Shown piece by piece: positions 1 to 38,769 of a DNA stretch of 38,769 nucleotides. Position numbers and translations under genes: made by a program. The notes under the pieces were generated by a model that saw only the letters and a list, made by a program, of their open reading frames with translations, was not told the origin of the DNA and searched no databases. Each line of letters opens with the position of its first letter. Within the stretch, counting starts at the first letter, position 1. The stretch is from a virus. The stretch is taken from positions 1-38,769 of IMG/VR virus record IMGVR_UViG_3300031687_000042; one strand, given 5' to 3'.

Positions 1-576
1 ACTTCTAATGCTTGCTCGTAATGTAGTATACATATCAATGTCGCCTGCAATACTACCAAATTCAATTAATGCTCTTGAATACTTTTCTTGTTCGCTTAGT
101 AACTTTGCGTACACAGTTCCTACGCCTGTTGCAGCCACAGCTCCGTACAATAGCATTTTACTGCCTTTACCAACTACAGTAGCTACCGCAGCGGCTTTAC
201 CTCTAACCGGTCCTGTTAAGTTTCCTATACCAACACCAGCATTATAAAGTAACTTAGCTACTTCGTGTGACATGTCTGCAATAGCGTTTGCAGGACTTGA
301 TCCACTTGTGATTGATTTTATTGCACTATTAGAAATTTTACCTGCTTCTGCTACTGCGTTTTCAGACAAACTAGCTTTCTTTGATGCTGAGTCTGCTCTA
401 CGTGTTGCAATTTTTGCTCGTGCTATAGCATCACCACCAGCTAAAACTGCGGATATCTGGCCTATAGTAATACGAACACCAGTTAGGTTAGCGTTAACCT
501 GATCTAGTGTATCCTCAGTAGCCCAAGGATACTGTTTTAAGAGTGTTGCAAAATATTGTTGCATGTCTGCTGCCAT
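1..576 (-). CDS. Probable tail tape-measure protein, N-terminal part (runs off window)
   Basis: The frame is open from the ATG at 576 to the left edge, giving 192 codons with no stop, so the gene is truncated by the window. The visible part is Ala/Ser/Lys-rich and mostly helical. A hydrophobic stretch at about residues 128-160 is typical of tape-measure proteins, which set tail length and later enter the host envelope. It starts with MAADMQQYFATLLKQYPWA. It is divergent from gp26 and the small -1-frame gene, which resemble tail-assembly chaperones, and this neighbourhood supports the call. No catalytic motif is visible. The start has only a weak ribosome binding site, but a late-type promoter box lies 51 bp upstream. 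The identification is inferred from composition and context; another large helical virion protein is possible. Confidence 0.5.
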   Translation of the reverse strand, partial: MAADMQQYFATLLKQYPWATEDTLDQVNANLTGVRITIGQISAVLAGGDAIARAKIATRRADSASKKASLSENAVAEAGKISNSAIKSITSGSSPANAIADMSHEVAKLLYNAGVGIGNLTGPVRGKAAAVATVVGKGSKMLLYGAVAATGVGTVYAKLLSEQEKYSRALIEFGSIAGDIDMYTTLRASIRS

Positions 577-602
577 TGTAAATTAACCGATGTTTTAACT
601 AT

Positions 603-610
603 GATAAATA
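603..610 (+). promoter_or_regulatory. T4-type late promoter for gp26
   Basis: GATAAATA matches the T4 late promoter core TATAAATA in 7 of 8 bases. T4 spacing puts the start of transcription near 616, about 59 nt before the gp26 ATG. The same box recurs upstream of other structural genes in this window (7246, 13820, 27489). Confidence 0.6.
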
Positions 611-626
611 CTATTGTATTATACAG

Positions 627-634
627 TATTTATG
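627..634 (-). promoter_or_regulatory. T4-type late promoter for the tape-measure-like gene
   Basis: Reading leftward the sequence is CATAAATA, the same box found before gp25 and before the gene at 27516. Predicted transcription start is near 621, about 45 nt before the ATG at 576. It forms a symmetrical pair with the rightward box at 603-610. Confidence 0.55.
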
Positions 635-674
635 CTATTCATAATATATGTATATAATAGGAGAAAAAACACAA

Positions 675-1505
675 ATGACAAACCCATTAATTGAGGCATA
701 TCGTAAACCAGCGTTATATATTGCTTTGCCAAGTGGCGGTAAGTTTTACAAAACTAAACCAAAACTCAGTATAGACAATGAACTAGCAGTTTACGCAATG
801 ACAGCAAGGGACGAACTCATTTCTAAGAACCCAGACGCTTTGTTTAACGGAGAAGCCACAGTAAGTTTAATTCAAAGTTGTTGCCCTGACATTACAGACC
901 CAGAGTCTATGCCAGTTGGCGATTTACTTGTAATTTTAGTCGGCATTAGACAAGCAAGTTATGGAAAAAATATTGATGTAGACATCAAATGCCCAGAGTG
1001 TAATTTTGATAATCAGTTAACTATTGATGCATCTATTATGTTATCTAACATGGATACAAGCAAAGAAACAACACATGTTACGTTAGCAAATGGATTCAAG
1101 ATAGACTGTTTACCATACACGCTACGTGATAGAACTGTATTACAGATACAGCAAATTAAACAAAATAAGATGATTCAAGGACTAGCAGACGAGAAACTAG
1201 ATGACGCTGGAAGGCAAGAATTGTTCGGAAAAACGTTTGTAGAAATTGCTGAGTTAACTGTAAAACTAATTACTAATAGTATTGTAAGTGTACAGGCTAA
1301 AGATACAGATCAAATAACAGACAAGGAACTAATAGGTGAATGGTTGCAGTCTATAACTAGACAAGACTATGATGTTATTAAAGACAAGATAGAAAAACTA
1401 AGTGAAAGCGGATTAGAAACTAAGTTTAATGCATCTTGTCAGGACTGTGCTCACACGTGGAAAACTGCTGTTGATTTAGACATTGCAAATTTTTTCGAGG
1501 GTTGA
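675..1505 (+). CDS. 26: gp26-like baseplate hub / tail-assembly protein
   Basis: This 276-aa protein belongs to the T4 gp26 family (T4 baseplate protein). Two CxxC pairs, at C106/C109 (CPEC) and C255/C258 (CQDC), look like a zinc ribbon split between the middle and the C-terminus. In T4 gp26 is needed for hub assembly but has not been placed in the mature tail structure, so a chaperone role is plausible. I chose the ATG at 675 rather than the in-frame ATG at 648, because AGGAGA at 659-664 lies before 675 and inside the longer reading. The stop overlaps the TTG of the next gene (TTGA). The last codons contain a slippery run and a hairpin that may fuse this protein to the downstream -1 frame. 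Confidence 0.8.
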   Translation: MTNPLIEAYRKPALYIALPSGGKFYKTKPKLSIDNELAVYAMTARDELISKNPDALFNGEATVSLIQSCCPDITDPESMPVGDLLVILVGIRQASYGKNIDVDIKCPECNFDNQLTIDASIMLSNMDTSKETTHVTLANGFKIDCLPYTLRDRTVLQIQQIKQNKMIQGLADEKLDDAGRQELFGKTFVEIAELTVKLITNSIVSVQAKDTDQITDKELIGEWLQSITRQDYDVIKDKIEKLSESGLETKFNASCQDCAHTWKTAVDLDIANFFEG

Positions 1506-1522
1506 TATCTTCTCGTCAACCC
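1487..1522 (+). promoter_or_regulatory. Candidate programmed -1 ribosomal frameshift signal
   Basis: In the gp26 frame the heptamer A_AAT_TTT (1487-1493) is followed at once by T_TTT_TTC (1490-1496). Both fit X_XXY_YYZ. After the first heptamer come 5 nt, then a perfect 7-bp stem, GGGTTGA (1499-1505) with TCAACCC (1516-1522), around a 10-nt loop. The downstream ORF lies in the -1 frame, which is open from 1475 to 1732. A slip would give a fusion of about 352 aa. The arrangement matches the lambda G/GT type of tail-chaperone signal; that it functions here is inference. Confidence 0.65.
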
Positions 1523-1732
1523 GAAGAAATACTTAGAATAGTAGAACGTTATCAAAAAGACATGGAAACTGCTGAAAGTAATTATTTAGATATAGTTATA
1601 CGTAGTGAAGGTACGATTGGTTACAAAGACATCATGGGTATGCCAGTTGACAGTATTAAATTGTTAATTGAGAGAATGAATCACAGAGTTGAAGAAATCA
1701 ACAAAAACAATGCTAGAGCTGCTCGCCGGTAA
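1502..1732 (+). CDS. Small tail-assembly protein in -1 frame of gp26 (gp51 position)
   Basis: This 76-aa acidic, helical protein starts at a TTG that shares three bases with the gp26 stop (TTGA). In T4 the gene following 26 is 51, a hub assembly catalyst, but T4 gp51 is much longer and I see no sequence identity that proves homology. The only purine-rich stretch, GAGGG at 1497-1501, abuts the TTG and is too close for normal initiation. Expression may therefore be by -1 frameshifting from gp26, or by coupled re-initiation; an internal ATG at 1562 is another option. A short helical protein fused by frameshift to a larger one, next to a tape-measure gene, is the hallmark of tail-assembly chaperones. 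Its 3' end overlaps the convergent gene by 20 bp. Confidence 0.65.
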   Translation: MISSRQPEEILRIVERYQKDMETAESNYLDIVIRSEGTIGYKDIMGMPVDSIKLLIERMNHRVEEINKNNARAARR

Positions 1733-2159
1733 TTGCTTTATAGTAATCCGCAGGCCAATCGCTATAATAGCCTGTTGTTTTTAGATGCTTACGTTTTGTA
1801 AGTATATCACCCTTTAATTGAATAAACACACAGTCAGTAAAGTTCTTTACAAAGTGTCCACTACTACGTGTACTAGTAAAGTATAATAGATCAGGATTAG
1901 CAAGCATAGCTTCTTCGCAGAATTTTTCTACAGGGTCTATATTATCTATATCACCCAACCACGCAATACCAATTTCAAATGTATCTCGGTCAAACGTATT
2001 AAGTTGCGTTAAGTCTTCACGAGCATCAATGAATTGTATTTTTTGTTGGAGTCTTGCTTTACGTGCATATGGACAAACTGGAAAGCCAGAGTCCTGCTTA
2101 GATTCTATGGAAGTTTCACTCCATTCTAAGAACTTGGTAATAAAGTCGGAATATGTCAT
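1713..2159 (-). CDS. Conserved-looking hypothetical protein, 148 aa
   Basis: I do not recognise this protein with confidence. It is a soluble protein with no membrane segment or signal peptide. A CPYARKARL motif near residues 29-37 resembles the CPFA-type motif of the DUF1415 family, but the rest is too divergent to claim membership. The gene is the last of the leftward block and overlaps the end of the rightward -1-frame gene by 20 bp. A perfect TATAAATA late box at 2315-2322 drives it through a leader of about 150 nt with several perfect hairpins. No clear Shine-Dalgarno sequence precedes the ATG at 2159, so the leader structure may affect its translation. Confidence 0.7.
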   Translation of the reverse strand: MTYSDFITKFLEWSETSIESKQDSGFPVCPYARKARLQQKIQFIDAREDLTQLNTFDRDTFEIGIAWLGDIDNIDPVEKFCEEAMLANPDLLYFTSTRSSGHFVKNFTDCVFIQLKGDILTKRKHLKTTGYYSDWPADYYKAITGEQL

Positions 2160-2192
2160 TTATATTGTTATCTACTGTATGTTATTGTTATC

Positions 2193-2274
2193 GATGTCTT
2201 ACGACATCATCAGTATCACATAGCTAACGCTATGTTCACTGTTTATTGCTTACGCTAAGTTAAAGTGTTTAACT
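2193..2274 (-). promoter_or_regulatory. Hairpin cluster in the 5' leader of the 148-aa gene
   Basis: Three perfect stem-loops lie in series: 2258-2274 (7-bp stem, 3-nt loop), 2218-2235 (7-bp stem, 4-nt loop) and 2193-2208 (6-bp stem, 4-nt loop). Two of the loops read GTTA and GTAA on the transcribed strand. They occupy about half of the predicted leader between the late promoter and the ATG at 2159. Their function is unknown; possibilities are mRNA stability, processing or translational control. Confidence 0.45.
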
Positions 2275-2314
2275 GTATTAGACATAAACAATTTTTTTAT
2301 ATCTTACTCTATGT

Positions 2315-2322
2315 TATTTATA
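2315..2322 (-). promoter_or_regulatory. T4-type late promoter (perfect TATAAATA)
   Basis: Reading leftward the sequence is TATAAATA, identical to the T4 late consensus. Predicted start is near 2309, leaving a leader of about 150 nt before the gene at 2159. It lies downstream of the ncRNA terminator, so the 148-aa gene would be transcribed separately and late. Confidence 0.6.
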
Positions 2323-2351
2323 TAATGGTTACTTCACAAGATATTTTATTC

Positions 2352-2378
2352 ACACTTAGCCTGTATAGGGCCAAGTGT
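2352..2378 (-). repeat. 10-bp inverted repeat just past the ncRNA terminator
   Basis: ACACTTAGCC (2352-2361) and GGCCAAGTGT (2369-2378) pair over ten positions around a 7-nt loop. The one imperfect position is a G-U wobble in leftward RNA but an A-C mismatch in rightward RNA, which favours leftward transcription. It may act as a second structural barrier behind the terminator. No U-tract follows it. Confidence 0.5.
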
Positions 2379-2400
2379 AAAAAAAACTTCACATAGAAGT
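2379..2400 (-). terminator. Intrinsic terminator of the ncRNA
   Basis: On the leftward strand ACTTC (2400-2396), a 5-nt TATGT loop and GAAGT (2390-2386) form a stem extended by weaker G-U pairs, followed by a run of eight T (2386-2379). This is a classic rho-independent terminator. Confidence 0.75.
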
Positions 2401-2821
2401 CCACCCACAAGTACTATAGTAAACCTAGTTTAACACCTAGGAAGGGCGGTTATGCTGTACCCTTATTACATACTGCTTTATTAACGCAGAAACATCCTTT
2501 GCCATAGTATCGACTTCCGGACTATCCTCAAGTTACGAGCGTTCGTAGAGCTTGATCATTTTGATTTGTCAAATCAGTGTATTGACGTTGTTGGCACACC
2601 AGTATCCAGCCACACGTTAAATGTAACCTCAAGGTGAGTCGAGCTGTCTCGACCAAACTGAGCCTCAGTGCCTATGTTAGCCTATAATGTTTTAAGTTGT
2701 TGTGCCGGTATTTGCGTGACTTTGTGTCTGGGTAACATACGGTCCCGAGGGAGTTGTTATATACACTAATTATACATTGTTTTAATAATCAGCTTCAAAC
2801 AAGGTCAAAACCTTATTTCTT
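2379..2821 (-). ncRNA. Putative large structured non-coding RNA, about 440 nt
   Basis: No credible reading frame lies in this stretch, yet it has a complete transcription unit: a consensus sigma70-type promoter at 2828-2856 and an intrinsic terminator at 2379-2400. On the leftward strand many short stems can form in order: 2801-2814 (5 bp), 2657-2669 (6 bp), 2638-2653 (6-bp stem, ACAG loop), 2562-2576 (6 bp), a two-part arm at 2528-2555 (5 bp plus 5 bp with an ACGC loop), 2442-2464 (5 bp) and 2424-2441 (5 bp). A long-range helix, GGCACA (2701-2706) with TGTGCC (2593-2598), would close a domain of about 100 nt. I do not recognise a known RNA class. Size, location in a phage and ornate folding recall GOLLD- or ROOL-like phage RNAs, but no shared motif was established. 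That it is a functional RNA is inference. Confidence 0.6.
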
Positions 2822-2827
2822 GTTTTT

Positions 2828-2856
2828 ACTATAACAGAAGAGTACTGTGTTGTCAA
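2828..2856 (-). promoter_or_regulatory. Sigma70-type promoter for the ncRNA
   Basis: Leftward, TTGACA (2856-2851) is followed by a 17-bp spacer and TATAGT (2833-2828). This is a perfect -35 and a 5/6 -10 at ideal spacing. Predicted start is near 2821. The -35 overlaps the stop codon of the GIY-YIG gene. Confidence 0.7.
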
Positions 2857-3302
2857 CCATTCTTAAGATGTTCTGTCAAAATGCGTGAGCTACCTACTCT
2901 TACGTTAATAATGCCGTTGTAGTATTCATCGGATTCTAATACTCTACGGTCGAACTGTTCCTTTGCTTCTAAGTAACTTAATACTCCTCGGCTAGGACAG
3001 TAGTGTAAAATTTGTCTAGTGAACTTGTTTTCACCTAGTGTTAAGATGTCAGCATTCAAATGATCTGAAGAACCCCAATAGGTTTCCCAATCACTTTCTT
3101 TAGTGCCTCGTCTTTTATTCTTTCTTCCTTTAAGCGGTGGTTTAGTTGTTTTAAACCTTGCTAACTTCTTACCTATGTACTTGCGGTCGTTAGTAGTATT
3201 TGTAATTAAGTATACAAATCCTTCAACGCCTTCTGGAATCTCTGTGACTACTTTATTATTGTATGTCCATGGGACATTACTTTTCTTCTTTGTACCACTC
3301 AT
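2853..3302 (-). CDS. GIY-YIG nuclease-like protein (SegE-type)
   Basis: The 149-aa protein has the two-part GIY-YIG signature: VYLI at residues 30-33 and KYIG at 41-44, with Arg49 in the spacing expected for the catalytic arginine. The length and single compact domain resemble the small Seg-type free-standing endonucleases of T4-like phages rather than intron homing enzymes with a DNA-binding extension. The C-terminal half (CPSRGVLSYLEAKEQF) is Glu/Arg-rich and could supply the metal-binding Glu. It sits between gp46 and the putative ncRNA, leftward like both, and its start overlaps the 55-aa ORF by 26 bp. Free-standing Seg enzymes often spread by cutting a related phage near their own locus; that activity is inferred from family, not seen here. 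Confidence 0.75.
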   Translation of the reverse strand: MSGTKKKSNVPWTYNNKVVTEIPEGVEGFVYLITNTTNDRKYIGKKLARFKTTKPPLKGRKNKRRGTKESDWETYWGSSDHLNADILTLGENKFTRQILHYCPSRGVLSYLEAKEQFDRRVLESDEYYNGIINVRVGSSRILTEHLKNG

Positions 3303-3444
3303 TTATTAATCTTTTAATTCTGTCTAATGTATCTATTCCTATAGTTACTTGATCTATTGTATTTGGAGCATGCATTAATACATACTCTGGATTATTATAA
3401 TCTTCCAATTTTAATTCTCTCTGGTCGTTGTCCAGGTTATGCAT
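3277..3444 (-). CDS. Small acidic hypothetical protein, 55 aa
   Basis: The ATG at 3444 overlaps the gp46 stop codon region (GATGCATAA), and the frame runs 55 codons to a TAA at 3277, reading MHNLDNDQRELKLEDYNNPE at the start and ending in a Lys/Glu-rich tail. It fills an otherwise unexplained 134-bp gap and overlaps the GIY-YIG start by 26 bp, as expected for a compact, translationally coupled phage operon. Composition is ordinary for a soluble, partly helical protein. I recognise no domain. It could also be a chance ORF, since no strong ribosome binding site precedes it. Confidence 0.55.
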   Translation of the reverse strand: MHNLDNDQRELKLEDYNNPEYVLMHAPNTIDQVTIGIDTLDRIKRLINEWYKEEK

Positions 3445-5212
3445 CAATTACTTCTATCTCAGTATTAAATGTAGTGAAGCCGTTTTCTTTTGTAACTTGC
3501 AATACGCTGTTAACACGGCCTACTAATTCATCACGATGAGATATAAGTAAAATATTCTTATGCCTATCACGTTCCATTTTCTTAAGAACTCCTAATGCAC
3601 TTTCCACACCTACAGTATCCATTCCACTGTCAACTAGTTCATCAATGCAAACTAAGTTAATAGGGTGATTCATGCTTTCAAAAACATCTCTAAAACTCCA
3701 ACTAAGGCCAAGTATCAATCTGTTACGTTCACCTCTACTTAAATTGTCAAAGTCTAAATCCTGTCCTAGCTGTGTAATAGTTATAGTAAGATCGCTTTGG
3801 AACTGTACCTCATGTGGTAAGCCTAAGCGTGTAATATAATATTCTAGACGTGTGTTTAGGAACTGTAGATTCTGTTCAATAATTTTCTTACGTATAAAAC
3901 TATCTTTGTTAGTTAACAGTTTTAACAAAAAGTCTTGATGTTCTTTTAGTTCCTCAAGTCTATTTACCTCCAGCCAACTTATCTCTTGCATGCCAGTTTC
4001 ATTTAATGAAACAATTTGGTCTACATATGGATCTGTTTCTTCGCTAGTTGTTTCTAGTAAACGCTTATTAGATGCAATCTTATTTTGATGTTCATATGCT
4101 TCTTTTAAGCTATTATATTCAATACGTGGTGCATCGCCCAACACGCCTACTTCATTAAGTGCAATTTTGTATTCTTCAATAGTAGCATTGTCTTTGTCAA
4201 TGTGAACTTGACTTTCTGCTACTGCTTCTGTTTTACTTTTAATAATTTTTTCATGTGCTTCGTCATGTAGTTCTTGTCCACATGCATAACATTTTTGTTC
4301 TAATGTAGTATCTAGGTCTTCTTGTGCTTTGTCTAAGCGTCTTTGTTCACGTCCTAAACTACTTGTAAGTTTAGCAATTTCTGCATTTAATGTATCTATT
4401 TGTGTTCGCTTTTCATTAAACAATGCAAACTCGCCGTGTGCTAATAACTCTGCTTCAATGTCAATATGTTCTAATGCATTAATCTCACTAGCGTATTCGT
4501 TTAGCTTATCTTCTTGTTTATTGGACCAATGTGTTTGTCTACGCTCCAAGTCCTTGATAGTAGAACCAATACGATCATTGGCTTCTTGTGCGCCTTTGAT
4601 ACGATATGATTCTTCTGTTACTCTATCCTTTGTACCTTTGAGAAGCTCTTTAAGTATATCAGCTTTCTGACTTAGCTTTGTAATACCTAGTAGCTGTTCA
4701 ATCATTTCACGCTGATCATTAGCTCGCATACTTAGGAAAGGTTCTGTGTACGTATTTAATGCAACAATGTGTTTAAACATTGTATGACTCATACCAAGCA
4801 CATCCTCAATAACCTTTTGACTCTGCCTGCCTTCGCCTTGCATCTCATCAGTTACACCTTCGTTACTATCAACATTGTTAACAAGTAACTTGAATATGTT
4901 TTGCTTGCGTCCACGTTCAATACGATAACTAATACCGTCTTTATCAAAGTCAACAGTGACTAACATGTTCTTATTATTAGTCTTGTTAACTAAGTTATCC
5001 TTTTTAATATTGTACAATGCATTACCATACAATGCATAACTTAGTGCATTAATGATGGTTGTTTTGCCTGTACCATTACGTGAACCATCTCCACCTAAGT
5101 CAATGTTGTTACCTAACACAAGTGTTAGTCCGTGTACATCAAAGTGGATAGCCTGTGTGACGTTACCCACACTCATAAAGTTCTTTACAGTGATATTTTT
5201 AATTTTCAGCAT
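3437..5212 (-). CDS. 46: gp46 recombination endonuclease subunit (Rad50/SbcC-like ATPase)
   Basis: This 591-aa SMC-type ATPase works with gp47 (Mre11/SbcD-like) to resect DNA ends for recombination-dependent replication and host DNA breakdown. The Walker A motif is at residues 43-52 (GSRNGTGKTT). Long coiled-coil arms flank a zinc-hook CYAC at 308-311. The ABC signature LSRGE is at 491-495, Walker B VCIDE at 521-525, the D-loop DSGMD at 528-532 and the H-loop SHRDEL at 558-563. All key residues are present and the length is near that of T4 gp46 (about 560 aa). It starts 2 nt after the gp47 stop, in the T4 gene order 55-47-46 on the same strand. Confidence 0.95.
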   Translation of the reverse strand: MLKIKNITVKNFMSVGNVTQAIHFDVHGLTLVLGNNIDLGGDGSRNGTGKTTIINALSYALYGNALYNIKKDNLVNKTNNKNMLVTVDFDKDGISYRIERGRKQNIFKLLVNNVDSNEGVTDEMQGEGRQSQKVIEDVLGMSHTMFKHIVALNTYTEPFLSMRANDQREMIEQLLGITKLSQKADILKELLKGTKDRVTEESYRIKGAQEANDRIGSTIKDLERRQTHWSNKQEDKLNEYASEINALEHIDIEAELLAHGEFALFNEKRTQIDTLNAEIAKLTSSLGREQRRLDKAQEDLDTTLEQKCYACGQELHDEAHEKIIKSKTEAVAESQVHIDKDNATIEEYKIALNEVGVLGDAPRIEYNSLKEAYEHQNKIASNKRLLETTSEETDPYVDQIVSLNETGMQEISWLEVNRLEELKEHQDFLLKLLTNKDSFIRKKIIEQNLQFLNTRLEYYITRLGLPHEVQFQSDLTITITQLGQDLDFDNLSRGERNRLILGLSWSFRDVFESMNHPINLVCIDELVDSGMDTVGVESALGVLKKMERDRHKNILLISHRDELVGRVNSVLQVTKENGFTTFNTEIEVIDA

Positions 5213-5214
5213 GT

Positions 5215-6237
5215 TTAAGTTGTCAGTCCTGTATAAATGTCTACTAAAATTTCTTTCTTAATAGTATCGCTTTGTACTGAATCAAGTTGCGTTAATACAA
5301 TTGTATCTACGTTTTCAACTTGTATATCAATACCTTTGTTCCAGTCTTGCGTGTGTTCTTCTTTCTTACTTGGCATAAGAGCAATCTCACGCAAATCATA
5401 TTGTTTAGCAAATGTTTCTTTAATAAAGTTTGCTTCTTCATATGTAATGCCAACGTCTAAGCTAACACGTGCATACGTTTTGTTAGAAAGATACTTGTCT
5501 GGATTATCAATAAGTTTACTAAGCGTTAGTGTTCTATATTTTGGAGCCTCTGGCCAAGCAAGGTATTCAATTGTGCCATCCCAATCTAAGAACGTACAGC
5601 CCCTATCATCATCCCATGCATCAGCATAGTTGTGAGGGAAGCAGTTACCAGGATAAATTACATTACCTTTTACTTGACGTTTATGGAAGTGTCCACTGAA
5701 TACTTTCTCAGGTCGAGAAAGATCTTCTGCTTTAAGTCCACCGTGGTCGGGCATTTGTACAAGTGCGTTCATGTAGAAGCTTGGTAATTCAAAATGACCA
5801 AACATATACTTACAATCAATTTCTTTTAGCTTCTTCCACTCATCATCACACAACCAAGGAATAAACGCAATGCCATCTTCGATAAACATACTTTCATTGA
5901 TCATTCTGATTTTAGGAAAGTCTTGAATCATAGACAAACTATGTATCTCACGTTTCTCTCTATAATACAAATCATGATTACCTGTAATCATAATAACTTC
6001 ATCAAAGCTATCATTGAGCTTACGTAAATTACTTGTAGTATAATTTAATGTACTAACGTTAATACTTGCTCTGTTATGATGCCAGTCGCCTAAGAAGAAA
6101 CATTTTTTAATGCCTCGCTTATGTGCTTCGTCTATCATCCAAGTAATGAAGTCTTCACAATCCTGATTATGATGTCTACTGTTATTCTTCATGCCGAAGT
6201 GTATATCAGTAAATATTACCGCTTTATCAAAAAACAT
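5215..6237 (-). CDS. 47: gp47 recombination endonuclease subunit (Mre11/SbcD-like)
   Basis: The 340-aa protein carries the calcineurin-like phosphoesterase motifs in order: D11xH13 (DIH), GDWHHN from residue 50, GNHD at 86-89, GHF at 147-149 and GHFH at 182-185. These bind the two metal ions of Mre11-family nucleases. The C-terminal third would contact gp46. Length matches T4 gp47 (339 aa). Its ATG directly abuts the gp55 stop, and GGAGA near the end of gp55 gives it a ribosome binding site, so the three genes are one operon read from the promoter at 7200-7229. Confidence 0.95.
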   Translation of the reverse strand: MFFDKAVIFTDIHFGMKNNSRHHNQDCEDFITWMIDEAHKRGIKKCFFLGDWHHNRASINVSTLNYTTSNLRKLNDSFDEVIMITGNHDLYYREKREIHSLSMIQDFPKIRMINESMFIEDGIAFIPWLCDDEWKKLKEIDCKYMFGHFELPSFYMNALVQMPDHGGLKAEDLSRPEKVFSGHFHKRQVKGNVIYPGNCFPHNYADAWDDDRGCTFLDWDGTIEYLAWPEAPKYRTLTLSKLIDNPDKYLSNKTYARVSLDVGITYEEANFIKETFAKQYDLREIALMPSKKEEHTQDWNKGIDIQVENVDTIVLTQLDSVQSDTIKKEILVDIYTGLTT

Positions 6238-7176
6238 TTATTCTCCAGTTGGTTGGGTATCTGTGTCTTCTACATCTGTTTCAGCATCAGGTACTTTGTA
6301 CGTTGTTACTTTCAGTGTAGGGCTTTTTGCTTTAAGTGCTTCTTCACGTGCTTCGTGTGCTTTCCACTCAGCGTTAAACGTTCTAGTATTACTAGGGTTC
6401 AATCCTGCTTCTTCAAGGATGTCATCTCTAATATTCTGGCTACGCTTTTCTAAGTTTAATACACGAGTAAAACTATTGTTAATAGCGGCTGTGTAATATG
6501 CAAATGGGTTTTGAGATTTAAGTTCATTAAACTGCAAACCAATTTGTGAAAGTTGCAATAGTGCTTGTCCACGCATTTCATCAACATATGTATATCCACG
6601 CCAGTTACCACGCATACTATATCTCTCACAAAGTTTAAGATACATACGAGCTAAGTTGTCGTTAGTCTTTCCATGGTCCACGCTAAAGTGTCCATTGTCT
6701 CTACCACCGTTCCAATGTGAACGTGCTACTTCTTCTAATGTACCTTCAATCATAGCGTAGTGCTTAAATGGTGGGAAGTTACATTTAGAATGCAAGTCTG
6801 CAACAGTCTTTGGTTTGTTTTTTCTAGCTTCTTCTGGTATGTGCTTAAATGTCATAACTCGCATAACAATTTCATTATCGTTAATAGTTGCAGTGTCAAC
6901 AGCAAAGTCTGCAGCTCTTGGCTTAGTCTTTTTACCTGTTAACCCTTTTTCCCAACGCTTAACTTCTACTTCATGAGCCATTTTTTGTAATCTTGTTGCT
7001 CGGTTCTTCTTTGCTTCTTCTTTGATCTCTGAAGTGATTTCGTCTAAGCTCTCAACAATAATATCGTAATGAGTATAGTTGTCGTCTCTTGTCCAACAAT
7101 AGGACATCTTGCTATTATGTATCTCTCTTAACATATCTTTATTGGTTAAGTAGAATGTTCTCTTTGGTGCCGTCAT
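6238..7176 (-). CDS. 55: gp55 late-transcription sigma factor
   Basis: Residues about 190-260 (GNWRGYTYVDEMRGQ through NNSFTRVLNLEKRSQNIRD) match the conserved core of T4 gp55, the divergent sigma factor that directs host RNA polymerase to TATAAATA late promoters. At 312 aa it is much longer than T4 gp55 (185 aa). The extra length is a basic N-terminal half (to about residue 170) and an acidic, Thr-rich tail after the core; the tail is in the position where T4 gp55 binds the sliding clamp. It is preceded by AGGAGA and a consensus sigma70 promoter, so it would be made early or middle by host polymerase. The late boxes elsewhere in the window are its predicted targets. Confidence 0.9.
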   Translation of the reverse strand: MTAPKRTFYLTNKDMLREIHNSKMSYCWTRDDNYTHYDIIVESLDEITSEIKEEAKKNRATRLQKMAHEVEVKRWEKGLTGKKTKPRAADFAVDTATINDNEIVMRVMTFKHIPEEARKNKPKTVADLHSKCNFPPFKHYAMIEGTLEEVARSHWNGGRDNGHFSVDHGKTNDNLARMYLKLCERYSMRGNWRGYTYVDEMRGQALLQLSQIGLQFNELKSQNPFAYYTAAINNSFTRVLNLEKRSQNIRDDILEEAGLNPSNTRTFNAEWKAHEAREEALKAKSPTLKVTTYKVPDAETDVEDTDTQPTGE

Positions 7177-7199
7177 TATAATATTCTCCTGTTACAGCT

Positions 7200-7229
7200 A
7201 TTATACACGGCCTTAGTAGGCTTTGTCAA
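7200..7229 (-). promoter_or_regulatory. Consensus sigma70 promoter for gp55-gp47-gp46
   Basis: Leftward, TTGACA (7229-7224), an 18-bp spacer and TATAAT (7205-7200). Both hexamers are perfect. The spacer contains a small dyad, GCCT-N4-AGGC, which could be a repressor site or chance. It is divergent from the late box at 7246-7253. Confidence 0.8.
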
Positions 7230-7245
7230 CCGGTTTTATAAAAAG

Positions 7246-7253
7246 GATAAATA
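7246..7253 (+). promoter_or_regulatory. T4-type late promoter for the baseplate operon
   Basis: GATAAATA, with a predicted start near 7259. CGGAGAG follows at 7261-7267 as ribosome binding site for the ATG at 7275, leaving a leader of about 16 nt. This is probably the main promoter for the rightward structural genes up to about 13207. Confidence 0.7.
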
Positions 7254-7274
7254 CTACGAACGGAGAGTAGTATC

Positions 7275-7883
7275 ATGCTAATTGAACAAATATTAAAAGA
7301 AAGTGTCGCTAATATAGCTGTATTTTACGGCGGTCGCTTTCAACCAATGCACCAAGGACATTCAGATGTTTACAAGCATCTGTGTAATAAGTTTGGTGCT
7401 GACAATGTATTTATAGCTACAACATTTAGTCAGAAAGCCATAAAAGCACATGGTAAGAACGACTTTAGTAGCGACCCATTTACATTTGACGAGAAAGCAT
7501 CTATCATGAGTAAGATGTTTAACATACCAGGCGAGAAGATTGTTAATGCTAATCCATACAGACCAGACCTTGCAGTTATAGGAAGAGATCCTGCAACTAC
7601 AGCAACTATTTTGGTGTATGGTGAAAAAGACGCTAACAGGCTTGCCACAGGCACAGGTTTCTTACACAAACTGCCAAATGATATGGAAGAACTAGTACCA
7701 ACTGCAAATGACAGAGGTTACGTTTACGTAGCACCATTAATGCAGGGTGGAATGAGTGCAAGTTCCTTTAGAGAGATTATGTCAGGCGATGGTGAAGAAG
7801 ACGACAAGAAGAAAGCATTTATACAGTTTTTTGGAAAAGATGATCCAAAGGTATTTGGCTTTATTCAGGATAGGTTACGATAA
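7275..7883 (+). CDS. Nucleotidyltransferase of the NMN adenylyltransferase (NadM/NadR) type
   Basis: This 202-aa protein has the cytidylyltransferase-superfamily signature: GGRFQP at residues 19-24 followed by HQGH at 26-29, the HxGH nucleotide-binding motif. SASSFR at 161-166 corresponds to the second, ISxTxxR-like motif. The GRFQPxHxGH form is typical of nicotinamide-mononucleotide adenylyltransferases, which make NAD from NMN and ATP. Phages such as KVP40 encode NAD-salvage enzymes, so that role is plausible, but specificity is not proven. It is the first gene after the late promoter and its stop overlaps the next start (TAATG), so it is expressed late with baseplate proteins rather than with metabolic genes. 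Confidence 0.75.
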   Translation: MLIEQILKESVANIAVFYGGRFQPMHQGHSDVYKHLCNKFGADNVFIATTFSQKAIKAHGKNDFSSDPFTFDEKASIMSKMFNIPGEKIVNANPYRPDLAVIGRDPATTATILVYGEKDANRLATGTGFLHKLPNDMEELVPTANDRGYVYVAPLMQGGMSASSFREIMSGDGEEDDKKKAFIQFFGKDDPKVFGFIQDRLR

Positions 7884-8500
7884 TGGCAGGCGTAGAAAAG
7901 AAAGTAAGTTTAGTATTAAAACAACATGGTAAGCCGTTTACGTTAGATGGCATACTTTCTCCATTGGCAAACATACATGGTGTAGAGTTTCCATATACTC
8001 CTACTATTCAATTTTCACATCAAACATCATATGGTACATACGATGTTGCTGGATCTATATATCAACAAAATTATTACATGAACACTCCAAATCCAAATAT
8101 ATCAATTACTGCTATGTTCTCAGCCAACACAGTAGCAGAAGCACAATACACAGCCGCTGCTTTACACTTTTTTAAAAGTTGTACTAAGAGCGACTTTGGT
8201 GCTTCGAGAATGTCTACAGCTGGTACTCCGCCACCCGTATTAAGATTTAATGCGTATGGCATGCTACACGCTTCAAACGTTCCGTGTGTTGTTAGAAGTT
8301 TTAACTACACACTACCAGAGGATACTGACTACGTAGATGTGTTAGTACAAGACGAAACAGTTAGCATACCGGCGTTACTATTAGTATCATTAGAACTAGT
8401 ACCACAACTTCCACCTAGAAGTGTCAAGAATGACTTTAACATACAAACGTTTGCAGACGGTTCTGCACTCAAAGGTGGCAACCCTGGAGGATTTATTTAA
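7883..8500 (+). CDS. Baseplate tail-tube cap/initiator-like protein (gp48/gp54 type)
   Basis: The 205-aa protein begins with a short polar segment, then a beta-rich body with FPYTPTIQFSHQ at about residues 36-47 and PPVLRFNAYG near 112-121. The C-terminal part (NVPCVVRSFNYTLP, then a run ending LVSLELVPQLPP) resembles the C-terminal tube-like domain of T4 gp48/gp54. Those proteins cap the baseplate hub and start tail-tube polymerisation. It lies directly before gp53 and the hub and spike genes with TAATG overlaps on both sides, as expected for a baseplate component. I cannot decide between gp48 and gp54 from sequence alone. Confidence 0.6.
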   Translation: MAGVEKKVSLVLKQHGKPFTLDGILSPLANIHGVEFPYTPTIQFSHQTSYGTYDVAGSIYQQNYYMNTPNPNISITAMFSANTVAEAQYTAAALHFFKSCTKSDFGASRMSTAGTPPPVLRFNAYGMLHASNVPCVVRSFNYTLPEDTDYVDVLVQDETVSIPALLLVSLELVPQLPPRSVKNDFNIQTFADGSALKGGNPGGFI

Positions 8501-8781
8501 TGTCATATAGAACAGATAGCATATATAGAAACACACCAATTATTAATAACCAATTCCTAGATGTACTAGCGATTGATAATATTGATGTAGTAAATACAAC
8601 CACACGTTCAGTTACAATAGAATTAAGACATGCCAACAAGCCAGACCTATTAGCACACGAGCTATATGGTAATTCAAAACTATGGTGGGTATTTGCATTG
8701 TTTAACCAAACAAAATTAGCAGACCCAATATTAGATTTTAATGAAGGCGTTGTTATCCAAGTCCCAACAAGGTTCGCATAA
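8500..8781 (+). CDS. 53: gp53 baseplate wedge protein
   Basis: At 93 aa this is shorter than T4 gp53 (196 aa) but contains the conserved family core. HELYGNSKLWWVFALFN at about residues 53-69 is followed by DPILDFNEG and a final hydrophobic IQVP, a LysM-like region of the gp53 family. gp53 joins neighbouring baseplate wedges into the hexagonal ring. The ATG shares one base with the preceding stop (TAATG). Confidence 0.85.
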   Translation: MSYRTDSIYRNTPIINNQFLDVLAIDNIDVVNTTTRSVTIELRHANKPDLLAHELYGNSKLWWVFALFNQTKLADPILDFNEGVVIQVPTRFA

Positions 8782-8782
8782 C

Positions 8783-11275
8783 ATGTCAAGTGTCAATATA
8801 AACAGTAGAAATTTTAATCCACTAAACCTCAGGACCGTTAATGGGCCTGCGGGTGCTTGGGTAGGTAAAACAGGATCAAACGGAGGCTTCACTACATTCT
8901 CACATCCAACGTATGGTGTTAGAGCAAATGCATTGAACCTATTTAAAAATCAAGAGAAGTATGACAATAACACTATAGCTAGTCTTATCAGCAGGCATGC
9001 ACCAAGTAGCGAAAATAATACAGAAGCATATGCAGACAAAGTGGCAAGAGACTTAGGCATAGACAAAAATGCAACCATACCAAATTTACGAGATAACCCT
9101 GCCTTTACAAAGAAGCTAATGAAGTCAATGACAGAACACGAAGGCAGTAAAGGAAATGTGTTTACAGATCAACATTTTGAAACGGGTATTGGAATGGCTA
9201 ATGGCAGTATTGCAACAAATGGTCTAAATTTATCTACACTTCCAACTGATTTTGATGAAGGTCAATTTAACAATGATGCAAACCAAAATAACCTTGGCCA
9301 AGGGCCACAAACACCATCTGAAGCAGAGTTTGATGAATCTGGGGGAGCATTAAATAAAGTTACTACTACTCTTCAAAACGTAGCAAAGGATAATTGGATG
9401 AGTCTAGTAGATACTCCGCAATATCTGTGGACATTATACATAGTTGATACTGACGTATGGAATACGCCATCACTATTACATGGTAATGATAGTTCTGCAA
9501 TTAATTCAGGTAAAGCAATAGTTGTTGCACAACAGGGTGTTACTACTCAATTTACATTAGATAACTTTGCAATGGTAGCAATAGTTACACCAGGACAAGC
9601 ACACGGTAATACTACACCGGGCATTATACAATTTGATCTATTTGAAACATTAGGTTTTACTTTACTAGATCAGATTCTTAAAGCAGGATTAAAGCTAGGG
9701 CAGCCTGGAAACTTACACGAACAGCAATATATTTTAAGATTAGAATTTGTTGGCAGAGATGAAAAAACTGGAGGTAGTGTTAGATATCCAGGTACTTTCT
9801 TTTATCCAATTAAATTAAATCAAATTAGAAGTACAACAGGACCAGAAGGCACACGCTACAATATTATTGCGTGGTCAATTATTAAACATGCACAAACACA
9901 TGCAGTGTCAGAAGTTGATATTACAATGCAAGGCATTGATCAAGTATCTACCTTTGCAAGTCTATTAGAAACAAACGTTAATAAAGCCCAATTAGATATG
10001 ATGCCAGCACATTTGACTGACCTGGGGTTTATACCAGAGAAACAAATTAAAGTTAGATTTGGACCAAAAGCCAACCGCCGAGGGATACAAGGATTAGCAA
10101 ACTTTAACTTAGAAACCAAGCCTTGGGCAGGCGCTGCTAATACAGCGTCCAATGATGGAAAGGCGGTCGATCTTAGTGGTGTTGACGGGCAAACTATAAC
10201 CCTAGACACTAAAACAGCTATGGGTACATTTATAATACAATCAATAACAAAGAACTGTCCAAAGTTTGCATCTTATGTACTTGAAAATCAAAAGATTGGC
10301 GATACACCACATATAGTATGTACGCCTACTGTAAGATATATAACAAATGCTATGAACACAAGGAGAACAGCCGTAACAACTCGGATGATACTTGATGCTG
10401 AAAGAGAAGCTGCAAGACCATCAGCGTTAGGTGGTGGTGGCTCAGATGTTGGAGGCGCAAATGCAGTTGGCACTGGCACAGGAGCTGATGCATACAACAA
10501 GCCAACAGAAATTACATTTACAATTGAGATTGGAATAAACAGCACATCTCCTGGCGAGAAACATCGAATAACTTTTGCCGATACAAAGTGGCAAGTAGAT
10601 AAATGGAAAAGATTACCAATTCAAAAGGCATACCAGTATCAGTACACAGGATTAAATACAGAGGTACTAAACTATTCAATTGACATTGAGTCGTTGTACA
10701 CAGTAGTTAGGATACCACAGGGCGGGTACTATCATGCAGATAAGAAAGAACAGTTTACCCCAACTAATGCTAAAAAGATTACTCCATTCTTAGAAGATAT
10801 ACCATATGACAAGATACCAATAAATTACAATGACATGGTAAAGTATACAGATCAAGCAGCTGGTATACACGAGCAACGAAATAGTAGTAATGAAGGATCT
10901 GACGCACTACTTGCATCCATGGCTGGTGATATGGCAAAAAGAGAATATGATGCATACGGATTTAGTATGGAAATAAAAGGCGACCCTTATTGGATGGGCG
11001 GAAGTTTACAAGCAAGCGTAGATGGCCCACAACCACCTGACTATACTTCAGAAGATGCATTAATAACTTTTTTACAATATAATCCTAATGCAGAGGACTT
11101 GCTAGAACATCAAGAACGCGGCCCAATAGATCTTGTATCAAGTGGTGTATATAAATTAACATCAATTGAAAGCAGATTTCAAGGCGGAAAATTTACACAA
11201 ACATTAATAGGCTATAAAGATACTACTACAAATAGCTTTTTAATATTACCACAATTAATAGACATGGGAAAATAA
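8783..11275 (+). CDS. Baseplate hub/structural protein with N-terminal cell-wall hydrolase-like domain
   Basis: I start this 830-aa protein at the ATG at 8783, two bases after the gp53 stop; an ATG 14 codons upstream would overlap gp53 and adds an unlikely leader. Residues 7-17 (NSRNFNPLNLR), F36-x2-F39 with HPTYGVRA at 41-48 and APSSENNTEAYA near 73-84 match the NNPGN-type virion muramidase-like domain of several phage structural proteins. The rest is beta-rich, with a Gly/Ala-rich linker near residues 550-570. It sits between gp53 and the gp5-like spike, where T4 places hub components, so it may combine the hub role with local peptidoglycan digestion. The hub role is inferred from position; homology to gp27 was not established. 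Confidence 0.65.
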   Translation: MSSVNINSRNFNPLNLRTVNGPAGAWVGKTGSNGGFTTFSHPTYGVRANALNLFKNQEKYDNNTIASLISRHAPSSENNTEAYADKVARDLGIDKNATIPNLRDNPAFTKKLMKSMTEHEGSKGNVFTDQHFETGIGMANGSIATNGLNLSTLPTDFDEGQFNNDANQNNLGQGPQTPSEAEFDESGGALNKVTTTLQNVAKDNWMSLVDTPQYLWTLYIVDTDVWNTPSLLHGNDSSAINSGKAIVVAQQGVTTQFTLDNFAMVAIVTPGQAHGNTTPGIIQFDLFETLGFTLLDQILKAGLKLGQPGNLHEQQYILRLEFVGRDEKTGGSVRYPGTFFYPIKLNQIRSTTGPEGTRYNIIAWSIIKHAQTHAVSEVDITMQGIDQVSTFASLLETNVNKAQLDMMPAHLTDLGFIPEKQIKVRFGPKANRRGIQGLANFNLETKPWAGAANTASNDGKAVDLSGVDGQTITLDTKTAMGTFIIQSITKNCPKFASYVLENQKIGDTPHIVCTPTVRYITNAMNTRRTAVTTRMILDAEREAARPSALGGGGSDVGGANAVGTGTGADAYNKPTEITFTIEIGINSTSPGEKHRITFADTKWQVDKWKRLPIQKAYQYQYTGLNTEVLNYSIDIESLYTVVRIPQGGYYHADKKEQFTPTNAKKITPFLEDIPYDKIPINYNDMVKYTDQAAGIHEQRNSSNEGSDALLASMAGDMAKREYDAYGFSMEIKGDPYWMGGSLQASVDGPQPPDYTSEDALITFLQYNPNAEDLLEHQERGPIDLVSSGVYKLTSIESRFQGGKFTQTLIGYKDTTTNSFLILPQLIDMGK

Positions 11276-11276
11276 A

Positions 11277-12482
11277 ATGGCAGGATATATATTAAATGAC
11301 GGATACAATGTTTCACGCAAAGGCAAACAGTCTAGTGAACACAATATTAATACACTTAGTGGACTATACATTGGTGTGGTTATGGACAATGCAGATTCGT
11401 TGAGCTTAGGTAGAATAACCGTACAAATATCAGACTTTGGATCAAAAGATAACCAACGCATTTGTATGCTAAGTACACCGTTTGGTGGGCACACAGCTAT
11501 TAAAGATTCCGGAGATGACGAAACTAAAGAATCACAAGCACCAATGAGTTATGGCATGTGGCCTCAGCCTCCAGAGATAGGAACTAATGTCGTAGTAGCA
11601 TATACCGGTAGCCAGGAACAAGGAATTGTTATGGGCAGTCTAATAGCGAAAGATAGAAACGCTATGATGGGCGGCAAAGCTAGTGGACAGGTTTATGCAG
11701 GTACAGATAAGAGTTTAGGACCTATGGTTGATAAAAATCCATACGATCAGAATGATAGTGACACACGACCATTAGATGAATACCAGATGGCTGTACTCAA
11801 TGCACAAGGTCTAAGTTTAGATTACGTCAGAGGACATAGCCAAAGTAGTGCTAGACGAGAAAGTCCAAGCAAAGTGTTTGGAATAACAACACGTGGCGGC
11901 CATGTGTTAACACTAGACGACGGTGATGCATCTGGCAACAGTCAAAACATTAGACTACGAACTAAGGGCGGCGCTCAGATATTAATTGATGATACAAATA
12001 ATTTTATATTTGTTACAACACAGAACGGTGACACTTGGTTTGAAATGAACGAAAGTGGTAAGCTAGATGTATATGCTAAATCTGGAATAAGTTATCACAC
12101 AGAAGGCGACTTTAATGTACATGCTAAAGGAAACATTAACATGCAAGCAGAGCAAGGAGTTAATATAAAAAGTTCTGGAGCAGACGGTATTAAGTTAGAA
12201 ACAAGTGTAGGTAGCATTGATATCTACAGTGCATTGGATATGAACATACAAGCCGATGCAAACCATAATTTAAAAGTAGCAGGAAACATAATTGCTAAAG
12301 GAACAAGAGTAGATTATAATGGACCAGTTCCAGCTGATGCTAAAAAGACGGCAGTACAAAATCAAAGTGCTAACGCAAGTGTAAAAACTAGTGCCACAAG
12401 CAGAGTACCAGAGAAGCATCCTTGGTTAGGTTCGGAAGGTGTCCAGGAAACATTTACTACTGGTAAAGGGAATACAGCCTAA
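11277..12482 (+). CDS. 5: gp5-like baseplate spike (OB-fold plus beta-helix)
   Basis: The 401-aa protein has an N-terminal OB-fold (about residues 20-125, with LGRITVQISDFG and PPEIGTNVVVAYTG) of the VgrG/gp5 type. A C-terminal series of short repeated strands (about 225-340, e.g. NVHAKGNINMQAEQGVNIKS) forms the triple-stranded beta-helix needle. This is the membrane-piercing spike. Unlike T4 gp5 it has no lysozyme domain between the two parts; lysozyme-like sequence is found in the next gene and a hydrolase-like domain in the previous one. It ends in TAATG, overlapping the next start. Confidence 0.85.
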   Translation: MAGYILNDGYNVSRKGKQSSEHNINTLSGLYIGVVMDNADSLSLGRITVQISDFGSKDNQRICMLSTPFGGHTAIKDSGDDETKESQAPMSYGMWPQPPEIGTNVVVAYTGSQEQGIVMGSLIAKDRNAMMGGKASGQVYAGTDKSLGPMVDKNPYDQNDSDTRPLDEYQMAVLNAQGLSLDYVRGHSQSSARRESPSKVFGITTRGGHVLTLDDGDASGNSQNIRLRTKGGAQILIDDTNNFIFVTTQNGDTWFEMNESGKLDVYAKSGISYHTEGDFNVHAKGNINMQAEQGVNIKSSGADGIKLETSVGSIDIYSALDMNIQADANHNLKVAGNIIAKGTRVDYNGPVPADAKKTAVQNQSANASVKTSATSRVPEKHPWLGSEGVQETFTTGKGNTA

Positions 12483-13207
12483 TGGATTTTAAATTAAATA
12501 ATGAAATCAACACAACCACACTAATTGACTATGGATTGTTTAGTATCATTGACAATGATGCTGTTCGTATACAACAGCAACTGTCTGACTTAGAAGCAAG
12601 TGATAAATTAATTAATTTAAAATTAAGGACAATAGGATGGTCTGGAATTAAAGAATTGGTTGACAACACATACATAATCGGGTATGCTAGTAAGAAACAA
12701 GAATTAGCAGATGGTGTTGGGATGCTAGAACAAATAGCTTACAACACATGGATTGAAGAGTTTAAAGATACAGAACGTATGTTTAAGAAAAACTTTCCAT
12801 TACCTACGTTGTCGCAATCACAGTATGATGCATTGTTAAGTTTATATTTCGACACAGGCACATATCGTAAGGTTGGCACAGAACTAAGACAGTTTGAACT
12901 TAGTGAATTTATTACCGATAGGAAATGGGATCACGTAGCGACATCAATGACACTCAGTGGAAGCAATAGATTAGTAAGACAATATGATGCAAAGGTATTA
13001 ATGCTAGCAGATTACGGTACTACTAAAGATAGATCATTAATTAAAGAACAAGGCTTACAAACTTTGTTAAAACGTTATAGTACAATGGGTCTAACTGATC
13101 CACAAAAAGCCCAGGCCGAGTATGTGTATTATGCAGAGACAAAAAGATTCCTACCAAACTTAGCTGAGAGTAGAAAAAGAATCTTAGTAAAACAATCAGT
13201 TAACTAG
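12482..13207 (+). CDS. Lysozyme-like (GH24-fold) protein, probably divergent
   Basis: Residues about 45-180 follow the T4-lysozyme/GH24 pattern: TYIIGYA at 63-69 in place of TxGYG and LSQSQYDALLSLYFDTG at 110-126 in place of the QxxALxSxxFNxG helix. RLVRQYDAKVLML at 163-175 matches the C-terminal helix. The usual catalytic Glu about 15 residues before the TxGYG motif is not evident; the nearest, Glu58, is too close. The enzyme may therefore be inactive or use another residue. The start overlaps the spike stop, and in T4 the lysozyme domain is part of gp5, so this looks like a split-off or parallel tail lysozyme. No signal peptide or holin-like partner is seen, which argues against a lysis role. 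Confidence 0.6.
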   Translation: MDFKLNNEINTTTLIDYGLFSIIDNDAVRIQQQLSDLEASDKLINLKLRTIGWSGIKELVDNTYIIGYASKKQELADGVGMLEQIAYNTWIEEFKDTERMFKKNFPLPTLSQSQYDALLSLYFDTGTYRKVGTELRQFELSEFITDRKWDHVATSMTLSGSNRLVRQYDAKVLMLADYGTTKDRSLIKEQGLQTLLKRYSTMGLTDPQKAQAEYVYYAETKRFLPNLAESRKRILVKQSVN

Positions 13208-13218
13208 TTCAAAACTAT

Positions 13219-13226
13219 TTTAAATA
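13219..13226 (+). promoter_or_regulatory. Possible weak late promoter before the HNH gene
   Basis: TTTAAATA is one mismatch from TATAAATA and lies between the lysozyme-like and HNH genes. AGGGA at 13240-13244 follows as ribosome binding site for the TTG start at 13254. Weak support. Confidence 0.3.
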
Positions 13227-13253
13227 CATATATATTCGCAGGGAAAATCTACA

Positions 13254-13799
13254 TTGACAGACTACAGTGTCCTTTTACTTAATGCCAACGGGCAACCTTT
13301 AAGCATATTGCCGCTCAGCACAATTAGTTGGCAGACAGCCGTGAAGGCTTTATTTGCACACAAAGTACATACAATAAGTAATTTTGAAAACAAATTCTTA
13401 AGGAGTACTACAATAAGTATTCCATATCCTAGCATAGTTATGTTAAATGCTTATCATAGACAGCCCAATAGAGCAAAGTTTACAAGACGAAATGTTTACA
13501 TCAGAGACAATTACAAGTGTCAATACTGCAATGAGCAATTCTTTGCAGGCGAGTTAACATTGGATCATGTTATTCCTAGATCAAAGGGTGGCAAGTTAAC
13601 ATGGGATAACACTGTTTCAGCATGCGGTCCTTGTAATGTTAAGAAGGCCGATCGTATGATACGACCATTAAACAAGCCAGTGGTTCCAAGCTGGCACTAT
13701 ATACAGAACTCAAACAAGCACCACACTCTGCATATTCCAGACATGTCGTGGCAAGATTATGTAAAATGGCCCGAAGATAAGCTAATTTTGCTTTCATAA
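13254..13799 (+). CDS. HNH endonuclease
   Basis: The 181-aa protein has an N-terminal domain (LLLNANGQPLSILPL, residues 7-21) shared by a widespread HNH family. The nuclease core follows: C89xxC92, LDHVIPRSKGG at 103-113 with catalytic D104-H105, N119 and C124xxC127. Two CxxC pairs bind a structural zinc. The start is TTG with AGGGA 9 nt upstream; no ATG lies nearby in frame. It interrupts the baseplate genes between the lysozyme-like protein and gp25, and it has its own spacing on both sides, which suggests a free-standing mobile or homing nuclease. No intron or flanking repeat was seen. Confidence 0.85.
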   Translation: MTDYSVLLLNANGQPLSILPLSTISWQTAVKALFAHKVHTISNFENKFLRSTTISIPYPSIVMLNAYHRQPNRAKFTRRNVYIRDNYKCQYCNEQFFAGELTLDHVIPRSKGGKLTWDNTVSACGPCNVKKADRMIRPLNKPVVPSWHYIQNSNKHHTLHIPDMSWQDYVKWPEDKLILLS

Positions 13800-13819
13800 A
13801 CTACAGTTATAATTTTTAG

Positions 13820-13827
13820 CATAAATA
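13820..13827 (+). promoter_or_regulatory. T4-type late promoter overlapping the gp25 start region
   Basis: CATAAATA ends 5 nt before the gp25 ATG (13833). With T4 late spacing (box at -13 to -6) the transcript would begin at the A of the ATG itself, giving a leaderless mRNA. Confidence 0.6.
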
Positions 13828-13832
13828 GTTGT

Positions 13833-14216
13833 ATGAACAATATAATTGGATACACAACAGTAGAACAGCCATATACAAGCAAAAACCTATTAGGTATAGA
13901 TTTAGCTAAACGAGACCTCCTGAATCACTTTGCAATACGCAAAGGAGAGAAGTGGACGGACCCAACATTTGGTTGTGACTTACCGTACTACGTGTTTGAA
14001 CCGTTGGATACTAATACTACTGAATCTATCAAAGAGGAAGTCTTTGCAGTCATTAGTTATGATCCACGTTTTGAAGTAGAAGATACCAATATAGATATTA
14101 ATCAGGATAAACACAGCGTTACTATTAAAGTAAAGCTAGTGTATATACCCACTACAACTGTAACAGATTTACAGATAAAGTTCGATAGAGAATTCGAACA
14201 GGACGCAGAGTTTTAA
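13833..14216 (+). CDS. 25: gp25 baseplate wedge protein
   Basis: The 127-aa protein matches the gp25/GPW lysozyme-like baseplate family in length (T4 gp25 132 aa) and pattern: DLAKRDLLNHFAIRKGEKW near residues 23-41, the PTFGCDLP segment, then the FEPLD motif in place of the family EPR loop, and a beta-rich end. gp25 contacts the sheath and helps trigger contraction. No Shine-Dalgarno sequence precedes the ATG; a late promoter box is so close that a leaderless transcript is predicted. gp6 follows after 2 nt. Confidence 0.9.
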   Translation: MNNIIGYTTVEQPYTSKNLLGIDLAKRDLLNHFAIRKGEKWTDPTFGCDLPYYVFEPLDTNTTESIKEEVFAVISYDPRFEVEDTNIDINQDKHSVTIKVKLVYIPTTTVTDLQIKFDREFEQDAEF

Positions 14217-14218
14217 TC

Positions 14219-17200
14219 ATGGCACAAAAAACAAGACAAAATAAACTTTTTGCGGCAGAGGACTATACAGTTATATACGAGTCGTATGTTAATGCTAACT
14301 TCCAAGCATTTGATTACGATACTATTAGAACTGCAATGGTTGCTTATGTTCGCAACACATACCCAGAAAACTATAATGACTGGGTAGAGTCAGCAGAATT
14401 TGTATCGCTACTAGATGTAGTTGCACAGTTTGGACATAACTTGGCATACAGGGTAGACCTTAATGCAAGAAACAATTTTTTAACTACAGCCCGAAAACAA
14501 GATTCAGTTTTTAAACTAGCAGAGTTTTTAGGATATCAACCCAGACGTAATGTGCCAGCATACGGTGAGATGAAAGTTATAGGAATTAAAACAAACGAAT
14601 CCGTTATTGGTAGTGCAGGAACTAGCTTAGGTGGAGTAGAAATAAAATATGAAGCTTCAAACAATGTAAGCAACATAGATGATTTTATTACAGTACTTAA
14701 TGCTACATTAGAAAACAGTAATCAATATGGTAGTCCAAAGAAAAGTTCTATTGTAAATGGAATACAATCAGAATTCTATGATATAAACAATACGCCTAAT
14801 CAAATTAAGTTTGATGTTCAGGGAATTGTATCAGGTAAGACTGCTACATACAATATCATTAGCAGTGAATTTGATAGTGTCAATAAAGCATTTATGGAAA
14901 AGGCACCTAGCCCAATAGGCAGTGTCGGAGTATATTTTAAAAATGATGGCAAGGGTATTAGCAGTGTTAATACTGGATTCTTTATGGGTGTTAAGCAAGG
15001 TGCATTATCATTCCAAGACTTTGTTATTGACACTCCAATTGACAGTGCAGTATTAGATGTTACCGCAGAAAATATAAACAACACAGACGTATGGGTACAG
15101 AATGTTAATGCAACAGGTAACGTTGTTAAGAATTGGTCTAAAGTTACAGACGTAAACAGTAATGTAATTTATAACAACTTAGCATCAGGTATACGTGATG
15201 TATACAGTGTAAAGACTAGAACAAATAATTCAATCTCAATTATGTTCCCATCAAAAGAATTTGGTAATGTTCCAACAGGTACTATTAGAGTTTGGTACAG
15301 AACAAGTGCTAATACTACATATGTTGTTAGACCAGATGACTTAACAAATAAAAAAGTAAACATTGGTTACACAGGATTAGATGGAAATACATACACAGCT
15401 ATTTTATCATTACAATTAAAACAAGCAATTGTTAATGCAACATCAAGTGAGACAATGGATAGCGTTAGAGAAAATGCTCCTAAAAATTATGCTAGTCAAG
15501 ATAGAATGATTACAGCCCAAGACTATAACACATTGTTATCTAGTCAACAAGGCGGCATCCTTAAACTTAAGAGTGTTAACAGAACATTTAGTGGACATAG
15601 TAGATATTCAAAGTTTACAGACCCAACAGGTACATACTCAGATTTATTTCTAAGTGGAAAAGATGCTACAATATATGCATCAGAAAAAGTTATGTCTACT
15701 GCTAGTAATGCAACAGACTCTTCTACACAAACATTTGAGAAACATGTTAAACATATTTTAGACAATGACGAATTTATTAACTTATATTATACAAAATATA
15801 AAACAGCATTTGAAGCGTTAAGAGGAGAAGAATCTTACACACCAGATTCATTTGTTTGGCAAAGCCCAAGTGAATCAACTAGTGGAATACTAACTGGTTA
15901 CATTACAGACACTTCAACTCAAATAGCACGTGTTGGTTCAACAGCAAGTACATACATGAAATACATTACACCAGGTGCTTTAATTAAATTTACAAGCAAC
16001 AGTAAAACCAAATGGGCTAAGGTAGTAGATATTTTTGCAAACGGCTTAGGTATGGAAACAACAGTCGGTGCTCCAACAGGTAAGCGTACAGATGGAACAG
16101 GTGCTATTATATTAGATACTGACATTCCAAATGGTTCAACAGTTAATGTTGTATACCCTGGCTTGTCGAGAAGATTTATTAAAAGAGAAAAAGATGTTAT
16201 TAAATATTACTTAGAGTCACAGCGTGACTTTAGTATAAAATATAATTACAAGAATAAGAGTTGGGATATTATTGGAGCCACAGGCACATCGGTAGTACCA
16301 ACAGTAGCTTATCCTACAACATTTAGTTTAGCAGATGATAGTTGGATTCTAAATTTCAAGTTTACCGGATCATCATTTGATATCTACATTAGAACATTAA
16401 GATTTAATTTTACAAGTGCTACAGTACGTTTAGGAAACATACAGAACGAATATGAAATTAGTTCTTATACTAAAAAAGCTACACGTGATAAAATTACTGC
16501 TATTGGCGTAGATGGAAATGATATTGTTGACATTGGTGATTTTTATGTATATGGTTATGATACTGCTACTGATAATAATTACAGACTATCTCTTATAGAT
16601 AGCAATGCTGATAGTAGGCCAGATAACCCAGATATATTTTTTGAGACGGTTGGACTTAACAGCGTAAAAATTAATACTGTTGATTACGATGGCAGAAGTA
16701 GTTTAAACTTTGACTGGCAACATATTGCGTCAGACAATCAAGTAGTTGATCCTAGCTTTACAAATATTATTGATGTATACGCACTAACAACATCATATGA
16801 TACTAGTTATAAAAATTGGTTAAAAGGAACGCTAGCTATAATGCCTAAGCCTCCTACTAGCTACGAACTTGGAACACAGTTTTCAGCTACTGGAGAAAAG
16901 AAAGCAATGAGTGACACGATTGTGTTTAAACCAGTTAAGTATAAACCAATATTTGGAGCCAAGGCATCAGCAGAATTAAAAGCAAAGTTTAGAATAATTA
17001 AAGTTGTTGGATGTAATGTAACAGACAGTGATATGAAAACAAGAACAGTTAAAGCTATAGATGAATTCTTTAGTTCAAGTGTTTGGGACTTTGGAGAAAC
17101 TTTTTACTTTACAGAATTAGCGGCTTACGTACACAAGCAACTTGTAGGTGTGCTAAGTAGTTTTGTTATTGTACCGCAAGGCACAGGAACAACGTTTGGT

Positions 17201-17314
17201 GATTTGTTTGAGTACACACCAGAGCTAGACGAACTTATTATAGCAGACGTAACAGTTAACGATATTGATATTATTCAAAACATCACAGACGAAAATATTA
17301 GAGCAGGAACATAA
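14219..17314 (+). CDS. 6: gp6 baseplate wedge protein (J-like)
   Basis: The 1031-aa protein follows gp25 as in T4. Its N-terminus (YPENYNDW, then NFLTTARKQDSVFKLAEFLGYQPRR near residues 82-106) is the gp6/baseplate J-like signature, in which early segments build the wedge ring and the C-terminal part forms the iris dimer. It is larger than T4 gp6 (660 aa), with extra beta-rich sequence in the middle (about 300-850) that could be an inserted domain. The C-terminal region (KYKPIFGAKASAELKAKF, then TVKAIDEFFSSSVWDFGETFYFTEL) matches the family end. Stop and next start are 4 nt apart. Confidence 0.85.
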   Translation: MAQKTRQNKLFAAEDYTVIYESYVNANFQAFDYDTIRTAMVAYVRNTYPENYNDWVESAEFVSLLDVVAQFGHNLAYRVDLNARNNFLTTARKQDSVFKLAEFLGYQPRRNVPAYGEMKVIGIKTNESVIGSAGTSLGGVEIKYEASNNVSNIDDFITVLNATLENSNQYGSPKKSSIVNGIQSEFYDINNTPNQIKFDVQGIVSGKTATYNIISSEFDSVNKAFMEKAPSPIGSVGVYFKNDGKGISSVNTGFFMGVKQGALSFQDFVIDTPIDSAVLDVTAENINNTDVWVQNVNATGNVVKNWSKVTDVNSNVIYNNLASGIRDVYSVKTRTNNSISIMFPSKEFGNVPTGTIRVWYRTSANTTYVVRPDDLTNKKVNIGYTGLDGNTYTAILSLQLKQAIVNATSSETMDSVRENAPKNYASQDRMITAQDYNTLLSSQQGGILKLKSVNRTFSGHSRYSKFTDPTGTYSDLFLSGKDATIYASEKVMSTASNATDSSTQTFEKHVKHILDNDEFINLYYTKYKTAFEALRGEESYTPDSFVWQSPSESTSGILTGYITDTSTQIARVGSTASTYMKYITPGALIKFTSNSKTKWAKVVDIFANGLGMETTVGAPTGKRTDGTGAIILDTDIPNGSTVNVVYPGLSRRFIKREKDVIKYYLESQRDFSIKYNYKNKSWDIIGATGTSVVPTVAYPTTFSLADDSWILNFKFTGSSFDIYIRTLRFNFTSATVRLGNIQNEYEISSYTKKATRDKITAIGVDGNDIVDIGDFYVYGYDTATDNNYRLSLIDSNADSRPDNPDIFFETVGLNSVKINTVDYDGRSSLNFDWQHIASDNQVVDPSFTNIIDVYALTTSYDTSYKNWLKGTLAIMPKPPTSYELGTQFSATGEKKAMSDTIVFKPVKYKPIFGAKASAELKAKFRIIKVVGCNVTDSDMKTRTVKAIDEFFSSSVWDFGETFYFTELAAYVHKQLVGVLSSFVIVPQGTGTTFGDLFEYTPELDELIIADVTVNDIDIIQNITDENIRAGT

Positions 17315-17318
17315 TTAA

Positions 17319-20300
17319 ATGGCGAATAAAAAAGCAGGTTCATCAAAGGTCCGCAGTATCAAAACAAAGAAGTTTTTACCTCAAGTATTCCAAACTGAAT
17401 TAAATAATAGTTGGCTTGATAGTACATTAGATCAAATGGTTTCAAAAGGACCATTGGACCAAGTTGATGGATACATAGGTAGTAGACATGGCTCAGAAGC
17501 TCAAGCACATGACTCATATGTTGACCCAGTTACAGAAGTTAAACTAAGAAAATCAACTTCATTAACGCCTGGTATTATATCTTATGATAACACTGGAGCT
17601 ATAACAAACAAGATTACATATGACGATGTAGTACACTCGTTGAATGCAAACTTTAATGAGTACAACTATAACTCAGCATACTCGTCTAATGCATTTTCTT
17701 ATAACCCGCCTTTTAATATTGATAAGTTTATTAACTTTAATAATTACTATTGGGTTGAAGAGCTTCCAATTTATACTAGTATCTACACAGGCACAAGCAA
17801 GAATCCATTAACTGATATTCAAAATACCAATGTATATACATTAGTAGATGACACTAATACAATTGTATTAGAAAATAATATGTTAATTAAGTTTGTTGGC
17901 TCAGGCTACGATGTAGCATGTAGAGGAAGTACATATATTGTATTAGGTACAGGTGAAGGAAACGGTGAACATAGGTTTGAACTTTATATTGATTTTAATC
18001 AAATAAGAGTTTATAACAGTGTTACAAAACATACACAAGCCAATGATGGTATTTGGGATAACAGCAAAGTACATTCTGTTACACCTAATACAAATAACAA
18101 ATACTGGCTGGCACCGTTTGGAAAAAGAAATTACGGAGCATTACTTACTGCATATAATGCAGATCCTATAGCAGATAGGTTACCGGTTTTTGATGGCTTT
18201 ATATTTGAAGATGTAGAATCTAATAAGTCATTGTATAATGAAAACGTGTTAGTTAAGTTCACAGGAACAGGATGGGTTGATGCAACTCTCGATGACTCAG
18301 AATCTATTTACGTAACTAAACGTGATGCTACTACTGGCAATCTTAGTATTAAGAAAGTAATAGTAGCAACATATGATAGTGTTAATGACAAGTACACACT
18401 TGCTATTGCGTCTGACGCAACACTAGCTGAACGTGCAATGATAGCAAGAGCAGAAACATTTGATACTGCTATGTGGGATTGGATGTTACCAGTAGAACCA
18501 TTAAAAGATTATTTACTTATTGAGAAACATGACGTGTTTAACACAGCATGGAGTAGAGCAAACCATTGGGTTAACATCAGTGCAATTAATAAATTAAAAA
18601 GCATTATGCCTTTCCAAAACTTTGATAATATAATTACTACTAAAAGAAAAGCAATAAGACCTATTATAGAATACACAGCAAGAATAGATTTATGGAACCA
18701 TGCAAGACATGTTAATCCTGTAAGCCTTGGCACAATAGACTTTGGTGTTAAGACAGGTGATGTGTTATCTGCTATTCCAGTTGGCTCAACATACGTATAC
18801 GTTGACAACTCAGATACAAAAGTATATACACAGGCAGCAACACCAACAAGTGTTACGCTTGCTGAAAATAATACAATGACAATTAAAGCTGTACTTGATA
18901 ATACATTAAGTGCTTGGGTTAATGCAGATGTGTATTATACTAACAGTACTATTACTTTAGCACAACAGAAGACAAAGATCAACCAATATCCACTTTATAA
19001 GTTTTATGATCATACAGGTAAATTACTAAGCGACATTGCTGGTACTAACTTTAAAGGCGAGAAGATATTTGGATATAAGCCAGGCAAGGGTGCAGTTGAT
19101 ACTGAGCTTGGAATGAAATTAAGTTATAAGGATTCTTTAAAAGGTGCTGAGTATCAATTTCAAAACTTTATACTAACAACTAGATATAAAGCTAACTTCA
19201 CACAAGCAGAAAATGCAAAGTTAGATTATCATCAGAACCTTACAGGATATAGTTTATATAAGAAACGAAATGTTCTTGAAGGTGTTTATAATAAATCAGA
19301 TCTTAACTTTGGCGCAAAAGAAACAGTACAGTATAAAATTACAAATCCTGATACTGATTTAGTTATTCCATATGGTCATGGAAAATGGAGACCACATCAA
19401 GAAGAATTTAATGTACATCACATTGCTGGTAAGCTAGCTGTAACAAGAAGAAACGTTTCAGACGGAACTGCAATTACATTTACTGGTACACGTGAATATA
19501 ACATAGGATATTCTCATATAATTAAGTTTGTTAATTCAACAACAGACGCACTTACGTTTATAGCACCAGGAGGCATTGACATTGAAGCAAACCCAAGTCA
19601 TGCAAACAATCCAGATATAACAATACAACGCTTCGGCGATGTTGTAAAGATTGAAACAGGTTCATCAAGCATAGGCGGCACATTTGATGTTAGAGCAGGA
19701 TCTAGTAGAATAGGATCATTTAATATCTCTAATGAGTGGGACGCTAACTATTTTGATATTACATTAAATGGTAAACGTATTAAGGATGCATTAGTTACAG
19801 TAACAGGCTCTAGTATTACTATTGACGAAACTGCATTAACTGCAGACGACTTAGTTGATTTTACATGGAACAGTAACAAGCAAAACAACAACGTAAAGAA
19901 TTATAGTTACCCACAAGTAACACAGCATAACGTACACAACAAAGTAATTAAAACATTTACAATAAGTGAAACAATAGATCATTGGGCAGATAAACTAAAT
20001 GCCAATCCATCGTTTGATAGAAATACATTTGGTGAGAATAACTACGGATCAATTACACACAACAGAAGCACAGGCGGAACTTTGTTCCTACATGATGACA
20101 TTGCAGTAATGAATGACATATGTTATTCAGATGAGAAACTAGATGTTACAGGATCTCTTATTGAACAAGCTGGTGATTGGGATGCGTTTAGAGAAAGATT
20201 CAAAGCACAAGCAAAACGTTTATACTCAGTAACTGCTTATCCATCAGTACAAGAATTAACAACAGCTACGCTAACTGCATTGTTGAGAAACAAACGAACA

Positions 20301-23300
20301 AGCAAGCTACACAGCGATTCTAATATGTTGTTTAATAGTGAAGATGCATTACAAACATTTACTATTACAGATACATCAGTTAAAGAATTTGAAACTAAGT
20401 GGACTTTTAACGGTGACGTTAATATTAGAGACCACGTGTATGTTTACCTAACTGAGTCAGATGGTACTAACACATATAAAAGAATTTTAAGAAAAGATAT
20501 TGATTACACACAGCTAGGTAATGCAATTACTATATTGCTTACATATAACACAACTGTAACACCTGTACTAGAAGTAGTATACAATCAAATGGACAGTGAG
20601 TGTTATGTACCTGCTAGTTTGGTTAAGCTAGGATTAGCATATGGAACACAGCCGGTAGTATCAAATAATATATTGTATACACATGATGGTGTAGAGATAG
20701 TATTAAAAGCTAACGCAGATTTAACTAATCCAAATAACTCAAGTTTGTTTGACCCAGTTAATGCGGCACTGTTTGAATTAGAAACACGTGTGTATGCTGG
20801 ACTAGTTAAAGAAGATACAACATACGATAAGACTAACACATCATCATACTATAACTTCTTACCAACACAAGCGTCAGCTACTTGGTATTCGTTAGAGCTG
20901 TTAAACAATTATTTAGAAAAACATTTTAAGCATTGGGCAGAGCTGAAACAAAAAGGTTCTCTTAACCAAGCAAACCAATATGTAGCTAACGATAACACAA
21001 CATGGAACTACAGTACTATACCATTAGGATTTAACTATTCAAATGCAACACCAGGACACTATAAAGGTGTGTATGTTCATTTGTTTGGAACAGCAACACC
21101 TGACTTAACTCCTTGGCATATGCTAGGGCATTCATTTAAGCCAACATGGTGGGATGCAAACTATAGCTGGGTAACTGGTTCAAAACGTACAGCGTTATTA
21201 AGTGCATTAAAGAATGGACTAGTAAGTGATCCTTCAGGAACACCTACACATGATATAGTATTTGCAAGACCACATTGGGACTTTGCAACTAAATCACCAG
21301 TAACAGGTTCAGGTACATTAGAAGATTTAACAACAGTAATTGGTACTCCGGCAAACGTTGATGCATCATCTGCATTTAAGTTTGGCGATTGGAGTTCAGA
21401 GGAATACGAATGGAGAGTATCTCCACAAGGACAAGCCGCAGGCGTTGATGCTATTATAAAATTAAATCCTGCTAGAGCTTGGAGTGCATTCTTCCAACCA
21501 GGCATACACAACAATGGCTATGCAGGAATTCAGAACGCAGGTAGATTTGGAAGTAGTAAGTCTTATAAAGTACCTGGCAACACGTATGGTAATTCAATTA
21601 TTAATATTGAAGTACAAGCATCACCAACAACAGTATCAGCAACTGAGAGCTTTATAGTACTTGATGACTTTGGAAGCACAACAGCTACAACAAACTTTAA
21701 ACTAAATGCATCTAGCAAGGTTAGTGCATTAAGTCTTACAAACAGAGGCGTGAAGTTTACTGGAAGCCCAATAGTTTCTTACTCAGGTGGAGCATCCAAT
21801 ATTGCAGGAATAGATTTTAAAATTACAACAGGTAGAATTGGATACGTAGCTAACGGTCTTTCACAGGCACAGTATAACTTTATACTAAGAAATCAAAATA
21901 GTAATTTGTCACAAGGACAGTTATATACAAACCTAGATACTAAGCTACACGAAAAGTTAGGTGGCTTTAGTAGTAAAGAATTGCTTGAAGTGTTTGCAGA
22001 AAGTAGTTTAACAGGCGACTTTGAATTTGGCAAGGCTGACTTTACAATTGATATGTATCAAGGCAGACCAACTAGATTAGTAACAGCTAGTGCAATTTTT
22101 ATTACAAAGACTTTAACAGGATTTACTCTTTCTGGATTAAGTAACAACAAACAAGAGTTTAACTTTTTTGAACCTAACATTGCAGATACTACTGATTATG
22201 AATTAGTAACAGTACAAGGCTCAACAGTTAGAAGATATAATAAATTTGTAACAACAGCTAGCACAATTGAATACGGTGCAGCCGTTGAGAAGATGCAAGA
22301 TGTTTATAACTTTGTTAGAGGATACTTTAGTTTACTAACAAAATTTGGATACACATTAGAATTTGATGGAGATAGTTCAGCATCAGACTTTGTTAACTGG
22401 GCTCTTACAGCAGACAACACAGATACATTTGTTTTACAGATAGGTAGAACAATATCGTTTAAAACTTTATACGGTACTGTATATCCATACAACAAACTAA
22501 CTTCCAATGGTAACGATGTATTAACAATGTTCAACAAAACATTACAAGACAGCGACCTAAGTGTTAACAGATCTAAAGGACTTGTTACAGTAGCTACTAA
22601 GAATGCAGAGTTCATAGGTAGCATTACTAGTGCAGTACTTGAGTATGATCATGTTATGATATTTGAAAATAAAACTAAACTAGGCGTTGCAATATATGAT
22701 GACGTGTTAAACCAAACACAAAAGCGTTTAGTGCTAAGAGGACAACGAACAGCTAATTGGAACGGAACTAAAACTGCTCCTGGCTACTTAGTGTTTGATG
22801 ATCATATTGTAGAAAACTTTGATAGTGCAGTACAAAGCATTGACGACATGTATAGAACAGATGTGGATTCATTTAATGGTGCGTTTACTCAATCAAAGGA
22901 TCTTGCAATAGGAAATGTTAATAAGACATGGGCAGATGGATTAGGTATTAATAAGAATGTACTTACTAAGTTCCATCAAGGATCAATTAAGCAACAAGGT
23001 ACTACAGCATCAATTGATAGATTTAATAGAGCATCAATAGTTGACGAAGGCATTACAAAACTGAACGCATATGATCAGTACATGTTTAGACAAAGTGAAT
23101 TAGGAAATAATGACTTAGAAGAAGTATTAGAAATAGAATTACGTTCTTCAGATTTAGTTGCATCGCCACAATGTATCTCTACACAAGATACACCAGCAGG
23201 CGGCGCGAAGGCTGGAGTAACATACACAGCACCAGAGCGTATTATTAATAACAAAGCAATAACTTTTGACACAAAAGACTTTACATATGATTGGAACTTT

Positions 23301-26300
23301 ATACTAACAGGCGGCGCCGCGTTAGACCACGAAGTTAAATATAGAATACTATCCGCAGATGATATTTCATCTGTGTTTGAGAAGACAGAGCCTTACGCAC
23401 TCGTACCTACTTGGAATAATTATACAAGTTATAAAAAAGGTGAGCAAGTAAGACACCAAGGACAGCTTTGGAAATGTAGTGTGAACTTTACAGGCTTAAC
23501 AGAAACAACAGCCACTATATTGGAAACAAGTAGAGCATCACGAGCAGACTTCCCACACGGAACTATAGCAGAAATAGCAGGTACTTCGGTAACATTTAAT
23601 AACACATCAACTGAGTACCAACCAATAATTGCAAATGGTACAGCAACTAGTCCTACATTTTTGCCAAGCGAAACATTAGTAATTGATAACATTAACATTG
23701 GCTTTAGTAAAACTGCAAACGTTCAAGTAGTTACAGGCCCAGCAATACAGCGTTCAACTTTAGGTAACGTTGCATTTGCAGATGTAACTGGACAAGGCAT
23801 TACAATTAATGGCACAGCAATTAGCTTTGGTTCAACACCAGCAAACGTAATTGAAAACTTTACAGGTGTAAACAATGGAACTGCACTTAATCCAGTTCTA
23901 CAAGCTACGTTTACAATTGCACAAGCATTAAGTGGAAGTACATTTAGCATAGCTTCGGTTACCGTTAATGGAACAGCAACAACAGCATACACGCTTAGTG
24001 GACAAAATATAACATTCACTACAGCACCAACAGCCGGACAAGCTATTGTAATTACATTAACACATGTAACAGTTGGTATAACAACAACTGGAATTAGAGA
24101 TGCTATTAATGCAGCCGGTGTAACAGGTGTTACATCTTCATTAGTTACAGCAAGTAATGTATTAGAAATAGCATATGCTGGAGGCGTAGGTGATGTATTA
24201 ATAATAGCACCAGCGGCAAGCAATGCGGCACTAGGATTTGCAACTGGCGGACACACTATTGCAGTACCAGTCGAGTTACAACTACAGCCAGCACAATTAA
24301 ACATTACTGAGATTGTAGCACAGATTAATGCAACATCAGCATTAGTTAACGTTACAGCAAGTAACGTTGCCAACAAATTAAAATTAGTAAGCACAGGTGT
24401 AACATTAGCAGTAGCAGGTACAGCTAGAACTACTGTGGGATTAAATACAACTTACTCAGCAACAACTTCAACTATTGCTGTACCAACTGTTAGAAGTGAT
24501 GCAGTTACATTGATACAGGCAGCAATTACAGCGGCAGGAAATACAGAAGTAACAATAGCAACTGTTGGTAACAACATAATAATTAGTTCAACAGGAACAT
24601 CACTTACATTAGGTGACACTACTTTCAACACGCTAGCAGGTTTTGACACAGGAACTAAAATAGCAACAGACGGTGGAGTAGTTAACACATTTGATGTAAC
24701 CGACTTTGGATCTACAGCACAAACATCTGACAACGCATTATACAACATACTAGTTACAGACGATAGTGCATTTGAAGTAGCGTCAAGAGGATCTATAACT
24801 ACTAAGTTCTTTGGTTGGAATGTTTTACAAGTTACACAAAGACCAGCACCATTGTATTCATATACTACAGCAACAGACGGTTGTGGAATTTGTGCAGGTA
24901 CATCAACATTAGATGGAAACGATGCAGAGGTTACTACTAACGTAGCACACGGATTACAAGTAGGAGACTTTGTGCAGTTACTAAACACAACTACTACTCC
25001 TAACATAGATGGTATTCACAAAGTAACAAAAGTAGGCACACTAGATACAGTATTTTACATAGACGAGTTTATTGAGATGTGCGGTAACGCAGTATCAATC
25101 ATGCCATTAGTTACAACAAGATTTACAGATGAAGTACAACGAGCATCTGCAATTGCACTTGCTTCATGGAACTTACCAGCTAAGACACTTATATACGAAG
25201 ACAGCAATGCAAGTGTATTAGGAACTTATGTAAGTAACATCACAGGAAGTACAGTGACAGCTAAGAGACAGACACTAAGCAGACCTACTAATAAAGACAT
25301 AGATAATATTACTGTATATAATTATAAAAAGAATAAATCTAATATCATATTAGAATCGTTTGATCCTTTAAGACATATTATACCGGGTATTGCTAAACAG
25401 AATGTAGATATTATAAATGTATCAGACAACGCAATTTATAATACATCATCTGACACAGGACAATCAGTAGACGATAATAATGCTTGGGGTACAGAACAAT
25501 TAGGAACAAGATGGTGGGACACTAGTAAAGCTAGATATTATGATTACGATCAGGGAGGTCTAGAGTATAGAGTTTCCAAGTGGGGAGAGTTATATCCTGG
25601 ATCAGAAATTGTAGTATGGGAATGGATTAAATCTTCAGTAGCACCAGACGACTATGCAGAGTCTGTATTGTTTGGTAAAGAGATTTACGGCGTACCTGCA
25701 ACAGGTGAGGCTTACGCAGTATACGATAAACTTACTGCAGAACTAGTATATCATTACACACTAACTACACAGTTTAACTCAGCAAACGGATCAAATGATG
25801 ATGTTTATTATTACTGGGTTAAGAACAAAACAACAGTGCAAGACGAAAGAACACTATCAGCATTTGATGTTGCTAATATTATTAGAAGCCCATCAACTAA
25901 CGGTGTAAGTTGGTTCGCTGCACTAACAGCAAATGAATTTATCGTAGACAATATATCTTATTACGTAGACAATAAGAGTACAGTACTACAAATTAATAAA
26001 GCACCTAACAAGTTTAAGTCACACAACGAGTGGACATTAATTGCTAAAGGTTATGATAATATTCCTGGATATTATATACAAGGAATGAAGTACAGCTTGG
26101 CTGGATGGAATAGTGTTAAGGCTAGAATCCCATTCAACACGCTACACAAATTTAACAAATACGGCGACAGTCTTGACATTGGACAGTCTTGGTTTAACAA
26201 CATAAACGAAGGTAGAAGAAATACAGCTGAAGCTATTAACTATGAACTTAGATCAGTATTAGTAGATGATGCGTATACTAACAAGTGGGACAGAACATTA

Positions 26301-27470
26301 GTTGCAAACAACTTCCCTACAACGTTATGGAAGTGGATTGATCATAAGCCAACTAGATACAATGGTACATTTAATTACACAACAACTGCCACAAGTGTTG
26401 CAGACTTAATAAACATAGACAGAGACTTTCATAAGGTAGTGAAAATTAAATTGTTTAATGTTGAAGCAGACCTTGACAGAAGTGAAATTTATGCGTATAA
26501 TGATGAGAAGGCCGAATGGGTACTAGTTCTTAAAAAGAATAGTAGTATTGAATTTAGCGTAGCAGACTTATGTCCTGAAATGGGATATGACAAGAGCGCC
26601 GAAGGCACACGTACAACAGCAAACGGAACTGTTATCAAAGGCGGATATTGGGATAGCGGCAAGTGGGATGTTGACAACGTTGCAGAGTATTGGCAGACAT
26701 TAATAACAGCATTAGACGAAGACATCTTCATAGGTAGAAACAAACTTAAGATGAATAAATTATTCTTTGGTGTTGTTGACTATGTGTTAAGTTCATTACC
26801 TCAAACTAACTGGATTAGAAAGACAACTTATATTAAAGTTGAGATTGCTAGCGAGTTTAACACAACGGCTAGAAAGTATAAGAGAAATAAAATTCATAAC
26901 ATAACTGGTTACATACAAGATGTTAAACCTTTCCATACTAAGATAAGCTCTACTATTAATAGTTTTGCTACTACTGAAAAGGTTAAAGCAAGTGTAACAG
27001 AATCATTAAGCATAGCAGTACAAACAAATACAAGTGGAAGCACATACGATACTAACACAAGAACGTTTGTACATTTACAAGACAACACAGGCAACGTTAT
27101 TGCGTATGCATTAGCAAGTGCTAAGGAAACAACGTTAGCTTCTGAACTTGGACTTAATGATACTAAAATAATAGTAACTAGTACTGCTGGCATTACAGCA
27201 ACAGGTACATTATATATTAACGGCGAACTGATTACATATACTAAAGTTGATGCAACTACAGTAACAGTTATAGCTAGAAACGTTAACAACACATTTAGAG
27301 CGGTAGGTGCGTTAGGAGACTCTATTACACAAGTAGATACTAACCAACTTACATACACTAACAGCCCTGCAACATTACAATATAATGTAGTAGGTAGTAC
27401 GATATTGAATAGTCCTGGCTCAACAGCGGCAGCAGAGTTGTCGGCAATTAGCAAGGGAATACAATTATAA
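17319..27470 (+). CDS. Giant baseplate wedge/virion structural protein (gp7 position), 3383 aa
   Basis: This single open frame occupies a quarter of the window. Position after gp6 and the N-terminus (KTKKFLPQVFQTELNNSWLD, residues 15-34) fit the large wedge/structural proteins of marine T4-like phages that take the gp7 place (T4 gp7 is 1032 aa). Most of the chain is beta-rich with many aromatic segments. Visible insertions are a W-x5-Y-x2-G-x2-V-x3-G-x2-W motif from residue 2032, similar to chitin/cellulose-binding CBM5/12 modules, and a Thr/Ala/Asn-rich block at about 2149-2455 with roughly three flagellin_IN-like repeats. A GTLYINGELITYT motif near the C-terminus is typical of tail proteins. 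The size suggests that wedge and surface-exposed fibre-like functions are fused. Exact homology to gp7 is not proven. Confidence 0.75.
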   Translation: MANKKAGSSKVRSIKTKKFLPQVFQTELNNSWLDSTLDQMVSKGPLDQVDGYIGSRHGSEAQAHDSYVDPVTEVKLRKSTSLTPGIISYDNTGAITNKITYDDVVHSLNANFNEYNYNSAYSSNAFSYNPPFNIDKFINFNNYYWVEELPIYTSIYTGTSKNPLTDIQNTNVYTLVDDTNTIVLENNMLIKFVGSGYDVACRGSTYIVLGTGEGNGEHRFELYIDFNQIRVYNSVTKHTQANDGIWDNSKVHSVTPNTNNKYWLAPFGKRNYGALLTAYNADPIADRLPVFDGFIFEDVESNKSLYNENVLVKFTGTGWVDATLDDSESIYVTKRDATTGNLSIKKVIVATYDSVNDKYTLAIASDATLAERAMIARAETFDTAMWDWMLPVEPLKDYLLIEKHDVFNTAWSRANHWVNISAINKLKSIMPFQNFDNIITTKRKAIRPIIEYTARIDLWNHARHVNPVSLGTIDFGVKTGDVLSAIPVGSTYVYVDNSDTKVYTQAATPTSVTLAENNTMTIKAVLDNTLSAWVNADVYYTNSTITLAQQKTKINQYPLYKFYDHTGKLLSDIAGTNFKGEKIFGYKPGKGAVDTELGMKLSYKDSLKGAEYQFQNFILTTRYKANFTQAENAKLDYHQNLTGYSLYKKRNVLEGVYNKSDLNFGAKETVQYKITNPDTDLVIPYGHGKWRPHQEEFNVHHIAGKLAVTRRNVSDGTAITFTGTREYNIGYSHIIKFVNSTTDALTFIAPGGIDIEANPSHANNPDITIQRFGDVVKIETGSSSIGGTFDVRAGSSRIGSFNISNEWDANYFDITLNGKRIKDALVTVTGSSITIDETALTADDLVDFTWNSNKQNNNVKNYSYPQVTQHNVHNKVIKTFTISETIDHWADKLNANPSFDRNTFGENNYGSITHNRSTGGTLFLHDDIAVMNDICYSDEKLDVTGSLIEQAGDWDAFRERFKAQAKRLYSVTAYPSVQELTTATLTALLRNKRTSKLHSDSNMLFNSEDALQTFTITDTSVKEFETKWTFNGDVNIRDHVYVYLTESDGTNTYKRILRKDIDYTQLGNAITILLTYNTTVTPVLEVVYNQMDSECYVPASLVKLGLAYGTQPVVSNNILYTHDGVEIVLKANADLTNPNNSSLFDPVNAALFELETRVYAGLVKEDTTYDKTNTSSYYNFLPTQASATWYSLELLNNYLEKHFKHWAELKQKGSLNQANQYVANDNTTWNYSTIPLGFNYSNATPGHYKGVYVHLFGTATPDLTPWHMLGHSFKPTWWDANYSWVTGSKRTALLSALKNGLVSDPSGTPTHDIVFARPHWDFATKSPVTGSGTLEDLTTVIGTPANVDASSAFKFGDWSSEEYEWRVSPQGQAAGVDAIIKLNPARAWSAFFQPGIHNNGYAGIQNAGRFGSSKSYKVPGNTYGNSIINIEVQASPTTVSATESFIVLDDFGSTTATTNFKLNASSKVSALSLTNRGVKFTGSPIVSYSGGASNIAGIDFKITTGRIGYVANGLSQAQYNFILRNQNSNLSQGQLYTNLDTKLHEKLGGFSSKELLEVFAESSLTGDFEFGKADFTIDMYQGRPTRLVTASAIFITKTLTGFTLSGLSNNKQEFNFFEPNIADTTDYELVTVQGSTVRRYNKFVTTASTIEYGAAVEKMQDVYNFVRGYFSLLTKFGYTLEFDGDSSASDFVNWALTADNTDTFVLQIGRTISFKTLYGTVYPYNKLTSNGNDVLTMFNKTLQDSDLSVNRSKGLVTVATKNAEFIGSITSAVLEYDHVMIFENKTKLGVAIYDDVLNQTQKRLVLRGQRTANWNGTKTAPGYLVFDDHIVENFDSAVQSIDDMYRTDVDSFNGAFTQSKDLAIGNVNKTWADGLGINKNVLTKFHQGSIKQQGTTASIDRFNRASIVDEGITKLNAYDQYMFRQSELGNNDLEEVLEIELRSSDLVASPQCISTQDTPAGGAKAGVTYTAPERIINNKAITFDTKDFTYDWNFILTGGAALDHEVKYRILSADDISSVFEKTEPYALVPTWNNYTSYKKGEQVRHQGQLWKCSVNFTGLTETTATILETSRASRADFPHGTIAEIAGTSVTFNNTSTEYQPIIANGTATSPTFLPSETLVIDNINIGFSKTANVQVVTGPAIQRSTLGNVAFADVTGQGITINGTAISFGSTPANVIENFTGVNNGTALNPVLQATFTIAQALSGSTFSIASVTVNGTATTAYTLSGQNITFTTAPTAGQAIVITLTHVTVGITTTGIRDAINAAGVTGVTSSLVTASNVLEIAYAGGVGDVLIIAPAASNAALGFATGGHTIAVPVELQLQPAQLNITEIVAQINATSALVNVTASNVANKLKLVSTGVTLAVAGTARTTVGLNTTYSATTSTIAVPTVRSDAVTLIQAAITAAGNTEVTIATVGNNIIISSTGTSLTLGDTTFNTLAGFDTGTKIATDGGVVNTFDVTDFGSTAQTSDNALYNILVTDDSAFEVASRGSITTKFFGWNVLQVTQRPAPLYSYTTATDGCGICAGTSTLDGNDAEVTTNVAHGLQVGDFVQLLNTTTTPNIDGIHKVTKVGTLDTVFYIDEFIEMCGNAVSIMPLVTTRFTDEVQRASAIALASWNLPAKTLIYEDSNASVLGTYVSNITGSTVTAKRQTLSRPTNKDIDNITVYNYKKNKSNIILESFDPLRHIIPGIAKQNVDIINVSDNAIYNTSSDTGQSVDDNNAWGTEQLGTRWWDTSKARYYDYDQGGLEYRVSKWGELYPGSEIVVWEWIKSSVAPDDYAESVLFGKEIYGVPATGEAYAVYDKLTAELVYHYTLTTQFNSANGSNDDVYYYWVKNKTTVQDERTLSAFDVANIIRSPSTNGVSWFAALTANEFIVDNISYYVDNKSTVLQINKAPNKFKSHNEWTLIAKGYDNIPGYYIQGMKYSLAGWNSVKARIPFNTLHKFNKYGDSLDIGQSWFNNINEGRRNTAEAINYELRSVLVDDAYTNKWDRTLVANNFPTTLWKWIDHKPTRYNGTFNYTTTATSVADLINIDRDFHKVVKIKLFNVEADLDRSEIYAYNDEKAEWVLVLKKNSSIEFSVADLCPEMGYDKSAEGTRTTANGTVIKGGYWDSGKWDVDNVAEYWQTLITALDEDIFIGRNKLKMNKLFFGVVDYVLSSLPQTNWIRKTTYIKVEIASEFNTTARKYKRNKIHNITGYIQDVKPFHTKISSTINSFATTEKVKASVTESLSIAVQTNTSGSTYDTNTRTFVHLQDNTGNVIAYALASAKETTLASELGLNDTKIIVTSTAGITATGTLYINGELITYTKVDATTVTVIARNVNNTFRAVGALGDSITQVDTNQLTYTNSPATLQYNVVGSTILNSPGSTAAAELSAISKGIQL
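23764..24680 (+). repeat. Flagellin_IN-like tandem repeats encoded in the giant protein
   Basis: About three imperfect units of the form INA-x-GV-x-S-x5-N-x-L-x-I, ending in an ALGFATG, VGLNT or LAGFDTG block, at protein residues about 2149-2455. Composition shifts to Ala/Thr/Val/Asn and lacks the aromatics of the flanking sequence. Such repeats fold as small surface beta/alpha domains in flagellin and in some phage adhesins. Confidence 0.55.
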
Positions 27471-27488
27471 CATTAGATAATGCTCCGG

Positions 27489-27496
27489 CATAAATA
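27489..27496 (+). promoter_or_regulatory. T4-type late promoter for the fibre/structural genes
   Basis: CATAAATA, with a predicted start near 27502. AAGGAA (27503-27508) gives the ribosome binding site for the ATG at 27516. It probably serves the three genes to 30210. Confidence 0.65.
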
Positions 27497-27515
27497 GTGT
27501 ATAAGGAATAGGCAT

Positions 27516-28112
27516 ATGAAAACATTGAATGAAACATCAGTAGTTAACGTAGAAGGTCATGTAATCATCAGAGATGTTGATACTAATGAGACTCTGCTTA
27601 ACAAATATAACGCAATTAACTTTCAAAACTTTGCGTTAGCACTAGCTAATTCGTTAGCTAATAAGACTGATGTTAATGGCAATAGCTCAGTTATTAGTAA
27701 GTTAGCATTTGGATTTGGTGGTTCAACCATTGATGCAAGTGGAAACATTACATATAAAGAAGCTAAAGTCGCAGGCGGAAGTGGAGCGTTGTATAACGCA
27801 AGCCTTGATAATGCAAACGGTGGCGTACATTTACAAGTACCTATCACAGAGCATACAGTTATGGATGCGGCAAACGAACCGTATACAGATTTAGCATGCA
27901 AAGTAATTTTAGATTATAACTACCCAGCTGATGCAAGTAACTTGGATACAGCTAGTAATTATGAGACAGCAGGCGAGTTTGTATTTGATGAGATTGCATT
28001 AGTAACAGAATCAGGTAACTTCTTAACGCATTTAATATTTCATCCTATTCAAAAAAGTAAAAATAGAAAATTAGAGATACTATATACTCTAAGAATTAGA
28101 GCAGGAGTTTAA
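27516..28112 (+). CDS. Virion structural protein, 198 aa
   Basis: I do not recognise a named T4 homologue. The protein has a short N-terminal beta hairpin (SVVNVEGHVIIRDVDTNE), a helix rich in Ala/Asn/Leu at about residues 30-50, and a beta-rich end with FVFDEIALVTESGNFLTHLIF. The latter resembles tail-collar or connector subunits that hold fibres to the baseplate. It has its own late promoter and is followed 3 nt later by the tail-fibre-like gene, so a baseplate-fibre connector role in the place of T4 gp8-gp10 is plausible but inferred. Confidence 0.6.
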   Translation: MKTLNETSVVNVEGHVIIRDVDTNETLLNKYNAINFQNFALALANSLANKTDVNGNSSVISKLAFGFGGSTIDASGNITYKEAKVAGGSGALYNASLDNANGGVHLQVPITEHTVMDAANEPYTDLACKVILDYNYPADASNLDTASNYETAGEFVFDEIALVTESGNFLTHLIFHPIQKSKNRKLEILYTLRIRAGV

Positions 28113-28115
28113 ACA

Positions 28116-29033
28116 ATGGCATATACGATTACAAAAAACGGAACGTCAATTACAGTAGCTGACGATACGCTAAACACACAAACAAGTCTGCGTCTAGTAG
28201 GTAAGGATTATATTGGTTACGGTGAAGCAATTGCACAAAACTCTGTTAGTTTATTAGAGAATTTTGCAAGCGAAACTGCTCCAACTAATCCAATCGAAGG
28301 TCAGTTATGGTGGAAGCCAAGTACCAAAATACTATACGTAAGATACAATACTACATGGCTAGGCTTAGATGCTGGCAGTGGTTTTGTTCAAGTAACAGAC
28401 ACAGCTGATGTTGTCCATAACGTGGCAGTTAGCAGAGCAAACGGAATACCAGTCTCAATGGTTAGTTCAAATGCAACAGCATTTGCATTAAAGTCAACTG
28501 AAACTGATTACATACCTTACTTCTCAGACAGCGGAGCAGGTACAGGAACAACAACAATTAATGCAGGTATCAACTTAAACACAGTAACAGCTTCAGCAAT
28601 GAAGTTTCATGGTACTGCTACGCATGCACAATTTGCAGACGTTGCAGAGAACTATACATCAGACGTAACATACGGTGCAGGCACTGTAATAATGATAGCG
28701 TCAGGCGATGGCGTAATAGGTGACCACGAAGTTACAGAAACAGTACATGAGAAAGATCCTAAAGTAATAGGAGTTGTAACAACAGACCCAGCATTATTGA
28801 TGAACTCAATGGCAGAGGGAATTACAACAGCGGTTGCATTACTTGGAAGAGTTCCTTGTAAAGTAGTTGGACCAATTACAAAGGGTGACAGAATTATTAG
28901 TAGTGATACACCAGGACACGGAAGAAGTGAAATGGGTCATGAAATTAATTGGAGACATGTTATAGGCCGTGCATTAGAATCAAAGAATTCTTTAGAAGCG
29001 GGCGTAATAGAAGTTATAGTTGGAGTAAAGTAA
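28116..29033 (+). CDS. Tail fibre-like protein
   Basis: The 305-aa protein starts with a domain containing PIEGQLWWKPSTKILYVR (about residues 59-76), common in marine phage fibre proteins. It continues through a variable Thr/Ser-rich shaft and ends with a domain marked by FADVAENYTSDVTYGAGTVI (173-192) and LLGRVPCKVVGPITKGD. That C-terminal domain type occurs at the tips of phage tail fibres and appendages. It lies between two other late structural genes with 3-nt and 1-nt gaps. Target receptor unknown. Confidence 0.7.
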   Translation: MAYTITKNGTSITVADDTLNTQTSLRLVGKDYIGYGEAIAQNSVSLLENFASETAPTNPIEGQLWWKPSTKILYVRYNTTWLGLDAGSGFVQVTDTADVVHNVAVSRANGIPVSMVSSNATAFALKSTETDYIPYFSDSGAGTGTTTINAGINLNTVTASAMKFHGTATHAQFADVAENYTSDVTYGAGTVIMIASGDGVIGDHEVTETVHEKDPKVIGVVTTDPALLMNSMAEGITTAVALLGRVPCKVVGPITKGDRIISSDTPGHGRSEMGHEINWRHVIGRALESKNSLEAGVIEVIVGVK

Positions 29034-29034
29034 A

Positions 29035-30210
29035 ATGGCATTAGCTTCCAAACCGGCACAAGTACTAACGGGCAATAAGATTTATGCTCTAGAACTGAAT
29101 AACCTTGTTACATATTTTAACGAATTGTGGACGGGCGGGAGCTTTAGTTATGACTCCAATCATAGCAGTACATCAGACAACAGAAGATATGGCTGGGGAC
29201 AAACGTCTGCAGTCATTAACCCAGCAATTAATATTGGTTCGCTTATTACAGGACTTTCTTTTAATCAAGCTATAACACAAGTTAATGCTGGACAGTATCA
29301 TACAGAAGATAATCCAACTCTGCTACTTCCTAAGATAGCAGCGAACCACCCAGACCCAATCTCACCAGTTAACTATAATGACGTAGTAACTAAGATTTCT
29401 ATAATTGAATCTAACAAGTACAAAGTAGACTGGGCAGAATGGGATAAGGATGTATTAATTTCAACTAATACACAATCTTGGAATCAAGACTTAGAGATTG
29501 TTCATAAGTTTGCATTTACAGACTACAACGAAGCAAGGCACTTTTTTAATAGTGGTGGCGAGCTAAGTTTAGAACTTGAGATGGATGCAGGTGGAGCAGC
29601 AGGACAAGACGTATGGAGACAAATCTTTAACAGATTCGATAGCATACGTATAGGAGCAGAGCAATGTAAGATAGTTGCAGACGATGCTTATGATGTATTA
29701 ACAACTAGTACAGTAGCGGCAACAGGCTTCTACAATGGAATTGTGCATGGTGGAGACTTTAATACTATATTTGATGCAGGAGTATTTAGATTCTCTTCAG
29801 GTGAATATGGAAACGCTTATGTATATGTGTACAGTGAATACAACAGTAGACGTATTAGATTCCAAATGAAAGCAGATGAAGTAGGCGGAACATTCAATGT
29901 GTACGTGAAAGTAATACTAGTGGAAGATGTAGACGATACATTTGCTATAACACAACCTATTAAACTATACTCAGGATGGAGTAGACCAACACAAGCTCCA
30001 ACAAATGGTGATGGTAACGAAGCATCAATGACAGTAGGTGCAACTGTAACACGATTTGCACAACGTAATGCTCCTGTAATTTCAGAAGCAGTAGCGTGGG
30101 CACCAGTTGATGTTGCAAGTGGCGTACAACTTGATTGGAACGCATCTCCAAATACAGGCTGGACTAGCACCGGCGATGCAAACAATCCTTATTCATATAC
30201 CAAAGACTAG
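29035..30210 (+). CDS. Virion/tail structural protein, 391 aa
   Basis: No family recognised with certainty. The N-terminus (about 1-120) is helical with many Asn/Tyr. The middle has a hydrophobic beta pattern around FAFTDYNEARHFFNSGGELSL (about 163-183), and residues about 240-320 are beta-sheet-like (NAYVYVYSEYNSRRIRFQMK). The end is Gly/Asn/Trp-rich. It starts 1 nt after the fibre-like gene stop and is the last gene of this late operon before the transporter promoter. A surface or fibre-associated role is inferred from position. Confidence 0.6.
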   Translation: MALASKPAQVLTGNKIYALELNNLVTYFNELWTGGSFSYDSNHSSTSDNRRYGWGQTSAVINPAINIGSLITGLSFNQAITQVNAGQYHTEDNPTLLLPKIAANHPDPISPVNYNDVVTKISIIESNKYKVDWAEWDKDVLISTNTQSWNQDLEIVHKFAFTDYNEARHFFNSGGELSLELEMDAGGAAGQDVWRQIFNRFDSIRIGAEQCKIVADDAYDVLTTSTVAATGFYNGIVHGGDFNTIFDAGVFRFSSGEYGNAYVYVYSEYNSRRIRFQMKADEVGGTFNVYVKVILVEDVDDTFAITQPIKLYSGWSRPTQAPTNGDGNEASMTVGATVTRFAQRNAPVISEAVAWAPVDVASGVQLDWNASPNTGWTSTGDANNPYSYTKD

Positions 30211-30231
30211 TAAACAAATCCCAAAATCAGC

Positions 30232-30260
30232 TTGACAAACTCTGGTAAATAGTATATTAT
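30232..30260 (+). promoter_or_regulatory. Sigma70-type promoter for the YhhQ-like transporter
   Basis: TTGACA (30232-30237), a 17-bp spacer and TATTAT (30255-30260). The -35 is perfect and the -10 is 5/6. The leader that follows is almost pure A/T up to AGGAGA (30289-30294), 6 nt before the ATG. Confidence 0.75.
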
Positions 30261-30300
30261 ATACATATATAATTATATATAATTTATCAGGAGAACTAAT

Positions 30301-30912
30301 ATGATTTCAAGACTATTAGAAGGCGTCGATAAAGCTATGATGATTAAACTTGCATTACTGCATGTTGTGATTGTTGTTATATCTAACGCACTAGTTTCCA
30401 TTCCAGTGGAAATGTTTGGAGTAAAACTAACATGGGCAGCATTTACTTTCCCATTAGTTGTACTCGCAACCGACTTAACAGTAAGAATGCTAGGCAAAAA
30501 TATTGCACGTTCAACAATTTTAGCGGCATACCCGTTAGCAATTATTGGATCTATTGCAGTAGTAATGCTAGAAGGAGCACCAACTAGTGTTGCTCTTAGA
30601 ATTGGTTTAGCAAGTGCATCTGCATATGCAGTAGGTACACTACTTGACGTCTATGTATTTCAATACATCAGAGAAGGATTCTCAAAGATGTGGTGGATTG
30701 CACCAGCAGTTTCTACAGTGGCAGCAAATATAATTGATACGTATACATTCTTTTGGGTGGCATTCAGCAACTCAGCAGACGAGTACATGGCAGCGAACTG
30801 GATAGAAATCGCAGGCTCACAGGTTGTACTAAAAATTGCAGTAGGGCTTATTATCTTCTTGCCAGCATATGGCGTACTATTAAAGTATCTACAAAGCAGA
30901 GTAGAAGATTAG
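30301..30912 (+). CDS. Queuosine-precursor (preQ0) transporter, YhhQ/VUT family
   Basis: The 203-aa protein aligns by eye along its whole length with E. coli YhhQ. Shared blocks include LHVVIVVISNALVSIPV (residues 20-36), TWAAFTFPLVVLATDLTVR (45-63), YAVGTLLDVYVFQYIR (about 100-115), WWIAPAVSTVAANIIDT (122-138) and FFLPAYGVLLKYL-like ends. About six membrane helices are visible. The family imports 7-deazaguanine precursors such as preQ0 for tRNA queuosine; phages can also use them to modify DNA. No queuosine or deazapurine biosynthesis gene is seen in this window. The gene has its own sigma70 promoter and strong ribosome binding site inside a late region, so its timing is likely different from its neighbours. 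Confidence 0.85.
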   Translation: MISRLLEGVDKAMMIKLALLHVVIVVISNALVSIPVEMFGVKLTWAAFTFPLVVLATDLTVRMLGKNIARSTILAAYPLAIIGSIAVVMLEGAPTSVALRIGLASASAYAVGTLLDVYVFQYIREGFSKMWWIAPAVSTVAANIIDTYTFFWVAFSNSADEYMAANWIEIAGSQVVLKIAVGLIIFLPAYGVLLKYLQSRVED

Positions 30913-30923
30913 ACAAACAAATA

Positions 30924-30957
30924 GAATGTACGATAAAGTAACATTTATCGTACATTC
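30924..30957 (+). repeat. 14-bp perfect inverted repeat between transporter and next operon
   Basis: Fourteen bases (30924-30937) pair perfectly with 30944-30957 around a GTAACA loop. On the rightward strand it is followed by ACTTAAAGGAGA, not a U-tract, so it is a poor terminator for the transporter. On the leftward strand a T-rich stretch follows. It could protect or direct processing of the 3' end, or block leftward readthrough. Confidence 0.6.
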
Positions 30958-30974
30958 ACTTAAAGGAGAAAACT

Positions 30975-31322
30975 ATGGACGAGAGATTATCTAAAGCATT
31001 AGAGTTCAGTAACTATGCTTTAACAATAAACAATCAAAAAAGAAACATTAAAAACAGAGTAGCACAGTTACAAATTGTGCATTACTTAGGCGGAGTGTTC
31101 TTAGCCGACCACGAAACAATTGCGTTTGTAAAAACATTAATAGACTTAGAACGCAAAGACTCGATTGTAATTGATAGCAAACAAAATCCTATCAATGTAA
31201 AAAGTTTAAAAGAATTAATGACTAAGCTACTTGATGCATACACAAGTGCAACAACAGAATATGATATTGAAAATGAGAAGCTTAAGAAAGCTAGGAACAT
31301 TAAAAAAGTAATGGACTGGTAA
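30975..31322 (+). CDS. Small helical hypothetical protein, 115 aa
   Basis: Start chosen at the ATG 6 nt after AGGAGA (30964-30969). The protein is Lys/Glu-rich with two heptad-like stretches, about residues 1-35 and 85-110, so a helical hairpin or short coiled coil is likely; there is no membrane segment. It is the first gene of the right-hand operon, and its stop overlaps the next ATG (TAATG). No family recognised. Confidence 0.7.
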   Translation: MDERLSKALEFSNYALTINNQKRNIKNRVAQLQIVHYLGGVFLADHETIAFVKTLIDLERKDSIVIDSKQNPINVKSLKELMTKLLDAYTSATTEYDIENEKLKKARNIKKVMDW

Positions 31323-32224
31323 TGTTTGAATACAGTGATCAGAAAGGTGTATGTTTTTTCGCTTACAACAATGACCAGATAGACTATGTTAAGATTGCAT
31401 TGTTTGCTGGCCAGTATGTTAAGAAGTTTTTAAAACTACCCGTGTGTTTAATTACAGACGAAGGATCAGAAGCTTGGCTTGAACAAAGTCAGGACAAGGA
31501 TATAATTGAAGCAACGTTTGATTATATTGTAGTTACTAATGATGAAATGAAAACTAACAACAGACGGCACTTTGATAGTCCATGGACAGAGTTTACTGCA
31601 CAATTTAATAACAGTAACAAACATAAGATATTTGAGTACAGTCCATTTGAACAAACATTATTATTAGACATTGACTATATTGTTAAGACAGATTACTTAT
31701 TACAATACTTTGATCAAACAGAACACAACGTTTGTATGTTTGACAACGCAACAACACTACGTAACGAACTGCCAGCAGAACGCGAACGATTCTTATACGA
31801 GTCGGGTATTAAGATGTGGTGGAGTACTGTTGTATACTTTGATCGTAGTGACGAGAGTAAATTATTTTTTGATACATGGGCACACGTTGCAGCCAACTAT
31901 GAATTCTATCAATACCTTTATAACTTTCCAGGTAAGTTATTCCGCACAGACTATTGCGTGAGCATTGCTGTACATATACTTGGAGGCATGCAAGATGCTG
32001 AATCACCAATTGGAAACTTTGATGGAACAGCATTAGTTAATATGAGTCAGAAGGATGATATCATTGAGACTCCTACATTAACTGATTGGGTATTTATAGC
32101 ACATTGCCAAAAGGAACAATGGAAGAATATATTAGTAAGACAAGGCAAACAGGACGTACACGTTATGAATAAACGATCGCTTGGTAGAGTAATAGCTGAG
32201 TTACAGGAGAAGTTTAATGATTAA
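31322..32224 (+). CDS. GT-A glycosyltransferase-like protein
   Basis: The 300-aa protein resembles GT8-like glycosyltransferases: an N-terminal nucleotide-binding Rossmann half (FFAYNNDQIDYVKIAL, then VCLITDEGS at 41-49) and a DxD motif at D116/D118 within LLLDIDYIV, the usual Mn2+/sugar-nucleotide site. Later motifs include MWWSTVVYFDRS around 165-176. It would transfer a sugar to phage or host glycan, or to protein; the acceptor is unknown. The start overlaps the preceding stop and the end overlaps the next gene by 8 nt. The next gene is a probable paralogue. Confidence 0.65.
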   Translation: MFEYSDQKGVCFFAYNNDQIDYVKIALFAGQYVKKFLKLPVCLITDEGSEAWLEQSQDKDIIEATFDYIVVTNDEMKTNNRRHFDSPWTEFTAQFNNSNKHKIFEYSPFEQTLLLDIDYIVKTDYLLQYFDQTEHNVCMFDNATTLRNELPAERERFLYESGIKMWWSTVVYFDRSDESKLFFDTWAHVAANYEFYQYLYNFPGKLFRTDYCVSIAVHILGGMQDAESPIGNFDGTALVNMSQKDDIIETPTLTDWVFIAHCQKEQWKNILVRQGKQDVHVMNKRSLGRVIAELQEKFND

Positions 32225-33074
32225 AGAACCTGAAGACAGAGGCTACGTAATTGTAGCAATGCAAGATTTTGAATATGAACAAGCTACAGCATTGGCGTAC
32301 AGTATTAAATTACAAAATAAAAAAGCAAGCGTTTCGTTAGTAACTAACTACACAGACAGAATACCAGAACACTTTCACGAAGTGTTTGATTATCTTATAG
32401 AGCTACCTTATGGATTTAGTGAGACAACTAGAGCTAACGAGTGGCAACTATATTGGTGTACACCATATGTACATACTATGGTAGTTGACTGTGCTAGCTT
32501 AGTAAAAGAGAATCACGATAGTACATGGGACTACTTAATAGACCAGAAAGACATTTGCTTCTTTAACAGGGCAACTAACTTCAAGGGTGCTCCGTTAGTA
32601 AATAAGAACGCAAACGTATTAGAAATAAATTATAAATTAACTAAAGTATACTCTAGCATGTATTACTTTAAACACGACACTGACATTGCACTAGCTTACT
32701 TTAAACTAGCAGATGTGTTTATGCAAAACTGGAGAGAAGTATATGCACATTACTTTTCGGAAGTACATAAACCATCACAGTTTAGTCCAGACATTATACA
32801 TAGTCTACTCAACACAGTAATCATACATGATGATCCATTGTTACACAAAGACCTTGTAACTATTGTAAACATGCCAGTAACATTAGAAGACGGCAACATA
32901 GGTGTATGGGATAAGTGGACGGACTGTTTAAATACTTGGGCTAGTAAAGGTGCAAAGATTAAAATACAAAACTTTGCTATCTCTACTAATTTATATTACG
33001 GTGAACAAGAGTTCCTTACACAAGAAATATTTGATGAACACAGAAACACATACCTCGCAACCAGTAAAAAGTAA
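32217..33074 (+). CDS. Glycosyltransferase-like paralogue lacking the DxD motif
   Basis: The 285-aa protein follows the same layout as its upstream neighbour. YVIVAMQDFEYEQATALAYSI at 10-30 matches the N-terminal half, and TPYVHTMVVDCASLV at 82-96 lies where the neighbour has SPFEQTLLLDIDYIV. The second Asp of DxD is replaced (D91-C-A93), so metal-dependent transfer may be lost. It may form a heteromer with, or regulate, the active neighbour, or bind the acceptor. Divergence is substantial, so paralogy is a judgement from aligned motifs. Confidence 0.55.
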   Translation: MIKEPEDRGYVIVAMQDFEYEQATALAYSIKLQNKKASVSLVTNYTDRIPEHFHEVFDYLIELPYGFSETTRANEWQLYWCTPYVHTMVVDCASLVKENHDSTWDYLIDQKDICFFNRATNFKGAPLVNKNANVLEINYKLTKVYSSMYYFKHDTDIALAYFKLADVFMQNWREVYAHYFSEVHKPSQFSPDIIHSLLNTVIIHDDPLLHKDLVTIVNMPVTLEDGNIGVWDKWTDCLNTWASKGAKIKIQNFAISTNLYYGEQEFLTQEIFDEHRNTYLATSKK

Positions 33075-34038
33075 TCCTACTTACAACAAGCGTAAATACT
33101 TTGTAGCGTTTGATTCTAACTCAGGTCGGATACATAAGATTAGTACATCACCACAATCATTGGATATTGGACTAATCGAAGCACCTTGTTGGAATCCTAT
33201 ATGCAAACGTATTATTAAAGGTACTTCTAGTATTAAGAAGTATGGAATGATATGGGATATCATTAATAACAGATGGGACTTTGGCGAGCGTAGTACAACA
33301 CTTGAACTAGTAGCAAGGGGTAATAAACTTATACCGTTTGAATCCATTGACGACCCAACTAAGTCAGATATATTTGTAAAGATATTCTATGAGGATAATA
33401 AAGTTATGGTGCAGGCTAATAGAAGCAACATCACAACTACTAAGAACCTTAGTGACATTACAGCCGTAGCACAATCAGAAAACAAACTGCTAGACATCTA
33501 CATCACAAAGAAAGGTGACCCAGACTATCTAATAGACAGCATAGGAGTTGACCCACTAGCATTGTTTTCAAATGGAAAACAAATTATTGATCTCAACCCA
33601 ACTATAACTGATAAGGTTAACTGGAATGAAATTAGTTTATACACTAAGCCAGTGTTTAAACAATACCAATGGACACTGCAAGCAACTGTTAAAGAGAATC
33701 AAAACTTCTTAGGTACAAGCAGATTAGTTCAAGTATCAAGTGACGTTGATAATGCAGACATAAATATTAGCGTAGTAGACAACAGTCTTCATATAACAAG
33801 TGAGTTAACAGAAGATGAAATGTATTACTTCGAAGGAAAGAACCAAATACAAATCGTAGTATGCGATGGCGCGGTGGATAATTTTGTAGGTGCTATAGAA
33901 TTACCAGTTGGCTTATTGTTACAATCACAGTCATATCTAAATATTAATTTTGATTGGCCTGAAGATCCGCTATTGATTTTTAAGAATAACTATGTTACAA
34001 TAAGTACAAACGGAGAATTAAATGACAAAGATGACTAG
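33034..34038 (+). CDS. Beta-rich hypothetical protein, 334 aa
   Basis: I start it at the ATG at 33034, which overlaps the previous gene by 41 nt; an upstream ATG at 32950 would give 28 more residues of unconvincing sequence inside the preceding gene. The protein has an early region with CWNPICKRIIKG (about 53-64) and then mostly alternating beta strands with Asp/Asn turns, including paired domains near 200-330 that look like Ig-like or carbohydrate-binding sandwiches. No catalytic motif or signal peptide is seen. Its position among GT-like genes suggests a glycan- or virion-surface-linked role, but function is unknown. Confidence 0.6.
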   Translation: MNTETHTSQPVKSNPTYNKRKYFVAFDSNSGRIHKISTSPQSLDIGLIEAPCWNPICKRIIKGTSSIKKYGMIWDIINNRWDFGERSTTLELVARGNKLIPFESIDDPTKSDIFVKIFYEDNKVMVQANRSNITTTKNLSDITAVAQSENKLLDIYITKKGDPDYLIDSIGVDPLALFSNGKQIIDLNPTITDKVNWNEISLYTKPVFKQYQWTLQATVKENQNFLGTSRLVQVSSDVDNADINISVVDNSLHITSELTEDEMYYFEGKNQIQIVVCDGAVDNFVGAIELPVGLLLQSQSYLNINFDWPEDPLLIFKNNYVTISTNGELNDKDD

Positions 34039-35008
34039 CATTAATGAGTTTGATATTGTTTTTATCAGCTATGATGAACCAAACGCTGATGAGAACTACA
34101 ACGATTTAATAAACAAAGCACCTTGGGCCAAGCGTAGCCACGGAGTATTTGGAAGTGATGCGGCACACAAAGCGGCAGCAGACTTAGCAGAGACAGATAG
34201 ATTTATTACAATAGACGCAGATAATATTGTAAGAGAAGATTTCTTTGGAGTAGAAATTGATATGGATAAGATCCGTGCAACTGATGTTGTTAGTTGGGCG
34301 GGCAAGAATACAATCAATGGACTTGTTTACGGCAACGGTGGGATTAAATGTTGGCCTAAGGATGTTGTATACGGAATGCAAACACATGAGAATGCACCCA
34401 AGGGTGACAAGCGAGCTCAAGTAGACTTCTGTTGGAACATTAACTATGTACAAATGAATAACATATACTGTGATGTAATGAATAACGCTAGTCCATTACA
34501 AGCATGGAGAGCAGGTTTCCGAGAAGGTGTTAAGATGGGATTAGTAGATGGAGACATTGTAGATCCTATGAACCTTAAAGAAATGGTACACAATAAAAAT
34601 TACAAACGTTTACTTACATGGATGAGTGTTGGTGATGATTGTGAGAACGGACTGTGGGCAATTTACGGCGCACGTCTAGGATGCTATATGACAAACATTG
34701 ATAGAGAGTCATGGGACTGGAGAAACGTTAGAGACTTTGATTGGTTAACTAAGTATTTTGAAGAACATGTACTACCAGACTTTGAAGCTGACAGTGATCA
34801 ACTATGTCCACGTACTGGAATGAAATGGAACTATAAAACATTACAAGACGAAAGCGACAGGCTTGGATACTTGTTGCGTTCTAAATTAGAGTTAGAAATA
34901 GCAGACATGGGAGTTGAAGGTTCACGCTTCTTTAAAGAAGTATACATTAACCCAAGTAGACTTGGCGCACAAATTAAAGAAGAGCAAGTTGAGGACACTC
35001 TTGAATGA
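34022..35008 (+). CDS. GT-A-like protein with DxD motif, 328 aa
   Basis: GGAGA lies 6 nt before the ATG at 34022, which overlaps the preceding gene by 17 nt. The N-terminus has the GT-A pattern: FDIVFISYDEPN (10-21), ETDRFITIDADNIVREDFF (57-75) with DxD at D65/D67, and then WAGKNTINGLVYGNGGIKCWP (about 92-112) as the acceptor-loop region. The C-terminal half is helical and Trp/Asp-rich. It is a different branch from the two GT-like genes upstream. The stop overlaps the radical SAM start (ATGA), so the two are translationally coupled and may act in one pathway. Confidence 0.65.
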   Translation: MTKMTSINEFDIVFISYDEPNADENYNDLINKAPWAKRSHGVFGSDAAHKAAADLAETDRFITIDADNIVREDFFGVEIDMDKIRATDVVSWAGKNTINGLVYGNGGIKCWPKDVVYGMQTHENAPKGDKRAQVDFCWNINYVQMNNIYCDVMNNASPLQAWRAGFREGVKMGLVDGDIVDPMNLKEMVHNKNYKRLLTWMSVGDDCENGLWAIYGARLGCYMTNIDRESWDWRNVRDFDWLTKYFEEHVLPDFEADSDQLCPRTGMKWNYKTLQDESDRLGYLLRSKLELEIADMGVEGSRFFKEVYINPSRLGAQIKEEQVEDTLE

Positions 35009-36684
35009 GCAAAAAGTTAGCTGACTTTGAGTGGGACCGCGATCCGAATGAATCAATTACAATGTCGGATTCCAATCAACAGAACATGCTATCATTACTC
35101 AACAGTACTGGCCCTGGTTTCTGTTTAGCTAAGTGGACACAAGTAACTATGCACTTGGGTAACGGACTAACACATAGCTGTCACCATCCACACGCACATA
35201 CAATCCCATTAAAAGAACTAACCGAAGACGCTGGTTCATTACACAATACAATTTTTAAAATGATGAAGCGGAAAGAAATGCTTGCAGGCAAACGTCCTAC
35301 TGAGTGTGACTTCTGTTGGCGCATAGAAGACAACGGTGGTGTAAGTGATCGTGTATTTAAAAGTTTGGAATCGTTTAGTTTTGAACATCACGACAAGATA
35401 TCATCTCTCAAAGGAGACGAGTTTGTATTTCCTACTTACGTAGAAGTATCATTTGGTCGTACGTGCAACTTTGCTTGTGCTTATTGTGGTCCTCCGTTTA
35501 GTAGTAAGTGGGAACAAGAAATAAAAAAGCAAGGTCCTATAATGAATTTAGGACAACCATTTAATAGCATAGTAGATAACGAAACACATATACTAGCTAG
35601 AGATCACAATCCATACATTGAAGCATTTTGGAATTGGTTTCCAGAAGCATATAAACATATGCATACGTTTCGTATTACAGGCGGTGAGCCGTTACTAATA
35701 AAAGATACATTCAAAGTCATTGACTTCCTTATTGCTAACCCTAACCCTAAATTAGAATTTGCTATTAATAGCAATGCATGTCCAACAAGCCCAGGTGCTT
35801 GGAAGAAATTCTGTGCTAAGATTAAAGTACTAACAGACAACAACTGTGTTAAGAAGTTTGAGCTATACACAAGTGCTGAAGCTACAGGCGACAGATGCGA
35901 TTACATACGTGATGGTATGGATTGGAAAACGTTTGTTAAGAACATACATTACTTCTTAGACAACACTAGCAACACACGTGTAGTATTCATGTGTGCATTT
36001 AATATATTAAGTATTACTAGCTTTAAAGATTTATTAGAATGGGTACTGTTACTTAAAACAAAGTACAGTTATCATGGATTCTTTAAATGGTTAGAAGACG
36101 AAGGAGTGGATAGAGCACTGCCCAGTCACGATAACTATACAGTACGTGGAGAAGAAAACACAAGAACACACAACCGTGTAGGCATTGACGTACCTTATGT
36201 TAGATGGCCACAATTCTTAGACCCATGTCTTATTGATGTAGAGTTGCTTAACAAGTTTCTTGTACCAGCCGGAGACTTCATGTATAGTAACATGGGAACA
36301 CACGACTGGTATCTAAGTAATAAGTTTGAAGCACACGAATGTAGTAAGCTAAGACGTAACATTGTTGATTGCATATTACATATCAAACGTGCAAACAGAG
36401 AAACAGGACTACATGAAGATCCTAAATTAAAATTAAAGAGAGCAAGGTTTGCTCAGTTCATAGACGAATACGATAAGAGACGTGGAAAGAACTTCCATGA
36501 GACATTTCCAGAGTACGCAGACTTCTATAAGATATGCAAAGCCGAAGAAGCAGAGCTTGAAAACATGGACAGTCATGACGGACATTACGAGGACTACAAA
36601 CGGAAACAAAAAGCAAGGCTTGTACCTTTAACTACAAAGGCAGGACTTAATATAGAAAAGGAGTTGGCAAGGCCACCAAAATGA
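35005..36684 (+). CDS. Radical SAM protein, twitch-type
   Basis: The 559-aa protein has the radical SAM cluster CxxxCxxC at C154/C158/C161 (CNFACAYC), and GGEP at 226-229, which binds SAM. It has an unusual N-terminal Cys/His region: C40, C59 with HHPHAH at 60-65, and C101xxC104 (CDFCW). The Cys at the C-terminal side could hold a second, twitch-type iron-sulphur cluster. Family members are common in marine T4-like phages, but their substrate is not known. The enzyme cleaves SAM to a 5'-deoxyadenosyl radical that modifies a peptide, sugar or nucleotide. It is coupled to the GT-A-like gene upstream (ATGA) and to the next gene (ATGA). Confidence 0.85.
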   Translation: MSKKLADFEWDRDPNESITMSDSNQQNMLSLLNSTGPGFCLAKWTQVTMHLGNGLTHSCHHPHAHTIPLKELTEDAGSLHNTIFKMMKRKEMLAGKRPTECDFCWRIEDNGGVSDRVFKSLESFSFEHHDKISSLKGDEFVFPTYVEVSFGRTCNFACAYCGPPFSSKWEQEIKKQGPIMNLGQPFNSIVDNETHILARDHNPYIEAFWNWFPEAYKHMHTFRITGGEPLLIKDTFKVIDFLIANPNPKLEFAINSNACPTSPGAWKKFCAKIKVLTDNNCVKKFELYTSAEATGDRCDYIRDGMDWKTFVKNIHYFLDNTSNTRVVFMCAFNILSITSFKDLLEWVLLLKTKYSYHGFFKWLEDEGVDRALPSHDNYTVRGEENTRTHNRVGIDVPYVRWPQFLDPCLIDVELLNKFLVPAGDFMYSNMGTHDWYLSNKFEAHECSKLRRNIVDCILHIKRANRETGLHEDPKLKLKRARFAQFIDEYDKRRGKNFHETFPEYADFYKICKAEEAELENMDSHDGHYEDYKRKQKARLVPLTTKAGLNIEKELARPPK

Positions 36685-37559
36685 AAATGAATCTTATAAC
36701 TACTTCAGGAAGAAAAATAACTTTTGAATTTGTAGATAATAATATAGGCAAGATAATGTATACTCTTATACAAGGTTCTAAAAAGCATATTAGACAAGGA
36801 CATACTAGCTTTAATACTTTTACTGATTCAGTAACTGTTGAAGCTAAACTTAGAACAGCGGTGGCTGCATTAGTTAAGCTAGGATACAAGATGCCAGTGA
36901 TACCAGAAGAGATGACTAGAGACACATTGAATCGTTGTCATGAAGACTTTCATATAGTAGAAGAAAAAGCTCAAGCTGATCATATGGCAACTAAAATTAA
37001 AAGCAAAGACCATGCAGTAGGACATTTGTTTAATGATGTTAATGTATTAGTACATGAACTTGAGAACGTATTATTTAAAAAAAATGTAATAGCATACAGC
37101 GTGTTTCAGATCGGAGACTTTAATATTAAAGATAGAGTAATTATAAACGCTGAATTAAGAAAATTATTTAGCCACTCAACCGTAGCTATGAGAAAAGAAG
37201 TAACATTACATGTTGGGTATGCTACAATTGGAAAGACCCTTTGGCATGCTGCAATTGACAACGATGTAGAAGTAGTTAAAAATTGTAACCTGAGACCACA
37301 ACTAAGTATAAGTACAGAGACAATATTAGACGCCACACCAAACAGGTTCACTCATAGTGAAGCAGAGGATAGGAAAATACTTGATAAGCAATTATCTTCA
37401 TTTGTTAAAGATAATAATTTACAAGACTATGTAGGATGGAAAGATCCTATACATTCTTATTGTCAACAACCTGTGTATGCACATTGTTTAGAAAAATTAA
37501 CAATGAAACAGTGGCACGACATTATAATGAATGACCCACTAGTACAAGTAGAACTATGA
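36681..37559 (+). CDS. Hypothetical protein, 292 aa
   Basis: No family recognised. The first third is beta-rich and basic (LITTSGRKITFEF), followed by a helical middle with many His (CHEDFHIVEEKAQADHM near 90-106, then DHAVGHLFNDVNVLVHELENVL). The C-terminal third contains CQQPVYAHCLEKL and LTMKQWHDIIM. Several conserved-looking His/Glu could bind metal, but no standard HExxH motif is present. It overlaps the radical SAM stop and the next start by 4 nt each (ATGA), so it is produced with them; a partner or substrate protein for the radical SAM enzyme is possible but speculative. Confidence 0.65.
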   Translation: MKMNLITTSGRKITFEFVDNNIGKIMYTLIQGSKKHIRQGHTSFNTFTDSVTVEAKLRTAVAALVKLGYKMPVIPEEMTRDTLNRCHEDFHIVEEKAQADHMATKIKSKDHAVGHLFNDVNVLVHELENVLFKKNVIAYSVFQIGDFNIKDRVIINAELRKLFSHSTVAMRKEVTLHVGYATIGKTLWHAAIDNDVEVVKNCNLRPQLSISTETILDATPNRFTHSEAEDRKILDKQLSSFVKDNNLQDYVGWKDPIHSYCQQPVYAHCLEKLTMKQWHDIIMNDPLVQVEL

Positions 37560-38755
37560 AACTAATTGATTTTAAATACAAAAACGAATTTGCCTTTTGG
37601 GAATATAGATTCCAAGCTATACAAAAAGATTCAGATATACTACCACCAACACCTAGCACAATGATTAAGCGTGTGTTGTTAACTGAGAAGGCCGACATTG
37701 CAATAAAAGATTTAGTAGTGTTTCCTAAAGAGGACTGTATAATAATTATAACAAGTCCTTTCAAAGGTACATTATGGGAAACAGCAGACGGTATAATACA
37801 ACGTGCAAGATGTTACACAACTGTATTAGTACTAGCACAAGACGAACTTATACTTCGTAAATTAGATAACACTAATGATGAGATGTGGATTATACAAGGC
37901 GACTTGCTTAGTCTAGACTATGTTCTACACGAACGCACTAGTTATAAGAAATGGTATACTGAAGAACATGTACAAACGTGGATGCAGAAGCCAGCACCTA
38001 AATACATTACTGCACACAAAGACAATTGGGCTATATCAGATAGCATGAGTGAAACAACTATTATTAATCATACTGACGCAGGTTGGTGGTTTGATATATC
38101 AAGCTATGCAGATTGGTATAACCCATACGTGCTTACTTGGCGTAAAGCTAATTGTAATATACTTAGTTGGCGAACTCCATCTACTCAGGCCTTTCAGTTT
38201 GGATTTGAAAACGATCCAAAGGCAGTAGCAGAGAAGCAATTTGAATTAATTAAGAAGTACTTACCTAAAACAAAGAGGGTTATATACTTTGGCCAATGTC
38301 TAGGTTCACCATTCTGTATTGCTACAGCTAGTCACTACCCTGGTCGTGCTGATGGACTATACACAACTGCTACTATATTTGATCCAACTAACCATAGAAG
38401 CAAAAAACTAATGGAACTAAATGGAACTGCAACGTTAGGTGGCAAGTGGGGTGCAATGGATGTAATAGATCCAAACAGTGATTTACTAGATAGACTTCCA
38501 CACAAGACACAGTTCTTATTTAAGCTGGGTGATGAAAATGAAAGAACAGAACATGGCAGGTTTGTATACCTACATGGAGCCAAGGACAACATCAAACATG
38601 TTATGGTTAAGTACACAGATGTATATGCACCTGTAGTAAGTACAAAATCATATAGTATGTTTGCGTTTCTAAATGCGGATCATCCTAATACTGAAATAGA
38701 TGAAGTGTTTGAGGAACTTAGTTTAGAAGAAACCCTTAAACATCATGGAGGGTAA
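37556..38755 (+). CDS. Divergent alpha/beta-hydrolase-like protein with Cys nucleophile elbow
   Basis: The 399-aa protein has, after a strand (RVIYF), the sequence G246-Q-C248-L-G250, the GxCxG form of the nucleophile elbow, then a helix. This is the arrangement of alpha/beta hydrolases such as dienelactone hydrolase, where Cys replaces Ser. A downstream acidic candidate lies in FLFKLGDENE (about residues 318-327), and a His in NADHPNTEIDEVFEEL, near the expected triad positions. The N-terminal 200 residues are unlike any hydrolase I know and contain many Trp/Tyr. It is the last complete gene before the window end, 14 bp from the edge, in the same coupled operon as the radical SAM and GT-like genes. 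Confidence 0.55.
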   Translation: MKLIDFKYKNEFAFWEYRFQAIQKDSDILPPTPSTMIKRVLLTEKADIAIKDLVVFPKEDCIIIITSPFKGTLWETADGIIQRARCYTTVLVLAQDELILRKLDNTNDEMWIIQGDLLSLDYVLHERTSYKKWYTEEHVQTWMQKPAPKYITAHKDNWAISDSMSETTIINHTDAGWWFDISSYADWYNPYVLTWRKANCNILSWRTPSTQAFQFGFENDPKAVAEKQFELIKKYLPKTKRVIYFGQCLGSPFCIATASHYPGRADGLYTTATIFDPTNHRSKKLMELNGTATLGGKWGAMDVIDPNSDLLDRLPHKTQFLFKLGDENERTEHGRFVYLHGAKDNIKHVMVKYTDVYAPVVSTKSYSMFAFLNADHPNTEIDEVFEELSLEETLKHHGG

Positions 38756-38769
38756 AGTTACCCAGTAGT

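Follow-up and report, generated by a model that had tools for sequence, protein, structure and literature searches.

A programmed -1 frameshift at the end of a gp26-like gene is very probably the best explanation of the locus described here, because the elements involved are conserved. Positions refer to the window, the whole 38,769-nucleotide stretch of viral DNA that was analysed. The frameshift would extend the gp26-like product into a 352-residue fusion, which is probably the long form of a tail assembly chaperone. We infer the slippage itself and its rate.

The gp26-like gene (675 to 1505, plus strand) is preceded by AGGAG, encodes 276 residues and belongs to the Pfam T4_baseplate family. 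Its product matches PF12322 with an E-value of 1.8e-20 and 74 bits, above the curated cut-off of 24.5, and is assigned to phrog_150, baseplate hub, in PHROG. T4 gp26 (8.8e-64) and T4 gp51 (3.9e-52) both match PF12322 and, as members of the same Pfam family, are therefore paralogues. Family membership suggests that the window gene encodes a chaperone, of which the 276-residue product would be the putative short form. The gp26 structural model (pLDDT 85.7) retrieves T4-like baseplate hub assembly proteins from BFVD. Against the PDB, VIA-align superposes it on the HK97 tail assembly chaperone 2ob9, the HK97 gp13 fold (Z 6.3, rmsd 4.1, 89 of 107 residues), with unrelated helical proteins scoring as high; this likeness is suggestive only and falls within the chance range for helical models. 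Foldseek against the PDB gave no match below E 0.3, searches by sequence in the PDB and in host genome contigs gave no match, and wide profile scans with mixed alignments returned nothing informative.

The final codons of the gene are GCA AAT TTT TTC GAG GGT TGA, and its 3' end reads AAATTTTTTC ahead of a 7-bp hairpin. Two heptamers overlap here, both in the correct codon phase: A_AAT_TTT (1487 to 1493, plus strand) and T_TTT_TTC (1490 to 1496, plus strand). The second has the X_XXY_YYZ form required of a slippery heptamer and sits in phase where the first frame ends. The hairpin (1499 to 1522, plus strand), a probable frameshift stimulator, pairs GGGTTGA (1499 to 1505) with TCAACCC (1516 to 1522) across a 10-nt loop, and the zero-frame stop TGA (1503 to 1505, plus strand) lies within its 5' arm. 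This combination of slip site and hairpin occurs once in the window and in none of 100 shuffles. A preliminary description of the DNA had pointed to the overlapping heptamers and the hairpin at the end of gp26, and both stand. The 5-nt spacer it gave is correct when counted from A_AAT_TTT; from T_TTT_TTC the stem is only 2 nt away, which is closer than usual and may be the reason why this lineage keeps both heptamers.

Conservation of the slip site and of the -1 frame, which the preliminary description had proposed to check in related phages, extends well beyond the window, and the check yielded no refutation. The set of 165 viral contigs comprises 80 that carry a relative of the window gene at 35-100% identity, 80 of cyanophage type and five of jumbo type; these loci are kin, and the counts are not independent events. 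In every contig, T_TTT_TTC occupies the last Phe-Phe, and the -1 frame runs uninterrupted through the slip site and continues for 100 nt or more after the gp26 stop. The median openness past the stop is 224, 185 and 209 nt in window-, cyanophage- and jumbo-type contigs, respectively, versus 22-30 nt in the +1 frame. Among 18 isolates, including jumbo phages, cyanophages, KVP40-like phages and others, 15 have T_TTT_TTY (TTTTTTC in 12, TTTTTTT in three), and in jumbo phages T_TTT_TTC and the -1 frame are kept at 25-33% gp26 identity. A_AAT_TTT, which had been named first, is kept in this marine lineage only. It is found at 41 of 43 distinct window-family junctions, the two exceptions being one with G_GGT_TTT and one lacking such a heptamer, and it is missing from cyanophages, most jumbo phages and some close relatives. 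This rules it out as the sole slip site, and the family-wide heptamer is T_TTT_TTC.

Constraint on the T-run is visible at the nucleotide level. The TTT TTC pair shows zero synonymous variation in 54 distinct window-type and 77 distinct cyanophage-type genes, where TTC is the rarer Phe codon (TTT:TTC 336:101 and 695:322, respectively). Additionally, the slip region is the window of lowest synonymous diversity of the gene in both families. This minimum, together with the absence of the pattern from shuffles, rules out a chance T-run.

Several isolates vary at this site. In the Ackermannviridae Serratia phage 3M (L024) and Vibrio phage VAP7 (L028), the -1 frame is kept and gp26 ends in CAG GTT TTC or CAC GTT TTT, a G-T-run variant that resembles the GTTTTT signal reported for Vandenendeviridae. 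In the record of Streptococcus phage vB_SagM-GXN1 (L031, about 3205-3500), the T-run is replaced by GAA TTC TTT CGT and the downstream tail-like frame is in +1 relative to the gp26 homologue, making a +1 frameshift possible there.

The hairpin has a folding energy of -11.8 kcal/mol (z -3.25), and its stem covaries. Pairing is intact in 92.7% of stem cells over 43 distinct junctions, versus 86.9 in shuffled alignments, and the covariation score of 0.181, versus 0.103 shuffled, is reached by none of 500 shuffles; the covariation signal is lost when the partner arm is slid. The key pair joins the third base of a Gly codon, which is also the first base of a -1 Leu codon (TTG or CTG), to the third base of a -1 Gln codon, and all four combinations at this pair are synonymous in both frames. 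Among 54 genes, C-G occurs 25 times, U-A 21 times, U-G eight times and C-A never (Fisher 1e-8 with kinship ignored), with at least nine changes on the gene tree. Since C-A is never seen although every combination is doubly synonymous, amino-acid constraint cannot explain the key pair, and such constraint alone is ruled out there as the cause of hairpin conservation. Some members of the lineage have a mismatch at the outermost stem pair. In cyanophages, the junction is often more stably folded than its shuffles (median z -2.16), though not into this hairpin; among jumbo phages, a common downstream structure or hairpin was looked for and none was found.

These features also bear on transcriptional slippage, in which RNA polymerase would add one U on the T6 run and produce mRNAs that are already in the -1 frame. 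The invariant six-T homopolymer fits such a process. However, six Ts make a short run for polymerase slippage, conservation keeps that run in the right codon phase as T_TTT_TTC, and the covarying RNA hairpin directly downstream fits ribosomal stimulation better, which leaves transcriptional slippage highly improbable.

The -1 frame extension (1496 to 1732, plus strand) is open from the slip site through its TAA stop (1730 to 1732) and would supply the C-terminal domain of the putative long form, 78 residues beginning RGLISSRQPEEI. A slip at either heptamer gives the identical product of 274 gp26 residues plus 78, with the junction ...DIANFF-RGLISSRQPEEI..., and the fusion length of 352 residues proposed earlier is thus exact. 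Differences by -1 codon position number 436/193/728 in the window family; in cyanophages they number 1434/744/2846 over codons 4-20 and 1345/529/3732 over codons 21-45. It is conceivable in principle that the conserved elements serve gp26 only and that the -1 frame is a leftover, now decaying, of a gene that was once fused. Both the codon-position bias of the frame and its openness in 165 of 165 loci (100 nt or more after the stop, with a median near 200) argue against this, and its probability is close to negligible.

Production of a separate small protein by termination-reinitiation would also use this frame: TTG 1502 overlaps the TGA stop (TTGA), and terminating ribosomes could restart there. 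The overlap is present in the window, an ATG overlaps the stop in several relatives (PhiW-14, 121Q, VH1_2019 and VAP7), and one cyanophage annotation favours reinitiation with a 46-residue gene beginning at an internal ATG. Nevertheless, 25 of 54 relatives carry CTG in place of the TTG, a start codon is missing from this site in most jumbo phages, and the start has no ribosome-binding site. Reinitiation also leaves the missing synonymous variation of the T-run unexplained, and conserved -1 coding starts upstream of any internal ATG; restarting at the stop is very unlikely. In the window, no Shine-Dalgarno sequence precedes either start near the front of the -1 ORF (TTG 1502, ATG 1562), which agrees with the preliminary description of a small ORF exactly in the -1 frame that lacks a usable ribosome-binding site. 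No start with even a 3-base ribosome-binding match lies in the first 40 -1 codons of 41 of the 54 relatives, and gp26 starts with a match of at least 3 bases are found in 43 of 54. In cyanophages, weak ribosome-binding matches are common at internal ATGs, the commonest site being codon 19, and separate initiation appears less clearly excluded there.

Profile comparisons relate the extension to the T4 proteins. In alignment, T4 gp26 terminates a few residues past the Phe-Phe at the slip position, whereas gp51 runs on past it with a tail of about 40-50 residues. By hhalign, the window tail matches the jumbo-phage extensions with a probability of 98.5 (E 2.7e-15). The T4 gp51 tail is matched by cyanophage tails at 96.6, KVP40/PhiW-14-type tails at 96.5 and jumbo tails at 69.5, versus 0.1-0.24 for reversed controls. 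The window tail reaches a probability of 6 against the T4 gp51 tail directly, and the connection runs via the jumbo phages. A tblastn search of the -1 ORF alone in phages found no match. The tail is modelled as a helical hairpin (pLDDT 84.5). On these profile matches, the small frame is probably the counterpart of the C-terminal tail of gp51, T4 gp51 itself being a gp26 paralogue plus that tail. This refines the earlier proposal of a gp26/gp51 pair made by frameshifting: the small frame is ruled out as a whole gp51, which contains a full PF12322 domain. T4 itself encodes genes 26 and 51 on different strands, unconnected by any frameshift.

Copy number differs among isolate genomes. In a survey of 22 genomes with Pfam hits, two PF12322 genes occur in six (T4, Octan, RB43, phiP4-3, Aeromonas 31 and SFHK24), and a single copy with an overlapping -1 frame occurs in the other 16. 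The gp26 gene ends without a slip heptamer in all five two-copy genomes that were read (T4, Octan, SFHK24, phiP4-3 and Aeromonas 31; RB43 was left out). The window record and two large window-type records have one PF12322 copy each and are possibly fragments. From this distribution, gene duplication may have taken over from recoding in the T4 branch. A broader scenario, which we regard as tentative and rather unlikely as a whole, starts from one frameshifting gene as the ancestral state of the T4-like chaperone. Recoding would then have been swapped for duplication in the T4 branch, with gp26 as the short form and gp51 as the long form. The marine lineage would have reinforced recoding by stacking slip sites and by hiding the stop codon inside a covarying hairpin, so that the proportion of long form would be unusually high or regulated. 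One-copy frameshifting and two-copy T4-like genomes allow two solutions to fixing a protein ratio to be compared as they occur in nature.

The neighbouring gene (1 to 576, minus strand) is divergent, runs off the window and represents the N-terminal part of a tail structural gene, possibly the tape measure. Its homologues in L001 and relatives are about 650 residues long. A weak link by way of L199 connects it with RaK2_00088, whose annotation reads 'similar to tail tape measure', and its PHROG class is virion structural, head and packaging. The tape-measure-like neighbour noted in the preliminary description is therefore present, but on the opposite strand, and weak homology hints at its identity. 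In L001 (1-2902, minus strand), this gene is followed by a second one that matches it weakly (27.7% over 137 residues, E 6e-4, in L004), and the N termini of the two resemble each other in a PAWASE/PWATE motif; a single longer gene is found in distant relatives. Elsewhere in the window, a single open frame of 3383 residues (17319-27470, plus strand) lies in the structural gene region. A 149-residue protein (2853-3302, minus strand) has a match at 2.8e-37 to phrog_447 and weaker ones to homing endonuclease families; the name given to phrog_447, NAD synthetase, looks like a misannotation.

Under programmed frameshifting, most ribosomes translating gp26 would stop at TGA 1503 and release the 276-residue short chaperone. 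A fraction, aided by the hairpin just downstream, would move one base backwards at T_TTT_TTC; in this lineage, the overlapping heptamer A_AAT_TTT may serve instead. These ribosomes would continue in the -1 frame and complete the 352-residue long form with its 78-residue helical tail. On the model of lambda gpG/gpGT, the tape measure protein may be coated during tail-tube assembly by many copies of the short chaperone and few of the long one.

These results support the view that, in many jumbo and marine T4-like phages, the gp26 gene labelled 'baseplate hub' encodes a tail assembly chaperone with two products. Public records for such loci give a short gene and a separate or missing hypothetical gene. 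The records of PA5oct and RaK2 (L015, L018) annotate no gene for the conserved -1 frame after gp26, and among the public records viewed, none joins that frame to gp26. Additionally, the covarying hairpin provides a defined element for mutation. The kind of system is already known; what is added here is the membership of this lineage, the breadth of the signal, which extends over many giant phages and some 165 contigs from the environment, and the covarying hairpin.

A comparable arrangement is the lambda gpG/gpGT tail assembly chaperone frameshift, reportedly described by Xu, Hendrix and Duda in 2004. Both loci lie beside tail genes and have a slip at the last codons that gives a short product and a rarer -1 long product, which in the window is predicted. 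The lambda G/GT hallmark of an overlapping second frame in -1 without its own ribosome-binding site recurs, with the -1 frame in the window and all 165 contigs and no ribosome-binding site in the window. Unlike in lambda, the neighbouring gene in the window is divergent rather than downstream and the covarying hairpin is a feature of the lineage; the lambda slip heptamer also differs, and no sequence homology to lambda was detected here.

Closer parallels come from other phages. The available part of PMC12846349 describes a GTTTTT -1 frameshift in chaperone genes of Vandenendeviridae and Andersonviridae and, citing earlier work, treats poly-T frameshift signals in such genes as known. Like the window gene, these genes have a poly-T slip site close to where the short chaperone ends, a conserved -1 frame of more than 200 nt and a downstream part that is missed or misannotated, but they belong to other phage families and use another motif, and that part of the text mentions no hairpin. 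The link between a gp26/gp51 pair and the tail-chaperone mechanism, whose novelty the preliminary description had left open, has been reported before for T4-like phages (Vladimirov, Gautam and Davidson 2022, Virology 566:9-15, as cited in PMC10885494 and PMC12846349). As far as these sources extend, the T4-like pair and the window share the PF12322 family and the same short and long forms; T4 and its near relatives encode them as two paralogous genes, whereas in the window one gene with a -1 slip would make both.
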